From NCBI GenBank assembly GCA_944415425.1, contig CALYBP010000004.1, positions 1 through 64,000 of the forward strand: 64,000 nt of DNA, in the 5' to 3' direction. This DNA comes from an uncultured Ruminococcus sp. Lineage in GTDB: Bacteria; Bacillota; Clostridia; Oscillospirales; Acutalibacteraceae. A program made the translations under genes and the position numbers. A model generated the notes under the pieces. That model was not told where the DNA came from. It worked only from the letters and a program-made list of their open reading frames with translations, and did no database searches. Below, piece after piece: positions 1-64,000 of this stretch (positions are counted from its first letter, which is position 1; every line of letters starts with the position of its first letter).

Positions 1-1053
1 TGAGCTGCTGCTTGAACTTGAGCTGTTGTTTGAACCTGCGTTGTTTGCCGAGCTGTTTTTAACCGGATCAACATCCTTACTTATGATTTTACCAGTTTTT
101 GCGTTAATTTCATATTCATATTCGTGTGAGGATGTGTAAAATTCAATGTCGTATACAGCAACGCCGTCGTCATAGTCAAGCTTTGTTTTTGTAAATTTAA
201 CTTGTGATGAGCTTAAACCCGCATTCTTAAGTGCAGTATTTTTTGCTGAATCAATACTTACATAAGACGAAGCAGAATTTGATTGGCTGTTGTTCTGAGA
301 GTTGTTTGTCTGATTGTTGTTTTGCTGATTATTGACTGCCTGATTGTTGCTCTGCTGGCTGTATGCTGTACTTTGACCGCTGTTTTGCGATGTGTTGTCA
401 GATGACTGATTTGTGTCTTTTTTATTATTGTCTGTTGCTTGATTAGATTTGTCGGAACTTTGCGAGTTGTTTGAAGCGGATTTTAGGGTTTCTTTACTCT
501 TACTGAATACTGTGTTTTCAGCTGCGTTAATTTCATATTCATACTTGTGAGTTGAAGTATAGAACTCAATATCATACATTGCGGTGCCGTCGTCATAATC
601 AAGTTTTGCCTTGGTGTAGGTAACATCTCCACTTTTTAAACCTGCATCAGACAAAGCAGTTTCTTTTGCTTGCTCTACTGTTATTCTGTCTGATGAAACA
701 GGTCCTTCTTCACCTGTTAAAATGTTCTCCGATGACTTTTTAACAATTGCACCGTCGGATGCCCTAACCCAGTATTCATACTCAATATCATCTGAGGTGA
801 ATTCAACATCATACACAAACTGACCTTGCTCGAACTTAAATTTTGTTTCGGTAACCTTTGCGTCGACAGGATCGACATTTGCGTCCGCAAATGCAAAATT
901 CTGAGCGTTTTCAGCACCTATTGAGGAGCTTTCGGCAACTGCACTTACAGTAAAAGCTGTTCCGAAACCGATTACTGTAAGGGCTAAAACGGCTGCTAAA
1001 ATTGTGATAACTGCTTTTTTGGGGGTTGAGAATAAATTTTTTATTTTTTTCAT
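1..1053 (-). CDS. Secreted PepSY-repeat protein (partial, C-terminus beyond window)
   Basis: The reading frame is open from an ATG at 1053 to the window edge, 351 codons without a stop. A GGGAGC ribosome binding site lies 7 bases upstream of the start. The N-terminus has a lysine-rich start and a long hydrophobic stretch (residues ~12-38), a signal peptide or anchor. Three PepSY-like units follow at about 50-110, 121-188 and 261-329. The last two share the pattern KLDYDDG..YDIEFYTS.H.YEYEIN. They are separated by a ~70-residue Asn/Gln/Ser-rich linker, and a Ser/Asn-rich tail follows. PepSY domains are known from peptidase inhibitors and envelope proteins. It lies just downstream of a two-component system in the same direction and may be its target or co-sensor (inference). 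The C-terminus is not visible. Confidence 0.85.
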   Translation of the reverse strand, partial: MKKIKNLFSTPKKAVITILAAVLALTVIGFGTAFTVSAVAESSSIGAENAQNFAFADANVDPVDAKVTETKFKFEQGQFVYDVEFTSDDIEYEYWVRASDGAIVKKSSENILTGEEGPVSSDRITVEQAKETALSDAGLKSGDVTYTKAKLDYDDGTAMYDIEFYTSTHKYEYEINAAENTVFSKSKETLKSASNNSQSSDKSNQATDNNKKDTNQSSDNTSQNSGQSTAYSQQSNNQAVNNQQNNNQTNNSQNNSQSNSASSYVSIDSAKNTALKNAGLSSSQVKFTKTKLDYDDGVAVYDIEFYTSSHEYEYEINAKTGKIISKDVDPVKNSSANNAGSNNSSSSSSSS

Positions 1054-1139
1054 GATTTTTGCTCCCTTCTTAATTTGTTGTCTTAATTTTATCCCCGAAA
1101 CATTAAAATAACATTAGAAAAAATATATTTTTAAAAATT

Positions 1140-2549
1140 TTATATATTTTTTTCAAAAATAAATGTAAATGTGCTTCCTTCACCGGGTTTGCTTTTCACT
1201 GTCAGCTCACCGCCGTGAAATTTTGCGATTTCATAAGCCATAGAAAGACCGAGTCCCGTGCCTTTTCCGCTTCTTGAATTATCTGATTGGTAAAACCTTC
1301 TGAATACATTTTTTTGATCTTCCTTTGAAATCCCGATTCCGTCGTCAGATATTTTAAACTCTATTGTATTTTTTATATTGCTCAGCTCGACCCAAATGTG
1401 CCCGTTTTCGTTGCCGTAGCGGTATGCATTGCTTATAAGGTTTTGTATAAGCCTTTCAATAAGCTTTTCGTTCGCCAGACAATAAATATTTTCCTGAATT
1501 TTATATTCAAGTGAAATACCGTTTTCCTTAATCAAAGCCATATCTTCGCAGACCGACGAGACAAGCTGTGATAAATTAATTTTTTCTTTTGAGTAATTTT
1601 CGGGCTTTCGCTCTATTCTTACACACTCAAGCATATCGTTTATGAGCTTTGACATCTTTGTCGTCTGCCTCAAAATGACCTGCAAATCCTTTTGGTATTC
1701 ATCTGCACTCCTCTTATTGTTTAAAGAAAATTCACACTGTGCCATGATTACCGAAACAGGTGTGCGCAGTTCGTGTGATACATCTGATGTAAACTGTTTT
1801 TCAGCCTCAAACGTGTCGTCAAGACGGGTAAACATATCGTTAAAATTATCAGCAAGGCGGTGTATTTCATCGTTCCCGCTGCCAAGCTCAATTCTTCTCT
1901 TTAAATCACCGCATTGTTCAATTTCCTTTGCGGTATCAGATATTTTCTGAATAGGGCGAAGGGTTCTTCGAGCGATCAAATATCCACCGACCGCACCTAA
2001 AAAAATAACAACAGGCAGAAATACCAACGTCAGCTTTGTTATGTCCGTCATTTGTGCTGTGCCCTGTTTTTCGGATACAACACCTCTGAGCCACAAGCCG
2101 TCAAGGTTTTCGTTTGTAAGCGCTCTGTCAAAAACGTAATACAGTGTTCCGTTAACTTTGACTGTCTGAACCTGCGAGTTTCTGAGCTCAAGATGAGATG
2201 TTTCCTTAGAAATCGGATTTTCTCCGTAAAGCAGGGTGGAATCCTTGTAATAGAGAGAAGTGTAAACCTCATTTACATGGTCTAAAAAGTCGTCGTCGAT
2301 TTCAAGATAACCTTTTCCGTATTCTATGAAATGATCTACATCAGCTGTTTTTTCAAGAGCTTCGTAGCTTTCAAAAAATTCGACTTCATCTATATTGTTT
2401 TCCACCGTAACAATAACGCTGTCTCGAATAGTTTTCAAAAGAATCTGTCGGCTCACAAAAAGCACGGCAAACAAGGTGAAAAGCGCCACCAATATAAGAG
2501 CTACCGTATACCACACGGTAATTTTAAAGCGAATTGATACAGATTTCAT
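1140..2549 (-). CDS. Sensor histidine kinase, HAMP type
   Basis: This 469-residue membrane kinase senses an unknown envelope signal and phosphorylates the regulator encoded directly upstream. A transmembrane helix (~9-33), an extracytoplasmic domain of about 135 residues and a second helix (~172-194) are followed by a HAMP linker. The dimerisation box SHELRTP places the phosphorylated His near residue 260. The C-terminal ATPase domain has N, G1 and G2 boxes (NAYRYG, DDGIGI, GTGLGLS). The response regulator stops 2 bases before this start, so the pair is co-transcribed and probably translationally coupled. The two-helix layout fits OmpR-family partners. The ligand cannot be read from the sequence; the neighbouring PepSY gene suggests an envelope cue. 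Confidence 0.93.
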   Translation of the reverse strand: MKSVSIRFKITVWYTVALILVALFTLFAVLFVSRQILLKTIRDSVIVTVENNIDEVEFFESYEALEKTADVDHFIEYGKGYLEIDDDFLDHVNEVYTSLYYKDSTLLYGENPISKETSHLELRNSQVQTVKVNGTLYYVFDRALTNENLDGLWLRGVVSEKQGTAQMTDITKLTLVFLPVVIFLGAVGGYLIARRTLRPIQKISDTAKEIEQCGDLKRRIELGSGNDEIHRLADNFNDMFTRLDDTFEAEKQFTSDVSHELRTPVSVIMAQCEFSLNNKRSADEYQKDLQVILRQTTKMSKLINDMLECVRIERKPENYSKEKINLSQLVSSVCEDMALIKENGISLEYKIQENIYCLANEKLIERLIQNLISNAYRYGNENGHIWVELSNIKNTIEFKISDDGIGISKEDQKNVFRRFYQSDNSRSGKGTGLGLSMAYEIAKFHGGELTVKSKPGEGSTFTFIFEKNI

Positions 2550-2551
2550 AG

Positions 2552-3226
2552 TTATATGCCTTTCTTTATAACATAACCTTTACCTCTGATTGTGTGTATA
2601 AGTTTTGTGCTGTGACCGCCGTCTATTTTTTTTCTCAGATAGCTTATATACACATCAACAACATTTGTTCCGCCCTCATAATCAAAATTCCAAATATGAT
2701 TTTCAATTTTTTCTCTTGAAAGCACAATTCCTTGATTGTGAAGCAGATACTCAAGGAGAGCATATTCCTTTGAAGAAAGATTTATCTCACTGTTTCCTCT
2801 TTTTACCGTGTGCGCCGAGCAGTCCATAACCAGGTCGTCTATTGACAGAATATTTGTTGTTTTCCCGAAAGATACTCTTGTTATCGCACGCAGTCGTGCC
2901 GAAAGCTCATCAAATGAAAACGGCTTTATCAGGTAATCATTTGCTCCGCTGTCAAGACCTTTTACTCTGTCAGATACGGAGTCCCTTGCCGTAAGAAAAA
3001 GTACAGGAGTATTTTTATTTGAATCCCTCAAAGATTTTAACACCTCAAATCCGTCTGCTTTCGGCATATTAATATCCAATATTACGGCGTCATAGTCGGT
3101 GTATGATAGAATATCAATGGCTTCTTTACCGTCATAACAGCTGTCAACGCTGTATCCGTCGGCAGTCAGCTTTTGTGTTATTATATAATTTAAGTCTTGT
3201 TCATCTTCAGCAATTAAAATCCGCAT
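2552..3226 (-). CDS. OmpR/PhoB-family response regulator
   Basis: This 224-residue DNA-binding regulator has an N-terminal receiver domain (~1-115) with the acidic pocket EDE near residue 7 and the phospho-acceptor Asp near 51 in VILDINMP. The conserved Thr (FLTARD) and Lys (IKPFSFDEL) are present. The C-terminal winged helix (~128-222) ends in the typical TIRGKGYVI motif. A GGAGG site precedes the ATG. It is first in a minus-strand unit with the kinase and PepSY protein. The regulon is unknown; control of the downstream PepSY gene is a reasonable inference. Confidence 0.94.
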   Translation of the reverse strand: MRILIAEDEQDLNYIITQKLTADGYSVDSCYDGKEAIDILSYTDYDAVILDINMPKADGFEVLKSLRDSNKNTPVLFLTARDSVSDRVKGLDSGANDYLIKPFSFDELSARLRAITRVSFGKTTNILSIDDLVMDCSAHTVKRGNSEINLSSKEYALLEYLLHNQGIVLSREKIENHIWNFDYEGGTNVVDVYISYLRKKIDGGHSTKLIHTIRGKGYVIKKGI

Positions 3227-3417
3227 AGTTTACCGCCTCCGTTATTTATCAAAAATTATATTCACTTACAATTTTAACACATTTACATTAAAAGTTCATT
3301 AGAAACCAAAAAAATTTCAAAAAATATGCTGTTTGCTTATAATAAATATTAATTGAAAAAAGAATTTAGATTTGAAAAATTTATTTCTTGCAGCTTTTGA
3401 TAACCGGGTAGTAAATA

Positions 3418-3446
3418 TTGATAAATTTATCATATTGTGATATAAT
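3418..3446 (+). promoter_or_regulatory. Sigma-A promoter of ruvCAB
   Basis: TTGATA (3418-3423) and TATAAT (3441-3446) are separated by exactly 17 bases. The -10 is preceded by TGA. The ruvC start codon lies 53 bases downstream. The motif shows that the open frame running back to 3418 is not coding there. Confidence 0.8.
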
Positions 3447-3498
3447 TATTAAAATTGCGTTATTATACCATTTTGTAAATATATGCGGAGGTAATATA

Positions 3499-4005
3499 TT
3501 GGTAGTGTTCGGAATTGACCCCGGTTACGCAATCGTAGGCTGGGGGGCCATAAGCTTTAAGTTAAATACCTACAAAACGCTTGGATACGGGTCTGTTCAA
3601 ACGCAGTCGAATACTGATTTTAACAAAAGACTTGAGGTTATTTACGACGAGCTTTATGAAATTTTAGAACGGTGCCGCCCCGATGCCATTGCAATCGAAA
3701 AGCTTTATTTTCAGAACAATCAAAAAACTGCGATTATGGTTGCACAGGCAAGAGGAGTGATATTGCTTGCGGCTCAAAAACAAAACATACCGATTTTTGA
3801 ATACACTCCGCTTCAGGTAAAGACAGCCGTAACAGGGTATGGAAAGGCAAAAAAACCTCAAGTTATGGAAATGACAAGACGGCTGTTAAAACTTGGTGAG
3901 GTGCCGAAACCCGACGATACCGCCGATGCGCTTGCCATTGCTATTTGTCATACGCAGGCTGCAGGCTCGGATTTAAGAAAAGCTATGTTTAGAAAGGGAA
4001 TATAA
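3499..4005 (+). CDS. ruvC: Holliday junction resolvase RuvC
   Basis: RuvC is the endonuclease that cuts Holliday junctions after RuvAB branch migration. From a TTG start at 3499 the protein is 168 residues, the usual family length. GGAGG at 3487-3491 sits 7 bases before this TTG. Upstream codons in the same frame fall inside a sigma-A promoter and are rejected. The catalytic acids are D7 (in GIDPG), E67 (in AIEKLYF), D140 and D143 (in PDDTADA), matching the E. coli quartet. The stop is one base before ruvA, so the ruvC-ruvA-ruvB genes form one transcript. Confidence 0.96.
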   Translation: MVVFGIDPGYAIVGWGAISFKLNTYKTLGYGSVQTQSNTDFNKRLEVIYDELYEILERCRPDAIAIEKLYFQNNQKTAIMVAQARGVILLAAQKQNIPIFEYTPLQVKTAVTGYGKAKKPQVMEMTRRLLKLGEVPKPDDTADALAIAICHTQAAGSDLRKAMFRKGI

Positions 4006-4006
4006 A

Positions 4007-4606
4007 ATGATTTATTCCGTAAGAGGAAAATTAATTTTTATGACATCATCGACTGCCGTAGTTGAGTGCGGTGGCGTTGGATACAACTGTCAGACAACCC
4101 TGAATACTCTCAAGACGCTGAAGCTTAATACAGAAGTTATGCTGTACACTTATCTAAACGTCAGGGAGGATGCTGTTGATCTGTTCGGATTTGCGACCAA
4201 AACTGAGCTTGACACCTTTAAGACGCTTATTTCAGTAAGCGGCGTAGGTCCCAAAGCGGGGCTTTCAGTACTTTCTGAGCTTACTCCCGAACAGGTGGCA
4301 ATGGCAATAGCTTCCGATGATATTAAGACGATAACAAGAGCGCAGGGAATAGGCAAAAAAATAGCTCAGCGTATTGTGCTTGAACTAAAGGACAAGCTTA
4401 TGAAAGCGTATAACGATAATCCGTCATCCTATTCTCAGACAAGTGTTGTAACTGCAATGAGCGGAAATATCCCAAAGGCGATAGAAGCGCTCGGTGTACT
4501 GGGATACACTCCTGCTGAGGTATCACCTGTTCTCAGCTCCCTCGACGGTTCTTTGCCCGTTGAACAGCTTATTGCGCAGACATTAAAGCAGATGGGAAGA
4601 AATTAA
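4007..4606 (+). CDS. ruvA: Holliday junction branch migration protein RuvA
   Basis: RuvA (199 residues) binds four-way junctions as a tetramer and loads the RuvB motor. The N-terminal OB fold starts MIYSVRGKL. Two helix-hairpin-helix segments follow at ~70-130, with [10 protein letters not shown] and [12 protein letters not shown] as the DNA-contacting hairpins. A flexible linker leads to the C-terminal RuvB-contact domain (~152-199, EALGVLGYT). Normal family length. It lies between ruvC and ruvB with 1-base gaps on each side. Confidence 0.96.
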
Positions 4607-4607
4607 A

Positions 4608-5690
4608 ATGAGTAAAATGGAATTTTCTGATGAATTTGATTTTGAAAACAGAATAATGGATGCTTCCGAGCTGCCCGAAGACTGTTCCGACGGAGATAAT
4701 CCCTTAAGGCCAAAAACTCTTGATGAATATATCGGACAGGAAAAAGTTAAGGAAAATCTTAAGGTCTTTATAGAGGCTGCAAAGCTAAGGGGCGAATCTC
4801 TCGACCACGTGCTGCTTTACGGTCCCCCCGGACTTGGTAAGACAACTTTGGCGGGAATAATCGCAAATGAGCTTGGTGTTTCCGTAAGGATTACATCAGG
4901 CCCCGCAATTGAAAAGCCCGGTGATTTGGCGGCTTTGCTTACGAATCTCAACGAAGGCGACGTGCTGTTTATTGACGAAATACACAGACTCAGCCGTTCG
5001 GTTGAGGAAATTCTCTACCCGTCAATGGAGGATTTTGCAATTGATATTATAACTGGCAAGGGTCAGATGGCGGCGTCATATCATTTGCCTTTGCCTAAAT
5101 TCACGCTTGTAGGCGCAACCACAAGAGCGGGTCAGCTTACCGCTCCTCTCCGTGACAGATTCGGAGTAGTGCTTAGACTGGAATTATATACTCCCGAGGA
5201 GCTTGCAGAAATAGTAACACGAAGCGCAGGTATACTTGGGGTAAAAATCGAGCGTGACGGCGCGCTCGAGATTGCATCTCGCTCAAGAGGAACTCCGAGA
5301 ATCGCAAACAGAATGTTAAAGCGAGTTCGCGACTTTGCTCAGGTTATGTCCGACGGAATAATAACGCTTGAGTCTGCCCGCACGGCGCTGGATAGACTGG
5401 AGATAGACGAGCTCGGACTTGACCAAAACGACAGAAGAATGTTAGAAGCCATTATTCGCTTTTACAACGGAGGTCCCGTTGGACTTGAAACTCTTGCAGC
5501 GGCAATAGGGGAAGAAGCCGTGACAATCGAAGATGTTTACGAGCCGTATCTTTTGCAGATAGGATTTTTAAGCAGAACACCGAGGGGAAGATGCATAACA
5601 GCCGAAGCGTGCAGACACCTTGGCTATGATTTCCCCAAAGGTACGGTCAACGCTTCTCCCGTTCAGCCAAACCTGTTTGACGGCAACTAA
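4608..5690 (+). CDS. ruvB: Holliday junction helicase motor RuvB
   Basis: RuvB is the hexameric AAA+ motor of branch migration. The 360 residues include Walker [10 protein letters not shown] (72-80), Walker B FIDEIH (121-126), the sensor segment GATTRAG and the arginine finger region in APLRDRFG. A winged-helix C-terminal domain ends near TPRGR. The N-terminal extension of ~30 acidic residues is common in the family. The start is one base after ruvA stops. Confidence 0.97.
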
Positions 5691-5754
5691 AACTATTAAC
5701 GGTAAAAATATAAACAAAACTTTAAACAAAATTACTATGATCGGAGGAATATTT

Positions 5755-7104
5755 ATGGGAAGACTATTCGGTACGGACGGAGCAAGGGGCGTTGCTAACT
5801 CTGAGCTTACCGCTGAGCTCGCTATGAACATAGGCAGAGCCGCAGCAATGGTACTTATAAGCGAAGAGGTTGAGCATCCCACAATTCTTATCGGAAAGGA
5901 CACAAGACTGTCGGGTGATATGCTTGAGGGAGCTTTAATTGCGGGACTTTGCTCTGTGGGAGCAAATGTTGAGCTTTTGGGTGTGGTGCCTACTCCGGCG
6001 GTTGCGTACCTTGTTGGTAAATATAACGCCGACGCGGGTATAATGATTTCTGCCTCACATAATCCTTTTGAATTCAACGGTATTAAAATTTTCAGCTCCG
6101 AGGGCTGTAAGTTGCCCGACGATCTTGAAAACCGAATTGAAGAAATTGTTCTGGACCATGTTGTGCCCTATGCGCTTGCACAAAATGGGAATATCGGCAA
6201 GGTTACAATACTTGAAAATGCGGCAGATGACTATATAGAGCATGTAGCAAACTCAATCGATTGTGATTTTGAGGGTATGGAGGTTGCGCTTGACTGTTCA
6301 AACGGCTCTTCCTCCCGCACGGCAGAAAAACTTTTCACTAAGCTCGGCGCAAAGGTTCATATGCTGTTTGATGAGCCCGACGGCGTTAACATAAATAAAG
6401 ACTGCGGTTCAACGCACATCAACAGACTTCAAAATTATGTCCGTGAACATAATCTTTGCTGCGGACTTGCGTTTGACGGTGACGCAGACAGATGCCTTGC
6501 GGTCGATGAAAACGGAAATCTCGTTGACGGAGACTATCTTATCGCAATTTGTGCAAAGGATATGAAAGATAGAGGCGTGCTTAAAAAGAACGCAGTTGTC
6601 GGTACAGTTATGACAAATATGGGATTTAATAAATTCTGTGAAGAAAACGGCATGAATTTCATTTCAACAAAGGTCGGTGACCGCTATGTTTTGGAAGCAA
6701 TGCTCAGAGAGGGATATAATATCGGCGGAGAGCAAAGCGGCCACATTATTTTCCTTGATTTTGCTACAACAGGTGACGGCGAACTTTCGGGCGCGATGGT
6801 TCTCAGCATTATGAAGCGCACGGGAGAAAAGCTTAGCAATCTTGCAAAGGTAATGCAGCGTATGCCGCAGGTTCTCATAAATGTAAATGTGAGTGCCGAG
6901 GGAAAATTTGCTTTCTATACCGACAAGGAGGTAAAATCTGAAATAAAGCGAGTAGGTGATATTCTCGGCGACCGAGGCAGAATTCTGGTTCGAGTTTCGG
7001 GAACAGAACCTCTTGTAAGAGTAATGCTTGAGGGTGAGAACCTTGAGGAAATTCAGTATCTTGCGCAGGAAGCTGCGCAGGTTGTAAGGGAAAGATTATC
7101 ATAA
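5755..7104 (+). CDS. glmM: Phosphoglucosamine mutase GlmM
   Basis: GlmM converts glucosamine-6-phosphate to glucosamine-1-phosphate for UDP-GlcNAc and peptidoglycan synthesis. The ATG at 5755 has GGAGG 7 bases upstream and gives 449 residues, the family norm. The longer frame reaching back into ruvB is not used. The phosphoserine loop ISASHNPFEFNGIK puts the active Ser at 101. The metal loop is FDGDADRC, the sugar loop GGEQSGH, and the phosphate loop RVSGTEPLVRVM near the C-terminus. It follows ruvB after 64 bases and overlaps the next gene by one base (TAATG), so it is co-transcribed with it. Confidence 0.96.
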   Translation: MGRLFGTDGARGVANSELTAELAMNIGRAAAMVLISEEVEHPTILIGKDTRLSGDMLEGALIAGLCSVGANVELLGVVPTPAVAYLVGKYNADAGIMISASHNPFEFNGIKIFSSEGCKLPDDLENRIEEIVLDHVVPYALAQNGNIGKVTILENAADDYIEHVANSIDCDFEGMEVALDCSNGSSSRTAEKLFTKLGAKVHMLFDEPDGVNINKDCGSTHINRLQNYVREHNLCCGLAFDGDADRCLAVDENGNLVDGDYLIAICAKDMKDRGVLKKNAVVGTVMTNMGFNKFCEENGMNFISTKVGDRYVLEAMLREGYNIGGEQSGHIIFLDFATTGDGELSGAMVLSIMKRTGEKLSNLAKVMQRMPQVLINVNVSAEGKFAFYTDKEVKSEIKRVGDILGDRGRILVRVSGTEPLVRVMLEGENLEEIQYLAQEAAQVVRERLS

Positions 7105-7967
7105 TGCGTTTATCTGAAAACTGGAAAGATTATGAGCTTATAGATACATCTGACGGTGAGCGCCTTGAGAGATGGGGCGACATAATACTTATTCGTCCCG
7201 ACCCTCAGATAATTTGGTCCAGCGGTAAAAAAAATCCTCTTTGGCGCAGTGCTCACGCGAGATACCACAGAAGCAGCAAGGGCGGCGGTCACTGGGAGCA
7301 GTATAAAAGAGTACCCGACCGCTGGACGATAAATTACGAAAATCTTGTGTTTAACATAAAGCCCATGGGATTTAAGCATACCGGCGTATTTCCCGAACAG
7401 GCGGTAAATTGGGACTTTGCGGCGGAAAAAATAAAATCCGAAAAAAGACCGCTTAGAATATTAAATCTTTTCGGATATACCGGCTGCGCAACGCTTTCCT
7501 GCCTTAATGCAGGTGCGTTCGTTTGTCATGTGGACGCTTCAAAAGGTATGGTTCAGTGGGCAAAAGAAAATTCTCAGTCGAGCTCTCTTGCCGAAAGACC
7601 GGTAAGGTGGCTTGTTGACGATTGTGTAAAATTTGTTCAGCGTGAAATAAGACGCGGGAACAAGTACGACGGAATCATAATGGATCCTCCCTCTTACGGT
7701 AGAGGCCCCGGAGGAGAGGTTTGGAAGCTTGAAGAACAGCTTTATCCGCTTGTGTCTTTGTGCAGACAGGTGATGTCTGACGACCCTTTATTTTTTATTC
7801 TTAATTCCTATACCACGGGACTTTCTCCTGCGGTAATGGAGTATTTGCTCGGTGTCTTGCTCAAAACCGAATTGGGCGGGAAAATATCGAGCGATGAAAT
7901 CGGCCTTAAAGTAACCGACACGGGACTTGTTTTGCCGTGCGGCTCGACTGCGATCTGGGAGAAGTAA
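7104..7967 (+). CDS. Class I SAM-dependent methyltransferase, RlmI/RlmK-like
   Basis: A 287-residue protein with a Rossmann methyltransferase core: motif I NLFGYTGCATLSCL (~130), the acidic strand end HVDASKGM, and the catalytic-type motif IIMDPPSYGRG (~195). The DPPSY loop and the GG following it are typical of enzymes that methylate cytosine or guanine in rRNA (RlmI/RlmK group). The usual PUA domain is replaced here by ~100 residues rich in Trp and Arg, which could contact RNA. The target base is not determinable. It overlaps glmM by one base and is followed 3 bases later by ecfA1. Confidence 0.8.
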   Translation: MRLSENWKDYELIDTSDGERLERWGDIILIRPDPQIIWSSGKKNPLWRSAHARYHRSSKGGGHWEQYKRVPDRWTINYENLVFNIKPMGFKHTGVFPEQAVNWDFAAEKIKSEKRPLRILNLFGYTGCATLSCLNAGAFVCHVDASKGMVQWAKENSQSSSLAERPVRWLVDDCVKFVQREIRRGNKYDGIIMDPPSYGRGPGGEVWKLEEQLYPLVSLCRQVMSDDPLFFILNSYTTGLSPAVMEYLLGVLLKTELGGKISSDEIGLKVTDTGLVLPCGSTAIWEK

Positions 7968-7970
7968 TTA

Positions 7971-8807
7971 ATGGATTTTATCTCGCTTGAGAACGTTGTG
8001 TTTTCTTACAATGAGGAACCTGATGCGCCAAAGGCTTTGGATTCGGTTTCTCTTGATATAAAAAAAGGTGAGTTCGTCGCTTTGCTCGGACATAACGGCT
8101 GCGGCAAGTCAACCGTTGCAAAACATCTTAATGCAATGCTTTTGCCCGACAGCGGCAAGGTGTTTGTTGACGGCGATGATACCTGTGACGAGGAAAAAAC
8201 TTATGAAATAAGAAAAAAAGTAGGACTTGTTTTGCAAAATCCCGACAATCAGCTTGTTGCAAGTATTGTTGAGGAAGACGTTGCTTTCGGACCGGAAAAT
8301 CTCGGAATAGATCCCAAAGAAATCCGTAAGCGTGTTGATTATGCTCTAAAGGCTGTCGGAATGTATGATTTCAGAGAGAACGCACCCTATAAACTTTCGG
8401 GCGGTCAAAAACAGCGCGTTGCCATTGCAGGGATACTTGCTATGTTTCCCGAGTGCATAGTGCTTGATGAACCGACTGCAATGCTTGACCCAAACGGTCG
8501 GGAAGAGGTTATGTCAACCCTTGTTAAGTTAAACAGGGAAAAAAATATAACAATCGTTTTAATAACACATTTTATGGACGAGGCTGTTCTTGCGGACAGA
8601 GTTGTTGTAATGGACAGCGGTAAAATTTTGACTCAGGGAACGCCTTACGATGTATTCTCACAGATTGAGCTGTTAAAAAAGCACAGACTTGATGTGCCTC
8701 AGGCAACTGAGCTTGCCTATAAGCTAAGGGGATGCGGAGTTAAATTTGACAGATTGCCCCTTAATGCTCAAGAGTGTGTAAAAATGCTTAGGGAGGTGCT
8801 TAAATGA
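7971..8807 (+). CDS. ecfA1: ECF transporter ATPase EcfA1
   Basis: This 278-residue ABC ATPase is one of the two motor subunits of the energy-coupling factor module that powers vitamin-specific S components. Walker A is GHNGCGKST (40-48), the Q-loop lies in VLQNPDNQL, the signature is LSGGQKQR, Walker B is [13 protein letters not shown] and the switch His follows in LITHFMDE. The NPDNQ and AFGPENLG segments are typical of EcfA. It overlaps ecfA2 by 4 bases (ATGA). No substrate-binding S component is in the window, so this is probably a shared group II ECF module. Confidence 0.94.
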
Positions 8808-9673
8808 GCAGTATCCTTGAGCTTAAAAATCTTAGCTTTGTATACGGCTTAAAGACTCCCTTTGAAAAAAAAGCGGTCGATAATGTAAGTCTTACAATAA
8901 ATAGGGGCGAATTTATTGGTGTTATCGGACATACCGGTTCAGGTAAATCTACACTTGTGCAAATGCTTAACGGACTTATAAAACCAACCGATGGACAGGT
9001 TCTTTTTGACGGTGAGGATATTTGGAAAAATCCAAAAGACATAAGAAAAATACGGTTTAAAGTCGGAATGGTGTTTCAGTATCCGGAATATCAGCTTTTT
9101 GAGGAGACCGTTTACAAGGATATAGCTTTCGGCCCCTTAAATATGGGTAAAAACGCAGATGAAATTGACAACGCCGTGAGACGTGCTGCTGAGTTTACGG
9201 GACTTGGATTAAATCTTTTGCAAAAATCTCCTTTTGAGCTTTCGGGAGGCGAAAAGCGCCGTGCTGCCATTGCCGGTGTAATTGCTATGGATCCCGAGGT
9301 GCTTGTGCTTGACGAACCTACCGCCGGACTTGATCCGGTGGGCAGAGATGTTCTTTTGTCACAGATTGTTCAGTATCACAAAAACCGAAGCAATACCGTG
9401 ATTCTTGTTTCCCACAGTATGGAGGATATTGCCAGAGTGGCAGATAAAATAATTGTTATGAATAAATCGCACCTTGTGATGTTTGATAAGACCCGTGAGG
9501 TGTTTTCAAGGGGAAGGGATCTCGAAAAAATAGGGCTCAGGGTTCCTCAGGTGACAAAAATAATGCTTGAGCTTAAAGAACAAGGTTTTGAGCTACCGGA
9601 TAGCGTGCTGACGGTTGACGAGGCATTTTCCGCTTTGTCCGACCTTCTGAAAAAGGAGGGAAAGATATGGTAA
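8804..9673 (+). CDS. ecfA2: ECF transporter ATPase EcfA2
   Basis: Second ATPase of the ECF module (289 residues). Walker [11 protein letters not shown]-loop [10 protein letters not shown], signature LSGGEKRR, Walker [14 protein letters not shown] and switch His in VSHSMED are all intact. The YPEYQLFE segment distinguishes EcfA2 from EcfA1. It starts within the ecfA1 stop and overlaps ecfT by 7 bases, giving the canonical ecfA1-ecfA2-ecfT order. Confidence 0.94.
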
Positions 9674-10479
9674 GGGATGTTGCTTTCGGACAGTATTTTT
9701 CGGGCAAAAGCTTTATTCACAGACTTGATCCGAGGGCAAAAATACTTTTGCTCATAGCTTTTCTTGTAATAATTTTTTGTGCGTTCAACTACTTTTCACT
9801 TTTGATTGTTACAATTTTTACGGTGCTTTGTGTTGCTTTCAGCGGGGTATCGCCGAAATTTTATTTTAAAAGCCTTAAAGTTATAGTTTTTATTGTAATA
9901 ATAACATCTGTGCTGAACCTTTTTTACGGTACAGGTGAGCCTTTGTGGCAGTGGAGTATATTTAAGATTACAGCAAACGGAATTAACCGAGCGCTGTTTG
10001 TAACGGTAAGGATAATATGCCTTATTATCGCAAGTTCATGCCTTACATTCACAACCTCTCCCACAGAGCTTACCGACGCTATTGAACGCCTCATGAAGCC
10101 GCTTAACAAGATACACTTCCCTGTTCACGAAATAGCTATGATGATGTCACTTGCGCTAAGATTTGTACCTACACTGCTTGAAGAGACCGACAAAATTATG
10201 GCGGCTCAAAAGGCAAGAGGGGCAGATATGGATTCAGGGAATCTTGTCAAAAGAGCAAAAGCACTTATACCGATTTTAATACCGCTGTTTGTTTCCGCTT
10301 TCAGACGGGCATATGACATAGCAACAGCAATGGAGTGCAGATGTTACCGAGGCGGAAGCGGACGTACAAAGATGAAGACCGTTCATATGTCCATGCGCGA
10401 CGGAGCAGCTTGTATTTTGACGACATTGATGATTATTGGAGTAATTGTATGCAATCTGATATTTACGGCAGTAATTTGA
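9667..10479 (+). CDS. ecfT: ECF transporter transmembrane subunit EcfT
   Basis: EcfT (270 residues) is the membrane scaffold that couples the ATPases to S components. Several hydrophobic segments cover residues ~25-125 and the C-terminal end (~245-268). The cytoplasmic coupling helices carry the family motifs AQKARGAD and the Arg-rich AMECRCYRGG, corresponding to the ARG boxes that dock on EcfA. The N-terminal HRLDPRAKILL is the usual EcfT opening. It overlaps ecfA2 by 7 bases and truA by 31 bases. Confidence 0.93.
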   Translation: MVRDVAFGQYFSGKSFIHRLDPRAKILLLIAFLVIIFCAFNYFSLLIVTIFTVLCVAFSGVSPKFYFKSLKVIVFIVIITSVLNLFYGTGEPLWQWSIFKITANGINRALFVTVRIICLIIASSCLTFTTSPTELTDAIERLMKPLNKIHFPVHEIAMMMSLALRFVPTLLEETDKIMAAQKARGADMDSGNLVKRAKALIPILIPLFVSAFRRAYDIATAMECRCYRGGSGRTKMKTVHMSMRDGAACILTTLMIIGVIVCNLIFTAVI

Positions 10480-11213
10480 GAAATCTGCTGATCACAATTT
10501 CATATGACGGAAAAAATTTTCACGGCTGGCAGATACAGCATAATGCAATTACCGTTCAGGAGGTTTTTCAAAATGCGCTCGAAAAAATAATAGGCGATAA
10601 GCCTGATTTAAAAGGGTGCAGTCGAACCGACAGCGGAGTGCACGCAAATATGTATTGTATCAGCATAAAAACTGCTCATCCTATTGAGCCTAATAGACTC
10701 AAGGCGGCTCTAAATCGCTGGCTTCCGAAGTCTGTCGTCGTACTCGACTGCAGAGAAGTGCCGCTTGATTTTCATGCAAGGTACAGTTGTGTAAGCAAGG
10801 AATATATTTACAAGATATGGAATAGTGAGGTTAGAAATCCGTTTCTTGATGGTTATGCATTGCATTACAGGTATAAAATTGACGAGAATTTATTGCACAG
10901 AGCCTCTCAGGCGTATGTGGGATACCATGATTTCAGCTCGTTTTGTACTCTTGACAGACGCGAAAAGGGCGATATGAGAAGAAATGTAAAGAGCTTTTCC
11001 GTCATACGCAACGGCGATCTTGTTACAATGAAGGTAGAAGCCGATGGTTTTTTATACAATATGGTAAGGATAATGGTGGGAACGCTTTTAAGAGTTCAGC
11101 AAGGAAAAATATCTCCCGACGGAATTTTAGATATTATAGAGAAAAAGGACAGAAGCTTTTCGGGACCCACGGCTCAGGCCTGCGGACTTTATCTAAACAG
11201 GGTGATTTATTAA
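10449..11213 (+). CDS. truA: tRNA pseudouridine(38-40) synthase TruA
   Basis: TruA makes pseudouridine at positions 38-40 of the tRNA anticodon arm. The ATG at 10449 has GGAG (10438-10441) 7 bases upstream and gives 254 residues. The frame extends further upstream, but that part overlaps ecfT and is not TruA-like. The catalytic Asp is D61 in GCSRTDSGVHA, with the conserved YDG and HGWQ motifs at ~19-28. The second half has the tandem-domain motif FLYNMVRIMVGTL. The ecfA1-ecfA2-ecfT-truA order is common in Firmicutes. Confidence 0.95.
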   Translation: MQSDIYGSNLRNLLITISYDGKNFHGWQIQHNAITVQEVFQNALEKIIGDKPDLKGCSRTDSGVHANMYCISIKTAHPIEPNRLKAALNRWLPKSVVVLDCREVPLDFHARYSCVSKEYIYKIWNSEVRNPFLDGYALHYRYKIDENLLHRASQAYVGYHDFSSFCTLDRREKGDMRRNVKSFSVIRNGDLVTMKVEADGFLYNMVRIMVGTLLRVQQGKISPDGILDIIEKKDRSFSGPTAQACGLYLNRVIY

Positions 11214-11313
11214 ATACAGGGTGAATTATTAAATTTCCGGCAAAATGATTTTTATGCGTTATATTTTGTCCGGATTTGCTTTAATTACTTATAAAGTGAT
11301 TATAAGGGGTGTA

Positions 11314-12591
11314 ATGGTGTTTAGAAAATTGAATGGTCATTATGCAGACAACAGAAAGAGTGACCGTGAAGTAATCAGCTATGAAGATATGCCGCTTGAC
11401 GATTACGAGCAGGAAAAAACCGAAATATCACCTGAGGCGGTAAAAAAAATAGTCTTGGGAGTGTGTGTTGCGGTTGTTGCTGGACTTATTGTATTTGCCT
11501 TTGCAAACCGTGAGAATCTTACAGCGGAAAACATATCAAATTGGTGGACTTACGAGGTTTTGGGCAATGCGGGCAACGGTTATCCTGTAAATGTTGTGGG
11601 AACCGATGTGAAGTCAGGAAACTTTACCGTTAACCAGGGAAGAGTTGCCTATGCTTCAGATACATCTTTTGTCACGCTGAATTCAAAGGGAAATGAGATA
11701 GCTAATGTACAGCTGAGATATTCAAAACCGGCGATGAAATCATCCGGCGACAGGTTCTTAACATACGGTATCGGTTCGGACGGTTATCAAATACACGATT
11801 TTGACGGCGTACTGTATTCGGGTGAAACAGATGAAGCTATCTATACCGCCGATATTTCTTCGAGCGGAGTATACGGAATCGTTACCGAGGGAAATGGTTA
11901 TCTAACGGTGCTTAATGTATATAACAAAATCAATAACAGAATTTATAAATATATGTTTTCAGAGCACTACATAACGTCTCTTACAATTAACAGTGATGGC
12001 AGCGGTTGCGTAGCATCGGGAATTTCAACTTCCGAGGGTGCGGCTGAGATAGGCGTGTATGTGCTTGATTTTACAGAGGAAGAGCCTGTTTCAAAATATT
12101 CCGTCAAAGGCGATACTGTGGTAGACAGCATGTACATCGGCTCAGACAGGATTGCCGTCATCGGAAATGCGGCTGCTTATATAATTAAAATCGGGGAAGA
12201 AGACTACAAAACCGTTGATTACAGCGGGAAGTCGCTTGCGAATTACTGCTTTAATCCGAGCACAAATTCTTTTGCGCTTGCACTTTCAAAAAGCGGCGAC
12301 GGCAGAAGCTGCGACCTTGAGGTGTATAACGACAGGGGAGAAAAAATGAGCGATATAAACACCTCATACGGTGCGGAATCTCTCTCATTGTACAAGGGAA
12401 TAGTTGCCGTGCTTGACGGAAATACTGTGTATGGATTTGACAAAAACGGGAATGAGCTGTATGCTTGTGATGCAGGCACAGGATCCAAAAAAATTGTTTT
12501 GACTTCAAATAACACAGGATATGTTTTGAGCGTGAATCAAATAAAATTTCTTGATTTCAGCAAAACCGCAACTAAAGATTCTATTAATTAA
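11314..12591 (+). CDS. Membrane-anchored beta-propeller-like protein (DUF5711-like)
   Basis: From the ATG at 11314 (AAGGGG just upstream; GTG at 11317 is an alternative) the protein has 425 residues. An acidic cytoplasmic N-terminus of ~45 residues, rich in D and E, precedes one transmembrane helix (~47-66, VLGVCVAVVAGLIVFAF). About 350 extracellular residues follow, made of repeated short beta strands with G and D turns, consistent with a beta-propeller. The layout resembles clostridial DUF5711 proteins, whose function is unknown. It stands 100 bases after truA and 25 before cvpA, in the same operon direction. An envelope role is inferred. Confidence 0.75.
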   Translation: MVFRKLNGHYADNRKSDREVISYEDMPLDDYEQEKTEISPEAVKKIVLGVCVAVVAGLIVFAFANRENLTAENISNWWTYEVLGNAGNGYPVNVVGTDVKSGNFTVNQGRVAYASDTSFVTLNSKGNEIANVQLRYSKPAMKSSGDRFLTYGIGSDGYQIHDFDGVLYSGETDEAIYTADISSSGVYGIVTEGNGYLTVLNVYNKINNRIYKYMFSEHYITSLTINSDGSGCVASGISTSEGAAEIGVYVLDFTEEEPVSKYSVKGDTVVDSMYIGSDRIAVIGNAAAYIIKIGEEDYKTVDYSGKSLANYCFNPSTNSFALALSKSGDGRSCDLEVYNDRGEKMSDINTSYGAESLSLYKGIVAVLDGNTVYGFDKNGNELYACDAGTGSKKIVLTSNNTGYVLSVNQIKFLDFSKTATKDSIN

Positions 12592-12616
12592 TCGTTTTTG
12601 ATTTGACGGTGATTTT

Positions 12617-13291
12617 ATGATAATAGATTTTTTAATAATTGCCGTAATAGTCGTTTTTGCAATTTCAGGTATCAAACGGGGAATAGCAAAGACACTTCTC
12701 GGTATAGCAAGTGTGGCTGTTACAGCTGTCTGTGCTTACTATCTTTCCGGATTTTTATCGCAGGTCATTTATGATACTTTTATAAAGCAGACTGTAATAT
12801 CGAATGTTTCACAGCTTATTGAAGAAAACGGAATACAATATGCGGCGGCAAATTCACTTCAGGCGCTGCCTGAATGGATCAAAAGCATAATTTCTTTTAT
12901 ATCTTCTCTGTTTGGAGCAGAGCCGGAGAGTTTTCAGAATTCCCTTGTAATATCGGAACAAGTATCAACAGCGGCAAGCAATGCCGTGGAATCTGCCGTT
13001 GCTCCTCTTGTCAAAACAGTAATAGGATTTTTACTAATTATTTTGCTGTTTATAATAATTTTTATATTTGTAAAGAAACTTGCAAAACTCGTCGAAAAGA
13101 TTTTCAAAATACCGGGCATTAAACAGATTAACAAGCTGTTCGGCTGTGTCCTTGGTATAGCGGAGGGATTAGTCATAGTGTGGTTAGCTGTTAATATATT
13201 AGGAGCTGTTGCAGTTTTTTCGGGACAATCCGATTACCACAGCATTTTTCTTACAAGTAAATTATTTCATTTTTTCTTTTTTGTTAATTAA
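12617..13291 (+). CDS. CvpA family membrane protein
   Basis: A 224-residue integral membrane protein. The opening (DFLIIAVIVVFAISGIKRGIAKTLLG) contains the glycine/arginine turn after the first helix that typifies CvpA. Four or so hydrophobic helices follow at ~1-20, 25-45, 130-155 and 185-210. CvpA proteins affect colicin V export in E. coli and envelope or surface phenotypes elsewhere; the molecular role is not known. The stop is 27 bases before the pgsA start. Confidence 0.85.
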   Translation: MIIDFLIIAVIVVFAISGIKRGIAKTLLGIASVAVTAVCAYYLSGFLSQVIYDTFIKQTVISNVSQLIEENGIQYAAANSLQALPEWIKSIISFISSLFGAEPESFQNSLVISEQVSTAASNAVESAVAPLVKTVIGFLLIILLFIIIFIFVKKLAKLVEKIFKIPGIKQINKLFGCVLGIAEGLVIVWLAVNILGAVAVFSGQSDYHSIFLTSKLFHFFFFVN

Positions 13292-13318
13292 CTTTTGTCT
13301 GCAAACGGTGGTGTTTTT

Positions 13319-13903
13319 ATGGGAAATGATGAAAAGTGGTCATTTAAAAAGAGCGATCTAATAACAATTCCGAATTTACTTACTTATTTAAGAATAATTC
13401 TTATATTTCCTTTTGCTTTTTATTTTTTGAGTGAGAATTATATTCCCGCGGTAATCTGCATAATAATTTCAGGTCTGACCGACTGCTTTGACGGTTTTCT
13501 TGCACGTAAACTCAATCAGGTGACTCCGCTCGGTAAAATTCTTGACCCGATAGCGGATAAATTTACTTTAATCGCAGTAGTTGTGTGTATGGTGATTTAT
13601 GTGCCTGTTGTTTTACCTGCACTTGTTACATTGCTTTTAAAGGATGTTTTGATGCTTTTGGGCGGAATGGATTTAATAAATAAGGGAATAACCCCGCCTG
13701 CGGCAAAGTGGTACGGTAAGGTAGGAACTGTTGTGTTTTATGTGTGTGTTTCGGTAATTATATTTTTAAAGGCCGTGTTAAAAATCGAGAACTTTGCACT
13801 TGACGTCACGCTTTTGTCAGTAACGGCGGCAACAATGCTTTTTGCCTTGTACCAATACGGTAAGATATATTTTCGCCTGATAAAGGAACACGGTTCGAAA
13901 TAA
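13319..13903 (+). CDS. pgsA: CDP-alcohol phosphatidyltransferase, PgsA type
   Basis: The enzyme makes phosphatidylglycerol-phosphate from CDP-diacylglycerol and glycerol-3-phosphate. The ATG at 13319 with GGTGG 8 bases upstream gives 194 residues; a TTG at 13295 is a weaker alternative. The catalytic signature D-CF-DG-FL-AR, then G and two Asp (GKILDPIAD), lies at ~52-74 and is complete. Five to six transmembrane helices are visible. ITIPNLLTYLRI is the usual N-terminal motif of PgsA. Other CDP-alcohol transferases share the signature, so the head group is inferred from overall similarity. Confidence 0.88.
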   Translation: MGNDEKWSFKKSDLITIPNLLTYLRIILIFPFAFYFLSENYIPAVICIIISGLTDCFDGFLARKLNQVTPLGKILDPIADKFTLIAVVVCMVIYVPVVLPALVTLLLKDVLMLLGGMDLINKGITPPAAKWYGKVGTVVFYVCVSVIIFLKAVLKIENFALDVTLLSVTAATMLFALYQYGKIYFRLIKEHGSK

Positions 13904-13931
13904 ATTATTTGAAAAATATGACAAAATACCA

Positions 13932-13960
13932 TTGAATTTTAGAGAATGAGAATATATAAT
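13932..13960 (+). promoter_or_regulatory. Sigma-A promoter of clpE
   Basis: TTGAAT (13932-13937) and TATAAT (13955-13960) with a 17-base spacer, 40 bases before the clpE ATG. No heptad repeat of the CtsR type (GGTCAAA) is visible around it. Confidence 0.75.
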
Positions 13961-13999
13961 GTTTAATAACTAATTTTTATTTATCACAAGGAGTAAATT

Positions 14000-16336
14000 A
14001 TGCTTTGTAGCAGATGTAAAAAACGGCAGGCAGTCGTTTTTGTTTCTAATAATAATTCAGCAGACGCTCCCACATTGGGATATTGTCTAACCTGCGCAAA
14101 AGAACTCGGCATAAAGCCGGTGGAGGATCTAATAAGTAAAATGGGCATTTCTGATGAAGATCTCGAAAATGTACAGGATCAAATGAACAGCCTTATGCAA
14201 AATATGGGTGAGAACGGAGACCTTTCTCAGCTTATGGAACAACTCGGCGCAGATAATCTTGCCGAACAGATGGATCAGTTTGCACCAAATGACGGTGACG
14301 ATGATTTTTCTCACGGCGCTCCGGCATTTCCTGCATTTTTTAATAATATCTTCGGCGCAGGACAAAACGGGTCGGCGTCAGAGCAGGGTGGAGCAAAATC
14401 TAAAAAGGCTGATAAAAAGGATAAAAAAAGAAAGCATATCAGCTTATACTGCGAGGATTTGACCCGTAAGGCAAGAGAGGGCAAAATCGACAGAATAATC
14501 GGTCGTGATGCGGAAATAGAAAGAGTTATCCAAATTTTATCACGCAGAAGTAAAAATAATCCTTGTCTTATCGGCGAGCCCGGTGTCGGAAAAACCGCCA
14601 TTGCAGAAGGTTTGGCGCTTCGCATTGCACAGGGCAACGTACCGCAAAGACTAAAAAATAAGGAAATACAGCTTCTTGATTTGACATCTCTCGTAGCGGG
14701 CACTCAGTTCAGAGGACAGTTTGAAAGCAGAATTAAGGGCCTTGTAACTGAAATAAAGGAAAGCGGAAATATCATATTATTTATAGACGAGGTGCACAGC
14801 CTTGTGGGTACGGGAGATAACGAAGGTACGATGAACGCCGCAAATATCTTAAAGCCTGCTCTTTCAAGGGGAGAGGTTCAGGTCATCGGAGCGACTACCT
14901 TTAATGAGTATAGAAAGTATATCGAAAAAGATTCAGCTCTTGAAAGAAGATTTCAGCCGGTAAAGGTCGGAGAACCCACGGTAGCGCAGACTATTGAAAT
15001 AATAGCAGGAGTAAAGGATTACTATGAAAATCATCATCGTGTAGTGGTTGACGATGATATAGTGAGAAAAACGGTAGTACTGTCGGAGAGATACATAACC
15101 GACAGATTTTTGCCGGACAAAGCGATTGACCTGCTTGATGAAAGCTGTGCGTGCGCAGCGCTCCGCAATAAGACTATGGAGCGATTTGATAAGTTAAACG
15201 ATGACAAATCAAAGCTTGTTCAGAAAAAAGAAGAGCTTACTTCTTCTGAAGAAATCGACTACGAAGCGTTGGCTGAGGTAAATACAGGGCTTGCACGGAT
15301 AGATTCCGAGCTTTCAAAAATTGATCCCGACAGCGTTACATCCAAAGTTACCGAAGACGATATAGCCAAAGTAATTGAGCTCTGGACGGGAATACCGGCT
15401 TCAAGAATAAGAGAGAATGAGCTTTCAAAGCTTGTTGATTTAGAAACCGAGCTTAAAAAGAAGATAATAGGGCAGGATGAGGCTGTCGAAGTTCTTGCAT
15501 CGGCAATAAAACGCAGCCGTTGCCAGATTTCTCCCCGCAGAAGACCCGCGTCTTTTATATTCGTCGGTCCCACAGGCGTTGGAAAAACAGAACTTGTAAA
15601 GGTGCTCAGTCAGCAGCTTTTCGACACTCCGGAAACACTCATAAGACTCGATATGTCAGAGTTTATGGAGAAACATTCTGTATCTAAAATTATAGGATCA
15701 CCGCCCGGATATGTAGGATATGATGAGGCAGGTCAGGTAACTGAGAAGGTTCGCAGACGCCCGTATTCGGTACTGCTGTTTGATGAAATCGAAAAAGCCC
15801 ATCCCGATGTACTCAATATTTTGCTTCAGATACTCGATGAGGGCAAGGTTACCGATGCTCACGGTAGGGCGGTTAATTTTGAAAATACAGTAATCGTTAT
15901 GACCTCTAATGCAGGTTCTGCAAAAAGTGACAGCGCACTGGGATTCGGCAAAACTCAGGAGGATGCGGCTAAAGAAAAGGTTATGAAGGCGCTTTCTGAG
16001 TTTTTGCGTCCGGAGTTTATCGCAAGAGTAGATGAAGTAATAGTGTTTAATACACTTACAAAAGATAACTTTGTAAAAATTGCTGAACTTATGCTCTCGG
16101 AATATGTAGCTACACTTGAGGAGAAGCATATAAAATTTTCTTTTGATGATAAGGCTTGTGAATACCTGGCTGAAAAGTCTTGCAACGGAAAGAGCGGGGC
16201 GCGTGATCTGAGAAATACGATCAGAAGAGAAGTGGAAGAAAAGATTGCAACTGCGATGATTGAGTCTGGTGCAAATACTTTAAGCGCAATTAATGTTACT
16301 TCTGACGGAGAAAAAATTATTCTTAATTCTATTTAA
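14000..16336 (+). CDS. clpE: Clp ATPase with N-terminal zinc finger, ClpE type
   Basis: This 778-residue Hsp100 unfoldase is probably a partner of ClpP in protein quality control. The N-terminus has a four-Cys zinc finger (C3, C6, C29, C32), the mark of ClpE, instead of the ClpC/ClpA N-domain. A Lys/Asp-rich linker (~130-145) follows. AAA module 1 has Walker A GEPGVGKT (192-199) and Walker B LFIDEVHSL. A short UVR-like coiled segment lies in the middle (~400-445). AAA module 2 has GPTGVGKTE, LLFDEIEKAHPDV and the C-terminal domain. An AGGAG site precedes the ATG. It has its own sigma-A promoter, and no obvious CtsR operator is seen. Confidence 0.92.
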   Translation: MLCSRCKKRQAVVFVSNNNSADAPTLGYCLTCAKELGIKPVEDLISKMGISDEDLENVQDQMNSLMQNMGENGDLSQLMEQLGADNLAEQMDQFAPNDGDDDFSHGAPAFPAFFNNIFGAGQNGSASEQGGAKSKKADKKDKKRKHISLYCEDLTRKAREGKIDRIIGRDAEIERVIQILSRRSKNNPCLIGEPGVGKTAIAEGLALRIAQGNVPQRLKNKEIQLLDLTSLVAGTQFRGQFESRIKGLVTEIKESGNIILFIDEVHSLVGTGDNEGTMNAANILKPALSRGEVQVIGATTFNEYRKYIEKDSALERRFQPVKVGEPTVAQTIEIIAGVKDYYENHHRVVVDDDIVRKTVVLSERYITDRFLPDKAIDLLDESCACAALRNKTMERFDKLNDDKSKLVQKKEELTSSEEIDYEALAEVNTGLARIDSELSKIDPDSVTSKVTEDDIAKVIELWTGIPASRIRENELSKLVDLETELKKKIIGQDEAVEVLASAIKRSRCQISPRRRPASFIFVGPTGVGKTELVKVLSQQLFDTPETLIRLDMSEFMEKHSVSKIIGSPPGYVGYDEAGQVTEKVRRRPYSVLLFDEIEKAHPDVLNILLQILDEGKVTDAHGRAVNFENTVIVMTSNAGSAKSDSALGFGKTQEDAAKEKVMKALSEFLRPEFIARVDEVIVFNTLTKDNFVKIAELMLSEYVATLEEKHIKFSFDDKACEYLAEKSCNGKSGARDLRNTIRREVEEKIATAMIESGANTLSAINVTSDGEKIILNSI

Positions 16337-16344
16337 TTTACCTA

Positions 16345-16373
16345 TTGACATTGCAACGGATTAGTGATATAAT
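16345..16373 (+). promoter_or_regulatory. Promoter of tRNA-Gly with overlapping inverted repeat
   Basis: TTGACA (16345-16350) and TATAAT (16368-16373) are both consensus, with 17-base spacing. GCAACGG (16353-16359) and its inverse CCGTTGC (16379-16385) flank the -10 box. Confidence 0.85.
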
Positions 16374-16391
16374 TACTACCGTTGCAGATAA

Positions 16392-16465
16392 GCGGATGTA
16401 GTTTAGTGGTAGAACTTCAGCCTTCCAAGCTGATCGTGTGGGTTCGATTCCCATCATCCGCTCCA
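16392..16465 (+). tRNA. tRNA-Gly (anticodon TCC)
   Basis: A 71-base cloverleaf with encoded CCA. The acceptor stem GCGGATG pairs with CATCCGC (16455-16461). The anticodon stem is TCAGC/GCTGA, the loop CTTCCAA gives anticodon TCC, and the T loop is GGTTCGATTCC. It reads GGA and GGG glycine codons. It stands alone behind a strong promoter and ahead of a terminator. It also borders the AT-rich accessory island. Confidence 0.97.
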
Positions 16466-16470
16466 AACAC

Positions 16471-16525
16471 AAAAGTCCGATAAATAAGCCGATGTCAGTG
16501 AACGGCTTGTTAATCGGACTTTTTC
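16471..16525 (+). terminator. Terminator of tRNA-Gly
   Basis: AAAAGTCCGAT and AAGCCG pair with CGGCTT and ATCGGACTTTT, a long two-part stem followed by a T run. A similar CCGAT/AAGCC design follows tRNA-Ser at 55.7 kb. Confidence 0.85.
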
Positions 16526-16602
16526 TTATCTGTTTTTCTGTCCTCTGATAAATGCAGTGGCAACAAATAGAGTCTGTGTAAATAAAATATAATTTAAAAG
16601 GC

Positions 16603-16669
16603 AGAGCATATTGAAAAATCCGTTAAAAGGAGTCGGCAAAAACCGAAAACGGAGGTTCCAATATGCTCT
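16603..16669 (+). repeat. Nested inverted repeat (long hairpin)
   Basis: Three nested stems are visible: outer AGAGCATATTG (16603-16613) with CAATATGCTCT (16659-16669), middle CCGTT (16620-16624) with AACGG (16648-16652), inner TCGG with CCGA around a five-A loop. AT-rich arms extend the outer stem weakly. It could be an RNA leader, a small RNA, or an end of a decayed mobile element. Confidence 0.6.
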
Positions 16670-16737
16670 ATAATAGTTTTACAGAAAAATTATATTATGA
16701 CCGGTTTAAACAATGTTATTTAAAATATCACTTATGA
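16663..16737 (+). CDS. Putative 24-residue micro-ORF behind hairpin
   Basis: ATG at 16663 has GGAGG (16651-16655) at 7-base spacing and runs 24 codons to TGA at 16737. The peptide begins MLYNSFTEKLYYDRF. I do not recognise it. The ATG and binding site lie in the right arm of the hairpin, so folding would hide them. The 3' part overlaps the end of the convergent gene at 16706. It may be a leader peptide, the decayed 5' end of a transposase gene, or chance. Confidence 0.3.
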   Translation: MLYNSFTEKLYYDRFKQCYLKYHL

Positions 16738-17209
16738 AGCTTATATCAAGAATAGGCACAATAATGAAATACGGTGCGTTGAGGATTGAAGAAATTAACA
16801 AAAATATTCTTTTTTGATTTTTGGGCATTTTTAAATTTTTATAAACAATAAATCTATGAAAACAGAATATTATTATCAACGCCGTAACAAGCTCAATAAC
16901 GGCAAATAAGATATAGCTTCCGATCGAAACATTAGTAATCAATCCGCCAAAAAAGCTGTTTACTAACTTTTCAAAAATATTTTCGACATATATGGAGGGA
17001 AACAGGTTCACTGCAAATATAATTGAAAATATTAAATATGTAACTAATATGGCTATGCCGGAAAACAAGCTTGCACGCAATATCAATTTCTTTTCATCGG
17101 TAAATTTTCGTATCCAAACAGAGTATAATATCGTATTTGTAATGGAAATTCTGATGACGCATATTGCTAATAAAGCAATGCAAAATAAAACTATACTGAA
17201 CTTCTCCAT
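16706..17209 (-). CDS. Hypothetical four-helix membrane protein
   Basis: A 167-residue protein with a good GGAGG site. Four hydrophobic segments lie at about 4-26, 44-70, 95-118 and 136-158, so it is an integral membrane protein. Between helices 1 and 2 is a basic loop (RKFTDEKK), and between 3 and 4 another (KNLKMPKNQKR), suggesting cytoplasmic loops. No family is recognised. It is the last minus-strand gene of the AT-rich island and ends next to tRNA-Gly. Its neighbours include toxin/immunity-type genes, so a membrane immunity role is possible but unproven. Confidence 0.6.
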   Translation of the reverse strand: MEKFSIVLFCIALLAICVIRISITNTILYSVWIRKFTDEKKLILRASLFSGIAILVTYLIFSIIFAVNLFPSIYVENIFEKLVNSFFGGLITNVSIGSYILFAVIELVTALIIIFCFHRFIVYKNLKMPKNQKRIFLLISSILNAPYFIIVPILDISFISDILNNIV

Positions 17210-17324
17210 AAATTTTCCTCCTGGTATATATGAATAATATAAAAAATTTTTATCATAACTTAGTTATAGACTGGTTTGTTATAACATAGTATTATGATCC
17301 GTTATTTGATTTTGAATATAAAGT

Positions 17325-18353
17325 CTAATCATAACTAAGCGGAATTTGAGTTATATTATATCCTTTTATCCACGAGTCCGCCCAGCCTCTCGGCAAAAAA
17401 TACTTATTTTCATATGTGTAAACATAATTTTCTGTAAGCATAATATCATCAAAAACACACATATCAGAGAGCTTTTCTAACTTATCGGTTCTTGAATCGT
17501 ATTGCCAAAGGCCGTTATATTTACTGTCCGTGGTTTCCTCAAAAAAAGTATTAACATATTCATGCACATTGAACACAATGTATCTGTCGTTGCATGAAAC
17601 GCTTTCGACATTTGCCATTTCAAACACGGACTGTTTTTTCTGTTCCTGTATATTCAAGAGGTATAAGTCCAATTCATCAACCAATGTTTCTCCTAAGAAT
17701 ACTGTATTGTTGCATAAATAAAATTTAACCCTGTTGTCAGCAGTAAAATCAAAGGTTCCTGCAAGATTTAAAGTCTCCTTGTCAAACGAATTCAAAATAT
17801 ATTGTTTTGTCGTAGGTTTATTTGCAACGGGCTCTCGGTTAAGGTAAATCGAATAGATAAAGTCGGAATTAACATCAAACCAAATCAACTCGCAGCCAGA
17901 ATGCTCTGATTTTAGCACTTCAATTTTTTGAGAATTTAAGTTATATAAGTATATGTTAGTATCGAGCGATACACAATAGTATATCTTATCATTATCAACA
18001 ACAAAATTTGTAACGGCTTTTGAAGTGAGCTGACTTGTTATGTGCGTATTTTCGTTTGTAATATGTAACCCGTCCTGATTGTTAAAAATCAGGTTCTCTT
18101 TATATTTTACCGCTTTGTCAGCATCAACAGTATGCTTGTTATTTTTACAATACAAGTCGACCTTATTTTGGTTCTTTACATTGACAGCAAGAGTGTTATC
18201 CACATATGTCAGATAGCCCCCGTACGAGTCATGAAATTCGTTATCGTTGTCGGGCATCAACTCAATATTTTTAAAATCAAAGAAAAAGAAAATCATAGGT
18301 ATAATGATTATACAACAAACAATAACAATTAAAATAATTTTTTTAACTTTCAT
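17325..18353 (-). CDS. Hypothetical membrane-anchored beta-rich protein
   Basis: 342 residues. A single N-terminal helix (~5-25, very rich in Ile/Val/Phe) acts as anchor or signal. The remaining ~315 residues alternate short beta strands and polar turns with repeated motifs such as DNKIYYCV and SVSCNDRYIVFNV, resembling beta-propeller proteins of the DUF5050 or TolB-like kind. It should face the outside. The function is unknown. It lies 69 bases downstream of the 183-residue gene in the RHS-associated island, in the same direction. Confidence 0.65.
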   Translation of the reverse strand: MKVKKIILIVIVCCIIIIPMIFFFFDFKNIELMPDNDNEFHDSYGGYLTYVDNTLAVNVKNQNKVDLYCKNNKHTVDADKAVKYKENLIFNNQDGLHITNENTHITSQLTSKAVTNFVVDNDKIYYCVSLDTNIYLYNLNSQKIEVLKSEHSGCELIWFDVNSDFIYSIYLNREPVANKPTTKQYILNSFDKETLNLAGTFDFTADNRVKFYLCNNTVFLGETLVDELDLYLLNIQEQKKQSVFEMANVESVSCNDRYIVFNVHEYVNTFFEETTDSKYNGLWQYDSRTDKLEKLSDMCVFDDIMLTENYVYTYENKYFLPRGWADSWIKGYNITQIPLSYD

Positions 18354-18422
18354 ATAATTTTCCTCGCTTTCGGAAAACCAAATTCATATTAAATCATAAA
18401 GCAAATTGGATAACATACTTGT

Positions 18423-18974
18423 TCAGAAATCAAATGACATTTTATCGCAATAAACATCATTATAGTTTTTTAATATATTCTGAATGATTGGGATTATTTT
18501 TGTATAATCTTCTGCATAAATTATAACCTCTGAATGACATGTGGGCTGTATAATGATTTTGTTATTGAGTAGATATAAGTCTATACAGGTTAAGTATCTA
18601 AAATTATTTTCCACAATGTAATCAATAATAATGCCATCATTTTTTATATTAATTAAATAGTGGTTATGTTTGCTTATATTTTCAGTTAAATTCATAAATG
18701 CGTCATATCGATTTATGTCAGACCATTTTTCAAAAATGTATGATTTTTCAGAAACTGTTTTACCTATAATGACATCATCGTTTAATTCAATTAGGATTTC
18801 CTTAATTATATTACTGAACTTATTTGCCAGTTTATAAAAAGAATATTTTTCTTCTAAACTAGCGGTAGTTTCAAATCCTCCATCCCAAAAATCTTTGCAA
18901 GAGATATAATAAAAATCATTTGTATCATACAAAGTTTTATTTATTAGCTCGTGTTTAATTTTAATTTTATGCAT
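18423..18974 (-). CDS. Putative orphan immunity protein of RHS locus
   Basis: A 183-residue soluble, acidic protein without signal or helix; I recognise no domain. The start codon lies 3 bases beyond the end of the collapsed RHS toxin tip and an AGGAAAGG site is 10 bases upstream. In polymorphic toxin systems the gene immediately after the toxin tip is normally its immunity gene. That position is the only evidence for this role. If right, the toxin it countered has been deleted and the immunity gene kept. Composition is AT-rich (many Ile, Asn, Lys), like the rest of the island. Confidence 0.55.
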   Translation of the reverse strand: MHKIKIKHELINKTLYDTNDFYYISCKDFWDGGFETTASLEEKYSFYKLANKFSNIIKEILIELNDDVIIGKTVSEKSYIFEKWSDINRYDAFMNLTENISKHNHYLINIKNDGIIIDYIVENNFRYLTCIDLYLLNNKIIIQPTCHSEVIIYAEDYTKIIPIIQNILKNYNDVYCDKMSFDF

Positions 18975-18976
18975 TT

Positions 18977-19204
18977 TTATAAAACCTTTCCTGTGGGATC
19001 CACATTATAATAATCACCTGTTTTGCATTTTTCGGAGAATAGTGCCAGTTAGGTTTTCCGTCCTGGTTGATTATTTTTACAATATCGCCCTGCAAATTCT
19101 TGACATAGTAGTAAATTGTGCCACCGTATTTAAACGAGATGACATTGCCGTTGGAATCGTAAGATATGTAATTGTATGAGTTGGTATTATATTTTTCAAC
19201 CTAA
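18977..19204 (-). pseudogene. Collapsed RHS/YD-repeat tip fragment
   Basis: In the minus frame from 19204 the peptide has SYDSNGNVISFKYGGT and YYYVKNLQGDIVKIINQ, the typical RHS core. After a short unrelated stretch the frame is lost. In the next frame the sequence ends GDYYNVDPTGKVL-stop at 18977, which looks like the very end of an RHS toxin. A stop (TAG) lies directly upstream of the fragment. It therefore has neither start, full core nor most of the toxin: an internal deletion plus frameshift. A 99-base part is 94% identical to the intact tip at 20640-20738. Confidence 0.75.
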
Positions 19205-19222
19205 GTTAATTGTAATTGAAGC

Positions 19223-19264
19223 AACACCATAATGGGCGTGAAAATCTCACCAATTATGGTTGTT
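19223..19264. repeat. Imperfect inverted repeat between RHS fragments
   Basis: AACACCATAAT (19223-19233) pairs with AATTATGGTTGTT (19252-19264), with an inner GTGA/TCAC stem. No T run follows on either strand, so a simple terminator is unlikely. It lies between the lipoprotein gene and the collapsed RHS tip. Confidence 0.5.
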
Positions 19265-19378
19265 TAAAAATATCTTTTAATTAAAAGGTTAATATTAAAG
19301 GCAGCAGCGTTTGAGATTTTTGATGCGAAATCAGCCGTAAAAATCGCTATTTTCAGTTGTTTTTAACCGACCACGGTC

Positions 19379-19801
19379 TTATATCATAACAACCATTAAA
19401 TCGTCAGGAAATGAAGGTTTTGTATTAACTTCTCCTCCAAGATACTCTCCTTCAAAATAGAAATTTATGTATTTTTCCTCATTTGGTAAAACTTTGCCAT
19501 ATTTTCTTTCTCCATTTTCATCCAGTCCATCAAAAAAATTTTCATATTTTAACCAACCATCTAATTCTGCTTTTTTGAATTTTGCACTGATTGCAATTTC
19601 TACAGGTTCATCTTCCTGGTTGATAAAATATATAGCATATTCAAATTTAATTTTATTACCATTAATTTTATAATCTACAAAATAACTTTTTTCACGTACC
19701 CAACGAAAACCTACTTCAGTATGTTTAGAATTATAACAAGCTGTAAATAAAGTTGCAATTGTTACTAAGCTCAAAAGACAACTTATAATTTTATATTTCA
19801 T
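19379..19801 (-). CDS. Lipoprotein, probable immunity to RHS lipase tip
   Basis: 140 residues with an AGGAGG site 5 bases before ATG. The N-terminus is a lipoprotein signal (hydrophobic ~5-20, lipobox LFTAC with Cys near 21). The mature part is ~118 residues, predicted beta-rich, with many aromatic and acidic residues; no domain recognised. It begins 9 bases after the RHS tip gene stops. In polymorphic toxin loci this is the immunity gene position. A lipid-anchored protein on the outer face of the membrane would be well placed against a secreted lipase. The role is inference from position and topology. Confidence 0.6.
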   Translation of the reverse strand: MKYKIISCLLSLVTIATLFTACYNSKHTEVGFRWVREKSYFVDYKINGNKIKFEYAIYFINQEDEPVEIAISAKFKKAELDGWLKYENFFDGLDENGERKYGKVLPNEEKYINFYFEGEYLGGEVNTKPSFPDDLMVVMI

Positions 19802-19810
19802 GAAAACCTC

Positions 19811-20839
19811 CTATTTAATTATCCTTTTAACAATTTTTGCAACATTATTAATATTTTTACTGGTAAAATACCCCGTATGACCATACCAGCCTGTGAAATA
19901 GGATTTAAATCCCCACCCCACTGTCCAAGATAATGGATCCCAACCGGCATACAAAACAGATACTTTAGTTTTTGATTTCCATGATCTTACTACTGGTGCA
20001 CCAATCAAAACCACATTAGTAAATTTATTTGCCATTTTAACCATTACATTTATTGCTATCTGACCACCTCCGCTATAACCAATTAAATTTAATTGCTCTC
20101 CTTTTGACAGTGGTTTCTTCTTTAAATCATCTTTAATAATTTTTATAACATAACTTGTATATACATCAAAATTTAGCATTTCTAAAAAAACTTTGGCAAC
20201 ACCTTTAACCGTACCTTTAAACCCTGCTTTCCCTTTGTATAAAGCAATTAATCTAAAATCTTTCACAGATGATAATTTCTTCTTAAAATCATTAGCATAT
20301 TTAGGAATACCATTTAGTCCATCATTATTTATACCATTCAAAAAATATGTTCTTGTACCATAGGGATCAAACGAGAATATACTATTATTCTCACAATAAG
20401 CAAACATATTTGTGCTTAGCGGAGAGCCGGATTGCGTATCACAATAAACATCCGCATTTATAAATCTGCCTGTAAAGGGATCGTAGTAGCGGCTTTGGAG
20501 ATAGTAAAGACCACTTTCGCTGTCATAGACATATCCACGGTAGCAAAACGGGTTAAGCTCTCGAAGTGTTGAATCACCCGACACGCTCTTGATATTTCCC
20601 CATGCGTCATATACATAGCTTGCATATACCGTGCCTGCTTGGTTGATGATTTTTACAATATCGCCCTGCAAATTCTTGACATAGTAGTACATTGTACCGC
20701 CGTATTTAAACGAGGTGACATTGCCGTCGGAATCGTAATAGAATAGCAGAGTATTATTGCCTTTGGTCATACCTATTAGGTTTTTATCGCTGTCGTAATA
20801 GTAATAGGTTGTTCCGCTGTTATCTGTCTTTTGCGTACG
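19811..20839 (-). pseudogene. Orphan RHS tip with alpha/beta-hydrolase toxin domain
   Basis: The frame is open from a stop at 20840-20842 to 19811; the first ATG is at 20770 (319 residues). YD-repeat motifs cover the N-terminal part, and the RHS core ends with YYLQSRYYDPFTGRF and FDPYG. The C-terminal ~180 residues are an alpha/beta-hydrolase tip: YFLNGINNDG (oxyanion region), nucleophile elbow GYSGGG (Ser near 231), a candidate Asp in GWDPLS (~278) and a candidate His in GHTGYF (~297). This suggests a lipase or esterase toxin. There is no secretion signal or N-terminal shell, so this is either a 5'-truncated remnant or a silent exchange cassette. The toxin part itself appears intact. Confidence 0.8.
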
Positions 20840-21103
20840 CTAATTTTTTGTATTAGTATTTTTATTGTCATAATTATACAATACGGGTTAGTAAAAAGAA
20901 ATTCGCAAAGCATACCAATTTGTATAGTATAAATAGTGCAAATTGCACATATTATACAAATATCAAGTGTATGCATTTTTGCATACGCCTGATATTGTTT
21001 TATATTAATATGATATTGTCTAAAAATTCACTTTAGTGTGATAACTCACAAAAATATAATGATGTTAATAACGACGTATTTTAGAAATCAAACATTTTTT
21101 TCG

Positions 21104-21769
21104 TTAACCGTTTTTTGTATAGTTTTTAATATTTCGTTCCGCGTACTGTATAAGATTAAAAAGAGATGAAGCGCCTTTTTCAAAATAATTCATAATAAAT
21201 TCTGGTGATAACGACAAAGAAAGTTGATTTTTTTCAATAATTGAATCGATATTTTCAATATCTATCATCATTGAAGCAAATGTAAGATTTTTATACTTGC
21301 TTTTATCTATCGAAAAAATATTCTGCGAGTTTTTTTCATTAGCCGAATACAGAGTCCTGAATATCTGGTATTCTCCATTCATAAGATAATTGCTTACATT
21401 GTTAGTGAGCGTTTTGTTGCCTATTTGAGCGAGTAAATCAAAAATTACGGTGGCGGTGTTCATCAAAAGCTTTTTATTAATTTGATTTATCATATTTCCC
21501 TGCATATGTCGGATTTCTTCACTTTCAGGGAAGTCGTCGGGCGTAACTGACGCAAGTTTTCTTTGAACCGTACGACCGAGTATGTAGTCACAAGAAACAT
21601 CAAAATACTCCGATACCTTTACCAAAAATTCAAGCCCGCATTCTCTTATTCCTTTTTCGTAGTGTGAAAGCAGAGCCTGAGAAATGCCTAAATCCTCTGC
21701 AACTTGTTTTTGACTGAGACCTTTTTCTTTTCTAAGATAAGTTAATATTCTCGGAAAATCCCTATTCAA
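21104..21769 (-). CDS. XRE-family transcriptional regulator
   Basis: The N-terminal helix-turn-helix (~3-60) has LSQKQVAEDLGISQALLSHYEKG, the lambda-repressor type. About 150 C-terminal residues are helical and unrecognised; they may sense a signal or form oligomers. The TTG at 21769 has GAGGTG 6 bases upstream, giving 221 residues; the GTG at 21778 overlaps that site and is less likely. It is divergent from the histidine phosphatase gene over a 107-base AT-rich interval with a palindrome, so autoregulation is likely. Whether it also controls the RHS island is unknown. Confidence 0.85.
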   Translation of the reverse strand: MNRDFPRILTYLRKEKGLSQKQVAEDLGISQALLSHYEKGIRECGLEFLVKVSEYFDVSCDYILGRTVQRKLASVTPDDFPESEEIRHMQGNMINQINKKLLMNTATVIFDLLAQIGNKTLTNNVSNYLMNGEYQIFRTLYSANEKNSQNIFSIDKSKYKNLTFASMMIDIENIDSIIEKNQLSLSLSPEFIMNYFEKGASSLFNLIQYAERNIKNYTKNG

Positions 21770-21795
21770 TCTTGACACCTCAAATTCTTTAATAG

Positions 21796-21809
21796 TATAA
21801 TTAATTATA
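21796..21809. promoter_or_regulatory. Perfect AT palindrome, possible XRE operator
   Basis: TATAATTAATTATA is its own reverse complement and lies between the divergent XRE and phosphatase genes. A related AGTATAACTAA occurs 36 bases on (21831-21841). The AT-richness makes chance possible. Confidence 0.4.
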
Positions 21810-21876
21810 TACGCTGTAATTATTACTTACAGTATAACTAAACTATAACAAATTGTAAACAACTTAGGGGAATTTT

Positions 21877-22503
21877 ATGAAATCTTATGTTATTCATTTA
21901 ATTCGTCACGGAGCTATTGACGAAACTCTTTTGGGCAAATATATCGGTTCGAGCGATGTTTCGCTGTCTGAAAAGGGGAGAGAAGATCTAATCAAACTTG
22001 ACGCTGAATGCAAGTACCCGGGTACTCAGGTTGTTTTTACAAGTCCTTTAAAGCGATGTACTGAAACCTGCAGGATTTTATATCCTGAGCATAATCCTCT
22101 TTCAATACCTGCATTGGCCGAGTGCCGTTTCGGAGACTGGGAAGGGAAAACTGCGGACGAGCTTAAGGATGATAATGATTTTGAAAAATGGCTAGCGGGA
22201 GATTCATCGGTCAAACCTCCAAACGGGGAAAGCAATGCGGATTTTACACGCCGAATCTGCCGTATGTTTGAGAGCATTGTAGAGGGACTTATTAAAACAG
22301 GCACTACGGAAAGCGTAATAGTTACCCACGGCGGCGTTATAATGACGCTTCTGGCGGTTTACGGTTTGCCGCAGGCAAAACCGTTTGAGTGGACTATGGA
22401 CAACGGTTACGGATATTCTGTCCGTGTCACTCCGATGCTTTGGCAGCGTGATAAGGTGTGTGAGGTTTTTGAGGCAATTCCTGTTCCGAATAATAATGAA
22501 TGA
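21877..22503 (+). CDS. Histidine phosphatase family protein (phosphoglycerate mutase-like)
   Basis: 208 residues with the catalytic RHG motif at the N-terminus (LIRHGAIDE; phosphorylated His ~11) and the second His in VTHGGVIMT near 151. LLGKYIGSSDVSLSEKG resembles the substrate-loop region of alpha-ribazole phosphatases (CobC) as well as broad-specificity phosphatases. No cobalamin genes are nearby, so the substrate is open. AGGGG lies 6 bases before the ATG. It is divergent from the XRE regulator. Confidence 0.88.
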   Translation: MKSYVIHLIRHGAIDETLLGKYIGSSDVSLSEKGREDLIKLDAECKYPGTQVVFTSPLKRCTETCRILYPEHNPLSIPALAECRFGDWEGKTADELKDDNDFEKWLAGDSSVKPPNGESNADFTRRICRMFESIVEGLIKTGTTESVIVTHGGVIMTLLAVYGLPQAKPFEWTMDNGYGYSVRVTPMLWQRDKVCEVFEAIPVPNNNE

Positions 22504-22600
22504 CAATTTATACTAAATTGTAATAAAGTTTACAATCTTTTGCGCTGTTATGTGTAATAATTAACTCATAAATAATTTATTTTATAAAGGAGCAAAATAT

Positions 22601-23671
22601 ATGGCTGACTACAAAATAACATTGCTTAAAGGTGACGGAATAGGTCCGGAAATAGTAAATCAGGCAGTAAAGGTGCTTAATAAGGTAAGTGAAAAATTCG
22701 ATTTTACGGTTGAATACGACGAGGCTCTGCTCGGAGGCTGTGCTATTGATGCAACAGGGGTCCCCCTTCCTCAGGAAACTATTGATAAGTGCAAGGCTTC
22801 TGACAGCGTACTGCTCGGAGCAGTCGGGGGCCCTAAGTGGGATTCAATGTCCGGAGATAAGCGTCCGGAGGCGGGACTGCTCGGAATACGCGGCGCGCTC
22901 GGATTGTTCGCAAACCTTCGTCCGTCAGTAATTTTCGGACCGCTTAAAAGTGCATCTCCTATTAAAGATGAAATTATCGGAAATAAACTTGATATTATGA
23001 TTGTAAGAGAGCTTACAGGCGGCATATATTTCGGTGAAAGAGGAAGAAAAGAAGTGCACGGTCAGCCTGCTGCCTGGGATACTGAAATGTATACAGTTTC
23101 AGAGGTAGAAAGAATTGCGAGAGTTGCATTTGACCTTGCAATGAAGAGAAATAAAAAAATTACAAGCGTTGACAAAGCAAACGTCCTTGAGTCATCTCGT
23201 TTATGGCGTGAAACAGTAATCAGAGTGTCAAAAGAATATCCAGAAGTGGAGCTTAATCATATGTATGTCGACAACTGCGCTATGCAGCTTGTAAGAAACC
23301 CGCGTCAATTTGATGTAATTGTTACCTCAAATATATTCGGCGATATTCTTTCCGACGAGGCGTCTATGATTGCCGGTTCGATAGGAATGCTCGCGTCTGC
23401 AAGTCTTTCGGGAGGAAAACTCGGTCTTTATGAGCCTATTCACGGTTCAGCTCCTGATATAGCAGGTCAAAATATAGCAAATCCGCTTGCCACGATTCTC
23501 TCAGTTGCAATGATGCTTCGTTATTCACTCGGAAGAAGCGACGCTGCCGATGCAATAGAAGCTGCTGTTGCCAAGGTGCTTGAAACTCACCGCACACCCG
23601 ATATTTATGAGGAATCTATGATTAAAGTAGGCTGTGATGAGATGGGCGATCTCGTTTGCAGTATGCTCTGA
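22601..23671 (+). CDS. leuB: 3-isopropylmalate dehydrogenase LeuB
   Basis: LeuB oxidises and decarboxylates 3-isopropylmalate in leucine synthesis, using NAD and Mg. The 356 residues carry [12 protein letters not shown] at the N-terminus, the GAVGGPKWD and LRP substrate segments, [10 protein letters not shown], the DKANVL helix and the Mg-binding [14 protein letters not shown]. The NAD loop [15 protein letters not shown] is intact. Strong AAAGGAG site. leuA, leuC and leuD are not in the window, so the gene is separated from its pathway. The next gene begins 10 bases later. Confidence 0.95.
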
Positions 23672-23681
23672 TAGGTGAGCA

Positions 23682-24404
23682 ATGCAGTATTACGATATGC
23701 ACACACACATTTTGCCTGACTTTGACGACGGAGCAAAAACTGTTGATGACAGCCTTGAGCTTATCGAAAAACTTCAAAGGCAGAATGTTAACAATATTTG
23801 TCTTACGCCGCATTTTTACACAAATGAGCTTAGCATTGTGGATTTTGCGTCAAAACGCAGAGAAGCATATGAAAAATTTTTACCTCATAAACCCAAAACC
23901 GTAAATATTGTATTGGGAGCCGAAGTGTATGTGACAAAATTTTTGTTCAGTAACGACGACTTAACTCCTGTAACATACGGAAAATCAAATTATATATTGA
24001 CGGAATTTTCTTATGAATCTGGGTTTACGGGTAAATCTATGAATCAGCTTTTAACGCTAATAGAAAATTATAATCTTATTCCCGTAATACCTCATGTTGA
24101 GCGTTACGGTGCGCTTTTAAACGACGCTTCGCTCTTGCGTGAACTGAGAGATATGGGAGTATTGATTCAGACAAATGCAGCAAGCTTTACAAAGAGCTCA
24201 TCATATTTTAAGAAAAGAAAACTTCTAAAGCTCATTGACAAGGGTATGATAGACATACTCGGAACCGATACTCATTCAACGACTCATAATTCACCCGATA
24301 ATTTCACTCAAGCTATTAAATTTATATCAGAAAAATGCGGAAAGACTGCGGTAAGAAATATGATGTCAAACGCTGAAAAGATTTTTATCTCAGCGCTTGG
24401 CTGA
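23682..24404 (+). CDS. PHP-domain tyrosine phosphatase, CpsB/CapC type
   Basis: 240 residues. The metal ligands of the PHP fold are visible: DMHTHILPDFDDG (H7, H9), LTPHFY, the catalytic-region VIPHVERY, and DTHSTTH near the C-terminus. The family includes the manganese-dependent protein-tyrosine phosphatases that dephosphorylate capsule-regulating kinases. No capsule cluster is visible, so the in vivo target is unknown. It follows leuB by 10 bases and shares its transcript; the terminator is at 24.45 kb. Confidence 0.88.
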   Translation: MQYYDMHTHILPDFDDGAKTVDDSLELIEKLQRQNVNNICLTPHFYTNELSIVDFASKRREAYEKFLPHKPKTVNIVLGAEVYVTKFLFSNDDLTPVTYGKSNYILTEFSYESGFTGKSMNQLLTLIENYNLIPVIPHVERYGALLNDASLLRELRDMGVLIQTNAASFTKSSSYFKKRKLLKLIDKGMIDILGTDTHSTTHNSPDNFTQAIKFISEKCGKTAVRNMMSNAEKIFISALG

Positions 24405-24445
24405 GTTAATGATATTCTGATTCTATATTAATTGTCATAAAAAAT

Positions 24446-24487
24446 TAAAACCGATTAGCATTTAAAAGCTAATCGGTTTCCTTATTT
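24446..24487. terminator. Bidirectional terminator between PHP phosphatase and malic enzyme
   Basis: AAACCGATTAGC pairs perfectly with GCTAATCGGTTT around an 8-base loop, with A and T runs on both sides. It serves both convergent genes. Confidence 0.85.
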
Positions 24488-24499
24488 TAGTTATATCTA

Positions 24500-25672
24500 T
24501 CAGATTCTTGCAACGCCGGATTTAATTGCGGCGTCTTTAACTGCCTTAGCAACTGTTTCTCCGACTCTGCTGTCAAACGCGTGTGGGAGAATGTAATCAG
24601 GATTTAGCTTATCTTCCTCTACAAGTGAAGCGATGGCAAATGAAGCAGCTATCTTCATTTCTTCATTTATATCGCTTGCTCTGCACTCGAGTGCACCCTT
24701 GAAAATTCCCGGGAAAGCAAGTACGTTATTAATCTGATTCGGAAAGTCGCTTCTACCCGTGCCGACAACGGCAGCGCCAGCCTTTTTAGCTAAATCCGGC
24801 ATAATCTCTGGTGTTGGGTTAGCCATAGCAAAAATAATAGCGTCTTTTGCCATTGATTTTACCATATCTTCAGTAACGCAGCCTGCTGCCGATATACCGA
24901 GAAATACATCGGCGCCTTTCATAGCGTCTGCAAGCGAGCCTGTAAGATGTTCAAGATTAGTGATTTCAGCCATTTGCTGTTTTACCGCATTTAATCTGTT
25001 GTCTCCCTTGCAGATGATTCCTTTGCTGTCGCAAAGAGTAATATGTTTAACACCCATATTCATAAGGTGCTTTGCAATTGCAATTCCTGCGGCACCTGCA
25101 CCGTTCATTACAATCTTGATGTCTTCGAGCTTTTTATTAACGATTTTAAGAGCGTTAATAAGTCCTGCGGCAACAATAACGGCTGTACCGTGCTGGTCAT
25201 CGTGGAAAACCGGAATATCGCATTTTTCTTTCAGCTTTCTTTCAATTTCAAAGCATCTCGGAGCGGAAATATCTTCGAGGTTGATTCCTCCGAATGAACC
25301 GCTGATAAGATAAATAGCATTTACAATTTCATCTACATCTTTGCTTCTTACGCAAATAGGAAAAGCGTCAACTCCGCCGAACTCTTTAAATAACGCACAC
25401 TTTCCTTCCATAACGGGCATACCTGCTTCGGGGCCTATGTCACCTAAACCCAGTACAGCGGTACCGTCTGTTACAACAGCAACAAGATTGTTTCTTCTGG
25501 TAAGTTCAAATGATTTATTATAATCTTTTTGGATTTCAAGGCAGGGCTCTGCTACGCCCGGCGTGTATGCAAGTGAGAGATCCTCTGATGATGAAATAGG
25601 CACCCTTGAAATTACCTCAATTTTACCGTTCCATTCATAGTGCTTTTGCAAAGATTCTTTTCTAATATCCAT
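24500..25672 (-). CDS. NAD(P)-dependent malic enzyme
   Basis: The enzyme decarboxylates malate to pyruvate. The 390 residues are the short bacterial form. Visible motifs are SLAYTPGVAEPCL (N-terminal substrate site, catalytic Tyr), GKCALFKEFGG (catalytic Lys region), EDISAPRCFEIE and HDDQHGTAVI (metal and substrate site), and the Rossmann loop MNGAGAAGIAIA. The last part ends in ILPHAFDSRVGETVAKAV. Monocistronic, convergent with the PHP phosphatase gene. Coenzyme preference cannot be settled by eye. Confidence 0.93.
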   Translation of the reverse strand: MDIRKESLQKHYEWNGKIEVISRVPISSSEDLSLAYTPGVAEPCLEIQKDYNKSFELTRRNNLVAVVTDGTAVLGLGDIGPEAGMPVMEGKCALFKEFGGVDAFPICVRSKDVDEIVNAIYLISGSFGGINLEDISAPRCFEIERKLKEKCDIPVFHDDQHGTAVIVAAGLINALKIVNKKLEDIKIVMNGAGAAGIAIAKHLMNMGVKHITLCDSKGIICKGDNRLNAVKQQMAEITNLEHLTGSLADAMKGADVFLGISAAGCVTEDMVKSMAKDAIIFAMANPTPEIMPDLAKKAGAAVVGTGRSDFPNQINNVLAFPGIFKGALECRASDINEEMKIAASFAIASLVEEDKLNPDYILPHAFDSRVGETVAKAVKDAAIKSGVARI

Positions 25673-25762
25673 ATTTAAACTCCTTTATAATAACTTTATA
25701 TCTCAAACATTCTACATTATATACTTAAAAGTCTCATATATCAAGCGGTTTAAAGAAAATTA

Positions 25763-25791
25763 TTGACTTTTAATAACATTTAAACTATTAT
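25763..25791 (+). promoter_or_regulatory. Promoter of rnpB
   Basis: TTGACT (25763-25768), 17-base spacer, TATTAT (25786-25791). An overlapping TATAAT sits 3 bases further on. Predicted +1 matches the first base of the RNA at about 25798. Confidence 0.75.
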
Positions 25792-25797
25792 AATTAC

Positions 25798-26143
25798 TGC
25801 GAGTGCGTTGAACAGCCGCGGGCAAGCGCCGAAAGGCATTGTGCGAGGAAAGTCCGGGCTTCACAGAGCAAAAATAACGGCTAACGGCCGCCGGAGGCGA
25901 CTCCAGGGATAGTGCAACAGAAAATTACCGCCGATTTTTCGGTAAGGATGGAAAGGTGAGGTAAGAGCTCACCGGAGGCAGGGAGACCTGTCTGCCGTGT
26001 AAACCCTATTTGAAGCAACACCGCGGTAGGACATATACGCTTGCTCGGCGTGTCCTTAGGAGGTGGCATCGAGCAGTTTCGGTAACGGGCTGCCAAGATA
26101 GATGGCTGTTCACGACAGAACCCGGCTTACAGATGCAGTCGCA
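25798..26143 (+). ncRNA. rnpB: RNase P RNA, bacterial class A
   Basis: The catalytic RNA of RNase P, which matures tRNA 5' ends. The ends pair as P1 (TGCGA-TGC with GCA-TCGCA). The universally conserved GAGGAAAGTCCGGGCT lies near the 5' end and ACAGAACCCGGCTTACA near the 3' end, forming P2/P4 contacts. Length is about 346 bases. The boundaries are inferred from pairing. An open frame on the minus strand inside it is a shadow. Confidence 0.96.
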
Positions 26144-26145
26144 CA

Positions 26146-26184
26146 AAAACTACCTGTAATTTATAGGATTACAGGTAGTTTTTG
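26146..26184 (+). terminator. Terminator of rnpB
   Basis: AAAACTACCTGTAAT pairs with ATTACAGGTAGTTTTT, then a T-rich tail. It starts 3 bases after the RNA. Confidence 0.9.
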
Positions 26185-26208
26185 TTTTAATATATCAAAT
26201 TGATTATT

Positions 26209-27798
26209 TCAGGAGTTTTTTTCGATAATTTTTTCAGCACATTTAATTCCGTCAACTGCGGCGGATATTATTCCTCCTGCATATCCTGCACCTTCTCCGC
26301 AGGGATAAAGTCCGTTTACTGCTATACTTTCAAGAGTTTCATTGTTACGCAATATGCGGATAGGGGAGGAGCTTCGTGTTTCAACACCCGTCAATACGGC
26401 GTCGCCGTCATCAAATCCACTAAGTTTTTTACCAAGTGCTTTTATTGCAAGTTTCATTGATTCGGATATAAAATCAGGAAGTATCGTATTTAAGTCCGAA
26501 AGTTCATACGAGGGACAAATACTCGGTTTCACACTTCCTAAATTCGTAGTTTTCCTGTTTTTTAAAAAATCCTCTACTTTCTGCACCGGTGCATTGTAAT
26601 TGCATCCGCCAAGCTCAAACGCCCTTTTTTCAAGCTCTCGCTGAAAATACATTCCGGCAAGCGGAGTATCCGATTTAAAATCTTCAGGTGTCACCCCGAC
26701 AAGCAGTGCAGAGTTAGAGTTTATCTCATCTCTAGCAAATTCACTCATACCGTTTGTTACAAGCATATTTTCTTCGCTTGAAGCATTGACAACCTTACCT
26801 CCCGGACACATACAAAAGGTGTATACTCCCCGTCCGTTGTTAAGGTGAGTATTTAACTTATAGCTTGCTGCACCCAGCCTTTTATTGCCTGCGAAGCGTC
26901 CGTACTGAGCTTTGTCAATATTTTCACGCAGATGTTCGATTCTTGCGCCAATCGAAAAGGATTTTGCTTCAATCGGCAAGTCTTTGCTGTACAGCATTTC
27001 AAAAGTATCCCTTGCGCTGTGACCGATCGCAAGAATTATATTGTCTGTTTCAATGATCTGTGTTTTGCCGTTTTGTTCAGCGACAGCTGAAATAACCGAC
27101 GAGTTTTTAAAGTTTATGCCCACAAGCTTTGTTTCAAATAGCACCGTACCGCCGAGAGCTATAATGTCATTTCTTATATTTTTGACGGTGATTCTTAGCT
27201 TATCTGTGCCAATATGCGGTTTTGCGTTATAAAGTATTTCATCGGGAGCGCCGTGCTTTGCAAATTCCTCAAGCACTTTTCTCTGTCGTATATCCTTAGT
27301 GCCCGTGTTAAGTTTTCCGTCCGAAAAAGTTCCTGCGCCGCCTTCTCCAAACTGCACATTTGATGATGTATTGAGTTTTCCCGTCAGCCAAAATTCACGG
27401 ACGTCTTTATGTCTTTTGTCTACGTCACGGCCACGCTCTATCAAAATCGGTTTTGCACCGCTTTGTGCAAGTATAAGTGCGGCAAAAAGACCGGCAGGTC
27501 CCATTCCTACAACAACGGGTGGTGTACTTCCTCTCCATTCTTTTATTTTGTATCGGTAGGGGTTTACTATTGAAGCGTTTTTGGCTTTCTTAATAATTTT
27601 TTCCTCACTGATATTAAGCTCTGCATCTACGGAGCATAAAAAGAATATGTTGTCTTTTTTTCTTGCGTCAATGGAACGCCTGTATAAAGATGCGGTTTTT
27701 ATAGATTTTTTATCAATTTTCAGCTCTTTTGCCGTTTTTTCGATAACCGTGTTATCGCTGTAATCAAGTGGCAAATGTATGTTGTTGATGCGTATCAT
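26209..27798 (-). CDS. FAD-dependent dehydrogenase (COG2509-like)
   Basis: 529 residues. A ~90-residue N-terminal domain precedes a dinucleotide-binding core: VVGMGPAGLFAALILAQ (~97), then the ADP-binding acid in ILIERGRDVDKRHKD. GEGGAGTFSDGKLNT, ILAIGHSARDTF and the C-terminal GLYPCGEGAGYAGGIISAAVDGI are characteristic of this uncharacterised flavoprotein family. The substrate is unknown. It starts within the stop of the next flavoprotein gene (4-base overlap), so the two are coupled. Confidence 0.86.
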   Translation of the reverse strand: MIRINNIHLPLDYSDNTVIEKTAKELKIDKKSIKTASLYRRSIDARKKDNIFFLCSVDAELNISEEKIIKKAKNASIVNPYRYKIKEWRGSTPPVVVGMGPAGLFAALILAQSGAKPILIERGRDVDKRHKDVREFWLTGKLNTSSNVQFGEGGAGTFSDGKLNTGTKDIRQRKVLEEFAKHGAPDEILYNAKPHIGTDKLRITVKNIRNDIIALGGTVLFETKLVGINFKNSSVISAVAEQNGKTQIIETDNIILAIGHSARDTFEMLYSKDLPIEAKSFSIGARIEHLRENIDKAQYGRFAGNKRLGAASYKLNTHLNNGRGVYTFCMCPGGKVVNASSEENMLVTNGMSEFARDEINSNSALLVGVTPEDFKSDTPLAGMYFQRELEKRAFELGGCNYNAPVQKVEDFLKNRKTTNLGSVKPSICPSYELSDLNTILPDFISESMKLAIKALGKKLSGFDDGDAVLTGVETRSSSPIRILRNNETLESIAVNGLYPCGEGAGYAGGIISAAVDGIKCAEKIIEKNS

Positions 27799-29018
27799 AA
27801 ATTTTCTCCTGCATTAAGTCCGCTTGCAAAGGCAAAATGCAGATTATATCCTCCGCATTCTCCGCAAATATCTATTGCTTCTCCGCAAACATAAAGACCC
27901 TTTATAATCTTACTTTCCATAGTTTTTTCATTAATTTCCCGACCCACTACGCCACCGAGAGCCGTTTGAGCCAGCTCAAAACCGCAGTTTTGTATTACGG
28001 GAAAACGCATATTTTTTGCGGCATTTGCGATGTTATTAAGCTCTTCTTTCGCTAGCTCACCGCATTTTCTTGAAAAATTCGATATATTGCAGGTTTTTAA
28101 AACCGCTTGTCCGAGCCTTTTTTGAAAAATTCCTGTAAAAAGATTGTCAACAGTAAAATCTGAGAATAGTTTTTGATTTGTAGTGATCAGTTCCGATAAT
28201 TCCGAGTAAGAAACATTATAAAGCAGGTCAAGTAATATGCAGTTTCCTTTCTCTGTATAAACCGAAAGATTAAATATGCATATTCCCGAAAGCGTTTTAT
28301 CTCCGAACTGAACCTCGCCGATCTCGGATTTTATAATACGTTGATTTGCATCAATAAGTGACACATTAGCGGTTGTTCTGATACCTTTAAGCGACTTTAA
28401 AATATCTGATTTAACCTCAATCGGACAAAGAGCGGGGGAATAGGGGATAACCCTATGACCGAAATTTTTAAGATAATCGGCTGAACTTGCGTTTCCTCCG
28501 AGCTTCGGAGAAGCTTTTGACCCGTTTGCTATAACAATCTTATCTGCAACAAACATTGTATTTTCTGTTGTGACGTTAAAGTTTTTTCCTGCTTTTTTAA
28601 CGCTCTTTATATTTTCACCGCAAAAGATATTTACACCGAGCCTCTCACATGCAAATCTCAGCACATCAAGCACGGCACTTGCCTGCCTGCACAAAGGATA
28701 GTACCTTCCTTCGTTGTCGCAAAAGCAAAGCAGACCGAGCTTTTTAAATTTTTCAAGCAAAGTATTTGTATCGTACTTTGAAAAAAGATATGTGCTTTGC
28801 TCTTTGAAAGATCCGCGGTAATGATCAGGCGAAATATCTCTGTGGGTAAGGTTGCATCTTCCGTTGCCCGTAGAGAGAAGTTTTTTCCCGACTCTGTCGT
28901 TTTTTTCAATTATTGCCACGGAAATATTTTTGTTTTTTTTCTTAGCGGCTATCGCGCACATAAGTCCCGACGCACCGGCACCGATTATTACCGCGTCGAA
29001 TTTATAAGTATTATTCAT
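27795..29018 (-). CDS. FAD-dependent oxidoreductase, HI0933/YhiN family
   Basis: From the ATG at 29018 (AGGTGA upstream) the protein has 407 residues. A longer frame reaching 29087 runs into a terminator and is rejected. The FAD site is VIIGAGASGLMCAIAA (~10), followed by EKNDRVGKKLLSTGNGRCNLTH, the family signature. The C-terminal part has GGVVGREIN and GLYVCGEAIDICGECGGYN. Family members are flavoproteins of unknown substrate. Translationally coupled to the downstream flavoprotein. Confidence 0.9.
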   Translation of the reverse strand: MNNTYKFDAVIIGAGASGLMCAIAAKKKNKNISVAIIEKNDRVGKKLLSTGNGRCNLTHRDISPDHYRGSFKEQSTYLFSKYDTNTLLEKFKKLGLLCFCDNEGRYYPLCRQASAVLDVLRFACERLGVNIFCGENIKSVKKAGKNFNVTTENTMFVADKIVIANGSKASPKLGGNASSADYLKNFGHRVIPYSPALCPIEVKSDILKSLKGIRTTANVSLIDANQRIIKSEIGEVQFGDKTLSGICIFNLSVYTEKGNCILLDLLYNVSYSELSELITTNQKLFSDFTVDNLFTGIFQKRLGQAVLKTCNISNFSRKCGELAKEELNNIANAAKNMRFPVIQNCGFELAQTALGGVVGREINEKTMESKIIKGLYVCGEAIDICGECGGYNLHFAFASGLNAGENL

Positions 29019-29028
29019 AATCTCACCT

Positions 29029-29064
29029 AAAAAATAAGGGCAGCATATGCTACCCTTTATTTTA
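29029..29064 (-). terminator. Terminator after small membrane transporter gene
   Basis: On the minus strand AATAAAGGGtAGCA pairs with TGCtGCCCTTATT, followed by a T run. It separates the gene at 29071 from the flavoprotein pair, which therefore needs its own promoter or readthrough. Confidence 0.75.
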
Positions 29065-29070
29065 TATTTA

Positions 29071-29559
29071 TTATGATTCGGGAGCAAAAAGAAAACTTAA
29101 TCCACCAAAAACGCCCATGCTTGCAAGTGCCATAATAATACCTGCAATAATTACACCGAGCATAACGGCGATTACACTCTTTTTAAATCCCATATCAAGA
29201 AAACTTGCCGCGAGTGTACCTGTCCAAGCGCCTGTTCCGGGAAGCGGTATGCCTACAAACAGCATAAGAGCAATGAAAAGTCCTTTTCCTGCTTTCTCCT
29301 GAAGTTTTTTGCCGCCTTTTTCGCCTTTTTCAAAACAAAATGTAAAAAACTTTCCGATATATTTCTTGTCTTTTCCCCAAATCAGTACTTTTCTTGCAAA
29401 AAAGTATATAATGGGCACCGGAAGCATATTTCCGATTATGCATATAATGTAGGAAATTACAGGGTCAAGTCCCATTCCGACAGCGACCGGTATTGCACCT
29501 CTGAGTTCAAAAATCGGTACCATCGAAATAAAAAAGATGATTAAGTAATTAATAAACAT
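29071..29559 (-). CDS. Small multidrug export family membrane protein (COG2426)
   Basis: 162 residues with four hydrophobic segments. The opening FELRGAIPVAVGMGLDP is the family signature, with an Arg-Gly pair in a re-entrant region. A middle basic loop (FEKGEKGGKKLQEKAGKG) precedes GIPLPGTGAWTGTLAA. The family (Sm_multidrug_ex) belongs to the wider DedA-like fold. The transported substrate is not known. It is monocistronic with its own terminator. Confidence 0.82.
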   Translation of the reverse strand: MFINYLIIFFISMVPIFELRGAIPVAVGMGLDPVISYIICIIGNMLPVPIIYFFARKVLIWGKDKKYIGKFFTFCFEKGEKGGKKLQEKAGKGLFIALMLFVGIPLPGTGAWTGTLAASFLDMGFKKSVIAVMLGVIIAGIIMALASMGVFGGLSFLFAPES

Positions 29560-29715
29560 ACTGACTCCTTTGGTAAATTATTAATTGACGATACAATGCA
29601 AATTATCATAAGTATATCAGATAAATTTGTTTTTTTCAATACTGCGTTAACATAATTTTTTATATTTTAAAAATTAAAAATCTTTCAAATTTATCTATAA
29701 TGTTGAAATAACCGA

Positions 29716-29764
29716 CACTCCATTGACAATATATATATTTATTGTAAAATATATAGTTGGAGTG
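29716..29764 (+). promoter_or_regulatory. Promoter of vanZ-like gene framed by inverted repeats
   Basis: TTGACA (29723-29728), 16-base spacer, TAAAAT (29745-29750). CACTCCA (29716-29722) and TGGAGTG (29758-29764) flank it exactly, and ACAATA/TATTGT sit inside. The right arm contains the ribosome binding site. Confidence 0.6.
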
Positions 29765-29769
29765 ATGAT

Positions 29770-30240
29770 ATGAGGAAGAGCCGTGTTTCAATTCGTTTTA
29801 GGGTAATTGTTTTTACACTCACAGCGCTTATGATTTTATTTGCGTTTTTTCATTCTTCAATGCCAGCCGATTTATCGGGTGATGAAAGCGAAAGCGTAAT
29901 GGGAATATTGCAGGATGTTTTAAATTTCCTTCGCTTTGACACGCAGCTTTCCGATCATATTGTACGCAAAGCCGCACATTTTTCTGAATACACCGTAATA
30001 GGTATGCTGCTATTAAGCTGTGCATACTCTCTTTGCCGAACAAGGCCGCACAAATATTACCTTCAAATATGTTTTTTCGGACTCGCAACGGCCGTATGTG
30101 ATGAGACGATACAACTTTTTGTCGAGGGCAGATCAGGGCAGATAACCGATGTTTTGCTCGATTTTTCGGGTATTGTAACGGGCACGGTGTTGATGTTGCT
30201 TTACTTTGCAATATATAGAAAATTGCGAAAAATATCATGA
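29770..30240 (+). CDS. VanZ family membrane protein
   Basis: 156 residues. Helices at ~8-28, 72-92, 98-118 and 128-150. The VanZ signature is FDTQLSDHIVRKAAHFSEYTVIGML, with a conserved Lys-x-x-His-x-x-Glu pattern, and DETIQLFVEGRSGQITDVLLDFSGIVTG. VanZ from Tn1546 raises teicoplanin resistance; most chromosomal relatives have no known job. No vancomycin cluster is present, so no resistance should be inferred. Confidence 0.88.
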   Translation: MRKSRVSIRFRVIVFTLTALMILFAFFHSSMPADLSGDESESVMGILQDVLNFLRFDTQLSDHIVRKAAHFSEYTVIGMLLLSCAYSLCRTRPHKYYLQICFFGLATAVCDETIQLFVEGRSGQITDVLLDFSGIVTGTVLMLLYFAIYRKLRKIS

Positions 30241-30246
30241 TTTATC

Positions 30247-30278
30247 GGCAGATTATCAAATGATATGTCTGCCTTTTT
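30247..30278 (+). terminator. Terminator of vanZ-like gene
   Basis: GGCAGATTATC pairs with GATATGTCTGCC (one mismatch), followed by five T. Confidence 0.85.
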
Positions 30279-30307
30279 AATGTAAAAGAAAGGATAGGAT
30301 AGGTATT

Positions 30308-31675
30308 ATGAGTGAGAATATAACTGATATTCATTCTGAAAACAAGATGGGAACAATGCCGATGACAAGGCTGATTTTAACAATGTCTGTTCCGACGATT
30401 TTTTCAATGACTGTTCAGGCTCTGTACAATGTAGTTGACAGCGTGTTTATCGGTCAGTACGACCTTGACGGTCTAACCGCTCTTTCGCTCGCATTTCCGC
30501 TTCAAATGCTTCTTATAGCATTTTCGGTAGGTACTGCGGTAGGTGTAAACTCGCTTGTGTCAAGAAAACTGGGTGAAAAAAATTATGACGAGGCAAATTC
30601 AGCTGCAACTCACGGATATTTGACCTGTATTTTTTCATTTCTGATTTTCTTGCTGTTAGGACTGTTTTTATCACATCCGTTTATGAACGCTTACAGCAAT
30701 AATGCAAAAATTGTTGAATACGGTACCCAATATCTTACGATCGTCCTCTGTTTCTCTGTTTTTTCAATAGTTCAGATAAACACCGAAAAAACTCTCCAGG
30801 CAACCGGCAATATGATTGTCCCGATGTTTTCACAACTTATCGGTGCGGTGGTAAACATTATTTTTGATCCTCTTCTTATTTTCGGTGTAGGAATATTCCC
30901 TGAGATGGGAGTAGCTGGTGCGGCTATCGCAACTGTATTCGGACAGTTCTGCGCTATGGTTTTCTGCCTTATCGCAATGTTTGGGTTAAAGCAGGAAGTA
31001 AAAGTTTCACTCAGAAAATTTAAACTTAATCTTAGTACCCTTAAAAATATTTATTCGGTTGGTCTTCCGTCAATTATTATGCAGTCCATAGGTTCCGTTA
31101 TGATTATCGGTTTAAATGCTATACTTGCAAAATCTGCCGCCGCCGTAACCGTACTCGGTATTTACTATAAGCTTCAGAGCTTTGTGTTTATGCCTTGCTT
31201 CGGACTCAATCAGGGAGTAATGCCTATAATAGGGTATAATTACGGTGCTAAAAATAAACGCCGTATGTATTCTGCACTGAAGCACGGTATTGTTATAGCG
31301 GTATTTATTATGGCAATAGGTACGGTACTTATGTGGACAATCCCCGATGTGCTTATTTCAATGTTCGGAGGAACAGAAGAAATTATGTCAATAGGTGAAT
31401 CTGCTTTCAGAATAATCAGCCTTTGTTTTATTCCTGCTGCTGCCGGAATATTATTTACCACATTGTTTCAGGCAACCGGCAAGGGTATAAGAAGTCTTAT
31501 AATGTCGTTTTGCCGTCAGCTCGTGCTGATTCTTCCGATAGCCTACGTTCTTTCTTTGTTGTTCGGACTTTCCGCTGTTTGGTATGCTTTCCCGTTTGCG
31601 GAGCTGTTTTCACTTGCCCTTGCGGTAATATTCTTTATTAATCTTACAAAGACCGATTTTAAAAAGCTCGGTTAA
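30308..31675 (+). CDS. MATE family efflux transporter
   Basis: A 455-residue protein with twelve hydrophobic helices in two related halves, the multidrug and toxin extrusion layout. The first half has TMSVPTIFSMTVQALYNVVDSVFIGQY and GVNSLVSRKLGEKN; the second begins near VGLPSIIMQSIGSVM and has GLNQGVMPIIGYNYGAKN. It should export cationic compounds in exchange for Na+ or H+. The substrate is unknown. It lies between two terminator-like hairpins as a single gene. Confidence 0.92.
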   Translation: MSENITDIHSENKMGTMPMTRLILTMSVPTIFSMTVQALYNVVDSVFIGQYDLDGLTALSLAFPLQMLLIAFSVGTAVGVNSLVSRKLGEKNYDEANSAATHGYLTCIFSFLIFLLLGLFLSHPFMNAYSNNAKIVEYGTQYLTIVLCFSVFSIVQINTEKTLQATGNMIVPMFSQLIGAVVNIIFDPLLIFGVGIFPEMGVAGAAIATVFGQFCAMVFCLIAMFGLKQEVKVSLRKFKLNLSTLKNIYSVGLPSIIMQSIGSVMIIGLNAILAKSAAAVTVLGIYYKLQSFVFMPCFGLNQGVMPIIGYNYGAKNKRRMYSALKHGIVIAVFIMAIGTVLMWTIPDVLISMFGGTEEIMSIGESAFRIISLCFIPAAAGILFTTLFQATGKGIRSLIMSFCRQLVLILPIAYVLSLLFGLSAVWYAFPFAELFSLALAVIFFINLTKTDFKKLG

Positions 31676-31684
31676 ATTTGTCCG

Positions 31685-31709
31685 CCTCAATGCATATATT
31701 GTATTGAGG
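31685..31709 (+). promoter_or_regulatory. Hairpin overlapping the ribosome binding site
   Basis: CCTCAAT (31685-31691) is the exact complement of ATTGAGG (31703-31709), an 11-base loop apart. The right arm is the Shine-Dalgarno of the gene starting at 31718. Confidence 0.5.
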
Positions 31710-31717
31710 TGATTTTT

Positions 31718-32128
31718 TTGAATGATAATAAAAACCTAAATGAAAATACAAGCAATATAAATCAGGAAGCAGAAGCGCAAAATAAAAACACAATTACATA
31801 TGATGAGGGATGGGAGTCGGTAACGGACAGTGAGTATGCAGTAGTCGCGTCTCAAAATTATGATGATGAAAACGGTGACGAATCCGTAAATGAAAAGTCG
31901 AACAAAAAGCCAAAAGACACACCACGACAGCTTCTTATTACAATTCAGCTTATCCTGTGTATTTTAATAGCTATTGCAGCTTTGCTTATAAAGACTTTCG
32001 GGGGAGAATTTTATAATCAGGTCCGCGATAAATATTATCAAAGTTTAAATAACGACGCCGTATTCAACGATGACGGCGGACTTGATTTAAGTCAGTTTAT
32101 AAACTCCTCCACAAAAGATGAAGTTTAA
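31718..32128 (+). CDS. SpoIVFA-like small membrane protein lacking a peptidase domain
   Basis: 136 residues from the TTG at 31718, which has GAGGTGA just upstream; a GTG at 31709 lies inside that site. An acidic, Asn-rich cytoplasmic N-terminus (~70 residues) is followed by one helix (~73-92) and ~44 residues outside with FGGEFYNQVRDKYYQSLNND. Position supports SpoIVFA: it is directly before a SpoIVFB-like protease and the TIGR03960/TIGR03936 pair, the usual clostridial order. SpoIVFA normally ends in an M23-like domain; none is present here. The assignment is by context. Confidence 0.5.
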   Translation: MNDNKNLNENTSNINQEAEAQNKNTITYDEGWESVTDSEYAVVASQNYDDENGDESVNEKSNKKPKDTPRQLLITIQLILCILIAIAALLIKTFGGEFYNQVRDKYYQSLNNDAVFNDDGGLDLSQFINSSTKDEV

Positions 32129-32726
32129 TATTTTAAATACTGAAATACGCGTGTCCTATTTGATAGTATGCGCGGCGGCTCTGAGCCTGACTGCAAATTT
32201 ATTTAAAGGATTTGTATGCTGCGTTTTCGCGGTAATTATACATGAATCGGGACATATCCTCGCAATGTATTGTATGAAATCTCCTCCTCAAAAAATTACC
32301 GTTTCGCTGTTTCAAATTTCGATAGACGACGCAGGAAGAAACGAAAGAAGCACAAGGCGCAATATGATAATTATTTTTTTCGGTCCTTTTGCTAATTTTA
32401 TTTGTTTTATTATCTTTTATCTGTTATACTTAGTGTACGGTGTGCCGACTGAAATGACTGCCGCAGCAAATTTATCGGTGGGACTGTTTAATATGCTTCC
32501 CGTTCTGTCGCTTGACGGCGGTCAGATGTTATTTTTAACACTAAATTGTTTTCTCTCTGCCAAGAAATCGGAAACAGTTGTAAATATTCTTACTTTTATA
32601 ATAATTTTTCCGCTTGCGGCGGCAGGCTTTATTATTTTGTTTCAGTCAAAATACAATTTTTCTCTGCTTTTTGTATGCGTGTACCTGATTTTTTGCCTCG
32701 TGTGCAAGGACAGCAGATGTTATTAG
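32118..32726 (+). CDS. M50 site-2 protease, SpoIVFB-like
   Basis: 202 residues with about six hydrophobic segments. The zinc motif HESGH (HExxH type) is at ~41-45 in a membrane helix, and the third ligand region NMLPVLSLDGGQM lies at ~130-142. SpoIVFB cleaves pro-sigma-K in the mother cell. The short length, lack of PDZ and CBS domains and the operon position fit a minimal SpoIVFB-like enzyme. It overlaps the preceding gene by 11 bases, so the two are translationally coupled. The substrate is inference. Confidence 0.78.
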   Translation: MKFNILNTEIRVSYLIVCAAALSLTANLFKGFVCCVFAVIIHESGHILAMYCMKSPPQKITVSLFQISIDDAGRNERSTRRNMIIIFFGPFANFICFIIFYLLYLVYGVPTEMTAAANLSVGLFNMLPVLSLDGGQMLFLTLNCFLSAKKSETVVNILTFIIIFPLAAAGFIILFQSKYNFSLLFVCVYLIFCLVCKDSRCY

Positions 32727-32768
32727 CATATCGTTTAATATCGCAGGTTTGTTAATTCGGAGGTTAGT

Positions 32769-34625
32769 ATGATTCCCAAGGAAGTTGAAAAGCTCCTGCT
32801 CAAGGTTCAAAAGCCCGGTCGTTATGTAGGAGGAGAACTCAATGAAGTTATTAAGGATAAAGACAATATAGATGTGAGGTTTGCGTTTTGTTTCCCCGAT
32901 ACCTATGAGGTAGGAATGTCGCATCTTGGCATGAAAATTCTGTACAGTCAGTTTAACAGCAAGGATTATATATGGTGTGAGCGTGTATTCGCGCCGTGGG
33001 TTGATATGGAGAAGGAAATGATTGAAAATAATATTCCTCTCTATGCTTTGGAAAGCGGTGATCCGGTTTCTGATTTTGATTTTATCGGATTTACCTTGCA
33101 GTACGAGTTAAGCTATACCAATATGCTCAATATGCTGAAGCTGTCAGGTGTTCCGATTAAGAGCTGTGACAGGCATAACTTAACGCAAATCGTTGTTGCG
33201 GGCGGTCCCTGCGCCTGCAATCCAGAACCTATCGCCGAGTTTGTTGACTTGTTTTTTATCGGCGAGGGAGAAGAGGTAGATCTCGAGGTTATCGACCTTT
33301 TCAGAAAATGCAGAGATGAGGCCAAAAGCAAATCAGAGTTTTTACAGATGTGCTCTCAAATCGAGGGCGTTTATGTTCCTTCTCTTTATGATGTTGCGTA
33401 TAATGATGACGGAACAATAAAAAGCTTTACCCCTAAAAATAATGCTCCCTCTGTTGTACATAAAAGACTTATCAAGGATATGAATACTTCATTTTATCCC
33501 GATAATTTTGTTGTTCCGCTTATTGAAATTGTGCACGACAGAGCGGTTCAGGAGATATTCAGAGGCTGTATCAGGGGTTGTCGGTTCTGTCAGGCTGGTT
33601 TTATTTACAGACCTGTACGCGAAAAATCACCTGAAACCATAAACGCTCAGTGCAGAGCTCTTTGTGAAAACACAGGTTACGACGAGGTATCTCTTTCGTC
33701 GCTCAGTTCAAGTGATTACAGTCAAATTGTGCCGCTCCTTGAAAAAATCAACGAATGGAGCAAGGAAGAAAAAGTCAGCATATCTTTGCCGTCGCTGCGC
33801 GTTGACGGTTTTACCGATGAAATAATGGACAAAATAAAAACCGTGCGTAAAAGCGGCTTAACGTTCGCTCCCGAAGCCGGAAGTCAAAGACTGCGTGATG
33901 TAATCAATAAAAACGTATTGGAAAATGAGCTGATTTCTACCTGTGAAACCGCCTTCAACGGCGGCTGGACTACCGTTAAACTATACTTTATGATAGGGCT
34001 TCCTACGGAAACTATTGAGGATGTAGAGGCAATTGTAAAACTCGGACAAGCGGTAGTTGATACTTACTATAAGTGCACAAACAGACCTAAGGGCAGATCC
34101 GTTAAGGTTACTGTATCTGCTTCATCTTTTGTTCCGAAACCGTTTACGCCTTTTCAGTGGGAACCTCAGGATACGATTGAGCAGCTGCATGAAAAGCAGT
34201 CGCACATAAAGGAATGTATCACAACTAAGAAAATACAGTTTAATTATCATGATGCCGACACAAGTTTTCTTGAGGCAGTTTTCGCAAGAGGCGACAGAAA
34301 ACTTTGCAAAGTTATGGAGCTTGCCTGCGAGAAAGGTTTTCACTTTGACGGGTGGAATGATTGTTTCAGTCTTGAAAAATGGCTTGAGCTTTTTGATGAG
34401 TGCGGCATTGACCCGTCTTTTTATGCAAACCGCAGGCGTTCGTTTGACGAGATTTTGCCGTGGGATCACATCGACTACGGCGTAAATAAAAGCTATCTTA
34501 TAACTGAGTGTAAAAAAGCGTATGAAGATAAAACAACGCCTCATTGCAGACTAAAGTGCAATAATTGCGGTGCGGCAAAGTACGGGGAGGGAGTATGCTT
34601 TGAAAAACGTAAGAATATGGTTTAA
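32769..34625 (+). CDS. Radical SAM protein, TIGR03960 family
   Basis: 618 residues. The N-terminal ~200 residues resemble a B12-binding-type fold with FTLQYELSYTNMLNMLKL and VAGGPCACNPEP. The radical SAM core has the cluster motif CIRGCRFC (CxxxCxxC, ~258-265) and the SAM-binding segment SLSSLSSSDY. The C-terminus has Cys-rich CRLKCNNCG. The family is paired almost always with TIGR03936 proteins, here overlapping by 26 bases. The reaction is unknown; a role in RNA modification has been suggested by the usual proximity to ribonuclease G. Confidence 0.9.
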   Translation: MIPKEVEKLLLKVQKPGRYVGGELNEVIKDKDNIDVRFAFCFPDTYEVGMSHLGMKILYSQFNSKDYIWCERVFAPWVDMEKEMIENNIPLYALESGDPVSDFDFIGFTLQYELSYTNMLNMLKLSGVPIKSCDRHNLTQIVVAGGPCACNPEPIAEFVDLFFIGEGEEVDLEVIDLFRKCRDEAKSKSEFLQMCSQIEGVYVPSLYDVAYNDDGTIKSFTPKNNAPSVVHKRLIKDMNTSFYPDNFVVPLIEIVHDRAVQEIFRGCIRGCRFCQAGFIYRPVREKSPETINAQCRALCENTGYDEVSLSSLSSSDYSQIVPLLEKINEWSKEEKVSISLPSLRVDGFTDEIMDKIKTVRKSGLTFAPEAGSQRLRDVINKNVLENELISTCETAFNGGWTTVKLYFMIGLPTETIEDVEAIVKLGQAVVDTYYKCTNRPKGRSVKVTVSASSFVPKPFTPFQWEPQDTIEQLHEKQSHIKECITTKKIQFNYHDADTSFLEAVFARGDRKLCKVMELACEKGFHFDGWNDCFSLEKWLELFDECGIDPSFYANRRRSFDEILPWDHIDYGVNKSYLITECKKAYEDKTTPHCRLKCNNCGAAKYGEGVCFEKRKNMV

Positions 34626-35259
34626 AAAAGATTACGAATGCCGCTATATTTCTCATCTTGACTTAAACCGCTGTATGCTTAGAGCATTGCACAAGAGCAA
34701 GCTTCCCGTGTGGCACACAGAGGGGTTTAATCCCCATCCTTTTGCCACATTTCCGTTGCCGCTGTCGCTTGGATTCAGAGGAGTAAACGAGTGCATGGAT
34801 GTTAAGCTTGAAAATGACGATTATCCTTTTGAAAAGATTATATCAAAACTTAACGAATGCTTGCCGAAGGGAATAAAGGTTTTTAATGTTACCGAACCTT
34901 TGATGAAATCTGGTAAAATTGCTTTTGCAAAGTTTTCAATAAATCTTTCGTGCGATAAAATTAATACAAGTAAGATTGCGGAAAAATTATCAGAATTTTT
35001 ATACCTTGATAAAATTGAAGTCGAAAAGAAGTCCAAAAAAGGCCTTAAAACAGTTGATATTAAACAAGGAATAAAGTCGGCTAAGATAGAAGAGAAATTT
35101 GATTTTGTTACTTTAAATGTCGTACTCTCCGCAGGCAGCAGTGATAACGTAAATCCTAATTTAATTGTTTCGGCTTTTGAGGAATATTTGCAGCTGCCTG
35201 TTTATGCGGATATAACAAGACTTGATTTATATAATTCTGATATGGAATTATTCAGATAG
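34600..35259 (+). CDS. Radical SAM-associated protein, TIGR03936 family
   Basis: 219 residues from the TTG at 34600, 6 bases after a GGGGAGGGAG site. The upstream in-frame ATG at 34570 has no site and lies inside the radical SAM gene. KDYECRYISHLDLNRCMLRAL and GFNPHPFATFPLPLSLGF are the family signatures. It probably acts as the partner of the preceding radical SAM protein. In many Clostridia ribonuclease G and rplU come next; here an unknown gene follows. Confidence 0.88.
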   Translation: MKNVRIWFKKDYECRYISHLDLNRCMLRALHKSKLPVWHTEGFNPHPFATFPLPLSLGFRGVNECMDVKLENDDYPFEKIISKLNECLPKGIKVFNVTEPLMKSGKIAFAKFSINLSCDKINTSKIAEKLSEFLYLDKIEVEKKSKKGLKTVDIKQGIKSAKIEEKFDFVTLNVVLSAGSSDNVNPNLIVSAFEEYLQLPVYADITRLDLYNSDMELFR

Positions 35260-35267
35260 GTGAATGT

Positions 35268-35948
35268 ATGTTTAAATTTACTATAAGAGAAAATACGCTT
35301 TTAAACGAATTTAAAGATATGTTTACTGATTATGTAAACAAATCGTACAAATTTACAATGAGCTATATAACAAATCCGGTTCTTGCAAGTTACAGGGAGA
35401 ACGAACGGCTTATTCTTATTGTAATTAATAAATCCGTTTATCAGAACTTGTACAGCTTTTTAAAGCTCAATGACAGCAATATGCAGTTTGCGGCGTTTTC
35501 ATGTCTTGAGGGAGCCGTAAACGCGATGAGACTGTATCACATCCTTACAGTAAATCAAAACAATCTTTATGATTATATTACAAATCCAGATTTTTCGCTT
35601 GACAAATGCGAGCTTGAAATTCTTGAGAAAAAAGAAGAGTATGATAACAAAGAAGAATTTTCTTTGAGAGAATTCTCAAAGGGGCTTCACAAAGTAAATA
35701 CCTTTGAATACAAAAATTCTTCGATTTCTACCCAAATTTCAGATAACAGCATTTATCTCGGTCTTTCATGCGGTAAAACAGTAAGTGATGAGCTTCAAAA
35801 CGAGGTGCGTAAAAATCTTGTAGGAGCGTATCTTTCTCTTCAAAAACATACCAAAATGTTTTTTAACGGAGGTATAGACGGCGAACTTGAAGAGATAGAG
35901 GACAATATCTACGCAAAATTTCTTGAATATATTAAAAAGTTTTCTTAA
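35268..35948 (+). CDS. Hypothetical protein, soluble
   Basis: 226 residues, AGGTGA before the ATG, 8 bases after the radical SAM-associated gene, so it belongs to that transcript. No helix or signal. The N-terminal ~100 residues look mixed alpha/beta (ERLILIVINKSVYQNL) and the remainder acidic and helical, with a Glu-rich segment (~115-135). I considered the sporulation protein YtxC but do not see its conserved C-terminal block. The function is unknown; the position is where ribonuclease G stands in related genomes. Confidence 0.6.
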   Translation: MFKFTIRENTLLNEFKDMFTDYVNKSYKFTMSYITNPVLASYRENERLILIVINKSVYQNLYSFLKLNDSNMQFAAFSCLEGAVNAMRLYHILTVNQNNLYDYITNPDFSLDKCELEILEKKEEYDNKEEFSLREFSKGLHKVNTFEYKNSSISTQISDNSIYLGLSCGKTVSDELQNEVRKNLVGAYLSLQKHTKMFFNGGIDGELEEIEDNIYAKFLEYIKKFS

Positions 35949-36093
35949 TCTTTAAAAAACATTCACAATACTTTATTTTAAGTATCATATTTCTGTCACA
36001 ATTCATGTGTATTATATAGACACAGCAGGGATAAAGACGACAACAAGAAATTTTTTCATAGATTTTCCTCTCAAAATTGTCATTGTGACATCA

Positions 36094-36120
36094 AAGAAGG
36101 CCGACTCAGTCGGTCTTTAT
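36094..36120 (+). terminator. Terminator after the spoIVF/TIGR03960 block
   Basis: GGCCGACT pairs with AGTCGGTC (one G-U), inside AAAGA/TCTTTAT. It ends about 18 bases before the next start. Confidence 0.8.
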
Positions 36121-36137
36121 TTGATTTGGAGGATAAA

Positions 36138-37040
36138 ATGTATTATTATTCTTTAAACGAATATTTAAAAAACACTTTCGGAGAAAAGGTATATAAAATA
36201 TCATTAAACGGCGGTATGACCTGCCCAAACCGCGACGGAACATTGGATGACAGGGGCTGTATTTTTTGCAGCAGGGGAGGATCTGGTGAGTTTTCCGCTG
36301 ATAAATTATTGTCTGTAACAAATCAAATTGAACAGGCAAAGCAAAAAATCAGAAAAAAAACCGACTGCAGGCTTTTTATCGCATATTTTCAGCCGTTTAC
36401 CAATACCTACGCAAGCGTAGATTATCTTCGCAGTATTTTCTATGAAGCAATAGAAAACCCCGATGTAGCGGTTTTGTCAATCGCAACACGACCGGACTGT
36501 TTGGGTGTGGATGTTTTAAATCTTTTAAGAGAACTTAACAAAATAAAGCCTGTTTGGGTGGAACTCGGTTTGCAGACGATTCATAAAAAAACATCGGATT
36601 ATATAAGACGATGTTACGAGCTTATGGCTTACGACCTTGCCGTTAAAAATTTAAAATCTGTCGGAGTTTGTGTAGTTACTCATATAATCCTCGGGCTTCC
36701 GTATGAAACCAAAGAAATGATGCTTGAATCAGTTAAGTACGCAGGTGAGAGAAGTGACGGGATAAAACTCCAGCTTCTTCATGTGCTGAAAAATACTGAT
36801 TTATTTGATGATTATATAAAAGGTCTTTTTAAAACGTTGTCATTAGAGGAATACATTGATATTCTCTGCGACTGTATTGCGGTTTTGCCGAAAACAACTG
36901 TTATTCACAGGCTTACAGGTGACGGTGATAAAAAACTTCTTGTCGCACCTCTTTGGAGTGCTGACAAGAAGCGTGTGTTAAATTCAATAAATAAAGCGTT
37001 TGTAAACAGAAATATAATTCAAGGAAGTGCACTAATATAA
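36138..37040 (+). CDS. Radical SAM protein, TIGR01212 (YhcC/YtqA) family
   Basis: 300 residues from the ATG at 36138, with GGAGG 5 bases upstream. Cluster cysteines are in MTCPNRDG and GCIFCSRGG (long spacing between the first and second Cys is the family mark). SIATRPDCL, WVELGLQT and HIILGLPYET are further signatures, and the C-terminus has HRLTGDGDKKLLVAPLW. Family members are thought to modify tRNA or another macromolecule; the reaction is unknown. A single gene between two terminators. Confidence 0.9.
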   Translation: MYYYSLNEYLKNTFGEKVYKISLNGGMTCPNRDGTLDDRGCIFCSRGGSGEFSADKLLSVTNQIEQAKQKIRKKTDCRLFIAYFQPFTNTYASVDYLRSIFYEAIENPDVAVLSIATRPDCLGVDVLNLLRELNKIKPVWVELGLQTIHKKTSDYIRRCYELMAYDLAVKNLKSVGVCVVTHIILGLPYETKEMMLESVKYAGERSDGIKLQLLHVLKNTDLFDDYIKGLFKTLSLEEYIDILCDCIAVLPKTTVIHRLTGDGDKKLLVAPLWSADKKRVLNSINKAFVNRNIIQGSALI

Positions 37041-37080
37041 AAAACAACAGCTTCGGCTAACTGTCGGAGCTGTTGTTTTC
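37041..37080. terminator. Bidirectional terminator overlapping a gene end
   Basis: AACAACAGCTTCGG pairs with TCGGAGCTGTTGTT, flanked by A and T runs. The right arm includes the last codons and stop of the cohesin-like gene. Confidence 0.8.
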
Positions 37081-37833
37081 GTTTGTTTTACTATTTTTAA
37101 ATTTTTTAAATATACTCATCGCGATGCCGAGAAAGGCTATAACCGAAACGCCGAGCGCAATACCTATAATCAGAAATCTTACATTCTGATCATCAAATCG
37201 GTTAAGGATTCCCATTTCATCTATACTTGCAATATCTTCATCTTCCTCCGACACTTCCCTTACACTTTTGCTTTTTGAACTGCCGGACCCTTCTTTTTCC
37301 GTGCTTCCCTTGCTTTTATCCGATGAGTTAACTTTGATTTCCGCAGATGTGCATTTTCCCGCATTTATCGAATTTACATTTTCATCAACGCAGTCGCTTA
37401 CATAATAATCAATATATCCGATACCGTTCTTTACTGCTTTAAATGTAAGCTCAAATATTACGTTCCCGTCTTTTATCTCTTTTCCATCAGCGTTTAGAAA
37501 CAGAACATTTACGCTGTCATCGGTTTCATATGCTTTTAACAAGGTATTTTCGTCGTTTGAATCAACATCTCTGAATTCAAACATACTCTTATCATAGGTA
37601 AATTCAAAGCTTGCAGCACATAGAGGTTTGCTGTAAGATGCTTCCATAGAAACGGTAAACAGTCTGTTTTTGTCGGTGCTGCATCCTTTTAAACTGAAGT
37701 TTACGGCTTCGGCAGAAAAATACCCCGCCGCTGATGAAATGATAAGAGAAAAAATTATCAAAAATGTTGTTATCAGTTTAAAAACAGACAGATATTTAAG
37801 TTTTAAGTCAAACCTTGTTTTTTGTTTTTTCAT
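37057..37833 (-). CDS. Membrane-anchored cohesin-like protein
   Basis: 258 residues from the ATG at 37833, overlapping the rluA end by 26 bases. A hydrophobic signal or anchor lies at ~17-40. The next ~125 residues resemble a cohesin: ASFEFTYDKSMFEF, then VNVLFLNADGKEIKDGNVIFELTFKA and GIGYIDYYVSDC, the alternating strands and loop typical of the family. A Ser/Lys/Glu linker (~165-205) and a C-terminal helix (~218-241) followed by basic residues (FKKFKN) anchor it, with the domain outside. If it binds dockerins, it could tether secreted proteins such as the one at 39.3 kb. Dockerin binding is not shown by sequence alone. Confidence 0.7.
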   Translation of the reverse strand: MKKQKTRFDLKLKYLSVFKLITTFLIIFSLIISSAAGYFSAEAVNFSLKGCSTDKNRLFTVSMEASYSKPLCAASFEFTYDKSMFEFRDVDSNDENTLLKAYETDDSVNVLFLNADGKEIKDGNVIFELTFKAVKNGIGYIDYYVSDCVDENVNSINAGKCTSAEIKVNSSDKSKGSTEKEGSGSSKSKSVREVSEEDEDIASIDEMGILNRFDDQNVRFLIIGIALGVSVIAFLGIAMSIFKKFKNSKTNENNSSDS

Positions 37834-38806
37834 CTTTAACACTATGCAAGGAGATTTTTCCGTTTTCCGAGAACCACACATTTTTTACGGTAAACTCTTT
37901 TCCGCTTAGGTATTCGAGCAAACCCGAGTCGCTTACAAAATTAAATTTTAATTTATAGCTGTACAGAGCTTGATGCTTAAACAGACCTGATGTGCCCGAA
38001 AATGCTTTTCCGTACTTTGAATCGCCGACAAGCGGGTGACCGATTGAAGCCATATGAGCTCTTATCTGATGTGTTCTGCCCGTTAGAAGCTCTACTTCGG
38101 CTAAGCTGAGTTTACCATCGTAATCAAGAATTTTGTATTTTGTTGCAATCTCCTTTGAATTATCCTTTTTATTTTTGAAAACCGTAACCTTGTTTTTGCT
38201 CTCATTTTTGGTGATATACCCGTGAAGAGTTGCCTCGCTTTTTTCGGGCTTTCCATATAGAAGACACAGGTAATATTTTTTAAGCTCCCTTGACTTCATT
38301 TTTTGATTAAGTATTCTGAGACTTTCCGCATTCTTTGCGGCGATAACTATACCGCCCGTATTTCTGTCTATTCTGTTTACAAGAGCGGGCGAAAATGCGG
38401 ATTCAGCCTTCGGGTCATATTCGCCCTTGTCATACAGATAGTGCTGTACCCTCGCAACAAGCGAGTCGAAATGATAGTTTTTGTCAGGATGAACAATTAA
38501 TCCGGGCTTTTTATCTATTAGAATGATGTTTTCGTCTTCGTAAACAATATCAAATTTTGACGGAGCTTTAAGAAAATCATAGTTTTTTATTTCACAAGCC
38601 TCAAAAAATTCGTCTTTAATATAAAATGTAAGCACGTCACCCTCGGAAAGCATATCAGATATTTCGCATTTTTTTCCGTTGATCTTTATGCATTTTTTTC
38701 TTATGTATTTGTACATAAGAGACTTAGGCAATGTCTTAAAATGTTTCTGCAAAAACTTATCAAGACGCTGATTTGAATCATTCTTACTAATTTCAAGAGT
38801 CCTCAT
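37808..38806 (-). CDS. RluA-family pseudouridine synthase
   Basis: 332 residues. An N-terminal S4 RNA-binding domain (~1-75, RLDKFLQKHFKTLPKSL) precedes the RluA catalytic domain. The catalytic Asp is in RIDRNTGGIVIAAKN, with the companion GRTHQIRAHMASIGHPLVGDSKYG. The Tyr-containing IVYEDENIILIDKKPGLIVHP opens the catalytic domain. It modifies a uridine in 23S rRNA or tRNA; the RluC/RluD split cannot be settled. Divergent from the small-gene/spoVM unit. Confidence 0.93.
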   Translation of the reverse strand: MRTLEISKNDSNQRLDKFLQKHFKTLPKSLMYKYIRKKCIKINGKKCEISDMLSEGDVLTFYIKDEFFEACEIKNYDFLKAPSKFDIVYEDENIILIDKKPGLIVHPDKNYHFDSLVARVQHYLYDKGEYDPKAESAFSPALVNRIDRNTGGIVIAAKNAESLRILNQKMKSRELKKYYLCLLYGKPEKSEATLHGYITKNESKNKVTVFKNKKDNSKEIATKYKILDYDGKLSLAEVELLTGRTHQIRAHMASIGHPLVGDSKYGKAFSGTSGLFKHQALYSYKLKFNFVSDSGLLEYLSGKEFTVKNVWFSENGKISLHSVKDEKTKNKV

Positions 38807-38908
38807 AACAACCTCCGAATAATATAATTTTAAAATAAAAACATAAAAATTTCAAGGATATTAATCACATAAAATATATTTTAGTATAAACTGATAAAGG
38901 GTGATACG

Positions 38909-39052
38909 GTGAATTGCTACACACAACGGGTAAAATCGGCTGTTTATTTCGGTTTAGGCTTGCTTGTTGCGACACTGCTTCCGTCTGAGTGGGTGCTGAT
39001 TGTAGCAGCCGCTGCACTTGTAACAGTAAGCATATCTTGTATTCGGAGGTAA
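38909..39052 (+). CDS. Small transmembrane protein upstream of spoVM
   Basis: A 47-residue frame from the GTG at 38909, preceded by AAAGGGTG. Two hydrophobic segments (~12-24 and ~28-43) are separated by a short turn with PSEW. The C-terminus ends ISCIRR. It shares a transcript with the spoVM-like gene, whose GGAGG binding site lies within its last codons. No family is recognised. The coding call rests on the binding site, hydrophobic pattern and tight coupling. A sporulation function is inferred from context only. Confidence 0.55.
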   Translation: MNCYTQRVKSAVYFGLGLLVATLLPSEWVLIVAAAALVTVSISCIRR

Positions 39053-39057
39053 TAGCG

Positions 39058-39144
39058 ATGAAAGTTGTACTTATTGAAAAACCAAAATTTATATCTGTAT
39101 TTTTAAGGAAAATTTACGGCATAAAAAAGGAGCAGGCAAAATAA
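39058..39144 (+). CDS. spoVM: SpoVM-like sporulation micropeptide
   Basis: A 28-residue peptide with GGAGG 8 bases before the ATG. It matches B. subtilis SpoVM (26 residues) at key positions: Met-Lys start, Ile6, Pro9-Lys10-Phe11, Arg17 and Gly21. The sequence begins MKVVLIEKPKF. SpoVM is an amphipathic helix that recognises the convex outer forespore membrane and anchors SpoIVA to start coat assembly. The spoIVA gene is 4.9 kb downstream on the same strand. It is short enough to be missed by automatic annotation. A strong terminator follows. Confidence 0.8.
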   Translation: MKVVLIEKPKFISVFLRKIYGIKKEQAK

Positions 39145-39179
39145 ATAGCTGTTTGTAAATATTTACAAAAAAACAAACA

Positions 39180-39226
39180 ATAAGATGTGCATAGTGCCAA
39201 AATACTATGTGCATCTTATTTTTATA
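39180..39226 (+). terminator. Terminator of the spoVM unit
   Basis: AAGATGTGCATAGT pairs over its whole length (two G-U) with ACTATGTGCATCTT, followed by TTTTTAT. It isolates spoVM from the dockerin gene. Confidence 0.88.
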
Positions 39227-39255
39227 TTGTCTTTTTTGTAAATAAATTATATAAT
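39227..39255 (+). promoter_or_regulatory. Sigma-A promoter of dockerin gene
   Basis: TTGTCT (39227-39232), 17-base spacer, TATAAT (39250-39255). The predicted transcript starts near 39262, giving a ~55-base leader whose first part is a CGCAAT/ATTGCG hairpin (39271-39285). Confidence 0.75.
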
Positions 39256-39316
39256 AGCAAAGGTATGCAGCGCAATTATATTGCGTTGTAAAAATTTTAG
39301 GAGGTTTAAATTAACT

Positions 39317-42247
39317 ATGAAAAGCACAAGAAAGTTTATAAGCGTTTTACTTGTTGTAATGATGCTTATATCGTGCGTTACCGCTTCATTTTCGGTAAAC
39401 GCATCAACCGGCGTGTTGTCCGATTATTACGCAACTAATCCGGATAACAAGGTCGGTGTGAAAAAGACAATCACCATTGACGGTGATTTCAGCGATTGGT
39501 CCTCTGATATGCTGATAGCTCAGGGTGCAGCCTGGGATGTCGCAAATCACTATAAGGGCGGTCACGAAAACTGCGTACTTGATACATATGCACTTTTTGC
39601 CGCGTGGGACGATGACAATCTCTATGTTGCTTGGCAGATGGTAAACACAACCGATACTTGGGCACGCGAGGGTGACGGACCTCTGTCAGACGGAGGTCGT
39701 GTTCTTGATGTACCGCTTATTTTGGCTCTCAGTATTGATCCGAACAGCGTATCAATGTCAAATAAAAATACAAGCGGTTCCCCAATTTGGGGTCAAAAGA
39801 TGGGACTTTCTTTTGATCAGCATGTTGACAGACTTCTCTATATGAGCGGAAAGCCCGGCAACGGTACTCCGGGAATGTTCTCTGCTGTTGATGCCGAGGG
39901 AAACACCGATTATAATGAGGGACTTCAAACATTTGCTCAGAGCGGAATTGAATATAAGATGGCTGAAGGAAATGTTTGTGATAACATTTACGGACTTAAC
40001 TATTCCGAGGATCCCAATGATGTTTACTCAAATGACGCCGACTGGGTTGACTATAAAACCTTTAAGGGCGCTCAGGGTACTCACGATACAAAATATGATT
40101 CGTTTTACGAGATAAAAATTCCTTTCTCAGCTCTCGGAATTGACGCCGATTATGTTGAAACAAACGGAATCGGCGCAATGCTTATTGCAACGAGAGGTGA
40201 GTCAGGACTTGACTGCGTTCCTTTTGACGACACAATGCTTGACAATGCACTTGAATCCTACGGAAGTGATGCAAGTACATCTCACGAAAAGGACGATGAG
40301 GATGTTATAACGTCTCCTTTTGCAAGAATAGGTAGTTTGAACGGCGGCGGAGATGTACAGCCTACAACACAGCCTGTAACCCAGCCGACGACTGTTCAGC
40401 CCACGACAGTACAGCCTACAACACAGCCCACAACCGCTCCTGTAAGCGACACTCTTACTGTAAATGCTAAGTCCAATCTTTTTACAAACGGTGTTGTAGA
40501 GGCTGACAGCAGCGCAAACACGGTAACCGTTACTTATGACCTCAGGTCGTCAATGAAGATTGTAAACGGTCAATGGGAGCTTACATATGATCCGTCTAAG
40601 CTAAAGCTTGTTACGGAATCACATGAATTAATGCCTTATATTTCAGACGGAGTTGTAAGCGTAACCGCAAGCACAGCAAAGGGTAACTTTACCAATGTAA
40701 CAAGTCTTTATGATTTTACATCTTCCAAACCTTTGGTTCAGGCAGTATTTGAGATTGTGGGAACTGGAAGCACAGATGTTACTTTGGATGTTAAAGAGCT
40801 TTCGGTCGGATACAAGGCAAATGATGCCCTTTGTTATGAAAATGCTGTTGTCAACAGTATTATTAGGGATATTTCAAACATTGCCGGTTTTGAGTCATCT
40901 TCAATAAGCGGCAAAGCTTATGTGGTAACAGATGAACAGCCCACCGAAACTGAACCTACAACGCAGCCTGCAAGTGAGGAGCCTACAACTAAGCCAACCG
41001 TATCCGATGACAAAATTACAATCAATGCAACGTCAAACTTTTTCCCTGAGGTTTCAAAGACATATTCAAAAGATGAAAAGCAGGTTACCGTTTCATATAA
41101 GCTCAGTTCTTCCATAAACCTCGTAAATTCTGAATGGGTGTTAAGCTACGATACTGCAAAGCTTTCGTTCGATAAGGCGAATATAAGCAATGTAATGCCG
41201 AATGTTTCTAATGCTGTTATTAATGAAGGAACCAAGGGTTCCATAAAAGGTAACTTTACAAATTTATCATCTGTAAACTTTAACAAAGAAACAGAATTTG
41301 TTACGGTTACATTTAATGTAATAGGAACAGGCAGCGCAGATGTTGACTTGTATGTTAATGTTCTCGGCATAGGATTCAGAGAGAATTTAGACTCTCAGGT
41401 TAACATTCAGTATTTGGTTGATTTTGGTGTAATTAAGGACGTTACTTCGGCTTCGGGCTTTGAAAATGAGATTTATACAACTTCTACTCAAATTACATCA
41501 GGAAACGGCGAGTCAGAAACAGATCCTACTCAGCCGTCAAAAACACTTAAGGTAAATGCAACTTCAAATATTCTGTCGCCTGTTTCAAAAGAATTCAGTG
41601 CCGATAATTCAACAGTTACGGTGACATATAGGCTCGAGTCTTCATCAAAACTTATCAACTCCCAGTGGGTGTTGACATATGACAGCTCAAAGCTTTACTA
41701 TGATGTCAAGAAAAATGCAGGCACTTTAATGCCGAATATTTCATCATTTGTTGCAAACGAGCCTGTGAAAGGAGAAATAAGAGGAGCCTTTACAAATACT
41801 GCTCTGTATGACTTCTCCACAGAAAAAGATTTTATTAAGGTAACCTTTGATATAATAGGTCAGGGAGAAGCAAATGTCGATTTGAATATTGAAATCTTGG
41901 GTGTTGCATACAAGGATCAAAATATGCTTCCCGTAGTGGCTTATCCTGTTGACTTTAGCATATTACAGGACATAACAGGTATCAAAGGATTTGAAAATTA
42001 TAAGCTTTCGGGCAAAATTATCGTAGACACCGATGAAAGCCAAAATGTGCTTTACGGAGATGTAAATAACGACGGTATAATTGATATTACAGACGCAACA
42101 ATGATACAAAAATATATTGTAGGCATTGAAAAATTTACAGATGACCAGTTTAAAAGAGCAGATGTGAATTTTGACGGATCAATTGACGTATCCGATGCAA
42201 CTCTTATAAGCAAATACATTGTAGGTATTGTAAATTCGTTTCAATAA
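39317..42247 (+). CDS. Secreted multidomain dockerin protein (scaffoldin-like, starch/cellulosome type)
   Basis: 976 residues from the ATG at 39317 (AGGAGG 12 bases upstream). Signal peptide ~1-31. A ~310-residue N-terminal module (~32-342) begins with ITIDGDFSDW and contains DTYALFAAWDDDNLYVAW, similar to carbohydrate-binding modules of the CBM74/CBM9-like sort; the family is tentative. A Pro/Thr/Gln linker (~349-375) leads to three ~160-residue beta-rich repeats (~378-536, 567-728, 741-905) sharing TVTYxLxSS, NxxWxLTYDxxKL and KGxxxGxFTN, cohesin-like in pattern. A type I dockerin ends the protein (~911-976), with two calcium loops (DVNNDGIIDITDA, DVNFDGSIDVSDA). It likely binds polysaccharide and docks on a cohesin. 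Confidence 0.85.
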   Translation: MKSTRKFISVLLVVMMLISCVTASFSVNASTGVLSDYYATNPDNKVGVKKTITIDGDFSDWSSDMLIAQGAAWDVANHYKGGHENCVLDTYALFAAWDDDNLYVAWQMVNTTDTWAREGDGPLSDGGRVLDVPLILALSIDPNSVSMSNKNTSGSPIWGQKMGLSFDQHVDRLLYMSGKPGNGTPGMFSAVDAEGNTDYNEGLQTFAQSGIEYKMAEGNVCDNIYGLNYSEDPNDVYSNDADWVDYKTFKGAQGTHDTKYDSFYEIKIPFSALGIDADYVETNGIGAMLIATRGESGLDCVPFDDTMLDNALESYGSDASTSHEKDDEDVITSPFARIGSLNGGGDVQPTTQPVTQPTTVQPTTVQPTTQPTTAPVSDTLTVNAKSNLFTNGVVEADSSANTVTVTYDLRSSMKIVNGQWELTYDPSKLKLVTESHELMPYISDGVVSVTASTAKGNFTNVTSLYDFTSSKPLVQAVFEIVGTGSTDVTLDVKELSVGYKANDALCYENAVVNSIIRDISNIAGFESSSISGKAYVVTDEQPTETEPTTQPASEEPTTKPTVSDDKITINATSNFFPEVSKTYSKDEKQVTVSYKLSSSINLVNSEWVLSYDTAKLSFDKANISNVMPNVSNAVINEGTKGSIKGNFTNLSSVNFNKETEFVTVTFNVIGTGSADVDLYVNVLGIGFRENLDSQVNIQYLVDFGVIKDVTSASGFENEIYTTSTQITSGNGESETDPTQPSKTLKVNATSNILSPVSKEFSADNSTVTVTYRLESSSKLINSQWVLTYDSSKLYYDVKKNAGTLMPNISSFVANEPVKGEIRGAFTNTALYDFSTEKDFIKVTFDIIGQGEANVDLNIEILGVAYKDQNMLPVVAYPVDFSILQDITGIKGFENYKLSGKIIVDTDESQNVLYGDVNNDGIIDITDATMIQKYIVGIEKFTDDQFKRADVNFDGSIDVSDATLISKYIVGIVNSFQ

Positions 42248-42267
42248 AATTTTAAGTTATAAATTTT

Positions 42268-42297
42268 ATGAGCCGGCTTTTTGCCGGCTCATTTTTG
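42268..42297 (+). terminator. Terminator of dockerin gene
   Basis: TGAGCCGGC pairs perfectly with GCCGGCTCA around a five-T loop, then five T. It lies 21 bases after the stop. Confidence 0.92.
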
Positions 42298-42461
42298 TTC
42301 GTGGAAAACCGCTTAATTATTGTCGGGCAGAAAAAATTTGATAATCTTAACCGGTATCCATGAATTGCGTGTAAAGTCACTCGATTTTTTATTATCCTCC
42401 GTGAATAAATTAAGTTATAGCATAATATATTTATTATATAAAATAAAAAGGAGAGATAAAT

Positions 42462-43991
42462 ATGGAGTTTAATCAGGAGAACCGTATGCTCGGAACGTCA
42501 ACAACCGTGCTTGATACGGTCGCCGAACAGCTCGCCGATGTTGACTTGACGCTGCCGGATTATTGCCCGGATATCGAAAAAATCATCAAATGTACTCTTA
42601 CCCCGAAGATTCAGTCAAAATCCCTGTCTGGAGGTCAGCTTCAAATTGACGGTTTGTGCGTTGTAAGCGTAATGTATTGTGAGAGTTCCAAAAAGACCAT
42701 AAGATGTTGTGAACAAAGTGTAAACTTCTCTCAAAGTTTTTCAGTCAAAGATTCGCCTGATAATCCCGTTATAATTACTAAAACAAAATCAGAATACATA
42801 AATTGCCGTGCATTGAGTCCCAGGCGAGTGGTGATTCACGGGGCTTTTTCGCTGTATGCAAAAGTTAAAACGAGCGCAAAGACAAGTATTTATTATTCGG
42901 ATGACCCAAAGCTTGAGTCTTTCAGAAAAAACATAAGCTGTGCCGATTTAAAATCCCTTTGTCAGGAGCAGTTTAATGTTTGCGAAGAAATTTCTGCGGC
43001 GGATAAGCCTGCAATAGAATCAATTATACGCTCATCTGTTGACGTTGGAATTACTGATGTAAAGGCAGTAACTGGCAAGCTGATGATAAACGGTGAAATA
43101 AACCTTAAACTGTTGTATCTTTCAAATGTAGAAACAGGAGAAATTGAAAAATTAGATTATTTAATACCTTTTAATCAGATAATTGACTGCGAGGGCGTAG
43201 ATGAAAAAACAATAAACAATGTTCAATGCGAAGTCTTGTCATATGACGTACGCCTTAAAAATGATATGCTCTCGGAAAAACCGTCCATTGTAATTGATAT
43301 AATGCTTTCTGTTACGGAAGAAGGTTTTATGATATGTAACAGAGATATTACGGTTGATTCTTATTCTGTCTACTGTGCGTCAATGCCTGAGTATAGCAAC
43401 CTTGAAATAACGAATGAAATTTCCGCCTCCGTTGAAAGCCAAATGGAGAAGCTGGCCGTAAAAATTGACGACGGCAAAATATCTAAAATATTAGATATTT
43501 TCTTGGATAATATTACCTGCGAACAAAAAAATTCGGATGACGGTTTAAAAGTCGGCGGAAAAATAAATTTATGCATTATAGCGTATAACGAAGAGAATGT
43601 GCCTGTTATAATTGAGCGTGCATTTGATTATGAGCACAGGTTTAACCTTCCTGTCGAGTATAACTCATTCAGAAATATTAATCCGCACGCTTCAAGCATA
43701 AGTTACAGACTTGCCGATGATAATACCGTAGAAATAAGGTGTGAATTAAAGCTTTGTGTCTGTGCCGAGAAAAAGGAAAGAATAAAGGCAGTTTCGACAA
43801 TGCAGTTGTTTGAAGATAAACCGACAGTTTCCGATGAATGTGCGCTTACTTTGTATTTTGCTAAGCAGGGCGAGAGCCTGTGGGATATAGCAAAGGCTCA
43901 TAACACGCGGCTTAATTTACTTTTATCGGAGAATTCTTCGGAAAATATAACGCTTGACAGCCCGCAAATGCTGTTAATTCCGAAAATATAG
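42462..43991 (+). CDS. sipL: SipL-like spore coat morphogenesis protein (SPOCS + LysM)
   Basis: 509 residues, GGAG site before the ATG. The N-terminal half contains SPOCS (DUF3794) domains, recognised by VDLTLPDYCPDIEKIIKC and repeated beta segments, with a second copy at ~160-290. The C-terminus is a LysM domain (~462-509, YFAKQGESLWDIAKAHNT). The same order and length occur in SipL of Clostridioides difficile, whose LysM domain binds SpoIVA. The spoIVA gene follows 10 bases later, which strongly supports this role. No sigma-A promoter is obvious, in line with mother-cell expression (inference). Confidence 0.85.
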   Translation: MEFNQENRMLGTSTTVLDTVAEQLADVDLTLPDYCPDIEKIIKCTLTPKIQSKSLSGGQLQIDGLCVVSVMYCESSKKTIRCCEQSVNFSQSFSVKDSPDNPVIITKTKSEYINCRALSPRRVVIHGAFSLYAKVKTSAKTSIYYSDDPKLESFRKNISCADLKSLCQEQFNVCEEISAADKPAIESIIRSSVDVGITDVKAVTGKLMINGEINLKLLYLSNVETGEIEKLDYLIPFNQIIDCEGVDEKTINNVQCEVLSYDVRLKNDMLSEKPSIVIDIMLSVTEEGFMICNRDITVDSYSVYCASMPEYSNLEITNEISASVESQMEKLAVKIDDGKISKILDIFLDNITCEQKNSDDGLKVGGKINLCIIAYNEENVPVIIERAFDYEHRFNLPVEYNSFRNINPHASSISYRLADDNTVEIRCELKLCVCAEKKERIKAVSTMQLFEDKPTVSDECALTLYFAKQGESLWDIAKAHNTRLNLLLSENSSENITLDSPQMLLIPKI

Positions 43992-44001
43992 GAGGAATAC
44001 A

Positions 44002-45480
44002 ATGGAAGAGAGAAATGTTTATCAGGATATTTCCAGACGAACCGACGGAGACGTTTATATCGGCGTAGTGGGACCCGTAAGAACAGGTAAATCAACATTT
44101 ATAAAACGCTTTATGGATACGCTTGTGCTTCCGAATATTAAGGATGAGAGCATATACAGAAGAACGGTCGATGAACTTCCCCAATCCTCAGCCGGCAGAA
44201 CGATAATGACAACAGAGCCGAAGTTTATCCCCGAAGAATCGGTAGAAATAAATCTTGGTGGTAATACAACCTTTAAGGTGCGTATGATAGACTGCGTAGG
44301 CTATATTGTTGACAGCGCCATAGGATACAGCGAAGAAGATATGCCGAGAATGGTTAAGACGCCGTGGTTTGACAAGGAAATTCCGTTTGACGACGCCGCC
44401 GAAATCGGCACAAAAAAGGTTATAACCGATCATTCCACAATAGGTCTTGTGATTACGACAGACGGTTCTTTCAGCGAAATTCCCAGAGAGGATTATGTCG
44501 AGAGTGAACAGAGGGTAATCAATGAGCTTAAAGAAATCAACAAGCCTTTTATCGTTCTTCTCAATTCCATAGACCCCGAGGCGGAGCATACGGTAGCTTT
44601 GGCGGCTGAAATGTCAAAGCAGTACGGTGTGCCTGTACTGCCTGTAAGCTGTATGGAGCTAAGCGAAAACGAGATAAAAAGAGTGCTTGCACAGCTCTTG
44701 TTTGAATTTCCGATAAAGGAAATTAAGGTTGATATACCTCGCTGGGTTGTAAAGCTTGACAAAGAGCATTGGCTGAAAGCTGAGATTTTCAAGTCAATAA
44801 AGGAATCTGCCAAAAGCATTGAAAAAATTCGTGAGGTTCAGCAAACGATTCACGAGCTTTCACAATGCGAATATATAAATACTGCGCAGCTTACAAACCT
44901 TGATCTGGGCAGAGGGATCGCGACGATTTCCCTCGGAATAGATTCAGCTCTGTTTTACAAGGTGCTTTCCGAACAGACCGAGATAGAAATCAAAGACGAA
45001 TTTGAACTGCTTGAATGTATCAATAAGCTATCAAAGAAGCAGAAAGAGTTTGACAAAATCGCTCAGGCATACGAGCAGGTTCAGGAAACGGGATACGGAA
45101 TCGTTATGCCAACAATCGACGAGCTATCCCTTGAAGAACCGCAGATTATCAAGCAGAGCGGAAAGTACGGAATACGGCTCAAAGCAAGTGCTCCGTCTAT
45201 CCATATGATGAAAATCGAAACAAAAACCGAGGTTACACCGATAGTCGGTTCCGAACAGCAGTCGGAGGAGCTTGTGTCATATCTGTTAAAGGAGTTTGAG
45301 GAGAATCCCGAAAAGATATGGGAGAGCAATATCTTCGGCAAATCGGTTCACGAGCTTGTAAACGAAGGCCTGCACAATAAGCTTTACAGAATGCCGTCTG
45401 ACGCAAGAAGAAGGATAGGGGAAACCATTGAAAAAATAATCAACGACGGCTGTAACGGCTTGATATGCATAATAATTTAA
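44002..45480 (+). CDS. spoIVA: Stage IV sporulation protein A, SpoIVA
   Basis: SpoIVA is the ATPase that polymerises on the forespore surface as the coat base. 492 residues, as in Bacillus. The TRAFAC-type N-terminal domain has Walker A GPVRTGKST (24-32), the switch TTEPKFIPE, Walker B-like MIDCVGY and the DHSTIGL/TTDG segment. A long helical middle part is followed by the conserved C-terminus with ESNIFGKSVHELVNEGL. AGGAGG precedes the ATG. It is coupled to the sipL-like gene. The platform needs SpoVM, also encoded here. Confidence 0.96.
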   Translation: MEERNVYQDISRRTDGDVYIGVVGPVRTGKSTFIKRFMDTLVLPNIKDESIYRRTVDELPQSSAGRTIMTTEPKFIPEESVEINLGGNTTFKVRMIDCVGYIVDSAIGYSEEDMPRMVKTPWFDKEIPFDDAAEIGTKKVITDHSTIGLVITTDGSFSEIPREDYVESEQRVINELKEINKPFIVLLNSIDPEAEHTVALAAEMSKQYGVPVLPVSCMELSENEIKRVLAQLLFEFPIKEIKVDIPRWVVKLDKEHWLKAEIFKSIKESAKSIEKIREVQQTIHELSQCEYINTAQLTNLDLGRGIATISLGIDSALFYKVLSEQTEIEIKDEFELLECINKLSKKQKEFDKIAQAYEQVQETGYGIVMPTIDELSLEEPQIIKQSGKYGIRLKASAPSIHMMKIETKTEVTPIVGSEQQSEELVSYLLKEFEENPEKIWESNIFGKSVHELVNEGLHNKLYRMPSDARRRIGETIEKIINDGCNGLICIII

Positions 45481-45544
45481 TCTACTTCAAATTGGTAGAA
45501 ATTATTTTGCGGTGCATTAAATTTAATAAATTGTTCTTAAAAAA

Positions 45545-45580
45545 TAAAGTGCTGTTGCAAAGTTTGCAGCAGCACTTTTA
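45545..45580. terminator. Bidirectional terminator between spoIVA and thiC
   Basis: AAAGTGCTGTTGC pairs with GCAGCAGCACTTTT (one mismatch), with A and T runs at both ends. Serves both convergent units. Confidence 0.85.
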
Positions 45581-45603
45581 ATACTATTAGTTCTAATAAA
45601 AAA

Positions 45604-46908
45604 TTACAATATATCAATATGTTCACCGTTTAGTGCCTTGTTCATACTCCTTACGGCACAAAACTTTCCGCACATCGAGCAGGTGTCGTCGTGTTCGGGC
45701 TTTCGGTCATCTCTGATTTTTTTAGCGGTTTCGGGATCTATTGCACATTCCCATTGTGCCTCCCAGTCAAGCTTGCGCCTTGCGTCTGCCATCTTGTCGT
45801 CAATATCTCTTGCGCCTCTTACGCCTTTTGCAATATCTGCCGCGTGTGCCGCAATTTTTGAAGCAATAATGCCTTGTTTAACGTCTTCGACATTCGGCAG
45901 GGCAAGATGCTCGGCAGGGGTAACATAGCACAAAAATGCCGCACCCGAAGCAGCGGCAATCGCACCGCCGATAGCTGATGTAATGTGGTCATAGCCCGGT
46001 GCAATATCCGTTACAAGCGGTCCGAGCACATAAAAAGGCGCGCCGCCGCAAATTGTGCTTTGCAGCTTCATATTTGCCTCGATCTGATCCATCGGCATAT
46101 GACCCGGACCCTCTACCATAACCTGAACATCCTTTGCCCATGCACGCTTTGTAAGCTCTCCGAGGCGTACAAGCTCTTCAATCTGACAAACATCGCTTGC
46201 GTCGGCAAGACATCCGGGACGGCAGGCGTCACCAAGTGAGATTGTTACATCATATTCGCGGCAAATATCGAGAATTTCGTCATAGTATTCATAAAACGGA
46301 TTTTCGTTTCCAGTCATACACATCCATGCAAATACAAGAGAACCGCCGCGGGAAACAATGTTCATTTTCCTTTTGTGCTTTTTAATTTGCTCTATTGTTT
46401 TTCTTGTAATTCCGCAGTGAAGCGTCACAAAGTCAACGCCGTCTTCTGCGTGAAGTCTTACAACATCTATAAAATCCTGTGCAGTTAAGGTGTCAAGGTC
46501 GCGCTGATAATGTATAACGGAATCGTAAACAGGTACCGTGCCTATCATTGCGGGACATTCGCTTGTCAGCTTTCTTCTAAACGGAATTGTATCGCCGTGA
46601 GAAGATAAATCCATAATGGCGTGAGCGCCCATATTAACGGCTTCCATAACCTTTTGCATTTCAATGTTATAATCCTTACAGTCGCGCGAAACACCGAGAT
46701 TAACATTGATTTTGGTTGTGAGCATAGAGCCGACTCCCTGCGGGTCAATGCAGGTGTGGCGTTTGTTTGCACAAATAGCAACCTTGCCCTGTGCCACGAG
46801 GGGCATAAGCTCTTCCACCGTCATTTTTTCTTTTTTTGCAACCGCCTCAAGCTCCTTTGTAACAATTCCCTTTTTGGCAGCTTCCATTTGTGTAGTGTAT
46901 TCTCTCAT
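45604..46908 (-). CDS. thiC: Phosphomethylpyrimidine synthase ThiC
   Basis: ThiC is the radical SAM enzyme that rearranges aminoimidazole ribotide to HMP phosphate. From the ATG at 46908 it has 434 residues, the short anaerobe form. [19 protein letters not shown] and [12 protein letters not shown] are family blocks. The C-terminal cluster motif reads CSMCGKFC, CxxC then three residues to the last Cys, where the textbook form has four. The start lies 5 bases after thiD. It is the last gene of the riboswitch-controlled operon. Confidence 0.95.
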
Positions 46909-46912
46909 TTTA

Positions 46913-47725
46913 TCAGACCTCTCCTTGTAAGATTTTATAGTTATGTGCAAGCGGCCCGCTTCCGTGTCCGAGATTCAGTCCTGCTTTTATCGCACCTGTA
47001 AGATATTCTTTTGCAAGTTTTACTGCGTTTTCCATGCCTTCTCCCAGAGCCAAATAGCTTGCAATAGCGCTTGAAAGCGTACAGCCCGTGCCGTGAGTGT
47101 TTGCATTATTTACCTTTTGACCTTCGTACCAAATAATTTTTCCGTTATAAAACAATACGTCGTTTGAATCCTCTATGCTGTGACCGCCCTTGCAAAGCAC
47201 CGAACAGCCGTATTTTTTGCCTATAATCTTGCAAACCTGTTCCATATCGGCTTTGTTATGTATTGAAATACCCGAAAGTATTTCCGCCTCGGGAATATTC
47301 GGAGTGATTAAATCGGCAACGGGGAAAAGTAATTCTTTTAAAGAATTAACAGCTTCCTCCTTAATGAGCCTTGAACCGCTTGTCGATACCATAACGGGGT
47401 CAACGACGATGTTTTTTGCACCGTATTTTTTAAGTGAGTCGGCAATCACTTTGATTATTCCTGTATCCGAAATCATTCCCGTTTTTACGGCGTCTGGAAA
47501 TATATCGCTGAAAATACAGTCAAGCTGTTTTTGTAAAAACGCTGGGGATACTTCCAAAATGTCTGTTACACCTAAGGTGTTTTGCGCGGTCAGAGCGGTT
47601 ATCGCACTCATACCGTAAACACCTAAACAGCACATTGTTTTAAGGTCGGCCTGTATTCCTGCACCACCGCTTGAGTCGCTTCCCGCAATGGTCAAAGCCG
47701 TTTTCATTTTGAGGTTATTTTCCAT
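46913..47725 (-). CDS. thiD: HMP/HMP-P kinase ThiD
   Basis: ThiD phosphorylates HMP and HMP phosphate to HMP pyrophosphate. 270 residues of the ribokinase fold. [19 protein letters not shown] is the N-terminal substrate site, [11 protein letters not shown] and [12 protein letters not shown] follow, and the anion hole and catalytic Asp lie in [14 protein letters not shown]. It overlaps the thiE-containing gene by 11 bases. Confidence 0.95.
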
Positions 47726-48962
47726 TTATAATCTCCTCAATTTTTCGTCTTAATTCTAATGTAGAATTATAAATGTCTTTTTCCGCAAAAATTCCGCTCA
47801 CAACAGCTACACCCGCAATTTTTGTGCCCTTTAGCTTTAAGATGTTGTCTCTTGTGATGCCGCCGATAGCCGTAACGGGAATGTTGACGCTGCCGCAAAT
47901 TTCATTGAGCGTTTCAATGCTCATCTTTACGGCGTCGCTCTTTGTGCTTGTCCCGAAAACCGCTCCGCTTCCGACGTAATCGGCACCGCTTTCTTGTGCG
48001 ATAACGGCTTGTTCTCTGCTTCTTGCCGTAGCGCCGATGATTTTGGAATTTCCGAGTATATCTCTTGCTTTTTCTATATCCATATCGCCCTGTCCGAGAT
48101 GTACTCCTTCAGCGTCAACAGCTTTTGCAACATCAACATTATCGTTTATTATAAGCGGCACATTGTAAAGCCTGCAAAGAGAATGAATTTTTTGCGCTTC
48201 CTCGCAAAATTTATCAAATTCAAGTTCTTTTTCACGAAGCTGTACAAGCGTCGCACCTCCCCTCAGCGCCTTTTCAACATCTTCTTCAAGCGCTCTGCCG
48301 CCAAGCCAGTGCCTGTCTGTAACTGCGTAAAGCAAATATTTGTGTCTGTCGTTTTTCATCGCATAATTATCCTTTATTTTTTTTACAAGCTCTTGCGGGT
48401 TGTCGCTTCTCATAAGTGACGACATAACGCATACACCGCGGAAATTGTCTTTTTGTACTTTTGATAATTCCAAAACAGAATTATCATTGATTCCGCCTAT
48501 TGCGTAAACGGGTATGCTTACACAGGAACAAGTTTCATTTAAGAATTTAATTCCTCTCGGCTCAAGTCCTTTTTTGCAGTCGGTAGCAAAAATATGACCT
48601 GCGATAACATAATCTGCACCTTTTTTTTCAGCGAGAACAGCGTCATCTGTTGAATGTACGGAAGTACCGACTTGCATAAAACCCTTTAAACTTCCTGAAA
48701 GTGTTATAAACTTTGAAAAGGGAAGATGAATGTACGGTATTTCAAGCTTTAGAGCAACATCCAAAAAGTTGTGAATAACTAGCTTTTTGCCGTATTTTCG
48801 GCAGATTTTCTGCACCTTTTTAGCAAGCAAAAAATATTCGTCTTCGTTTAAGTCTTTTTCACGCAGGATTATTGCCTCAACAGCGCTTTTTGCGATGTCT
48901 TCTATTGATTTAAAAAAATCCCTGCTGTCAGCCCTCGATGTAACACTTATAACATTAAACAT
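47715..48962 (-). CDS. thiE: TenI-ThiE fusion (thiazole tautomerase + thiamine phosphate synthase)
   Basis: 415 residues, twice the usual ThiE length. The N-terminal half (~1-200) is TenI-like: VGTSVHSTDDAVLAEKKGAD and AGHIFATDCKKGLEPRG match B. subtilis TenI closely, including the catalytic His in GH-F. TenI aromatises the thiazole made by ThiG. The C-terminal half (~208-415) is ThiE: YAVTDRHWLGG, LVQLREKEL, INDNVDVAKAVDAEGVHLGQGD and VGSGAVFGTSTKSDA; it joins thiazole phosphate and HMP pyrophosphate. The fusion places consecutive pathway steps in one chain. It overlaps thiH by 8 bases. Confidence 0.9.
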   Translation of the reverse strand: MFNVISVTSRADSRDFFKSIEDIAKSAVEAIILREKDLNEDEYFLLAKKVQKICRKYGKKLVIHNFLDVALKLEIPYIHLPFSKFITLSGSLKGFMQVGTSVHSTDDAVLAEKKGADYVIAGHIFATDCKKGLEPRGIKFLNETCSCVSIPVYAIGGINDNSVLELSKVQKDNFRGVCVMSSLMRSDNPQELVKKIKDNYAMKNDRHKYLLYAVTDRHWLGGRALEEDVEKALRGGATLVQLREKELEFDKFCEEAQKIHSLCRLYNVPLIINDNVDVAKAVDAEGVHLGQGDMDIEKARDILGNSKIIGATARSREQAVIAQESGADYVGSGAVFGTSTKSDAVKMSIETLNEICGSVNIPVTAIGGITRDNILKLKGTKIAGVAVVSGIFAEKDIYNSTLELRRKIEEIINGK

Positions 48963-50109
48963 AGATGTAATCGCTCATAACAGGCTGCATTCCGTTTTTG
49001 CAAAGTGCGTCATACACCTGTTTTACATTTCTCGAGTCTGATATTTCAAACTGCTCGTCACCCTTTTTTTCGCCGTCTGAATGTCCGCCGATTCCTACAT
49101 CAACACCGGCTGAAATTTTAGTAGCGGCAATTTGTACAATGTTATCACGAAAACGCTGACATTCACGGGTGGAAATCGTAATGCTTGCAAACGGCATAAA
49201 CAGTCTGTAAGCACAGATAACCTGCAATAGCTGAGGCTCGTGAACATCCTTGGGATTGATTTTATCGTTGTTGATTATCGGTCTTAAACGTGGGCATGAA
49301 AACGCAATCTCTGCGTGAGGATATTTACGCTGAATAAGATAGGCGTGCATACCTGTCGCAAATGCGTCCTTTCTGAAATCGGAAAGTCCCAAAAGTGCGG
49401 CAAAGCCAACACCTCTCATTCCGCCCATTAACGCACGCTCCTGCGTTTCAAGACGATAGGGGAAGACCCTCTTGTGACCTGCAAGATGCAAAGTTTCGTA
49501 CTTGTCGGAATTATATGTTTCCTGAAACACGGTTACATAATCGGCGCCGCATTTTTGAATGTAGCTGTATTCGTCGCTGTTCATGGGATAAACTTCAAGT
49601 CCCACTACCTTAAAATATTTTCTTGCGATTTTGCAGGCTTCGCCTATGTATTCCACATTGCTCATTTTTTTGCTTTCACCCGTCAGCAACAGCACTTCCT
49701 GCAAGCCTGTTTTTGCAATTGCCTGCATTTCCTTTTCAATTTCTTCGTAATTGAGCTTTGCACGGTGAATTTTGTTGTGACAGTTGAATCCGCAGTAAAT
49801 GCAGTAGTTTTCGCAGTAATTTGATATATACAGCGGTGTAAACATATTGATAGAGTTGCCGAAGTGCTTTCTTGTCTCAAGTCTTGCCTGCTGCGCAATT
49901 TCCTCCAAAAACGGCAGGGCGGCAGGGGAGAGAAGAGCCTTGAAGTCCTCTTCTGTTTTGGTTTCGTGTTCAAGAGCGACCTTTACATCCTCCGCTGTAT
50001 ATTTTGCAGGGTCATATGCGTTCATTTCCGCAATGACCCTGTCTTTAATGTCAGAGTCTATCTGTTCCATATCGGGAAGATACTCCATATGATTAGTTCT
50101 TTGTTCCAT
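48955..50109 (-). CDS. thiH: 2-iminoacetate synthase ThiH
   Basis: ThiH cleaves tyrosine to dehydroglycine for the thiazole ring in anaerobes, in place of the oxygen-dependent ThiO. 384 residues from the ATG at 50109 (GAGG 9 bases upstream). The radical SAM cluster motif is CENYCIYCGF (CxxxCxxC, ~77-84). LLTGESKKMS, GLEVYPMNSDEY and FQETYNSDKYE are family blocks. thiG stops 11 bases before this start. Confidence 0.95.
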   Translation of the reverse strand: MEQRTNHMEYLPDMEQIDSDIKDRVIAEMNAYDPAKYTAEDVKVALEHETKTEEDFKALLSPAALPFLEEIAQQARLETRKHFGNSINMFTPLYISNYCENYCIYCGFNCHNKIHRAKLNYEEIEKEMQAIAKTGLQEVLLLTGESKKMSNVEYIGEACKIARKYFKVVGLEVYPMNSDEYSYIQKCGADYVTVFQETYNSDKYETLHLAGHKRVFPYRLETQERALMGGMRGVGFAALLGLSDFRKDAFATGMHAYLIQRKYPHAEIAFSCPRLRPIINNDKINPKDVHEPQLLQVICAYRLFMPFASITISTRECQRFRDNIVQIAATKISAGVDVGIGGHSDGEKKGDEQFEISDSRNVKQVYDALCKNGMQPVMSDYIYV

Positions 50110-50120
50110 TGTTAATAACC

Positions 50121-50891
50121 TCAATTCTCAAGAAATCCCGTAAGAGGAGAGGAAGCGCTGGCGCCGTTTTCAATAACTCTGCCGAGTCCGGCAAGATATG
50201 CCTGTCTGCCAGCTTCGATTGCCTTTTTGAATGCTTCCGCCATTTGCACAATGTCTCCGGCAGTAGCAATAGCCGTGTTTGCCATTACAGCCGCAGCGCC
50301 CATCTCCATTGCCTCGCACGCCTGCGACGGTTTGCCGATTCCGGCGTCAACAATTATCGGCAAATCAATTTCATCAATCAAAATTTTGATAAATTCTTTT
50401 GTGCAAATACCCTTGTTTGAGCCGATAGGTGCACCGAGCGGCATTATAGTGGCCGCACCTGCGTCACGCAGACTTCTGGCAACATTTAAGTCGGGATACA
50501 TATAAGGCATAACAACAAAGCCTTCTTTTGCAAGAATTTCCGTAGCTTTGATGGTTTCATAGTTGTCGGGCAAAAGGTATTTTGAGTCCCTGATAACCTC
50601 TATTTTAATAAAATCACCGCAGCCGACTTCTCTTGCAAGTCTTGCAATTCTAACGGCTTCATCTGCGTTTCTTGCTCCCGACGTATTGGGCAGAAGAGTT
50701 ACATTTTTCGGAATATAGTCAAGTATATTTGCCACATTTCCCGTAGCCGCTCTGCGAAGCGCAAGTGTGATAATCTCTGCTCCCGCGTTCTCAACTGCCG
50801 CTTTAATAAGGTCGAGCGAATATTTGCCCGAGCCTAAAATAAATCTTGAATTAAATTCGTGACCGCCTATAATCAGCTTGTCGTTTTCCAT
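50121..50891 (-). CDS. thiG: Thiazole synthase ThiG
   Basis: ThiG forms thiazole phosphate from DXP, dehydroglycine and the ThiS thiocarboxylate. 256 residues from the ATG at 50891 (AGGAAGT upstream). TIM barrel with [12 protein letters not shown], the imine-forming Lys in DFIKIEVI, and the phosphate sites [19 protein letters not shown] and [12 protein letters not shown]. The C-terminus ends SPLTGFL, as in the family. Confidence 0.96.
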
Positions 50892-50904
50892 TTTATTACT
50901 TCCT

Positions 50905-51549
50905 TTACACATCATATTTTTCGAGAATTAACCTTAAAATTGTATTTGCTTGATGGGCAGCACATAATGTAACTCTCGGTGACATCAGACCGTTGCCCTC
51001 TACGGCACCGCTTTTTTCGTCGCCGCAAATATAAAAACGGTCTGAAATTTTCCTTGTTATAATCGTATTTGACTTTTCGTATCCCGCCATGCCAGACGCG
51101 GCAACAATACAGGCGTCCTTTCTCTTTTCAAGAATGTGATTTACAAGCATCGCTTTGCTGTCGGGATTATCAAAGGCTTCGCAGATGATTCTGTCGTTTT
51201 TGAAAAGAGCGTCGATGTTTTCTTCACTCACCTTAACGCAGTCGCAAATCAAATCAATATAAGGATTGATTCTCTGAATTTCATCTTTGATTGCCTCTGT
51301 TTTGTACATATCAAGATGAGAGATAAAGTATTGCTGACGGTTTATATTGCTCAGTTCAACCCTGTCAAAATCAATAAGGTGAAGTGTTCCGACTCCCGCC
51401 CTTGCAAGCATCAGCGAGATATTTGAGCCAAGCCCGCCCAGCCCCGCAATCGCTACTCTTGAGTTTTTGAGTTTTTCAAAAACTTCATCGGTGTGCCTCA
51501 TACGCAGAACAGAATCAATCTCGCTTTGACTCGGAATTTTATTGTTCAT
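50905..51549 (-). CDS. thiF: ThiS adenylyltransferase ThiF
   Basis: E1-like enzyme that adenylates the ThiS C-terminus. 214 residues from the ATG at 51549, 6 bases after GGAGG. The nucleotide loop is [19 protein letters not shown] (~36), with [15 protein letters not shown] next and the conserved Arg/Lys. The zinc Cys pairs of larger E1-like enzymes are lacking, as in the short clostridial thiF group. It starts 3 bases after thiS. Confidence 0.93.
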
Positions 51550-51551
51550 AA

Positions 51552-51746
51552 TCATCCTCCGCCTACGAAATTTACAATTTCTACTCTGTCGCCGTCACTT
51601 AAAACGGTTTTGTCATATTTGTCTTTAGGCAAAATTTCACCGTTTAATTCAACTGCGATTCTGGTAAAAGCAAGGTTATTTTCAGACAAATATTCTGACA
51701 GTTTAATTTCACTTTTATCAAAAGCGTTACCGTTAATATATATCAA
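51552..51746 (-). CDS. thiS: Sulfur carrier protein ThiS
   Basis: 64 residues from the TTG at 51746, with GGAGGG 6 bases upstream. A longer frame reaching 51905 runs through the terminator and riboswitch and is not coding. Ubiquitin-like fold (IYINGNAFD opening, AVELNGEILPKDKYD), ending in VGGG-stop; the terminal Gly-Gly becomes the thiocarboxylate that supplies sulfur to the thiazole. First gene of the thi operon. Confidence 0.93.
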   Translation of the reverse strand: MIYINGNAFDKSEIKLSEYLSENNLAFTRIAVELNGEILPKDKYDKTVLSDGDRVEIVNFVGGG

Positions 51747-51761
51747 AAAAATCCCTCCAAA

Positions 51762-51793
51762 CAAAAACGAAGTATGCCGAAAGACACACTCCG
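51762..51793 (-). terminator. TPP riboswitch terminator
   Basis: On the minus strand CGGAGTGTG (51793-51785) pairs with CATACTTCG (51776-51768), all nine positions paired counting two G-U. Five T follow. It lies between the aptamer and thiS. Confidence 0.8.
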
Positions 51794-51808
51794 CTAAAAT
51801 CAGTTTTG

Positions 51809-51896
51809 TCCCTACGCTGGCATTATCCAAATCAGGTATTACGGTCGAAATGTCAATCCATTTCCTCTCAGCCCTCTTGAGCTCCCGTTTATATTC
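51809..51896 (-). promoter_or_regulatory. TPP riboswitch aptamer (THI element)
   Basis: The minus strand reads GGGAGC, then GGGCTGAGAGGA, and later CCTGATTTGGATAATGCCAGCG and GTAGGGA: the conserved pyrimidine-sensor and pyrophosphate-sensor cores of the TPP aptamer. Binding of thiamine pyrophosphate should favour the terminator directly downstream and reduce expression of the whole thi operon. Confidence 0.96.
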
Positions 51897-51906
51897 ACTT
51901 AACATT

Positions 51907-51935
51907 AGTATATATCTCTTTATTTGAAAAGTAAA
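51907..51935 (-). promoter_or_regulatory. Promoter of thi operon
   Basis: On the minus strand TTTACT (51935-51930) and TATACT (51912-51907) with a 17-base spacer, just upstream of the aptamer. Confidence 0.75.
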
Positions 51936-52014
51936 TACCTTTTGATAAAAATTTCGTGCATTTATATATCATTTGTGATATAATTCAAATTATAAAATTT
52001 ACGAGGAGAAAATA

Positions 52015-54162
52015 ATGGAGTATTCAAAAATTTTATCTCAGCAGTTTAATATCAAGGAGGAATACGCGTCAAACATAATAAGTTTGCTTGACGACGGAAA
52101 CACAATCCCGTTTATAGCCCGTTACCGCAAGGAAATGCACGGTTCAATGGATGATCAGGCAATCAGAGAATTCAGCGAAAAGCTTGAATATCTGCGCAGC
52201 CTTGATAAACGCAGAGAGGAAATCCGCTCGCTTATACAGGCTCAGGAGAAGCTGACCGACGAAATATCACAACTTCTCGATAAGGCGACTGCTTTGTCAG
52301 AGCTTGAAGATATATACCGTCCTTTCAGACCCAAGAGAAAGACAAGGGCTTCTGTTGCAAAGGAAAAAGGGCTCGAACCGTTAGCAATTGAAATTATAAA
52401 GCAGGAAAAAGACTTTAATCCGAGCGCAGCCGCAGAAAAGTATATTGACGGCGAAAAGGGAGTGGAAAATGCGAAGGACGCCTTGCAGGGAGCAATGGAT
52501 ATAATCGCCGAGCAGGTGTCCGACAGCGCGGAAATTCGCAAAAGAGTGAGAAATCTAACCATTGCAAACGGCGTGGTGGTTTCAACTGCTTCCGATAAAG
52601 ACAAAGACAGCGTATATACAATATATTATGATTTTAAAGAACCTGTAAAAAAGATTGCGGGTCACAGGGTGCTTGCAATAAACAGGGGAGAAAAAGAGGG
52701 ATTTTTAAAAGTGTCGATTGAATCAGACAGCGAAAAACCTCTCGGTATAATGTTTCGTTTGCTTGATAAAAATACGAATCCGCTCTGCTCGGATATTATA
52801 AGAGAAGCTTGTACGGACGCTTACAACAGGCTTATATTTCCGTCAATAGAGCGTGAAATCAGAAACGATTTGACCGATACTGCCTCGGAAAATGCGATGA
52901 AAGTATTTGCCGTTAATCTTAAACAGCTTCTTATGCAGCCGCCCGTAAAGGGCAAAACCGTAATGGGACTTGATCCCGGTTACAGAACGGGCTGCAAGGT
53001 TGCCGTTGTTGACGACACGGGAAAGGTGCTTGATACAGCGGTAATCTATCCGACACATTCAGAAAAGAAAATTCAGGAGTCAAAGCAAAAGCTGATTGAG
53101 CTTGTCAATAAATATAATGTTGACATTATTTCAATCGGCAACGGTACTGCGAGCAAGGAAACCGAGATGTTTACGGCTGACGCAATAAAGGATGCTGACC
53201 ATACGGTTTACTATATGGTGGTAAGCGAGGCGGGAGCTTCTGTATATTCTGCTTCAAAGCTTGCGGCAACGGAGCTTCCGAATCTTGATTTAACCTTGAG
53301 AAGCGCCGTGTCCATTGCAAGACGTCTTCAGGACCCGCTTGCGGAGCTTGTAAAAATCGAGCCTAAGGCAATAGGCGTAGGGCAGTATCAGCACGATATG
53401 CCGCAAAAAAGACTCGGAGAAACGCTTGACGGTGTAGTGGAGGATTGTGTAAACTCTGTCGGAGCGGACCTCAACACGGCGTCGCCTGCGCTGCTGCTCA
53501 GAGTGTCGGGACTTAATTCAATCGTTTGTAAAAATATTGTTGCGTACCGTGAAGAAAACGGAGCGTTTTCCTCAAGAGCGGAGCTTAAAAAAGTTCCGAA
53601 ACTCGGACCGAAGGCATTTGAGCAGTGTGCGGGATTTTTAAGAGTTTCTGAAAGTAAAAATCCGCTTGACAATACTGGTGTTCACCCTGAAAGCTATAAG
53701 AGTGCAAAGGAGCTGCTGAATATCCTTGAATATTCCGAAGAAGAAATAAAATCGGGTAAATTTCCCGATTTGCAGATAAGAGTAAATAAGTACGGCACAA
53801 AAACTCTTGCCGAAAAGCTTGAAATAGGCTTGCCTACTCTTGACGATATTGTAAAAGAACTTTCAAAACCCGGCAGAGACCCCAGAGATGAAATGTCCGC
53901 TCCTCTGCTTCGCAGCGATATTTTAAATATAAAAGACTTAAAAGACGGTATGGAACTGAAAGGAACCGTACGCAATGTAATTGATTTCGGTGCGTTTGTC
54001 GATATAGGCGTTCATCAGGACGGACTTGTTCATATTTCGCAGATTTGCGATAAATATATAAAGCATCCCGGCGAAGTGCTTAAAGTCGGAGATGTGGTAA
54101 ATGTAAAAATCTTATCCGTTGATGTCGATAAGAACAGAATATCTCTGACAATGAAGTTTTAA
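52015..54162 (+). CDS. tex: Tex-family RNA-binding transcription accessory protein
   Basis: 715 residues, AGGAG site. Helical N-terminal domain with FIARYRKEMHGSMDD, then a YqgF/RuvC-like fold near 320-450 (MGLDPGYRTGCKVAVVD), helix-hairpin-helix motifs (NTASPALLLRVSGLN; KVPKLGPKAFEQ) and a C-terminal S1 domain (~645-715, GTVRNVIDFGAFVDIGVHQDGLVHIS). Tex binds nucleic acid and affects transcription and stress tolerance; it is related to eukaryotic Spt6. It is monocistronic and divergent from the thi operon. Confidence 0.95.
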   Translation: MEYSKILSQQFNIKEEYASNIISLLDDGNTIPFIARYRKEMHGSMDDQAIREFSEKLEYLRSLDKRREEIRSLIQAQEKLTDEISQLLDKATALSELEDIYRPFRPKRKTRASVAKEKGLEPLAIEIIKQEKDFNPSAAAEKYIDGEKGVENAKDALQGAMDIIAEQVSDSAEIRKRVRNLTIANGVVVSTASDKDKDSVYTIYYDFKEPVKKIAGHRVLAINRGEKEGFLKVSIESDSEKPLGIMFRLLDKNTNPLCSDIIREACTDAYNRLIFPSIEREIRNDLTDTASENAMKVFAVNLKQLLMQPPVKGKTVMGLDPGYRTGCKVAVVDDTGKVLDTAVIYPTHSEKKIQESKQKLIELVNKYNVDIISIGNGTASKETEMFTADAIKDADHTVYYMVVSEAGASVYSASKLAATELPNLDLTLRSAVSIARRLQDPLAELVKIEPKAIGVGQYQHDMPQKRLGETLDGVVEDCVNSVGADLNTASPALLLRVSGLNSIVCKNIVAYREENGAFSSRAELKKVPKLGPKAFEQCAGFLRVSESKNPLDNTGVHPESYKSAKELLNILEYSEEEIKSGKFPDLQIRVNKYGTKTLAEKLEIGLPTLDDIVKELSKPGRDPRDEMSAPLLRSDILNIKDLKDGMELKGTVRNVIDFGAFVDIGVHQDGLVHISQICDKYIKHPGEVLKVGDVVNVKILSVDVDKNRISLTMKF

Positions 54163-54249
54163 TTATTTTAATAACTTATTTCGTTAAAGGAATATAGTAA
54201 ATCCTGTTTTGTCTAAGTTTTTTGACAAAACAATGTTACAGGCAATACA

Positions 54250-54311
54250 AAATAAAGCGGCTGTTTCGTAATTTGATTTTCGTGTAAATCAAAACGAACA
54301 GCCGTTTATTT
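54250..54311. terminator. Bidirectional terminator between tex and UPF0178 gene
   Basis: AATAAAGCGGCTGTTTCGT pairs with ACGAACAGCCGTTTATT, with an inner TTGATTT/AAATCAA stem. A-rich and T-rich flanks on both strands. Confidence 0.85.
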
Positions 54312-54313
54312 AA

Positions 54314-54763
54314 TTATTTATTCAGTATTTCTTTTAAAAGTTTTTCAAATGATTTTTCGAATCGTTCGTCATCTTCACGGGTTCGTTTTCCGGGACCTTT
54401 GAGATGATTTTTGCTGTTTGACATTCTCGCTTTTTTTGCAAGATGTCTGTCCATAAGCAGACCGCCTATGTTTTCGTCCGTAAAAATCTTGCCTGATTGG
54501 TGAATACAATATCCGCCTTTTCCAAGCACCATCGCCGCTACTCCGTAGTCCTGAGTAACCGCAATATCTCCTTTTTTGCACATATTGGCAAGAGCAATAT
54601 CAACAGCGTCCGCACCCGAACCGATTACTTTTACTTCACTGTAATCACTTTTTATAATGTGGCTTGTGTCACATAGGAGTATTGTTTGTACATCATATTT
54701 TTTTGCGATTTTTTCAACAATGCTCACAACAGGACAGGCGTCTGCGTCAACAAGTATTTTCAT
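54314..54763 (-). CDS. UPF0178 protein, YaiI/YqxD family
   Basis: 149 residues. KILVDADACPVVSIVEKIA at the N-terminus and VTQDYGVAAMVLGKGG, QSGKIFTDENI and LLMDRHLAKKAR are family blocks; the Asp cluster fits a PIN/NYN-like nuclease fold, but activity has not been established. It follows the cyclophilin gene by 3 bases and shares its transcript. Confidence 0.9.
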   Translation of the reverse strand: MKILVDADACPVVSIVEKIAKKYDVQTILLCDTSHIIKSDYSEVKVIGSGADAVDIALANMCKKGDIAVTQDYGVAAMVLGKGGYCIHQSGKIFTDENIGGLLMDRHLAKKARMSNSKNHLKGPGKRTREDDERFEKSFEKLLKEILNK

Positions 54764-54766
54764 TTT

Positions 54767-55429
54767 TTAATCAACAATTTCGATAGTATTGATAATCGGC
54801 TGGTCATCTGGAGAAACCGTTCCGTTATCATCAGTCACGGGAGTTTCCTCACAAATTTTGTCAACTATATCCATTCCGTCCGTAACATGACCGAATCCAG
54901 CGTATTGACCGTCAAGGAATGTGCTGTCCTGATGCACAATAAAAAACTGCGAGCTTGCGCTGTTATACAGAGTTGAACGAGCCATTGAAATTACGCCTCT
55001 TGTGTGCGAAATATCGTTTGCGACTCCGTTTGCCGAAAATTCACCTTTTATTTCCTTGTCGCTGCCGCCCGTGCCGTCACCGTTCGGGTCACCGCCCTGC
55101 ATCATAAAACCGTTTATGATTCTGTGGAAAGTAAGCCCGTCGTAAAAACCCTGGTTTGCGAGGTTTACAAAGTTTGTTACGGTAATCGGTGCGGTATCTG
55201 CGTCAAGCTCAAGCGTAATTTTACCGTAGTCCTTAATATCAATAACCGCTGTTTTTTTGCCCGAAAGCAAGTTTTCTTCACTTGAAGACTCGGAAGTAGA
55301 TTGTGATGATGAGCTTGATTCCGTCTTTTCGGAGCATCCGCTGAATACAGCCGTTGACACAATTAATGCAAGCACACAAATTGTGCTTAAAATTCTTGTG
55401 ATAAGTGACTTTGAACTTGTTTTTATCAT
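54767..55429 (-). CDS. Secreted lipoprotein peptidyl-prolyl isomerase, cyclophilin type
   Basis: 220 residues. Lipoprotein signal with lipobox VFSGC (Cys ~32), a Ser/Glu-rich spacer (~35-53) and a cyclophilin domain (~60-218). Active-site blocks are TFHRIINGFMMQGGDP, GEFSANG, and SQFFIVHQDSTFLDGQYAGFGHV. It should help fold proteins on the outer membrane face. It uses the cyclophilin fold rather than the PrsA parvulin fold. Confidence 0.92.
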   Translation of the reverse strand: MIKTSSKSLITRILSTICVLALIVSTAVFSGCSEKTESSSSSQSTSESSSEENLLSGKKTAVIDIKDYGKITLELDADTAPITVTNFVNLANQGFYDGLTFHRIINGFMMQGGDPNGDGTGGSDKEIKGEFSANGVANDISHTRGVISMARSTLYNSASSQFFIVHQDSTFLDGQYAGFGHVTDGMDIVDKICEETPVTDDNGTVSPDDQPIINTIEIVD

Positions 55430-55678
55430 TTTAAATATTCCTTTCAGTATAAATTATTTTTATTTTATCATTTTTTATTTCTTAAATCAATAAGTTGTTT
55501 TTTTAAGTGAGTATTCACCATCACAAAATAATTCTAATGCAGAATTATTAAAAATAAAAATTGCTAAGACTTTAATTAAATTATCCTTTGTAAATATTCG
55601 TGTGATATTTCGTGTGATATTTTTGAAAAACATTACAATAAAGTGAAAATATTTTATTTTAAAAAATATATAATTAAA
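55430..55678. other. AT-rich interval with no gene seen
   Basis: About 250 bases between the cyclophilin gene and the tRNA-Ser terminator. A 68-codon frame on the minus strand runs into the terminator and has no convincing start. A promoter for the cyclophilin gene must lie here, but I see no clear match. Confidence 0.5.
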
Positions 55679-55727
55679 AAATCCGATAGGCAAGCCGTTT
55701 TTTGTTAATTGGGCTTATCTATCGGAT
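55679..55727 (-). terminator. Terminator of tRNA-Ser
   Basis: On the minus strand AAATCCGATAgATAAGCC pairs with GGCTTgCCTATCGGATTT, then T6. The CCGAT/AAGCC pattern resembles the tRNA-Gly terminator. Confidence 0.85.
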
Positions 55728-55735
55728 TTAATCTT

Positions 55736-55828
55736 TGGCGGAGAGAAGGGGATTCGAACCCCTGGTACGGTGATTACCGTACACATGATTTCCAATCATG
55801 CTCCTTCGGCCAGCTCGGACATCTCTCC
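55736..55828 (-). tRNA. tRNA-Ser (anticodon GGA)
   Basis: 90-base class II tRNA plus encoded CCA. Acceptor GGAGAGA pairs with TCTCTCC. The anticodon stem CATGA/TCATG holds loop TTGGAAA, anticodon GGA (reads UCC and UCU). The long variable arm GTACGGTgattACCGTAC is typical of tRNA-Ser. It stands alone between a promoter and terminator. Confidence 0.97.
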
Positions 55829-55842
55829 AAACACCGCTGATT

Positions 55843-55871
55843 ATTATAGCAAATTAATTTTAAAAAATCAA
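55843..55871 (-). promoter_or_regulatory. Promoter of tRNA-Ser
   Basis: On the minus strand TTGATT (55871-55866) and TATAAT (55848-55843), 17-base spacer, ending 14 bases before the tRNA. Confidence 0.8.
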
Positions 55872-55879
55872 GATAAATT

Positions 55880-56800
55880 TTAGAACCATTTATTTTTTTT
55901 AAAAAATATAACAGAAACTATTATTATAACAAGACAAACGGCTATTATGACGGGATAACTGTAAGCAAAACCTATTTCCGGCATCTTTAAATTCATTCCG
56001 TACCAGCCGGTTATCAGCGTCATAGGCAAAATAATGACAGATATTACAGTCAACAGCTTCATAGATTTGTTGAGCTGCAAATCAACCTCAGATTGATACG
56101 CGCTTCTTATTTCCGTGGCGTAGTTTTGAAGATTCCTTGTTTTTGAAACAAGTTTGTCAATCTTGCTGTCAAGCATATTAAGACTTTTCAGAGTTGAAAT
56201 GCACAGAAGCTCATTGTTGTTTTGCATTAAATCAGAAACTAAGTTAATAAGCTGTTCATAGTAAAGCTCAATCCACATAAGATGCTTTTTAATATTTAGA
56301 ATTTGTTTTGAAAAGGTTTTATCTGTACAGCCCGAAAAGGCGTTTATTTCAAGGGAGGATAGCTTTTTTTCAATTTCCTCAAGATGAACGAGGTCGCCGA
56401 AGATTAGCTTGCTCATAAAGTGATAAATAAGGCAGTCGGAGGTTATATTTTGAAGTTTCTCGTGCATAATTTTTCTAAGCATAGCTTCAATATGACGCGG
56501 TTCAGTTGTGTAGAATGAAATACAGTTTTTCTCAAGTATTATGTATACAGGAGTGTTTTGAGATGTCTGTCTTTCAATATTGACCATATTAAGGCAAATA
56601 ACATCATAATTTCCGTAGCTTTCAAACCTTGAATATGTTTTTGTGAATATGTTATTTAACAAACCTTGTTTTTTATTGTCGTTTATCTGCGGTATTTCTC
56701 CCTTAGAATAATTAACTGTTTCGACTAATTCATCATAATTGCAGTTTGAGTCGAACTCAGTCAATTTGCCGTTAATTATACCGTATTTCATATTAAACAC
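55880..56800 (-). CDS. CorA-family magnesium transporter
   Basis: 306 residues. The long cytoplasmic N-terminal part is followed by a coiled segment (RNLQNYATEIRSAYQSEVDLQLNKSMK) and two C-terminal helices (~247-267 and ~281-300). The selectivity motif GMN is present in WYGMNLKMPE between the helices. Basic residues close the C-terminus. It transports Mg2+ or another divalent metal. Divergent from pyrH. Confidence 0.92.
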   Translation of the reverse strand: MFNMKYGIINGKLTEFDSNCNYDELVETVNYSKGEIPQINDNKKQGLLNNIFTKTYSRFESYGNYDVICLNMVNIERQTSQNTPVYIILEKNCISFYTTEPRHIEAMLRKIMHEKLQNITSDCLIYHFMSKLIFGDLVHLEEIEKKLSSLEINAFSGCTDKTFSKQILNIKKHLMWIELYYEQLINLVSDLMQNNNELLCISTLKSLNMLDSKIDKLVSKTRNLQNYATEIRSAYQSEVDLQLNKSMKLLTVISVIILPMTLITGWYGMNLKMPEIGFAYSYPVIIAVCLVIIIVSVIFFKKNKWF

Positions 56801-56894
56801 CTCAACTTACATTTTATAATATATCACACGATATGTCAATCAACTAAATTTATTCACCTGATTAATAAAAGTATAAATTATTGCGTGTTTAACC

Positions 56895-56923
56895 TTTACA
56901 AAATATACAAATTATTGTATTAT
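56895..56923 (+). promoter_or_regulatory. Promoter of pyrH operon
   Basis: TTTACA (56895-56900), 17-base spacer, TATTAT (56918-56923), 35 bases before the pyrH ATG. Confidence 0.7.
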
Positions 56924-56957
56924 ATATTTGACTATAAATTATCGTGGGGTGTCGAAT

Positions 56958-57671
56958 ATGCAACCGAAATATAAAAGGATATTGTTAAAGCTTTCAGGTG
57001 AGTCGCTTGCGGGAAGTATGAAAACCGGCATTGACTTTGACACGGTTCTTAAATTTTGTCAACCTATAAAAAAGTGTGTTGATGAAGGTGTTGAAGTCGC
57101 TATCGTCGTAGGCGGAGGTAACTTCTGGAGAGGCAGAAGCTCGGGAGATATGGACAGAACAAGAGCAGATCATATGGGTATGCTTGCAACAGTAATAAAC
57201 GCTCTCGGAGTTTGCGATGCACTTGAGCAGTTAGGTCTTGATGTGCGGGTACAAACTGCTATTTCCATGCGTCAGGTTGCGGAACCGTATATCAGAAACA
57301 AGGCGATTCGTCATCTTGAGAAGGGAAGAGTTGTTATTTTCGGCTGCGGAACAGGTAACCCGTTTTTCAGTACAGACACAGCGGCTGCGCTCCGTGCAGC
57401 AGAGATTGAGGCAGATGTAATTATGAAAGCCACAATGGTTGACGGTGTGTACGATAGTGACCCTAAAGTCAATGAAAATGCTGTTAAGTATGATACAATA
57501 TCTTTTCATGAGGTTCTCAGCAAGGATCTTGCCGTAATGGACAGTACAGCTGCTTCTTTATGCAAGGATAATGCAATTCCGATTCTTGTTTTCAGTATAG
57601 ATGATCCGGACAACATCTACAAAGCTGTTTGCGGAGAAAATATCGGTACTCTTGTTGATACAAACGACTGA
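56958..57671 (+). CDS. pyrH: UMP kinase PyrH
   Basis: PyrH phosphorylates UMP to UDP. 237 residues from the ATG at 56958; upstream codons in the frame are probably leader. [14 protein letters not shown] and [10 protein letters not shown] are the phosphate-binding segments, followed by [17 protein letters not shown], the conserved [20 protein letters not shown] and DGVYDSDP. First of the long growth operon (pyrH-frr-uppS-cdsA-dxr-rseP-ispG). Confidence 0.96.
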
Positions 57672-57716
57672 TTAAATCAATTTATAATTCATAATATTTA
57701 TTAGGAGGCCTAACAT

Positions 57717-58271
57717 ATGCAGACCCAGTTAAAAAAAGCAGACGAAGCCATGGGCAGAAGAGTTGACCACATGTGCAAGGAATTTTCGGAGATAAGAGCT
57801 GGTAGAGCAAATCCTGCCGTGCTTGATAAAGTCAAGGTTGATTATTACGGCGCACCTACGCCTGTTAATCAGCTTGCGGCCGTTTCGGTAACAGAGGCGA
57901 GAACTCTTACAATACAACCTTGGGATATGTCGGTTTTGAAACTTATTGAAAAGGCTATTCAAACTTCCGAAATCGGCATTAATCCGCAAAACGACGGAAA
58001 AATAATCAGACTTATTTTTCCCCCGCTCACAGAGGATAGACGTAAGGAAATTGTAAAAGATGTTCAGAAAATTGCCGAGGACACAAAGGTTCAGGTGAGA
58101 AATGTCCGCCGTGATACCATAGATAAGCTCAAAACTATGAAAAAATCGGGCGAGCTTACCGAGGACGATCTCAAGCAGGGTGAGAAGAAAACACAGGACC
58201 TTACTGATAAATACATTAAAAACATTGATAAAATCTCCGCTGATAAACAGAAAGAAATTTTGGAGATATAA
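57717..58271 (+). CDS. frr: Ribosome recycling factor
   Basis: 184 residues, GGAGG site. Three-helix bundle and beta/alpha domain: FSEIRAGRANPAVLDKVKVDYYG, PLNQLA-type hinge (here TPVNQLAAVS), RLIFPPLTEDRRKEIVKDV and the C-terminal helix. It splits post-termination ribosomes with EF-G. pyrH-frr order is conserved. uppS starts 1 base after the stop. Confidence 0.97.
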   Translation: MQTQLKKADEAMGRRVDHMCKEFSEIRAGRANPAVLDKVKVDYYGAPTPVNQLAAVSVTEARTLTIQPWDMSVLKLIEKAIQTSEIGINPQNDGKIIRLIFPPLTEDRRKEIVKDVQKIAEDTKVQVRNVRRDTIDKLKTMKKSGELTEDDLKQGEKKTQDLTDKYIKNIDKISADKQKEILEI

Positions 58272-58272
58272 G

Positions 58273-59016
58273 ATGGCTTTTTTTAACGGAAAAAAAGCTT
58301 CTGATGAGCTTGATAGATCAATACTGCCAAGTCATATCGGCATAATTATGGACGGTAACGGCAGATGGGCAAAAAAACGAGGACTTCCTCGCAAGGCGGG
58401 GCATTCTGCCGGTGCTAAAACCTTTCGTAAAATCACAAGATACTGCTCCGATATAGGAATAAAATATCTTACAGTTTATGCGTTTTCAACAGAAAACTGG
58501 AAACGCCCTGACGATGAAGTTAATTCGCTTATGAAGCTTTTTAAGTCATATCTTGAAGAAGCTCTTTCCGATTTTAAGGACGACAGTATTGTTGTTAGAT
58601 TTATAGGTGACAAATCGCCGTTTGATGAAGAACTGCGTAATCTTATGATTGAGAACGAAGAAAGCTCAAAAAATCGTGACGGTATGGTTCTTAATATTGC
58701 AATGAACTACGGAAGCCGTGACGAAATTGTGCGTGCCGTAAAAAATATTTGTTCCGATGTTATAAAAGGCAAGGTTTCTCAGGACAAAATTGACGAACAG
58801 CTTATCTCAGATTATCTGTATACAGGCGGACAGCCCGATCCGGACTTGATTATCAGACCGAGCGGGGAATACAGAATATCTAATTTTATGCTGTGGCAGA
58901 GTGCTTATACCGAGTTTGTTATAATGAACAAGCTCTGGCCTGATTTTAAAGAATCCGATTTGGATGAAGCGCTAAAAATTTATTCAAAGAGAAACAGACG
59001 TTACGGCGGAGTATAA
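58273..59016 (+). CDS. uppS: Isoprenyl transferase (undecaprenyl diphosphate synthase)
   Basis: UppS makes the C55 lipid carrier for the cell wall. 247 residues from the ATG at 58273. HIGIIMDGNGRWAKKRG holds the catalytic Asp and GNGRW pyrophosphate loop. YAFSTENWKRP, AMNYGSRDEIV and DLIIRPSGEYRISNFMLWQSAYTEF are all present. TGGAGA before the start. Longer upstream frame overlaps frr and is rejected. Confidence 0.96.
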   Translation: MAFFNGKKASDELDRSILPSHIGIIMDGNGRWAKKRGLPRKAGHSAGAKTFRKITRYCSDIGIKYLTVYAFSTENWKRPDDEVNSLMKLFKSYLEEALSDFKDDSIVVRFIGDKSPFDEELRNLMIENEESSKNRDGMVLNIAMNYGSRDEIVRAVKNICSDVIKGKVSQDKIDEQLISDYLYTGGQPDPDLIIRPSGEYRISNFMLWQSAYTEFVIMNKLWPDFKESDLDEALKIYSKRNRRYGGV

Positions 59017-59029
59017 AGGGTTGGTGTGA

Positions 59030-59860
59030 ATGAAATCTTTAAAGCCGAGGCTGCTTACTGCCGTCGTCGGAATTACATTGCTTGTACTGATAATAATTGC
59101 AAGCGAGTGGTGGAATCCATTTTTGGGAATAATTGTAGGGATTGCTTCCGCTTTTATGGTAGGAGAGTACCTAAACGCAAATAAGCTTCTCAGAAATTTT
59201 TGGCTTTCAGTACCCTGCATATTTTTTGCTTTTCTTGTTTCGGTCGCTATTACCACAAGGTATGTATATTTTGCGATTGTTTTGTTTATTATTGCTTGTT
59301 TTTCTGTTTTAATAATAAGGCACGATCATTTGACATATACTGAAATTGCATACGCCGCTTTCGGTACTGCGCTTATTTCCTTTGGTATGAGCGCTTTGAC
59401 TGTTATGTGTTCGAGTAGTTTTGGTGTTACATTTTACTTTTGTACGGCATTTGCTTTACCGTGGATGGCGGATGCAGGCGGATTTTTTGTCGGAGCGGCA
59501 TTTGGCAAGCATAAGCTTTGCCCGGGAATAAGTCCTAAGAAGACCGTAGAAGGCGCTGTGGGCGGAATAATTTTCTGCATTTTAACTGCCGTTGTTATCG
59601 GTCTTATTTTCCGGTTTACGGTATTTTCTGATTTAAAGGTTAATTTTTGGTCACTCATGCTTCTGGGGTTAATCGACGCACCTGTATCAATTCTCGGTGA
59701 TTTGAGCTTTTCTCTGATAAAACGAAGTCTTAAAATCAAGGATTACGGTTCTGTTTTTCCCGGACACGGCGGAATGCTCGACAGGTTCGACAGCATAATT
59801 TTTACAGCTCCGGTATTGGTTGTCGTAAATAATTTAATTCCTATGATTTCTGTGGTGTAA
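59030..59860 (+). CDS. cdsA: Phosphatidate cytidylyltransferase CdsA
   Basis: CdsA makes CDP-diacylglycerol, the substrate for the pgsA-type enzyme at 13.3 kb. 276 residues, about eight helices. The signature SISLIKRSLKIKDYGSVFPGHGGMLDRFDS (here LSFSLIKRSLKIKDYGS.. at ~225) and CPGISPKKTVEGAVGG are intact. Opens KPRLLTAVVGI. Followed 1 base later by dxr. Confidence 0.95.
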   Translation: MKSLKPRLLTAVVGITLLVLIIIASEWWNPFLGIIVGIASAFMVGEYLNANKLLRNFWLSVPCIFFAFLVSVAITTRYVYFAIVLFIIACFSVLIIRHDHLTYTEIAYAAFGTALISFGMSALTVMCSSSFGVTFYFCTAFALPWMADAGGFFVGAAFGKHKLCPGISPKKTVEGAVGGIIFCILTAVVIGLIFRFTVFSDLKVNFWSLMLLGLIDAPVSILGDLSFSLIKRSLKIKDYGSVFPGHGGMLDRFDSIIFTAPVLVVVNNLIPMISVV

Positions 59861-59861
59861 A

Positions 59862-61010
59862 ATGATTAATGGTATTTCTATATTAGGTTCAACCGGCTCA
59901 ATCGGCACTCAAACTCTTGATGTTGTCGATAAGCTCGGATTAAACGCAGTAGCTTTAACTGCTTCGACAAATATTGATCTGCTCGAAAAGCAGGTCCGTA
60001 AGTATAAACCTTTACTTGCCGTTGTTTTTGACGAAACAATGGCAAAAATTTTTAAGGATAACATAAGAGACACCGACACAAAAGTTTTATGCGGTATGCA
60101 AGGACTTGTTGAGGCTGCGTCTTTGTCATCGGCCGATCTGGTGCTTAATTCGGTTGTGGGCATGGTTGGATTGAAACCGACTATTGCGGCCGCAGAAGCA
60201 AAAAAAGATATTGCGCTTGCAAACAAAGAAACTCTTGTTGCAGGGGGCAGTCTTGTTACGGATGCGGTCAGAAGAAACGGAGTAAAACTGCTGCCTGTTG
60301 ACAGCGAACATTCGGCGATTTTTCAATGCCTCCAGGGTGCACCCGACTCAAAATGCCTAAAAAAACTCATTCTTACAGCTTCCGGAGGTCCTTTTTTCGG
60401 AAAATCTTATGAGGCTCTTAGGTCTGTAACAGTTGAGCAGGCACTTAATCATCCTAATTGGAGTATGGGTAAAAAAATAACCATCGATTCTGCTACAATG
60501 ATGAACAAAGGACTTGAAATTATTGAAGCAAGCAGGTTATTTGATGTGAGCGGTGATAACATAGATGTGGTTGTTCACAGAGAAAGCGTTATTCATTCTA
60601 TGATACAGTTTTGTGATAATTCTGTTATTGCTCAGCTCGGACTTCCTGATATGAGAATACCAATCCAGTATGCTATAACATATCCGAACAGATACCCTTC
60701 TCCCGTAGGAGAGCTTGACCTTACTAAAATCGGCTCTCTTACATTCTACAAGCCCGACAGCAAAACATTTAAGTGCCTTGATGCCTGCAAAAAGGCGCTA
60801 TCTAAAGGCGGTTCGGCAACTGCAATCGCTAACGGCGCTAATGAAGAGGCGAATATGCTGTTTAGAAACGGCAAGATTTCTTTCCTTGATATAGGCGAAC
60901 TTGTAAACAGCGCTGTTGACAATATACCTTGTTGTGAGTTAAGAAGCGTTGATGATGTAATTTCTTCTGATCAAAGAGCAAGAGAATATGTAAGGCAGAA
61001 TGTTTGCTGA
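59862..61010 (+). CDS. dxr: 1-deoxy-D-xylulose 5-phosphate reductoisomerase
   Basis: Dxr makes MEP in the non-mevalonate isoprenoid pathway. 382 residues. NADPH loop ISILGSTGSIGTQTLDVV, then LANKETLVAGGSLV, PVDSEHSAIFQCLQG with the metal acids and active-site loop, LTASGGPFFG, HPNWSMGKKITIDSATMMNKGLE. The C-terminal NGANEEA is normal. The next gene starts 69 bases later. Confidence 0.96.
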   Translation: MINGISILGSTGSIGTQTLDVVDKLGLNAVALTASTNIDLLEKQVRKYKPLLAVVFDETMAKIFKDNIRDTDTKVLCGMQGLVEAASLSSADLVLNSVVGMVGLKPTIAAAEAKKDIALANKETLVAGGSLVTDAVRRNGVKLLPVDSEHSAIFQCLQGAPDSKCLKKLILTASGGPFFGKSYEALRSVTVEQALNHPNWSMGKKITIDSATMMNKGLEIIEASRLFDVSGDNIDVVVHRESVIHSMIQFCDNSVIAQLGLPDMRIPIQYAITYPNRYPSPVGELDLTKIGSLTFYKPDSKTFKCLDACKKALSKGGSATAIANGANEEANMLFRNGKISFLDIGELVNSAVDNIPCCELRSVDDVISSDQRAREYVRQNVC

Positions 61011-61079
61011 CGCTTTAAAAACATAAAAATTTTGCGGTGAATATTGCGGTAAATTAATAATCGGAGTTGAAATAATTTA

Positions 61080-62456
61080 ATGCAGATTTTATATACTGTT
61101 GCTTTAATAGTTATCGGTGTTTTGTTTTTTACGCTGATAATTTTTTCTCATGAATTCGGACACTTTATAACCGCAAAGCTCTCAGGAGTAAAAGTTAATG
61201 AGTTCGCCATAGGTATGGGTCCGAAAATTTTCGGATTTCGCAAGGGAGAAACCTTGTATACAATAAGGATATTTCCTATCGGCGGATTTTGTGCGATGGA
61301 AGGCGAAGATGAAGACAGCGACGAGCCTCGCGCTTTTAATAACGCAAAGGTTTGGAAAAGAATGATAATAATAATTGCCGGAGCAGTTATGAATATTTTG
61401 CTCGGCTTTATTTTGATGTTTGCCTACACGGTTCAGGCAGATTCATATGTTTCTACTACCGTAAGCCAGTTTCCGCCTAATTCTTACAGCGCAAACTGCG
61501 GTCTTGAGGCGGGCGATCAGATTGTTGAGGTAAACGGCTACTCCGTTTGGAATACAATGGATTTGCAGTTTGCCATTGCTACCTTGCAGTGCCAGGAAGT
61601 CGACGGTAAAACGCTTGAAGTATATAAACAGGACTGCACGAATAATGCATATGATATTTATTCTCAGCTTGCGGTAGATAATAAGCTTGAGGGGGAAGAG
61701 GCACAGAGCTATTACAATTTAGTGTGCAGCGGAGCTGAAAAAATAAATTCGGCTCAGTCTAAACAGGAGTCGGAACAGTATCTTGAAGATATTTGCGCTG
61801 ATTTGTACGGATATTTCGGCATTGATGATTATGAAGTGCCTAAGATTACAGAGCAAGTTAAAAGGCCTCGTTTTGTTGCGGATTTAAAAGTAATAAGAAA
61901 CGGCGAGAAAATAACTTTAAACGATGTTCAGTTTATGACAGGATACAGGAACGCTGAAGATGAAAAGGCGGAGAAGCCCTCTGTTTCGATAGATTTTTTT
62001 GTTGAAGAAATTGAAAAGAATGTCGGTACTGTTTTAACTCAGACTTTTACTAACACCTGTTCAATGGCAAAAACCGTGTGGACATCGCTTGTATGGCTTG
62101 TGCAGGGCAGATTCTCTTTTTCCGACCTTTCGGGTCCTGTCGGGATAGCGACGGCAGTTACTCAAGTTGCTTCGCAGGGACTTGAAAGCAGCTTCGGCGC
62201 GGCGGTGAACAATATACTTTATGTGATGATATTAATTACGGTAAACCTCGGAATCGTGAATATGATGCCGTTTCCGGCACTTGATGGGGGTCGCTTCCTG
62301 TTTTTGGTTATTGAGTGGATTTTCAGAAAACCTATTCCGAGAAAAGCGGAACAAATCGTTAACGCAGCGGGACTTGTGCTTTTGATGCTGTTTATGATAG
62401 TCATTTCGTTTAAAGATGTATGGCAGCTGTTTACAGGCACTTTCCCGGGAATGTAG
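61080..62456 (+). CDS. rseP: RIP metalloprotease RseP/RasP
   Basis: 458 residues. Zinc motif HEFGH (~22-26) in the first helix and third-ligand motif NMMPFPALDGGRFLF near 395. A PDZ domain (~125-165, SANCGLEAGDQIVEVNG) is followed by an insert of ~90 residues rich in Gln and acidic residues between two PDZ-like parts (to ~285, ADLKVIRNGEKITL). Site-2 proteases cut anti-sigma factors and signal peptide remnants in the membrane. Longer than many RseP because of this insert. dxr-rseP-ispG order is conserved in Firmicutes. Confidence 0.93.
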   Translation: MQILYTVALIVIGVLFFTLIIFSHEFGHFITAKLSGVKVNEFAIGMGPKIFGFRKGETLYTIRIFPIGGFCAMEGEDEDSDEPRAFNNAKVWKRMIIIIAGAVMNILLGFILMFAYTVQADSYVSTTVSQFPPNSYSANCGLEAGDQIVEVNGYSVWNTMDLQFAIATLQCQEVDGKTLEVYKQDCTNNAYDIYSQLAVDNKLEGEEAQSYYNLVCSGAEKINSAQSKQESEQYLEDICADLYGYFGIDDYEVPKITEQVKRPRFVADLKVIRNGEKITLNDVQFMTGYRNAEDEKAEKPSVSIDFFVEEIEKNVGTVLTQTFTNTCSMAKTVWTSLVWLVQGRFSFSDLSGPVGIATAVTQVASQGLESSFGAAVNNILYVMILITVNLGIVNMMPFPALDGGRFLFLVIEWIFRKPIPRKAEQIVNAAGLVLLMLFMIVISFKDVWQLFTGTFPGM

Positions 62457-62471
62457 CATACGGAGGTTAAA

Positions 62472-63518
62472 ATGGCAAGTAAAATTCAGGTTACGGCAGG
62501 CAATGTAAAAATCGGAGGAGGAGCACAGGTATCAATTCAGTCGATGCTGAATGTTCCGTCAACCGATATTGAAGGTTCTGTAAGACAGGCAGTTGAGCTT
62601 GAGCGGGCGGGATGTGAAATCATACGTGCCGCAATTCCCAATATGGATGCGGTAAAGCTTATTCCTGCTTTAAAACAAGCTGTAAAAGCTCCCATAGTAG
62701 CCGACATTCACTTTGACTATAAGCTTGCTCTTGAAGCTTGTGCGGCAGGGGTAGATAAAATCAGAATCAATCCGGGCAATATCGGCTCGGATGACAGAGT
62801 AAAGGCTGTTGCAAAGGCTTGTAAATTGAGAAATATTCCGATAAGAATCGGAGTTAATTCAGGTTCACTTGAAAAGGAAATACTTGCAAAATACGGCCAC
62901 CCGACGCCGCAGGCGCTATGCGACAGTGCGTTATATCACGCGTCTTTGCTTGAGAAATTCGATTTTAACGATATTGTTTTGTCAATGAAGAGTTCCACGG
63001 TTTCAACTATGATTAAAGCATATGATCTTGCATCACAGCAATGCGACTATCCTCTTCACCTCGGAGTCACCGAGGCAGGAACAGAGCGAATGGGAATAAT
63101 CAAGTCTGCGGCAGGACTTGGATCCCTTTTGCTTCACGGAATCGGGGATACAATTCGTGTTTCACTAACCGCTGACCCCGTAAAAGAGGTTTATGCGGCT
63201 AAAGATATTTTAAACGCTCTTGATGTCAGAAAGAGCGGTGTTCAGTTTGTTTCCTGCCCGACCTGCGGAAGAACAAGAATTGATCTTGTAAAAATTGCCG
63301 GTGAGGTTGAGGACAGACTCAAAGACTGCAAAAAAAATATAAAGGTTGCCGTAATGGGTTGTGTCGTAAACGGTCCCGGCGAGGCAAGAGAGGCAGATAT
63401 TGGTATTGCCGGCGGCGAGGGCTGCGGACTTTTATTTAAAAAAGGTGAAATAATACGAAAAGTTCCCGAGGATAGGCTTGTCGACGCTCTTATTGATGAA
63501 ATAAATAAAATGCAATAA
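62472..63518 (+). CDS. ispG: HMBPP synthase IspG (GcpE)
   Basis: IspG converts MEcPP to HMBPP. 348 residues, GGAGG site. TIM barrel opening VQSMLNVPSTD, AAIPNMDAVKLIPALK, ADIHFDYKLALEA, INPGNIGSDDRV, RIGVNSGSLEKEIL. The cluster cysteines are in SCPTCGRTRIDL and VMGCVVNGPGEA, followed by DIGIAGGEGCG. Second isoprenoid gene of this operon; feeds uppS. Confidence 0.96.
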   Translation: MASKIQVTAGNVKIGGGAQVSIQSMLNVPSTDIEGSVRQAVELERAGCEIIRAAIPNMDAVKLIPALKQAVKAPIVADIHFDYKLALEACAAGVDKIRINPGNIGSDDRVKAVAKACKLRNIPIRIGVNSGSLEKEILAKYGHPTPQALCDSALYHASLLEKFDFNDIVLSMKSSTVSTMIKAYDLASQQCDYPLHLGVTEAGTERMGIIKSAAGLGSLLLHGIGDTIRVSLTADPVKEVYAAKDILNALDVRKSGVQFVSCPTCGRTRIDLVKIAGEVEDRLKDCKKNIKVAVMGCVVNGPGEAREADIGIAGGEGCGLLFKKGEIIRKVPEDRLVDALIDEINKMQ

Positions 63519-63596
63519 TTGTGCCGACACACATTGTTTTATCGAAAATATTATTTGTTAAATTAAAATATAAATTTTAGAGTCGGAAGGAATTAT

Positions 63597-64000
63597 ATGA
63601 AAACATTAGGAGAGGTATTGGGAAAACTTTTTAACGCCTCTGATATTCCCGCACAAATAGGCGATGGTGAAATATTAAAACTGAATATTTTTTCCAAGAC
63701 CCGAAGCGTGATTTTTACCGTAAAGTTTAAAAATCTCGTAATGTGTGAAACTATTTTTGAAGCCGAAAAAAAAATCGCAGAGATTTTATCTCTTTCAAGC
63801 GTTGTTATAAAACCCAAATTCTCGTCAGATTTGTTTACGGCGGATTATTTTCCTCAGCTTTACATAGCTGTAAAAAGAGAAATACCCTGCATTAACGGAT
63901 CGCTTAATAATGCGTTGGTGAGTTATCAGGAAAATACGCTTACAATTAATCTTCAAAACGGAGGTAAGAATCTGCTTGATGCTAAGGGCTTTGACAAAGT
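63597..64000 (+). CDS. polC: DNA polymerase III PolC, N-terminal part (cut by window edge)
   Basis: ATG at 63597 with GGAAGG 6 bases upstream; 134 codons visible. The start has no catalytic motif. The N-terminal domain layout, the alternating alpha/beta pattern with FEAEKKIAEIL, and the position directly after ispG match polC in many Clostridia. PolC is the Gram-positive replicative polymerase with a built-in exonuclease. The motifs needed to confirm this lie outside the window. Confidence 0.7.
   Translation, partial: MKTLGEVLGKLFNASDIPAQIGDGEILKLNIFSKTRSVIFTVKFKNLVMCETIFEAEKKIAEILSLSSVVIKPKFSSDLFTADYFPQLYIAVKREIPCINGSLNNALVSYQENTLTINLQNGGKNLLDAKGFDK

Follow-up and report, generated by a model that had tools for sequence, protein, structure and literature searches.

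An orphan RHS tip with a predicted alpha/beta-hydrolase fold and a candidate lipoprotein immunity gene in an apparently decayed toxin island of an uncultured Ruminococcus

Anatomy of the locus

The window is a 64,000-nucleotide stretch of one contig from an uncultured Ruminococcus sp. On its minus strand, an open frame running from 20839 to 19811 encodes the C-terminal end of an RHS protein. The upstream part (20357..20839, -) is an RHS core fragment that ends in DPYG; residues 54-138, counted from the first ATG at 20770, match TIGR03696 (Rhs_assc_core) above the cut-off (E 1.2e-18). The 181 residues after DPYG (19814-20356, -) make up the tip, which together with its stop codon spans 19811..20356. 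A gene for a 140-aa lipoprotein (19379..19801, -) follows directly. Sister genomes share the core at 83-86% identity as far as approximately DPYG and carry different tips, which identifies the tip as a variable C-terminal domain past a DPxG junction. The original prediction of an RHS core ending in DPYG and followed by about 180 residues thus describes the gene accurately.

The core fragment has neither an export signal nor a good start site. At ATG 20770 no ribosome-binding site comparable to the TAGGAGG of the lipoprotein gene was read from the sequence, and at the DNA level there is a sharp edge at 20840 where homology to RHS genes of the genus sets in (three contigs of relatives, from G029 and G008; 79-91% identity). 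The fragment and its tip are therefore an orphan tip. The N-terminal RHS shell is absent at the locus, as had been predicted, and RHS_repeat has no match anywhere in the 81 contigs of the assembly. These contigs contain no main rhs gene either, although in an assembly of this kind the main gene may be missed. The only other RHS fragment in the genome is short: an orphan tip on contig C56 (G000:C56:67-711, -) whose truncated core contains a TGA.

A non-coding stretch of approximately 140 bases (20870-21010) just upstream of the orphan tip has a copy (77%) at G000:C56:5979-6118, on the same contig as the other RHS fragment. There it precedes a lipoprotein gene (LITGC lipobox, 191 aa). The repeat may be a shared promoter region or a small mobile repeat.

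Orphan tips and immunity genes in the surrounding island

The tip and lipoprotein genes are part of a variable region between clpC and an HTH gene (16476..21122). In a sister species, G029:C23 aligns on both sides of the region (82-85%) and carries an unrelated 1.5-kb segment in between. The region includes the remnant of a second RHS tip (18976..19200, -), in which a deletion has fused a core copy to the out-of-frame end of another toxin. The core copy (19054-19170) has a core match of 79%, and positions 19062-19162 are about 87% identical in DNA to RHS genes of G029. The out-of-frame scrap after the core resembles the end of a tip in G033:C6. Next to the remnant, an intact gene (18423..18974, -) encodes a 183-aa protein of cytosolic type, which we assign as the orphan immunity gene of the broken tip. 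A relative of this protein (49% identical) lies directly behind a full-length RHS gene in G033:C6 (L172), where the intact counterpart of the broken pair is found.

Two more genes may belong to the same collection. One encodes a 342-aa protein with a single N-terminal membrane helix and no family match (17325..18353, -); by its position in the island it is possibly a further orphan immunity gene. The other encodes a 167-aa polytopic membrane protein (16706..17209, -) and is likely to be one; in the sister genome (G029:C71), an RHS fragment is followed by DNA 90% identical to it. Because the broken tip with its 183-aa partner and the 167-aa gene have RHS-linked relatives, the region reads as a collection of orphan tips and immunity genes, in other words a decayed RHS toxin/immunity island. 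Core DNA of approximately 100 bases (approximately 95% identical by eye) flanks the toxin/lipoprotein pair on both sides and could serve recombination.

The tip has a predicted alpha/beta-hydrolase fold

The tip (19811..20356, -) was modelled with AlphaFold from an alignment with two relatives (pLDDT 76, pTM 0.79). The model contains two low-confidence loops (residues 10-15 and 42-60). The predicted nucleophile, Ser95 of GYSGGG (20072..20074, -), lies between a strand (89-94) and a helix (96-107). The predicted acid, Asp140 of GWDP (19937..19939, -), comes after strand 131-136, and the predicted base, His160 of GHTG (19877..19879, -), after strand 151-154. All three residues are invariant in the alignment and follow one another in the canonical order; the original prediction had proposed this triad from the motifs. 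We conclude that an alpha/beta-hydrolase fold with a canonically ordered triad is well supported for the tip at the level of alignment and model.

A Foldseek search of the tip against the PDB returned 230 chains at E<=0.001, a mix of lipases, esterases and thioesterases. They include the acyl-protein thioesterase APT1, monoglyceride lipase, carboxylesterases and carbohydrate esterases. The highest two-way TM scores in the list (0.67/0.70) belong to 6nkc, a small rumen lipase. The search for lipase or DUF676 folds that had been suggested for this domain thus returned a hydrolase fold and no named lipase family: none of the named lipase families (DUF676, DUF2235/Tox-ABhydrolase-1, Lipase_3) scored above the curated Pfam or NCBIfam cut-off, and the only Pfam matches are sub-threshold generic hydrolases, the best being Palm_thioest. 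A missing hydrolase fold, the outcome that would have spoken against the prediction, was not what the model and the 230 matches gave. A lipase is the likeliest identity of the tip, and we infer that it is toxic.

The tip has very few relatives. Before a degenerate DNA pattern was used, one in total had come from 394 genomes of the order, 398 of the phylum, plasmids, phages and viral contigs, together with a single-sequence scan of 85,000 genomes. Neither the single-sequence scans of viral and genome contigs nor tblastn against plasmids and phages found any. The degenerate pattern, written for RTYxxNGINN, gave 14 genome matches, of which two are true relatives and the others are due to chance. 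The relatives come from a Symbiobacteriaceae MAG (L049, the same protein as L039) and a Dehalococcoidia MAG (L055). Each forms the tip of an RHS protein, immediately behind its core, and in the three-sequence alignment they share 28% and 40% identity with the window tip. All three tips share RTYxxNGINN, the SGGG of the nucleophile elbow, DP, GH and the triad residues. The triad is more than a chance observation, because it is invariant in three proteins together with RTYxxNGINN and SGGG and stands in the canonical order of the fold. Six weak matches (L025-L029 and L040) proved on inspection to be unrelated genes, L026 being an ordinary alpha/beta-hydrolase gene.

The genes behind the two relatives encode different partners. 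One is a 312-aa lipoprotein with the lipobox MTGC, whose gene overlaps the toxin gene by four bases. The other, of 510 aa, has a single membrane helix and is otherwise LRR-like. Both are unrelated to the 140-aa lipoprotein of the window and both are of an outward-facing type. What is conserved in this toxin family is the place of protection, outside the membrane, and not the protective protein.

The lipoprotein and its pairing with the tip

The 140-aa protein has an N-terminal signal and the lipobox LFTA-Cys22 (Cys codon 19736-19738) within the sequence MKYKIISCLLSLVTIATLFTAC; the original prediction had named a lipobox here. Its ATG is located nine bases beyond the TAG stop of the tip, the position expected of an immunity gene. 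A TAGGAGG ribosome-binding site (19807..19813, -) overlaps the toxin stop codon, and for this reason the two genes look translationally coupled. In the AlphaFold model (pLDDT 79), a signal helix leads into an all-beta domain that resembles a sandwich. This fold has no match in the PDB at E<=0.001 and the sequence has no Pfam match, hence no DUF576 domain. The lipoprotein is a candidate immunity protein that probably protects its owner and would neutralise the tip directly.

A search for the lipoprotein in 294 other genomes of the order gave matches in seven, two by chance and five to true relatives, which are 20-27% identical to the window protein. Three of them (L031, L034 and L035) lie directly behind RHS genes with another tip family and the remaining ones stand alone; among the relatives found in these genomes, the lipoprotein family never occurs beside the toxin family of the window. 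The pairing in the window is therefore not conserved. Co-occurrence in other genomes had been put forward as a check on the pair, and it is not seen; the lipoprotein family is instead found without this toxin domain, the very result that had been named as counting against the prediction. Immunity genes are often swapped, so this result leaves the local pairing unrefuted.

The other tip family is marked by SFKSD...GEDIIGYQYLHGTN...WNDxIDPN (L031:1886-2428, -; L034:965-1495, +; L035:161-721, +), and a lipoprotein of the window's family follows in 3/3 cases. It has no significant Pfam or PDB match, and it probably acts outside the cell. A colicin-M-like assignment was considered for this tip and is unsupported by Pfam or PDB sequence searches.

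Lipid-anchored partners are common behind RHS tips in the order

A crude lipobox rule was applied to 119 genes that immediately follow RHS tips; almost all of them come from the order. By this rule 33 encode lipoproteins and 33 soluble proteins, 25 products have one N-terminal helix, 25 are polytopic membrane proteins and three are of other kinds. Lipoproteins make up approximately 28% of this set (33/119) vs 8% (24/304) of the comparison genes, which are the other genes of the same stretches and of the window (Fisher p 4e-7). The enrichment persists without the loci fetched because of this finding (28/113, p 2e-5) and when two doubtful calls are also removed (26 lipoproteins, p 7e-5). Among the genes behind RHS tips in the order, candidate immunity proteins with a lipid anchor are clearly common. 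The original prediction had called a lipid-anchored immunity protein for a Gram-positive RHS lipase unusual; these counts and the TslA/TilA pair of Staphylococcus aureus (PMC10730906) contradict that.

The class of the immunity protein tracks the type of toxin. Twenty tips with soluble partners and 20 with lipoprotein partners were compared, and about half of the tips had no match. Soluble partners accompany nucleases (GIY-YIG, AHH), Ntox21 and a PT-HINT release domain. Lipoprotein partners accompany M91 peptidases, DUF4474, DUF4329/JAB and weak matches to wall or chitosan hydrolases. No matched tip domain crossed between the two groups of 20.

Full-length RHS proteins of the genus start with Sec signal peptides, so their toxins come past the outside of the membrane of the cell that makes them. 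Together with the unrelated, externally anchored partners of both tip relatives, this supports the earlier proposal that the toxin acts outside the cell.

Proposed function and alternatives

The locus probably holds an orphan RHS toxin/immunity cassette, with an enzyme directed at an ester of the cell envelope (probably a lipid), a lipoprotein for immunity and a decayed island as its setting. The cassette is probably silent in its present form, because the tip has no start site or export signal of its own. The flanking core segments could allow the tip to recombine onto a full-length, Sec-exported RHS shell, a step that we infer for this strain. The shell would carry the hydrolase tip out of the cell. 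The target of the tip there would be an ester in a neighbour's cell envelope, with membrane (phospho)lipid the most probable substrate. Anchored to the outside of the producer's membrane, the coupled lipoprotein would bind the arriving toxin or block it.

Several observations count against this reading and lead to alternatives. The tip reaches no named lipase family above cut-off and its fold matches mix substrates: APT1, carboxylesterases and carbohydrate esterases match at similar scores, and the best Pfam match, albeit sub-threshold, is Palm_thioest. The same cassette could thus be directed at esters of acylated teichoic acids or O-acetylated glycans, or at acyl groups on proteins, and wall-hydrolase-like domains do occur among the other lipoprotein-guarded tips of the order. 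We regard a non-lipid target as unlikely, given that the highest two-way TM scores are those of the rumen lipase 6nkc and that the proven Gram-positive hydrolase toxin with lipoprotein immunity is a phospholipase (PMC10730906). The lipoprotein might also be non-cognate: it could protect from a different toxin, for example the SFKSD/GEDIIGYQYLHGTN tip, and a rearrangement would have placed it here. All three of its RHS-adjacent relatives follow that toxin, and the window holds other leftover immunity genes. This account is improbable too, if marginally less so than a non-lipid target: the 9-base gap and the ribosome site over the toxin stop fit an intact unit, an identity of 20-27% to those relatives leaves enough divergence for a change of specificity, and the broken tip of the island has a different, soluble partner.

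The assembly contains no full-length RHS shell that could deliver the tip, and the gene may be a dying remnant. If so, the cassette would be non-functional debris with no role, which would also fit the truncated core, the broken neighbouring tip and the lack of the island in the sister species. We judge this no likelier than a non-lipid target, since the reading frames of tip and lipoprotein are intact, as is the triad, and there is precedent for orphan cassettes regaining activity through recombination (PMC3967940). An envelope-directed, probably lipolytic toxin with a lipoprotein partner is the reading we prefer.

The survey extends beyond this cassette. The best-studied Gram-positive RHS/WapA toxins are nucleases that act in the cytosol. 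By contrast, the count behind 119 RHS tips suggests that toxins aimed at the envelope are a common RHS type among the gut Bacillota of this order. The findings also suggest that the location of an immunity protein, whether on a lipid anchor, on a membrane helix or in the cytosol, is useful for predicting the site of action of an unknown RHS toxin. That external immunity proteins are enriched behind RHS tips in the order is a more general result than the tip family itself. We speculate, tentatively, that the Sec-exported RHS proteins of the order are largely an arsenal that attacks envelopes from outside, and that a few secreted immunity scaffolds, for example the beta-sandwich lipoprotein, are reused against unrelated toxins. 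If true, toxin tips and immunity scaffolds would recombine independently.

Comparison with known systems

A close parallel is TslA/TilA of S. aureus, a proven pair of a T7SS phospholipase A toxin and an immunity lipoprotein (PMC10730906). It too stems from the Bacillota, and it joins an antibacterial Ser-Asp-His lipase, considered to act outside the membrane, to an adjacent gene for a neutralising lipoprotein; the cassette described here has a predicted Ser-Asp-His hydrolase, probably a lipase, and an adjacent gene for a candidate immunity lipoprotein. The architectures differ: the T7SS substrate TslA has its lipase at the N-terminus and a helical C-terminus, whereas the toxin here is an RHS tip, and TilA belongs to DUF576, whereas the lipoprotein here has no Pfam match. 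A lipobox on a polymorphic-toxin immunity protein is also known from Imm65, a family with signal peptide and lipobox (PMC3482391). Imm65 is, however, listed with JAB-type toxins in Bacteroidetes, and no sequence relation to the window lipoprotein was found.

The truncated core, toxin and immunity gene, with no start or export signal and with homology to a full-length core, resemble the orphan rhs-CT/rhsI modules of other bacteria. Orphan Rhs tips of Salmonella are activated by recombination (PMC3967940), and truncated duplications lie behind the WapA genes of Streptococcus suis (PMC12704120). Those modules lie behind a main rhs gene, which is absent from the assembly here. Two S. suis WapA tips were inhibitory to E. 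coli solely when directed to its periplasm (PMC12704120). In the order studied here, full-length RHS genes are repeatedly followed by orphan tips. One locus (L133, G179:C26:48500-63792) has a full-length RHS gene followed by an array of orphan tips, most of them with their own lipoprotein or membrane partner.

Alpha/beta-hydrolase domains of RHS and related polymorphic toxins have been described as Tox-ABhydrolase-1/2/3, with lipids as the predicted target of types 1 and 3 (Zhang et al. 2012, PMC3482391). Imm66, Imm69 and SUKH are among the partners listed for these domains (PMC3482391). The window tip is distinguished by its own signature, RTYxxNGINN...GYSGGG, and matches no Pfam family above cut-off. 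It is a rare new family inside a known class of alpha/beta-hydrolase RHS tips, and it adds to the RHS repertoire a hydrolase tip with defined, predicted catalytic residues. Five other tips carry a GxSxG-like motif; of the four that were read, three (L074, L099 and L102) do not look like hydrolases. The one exception among those read is a second, independent lipase-like tip in the order (L079:2440-3117, -), which carries a class-3-lipase-like GHSKGG and is followed by a partner with one N-terminal membrane helix.
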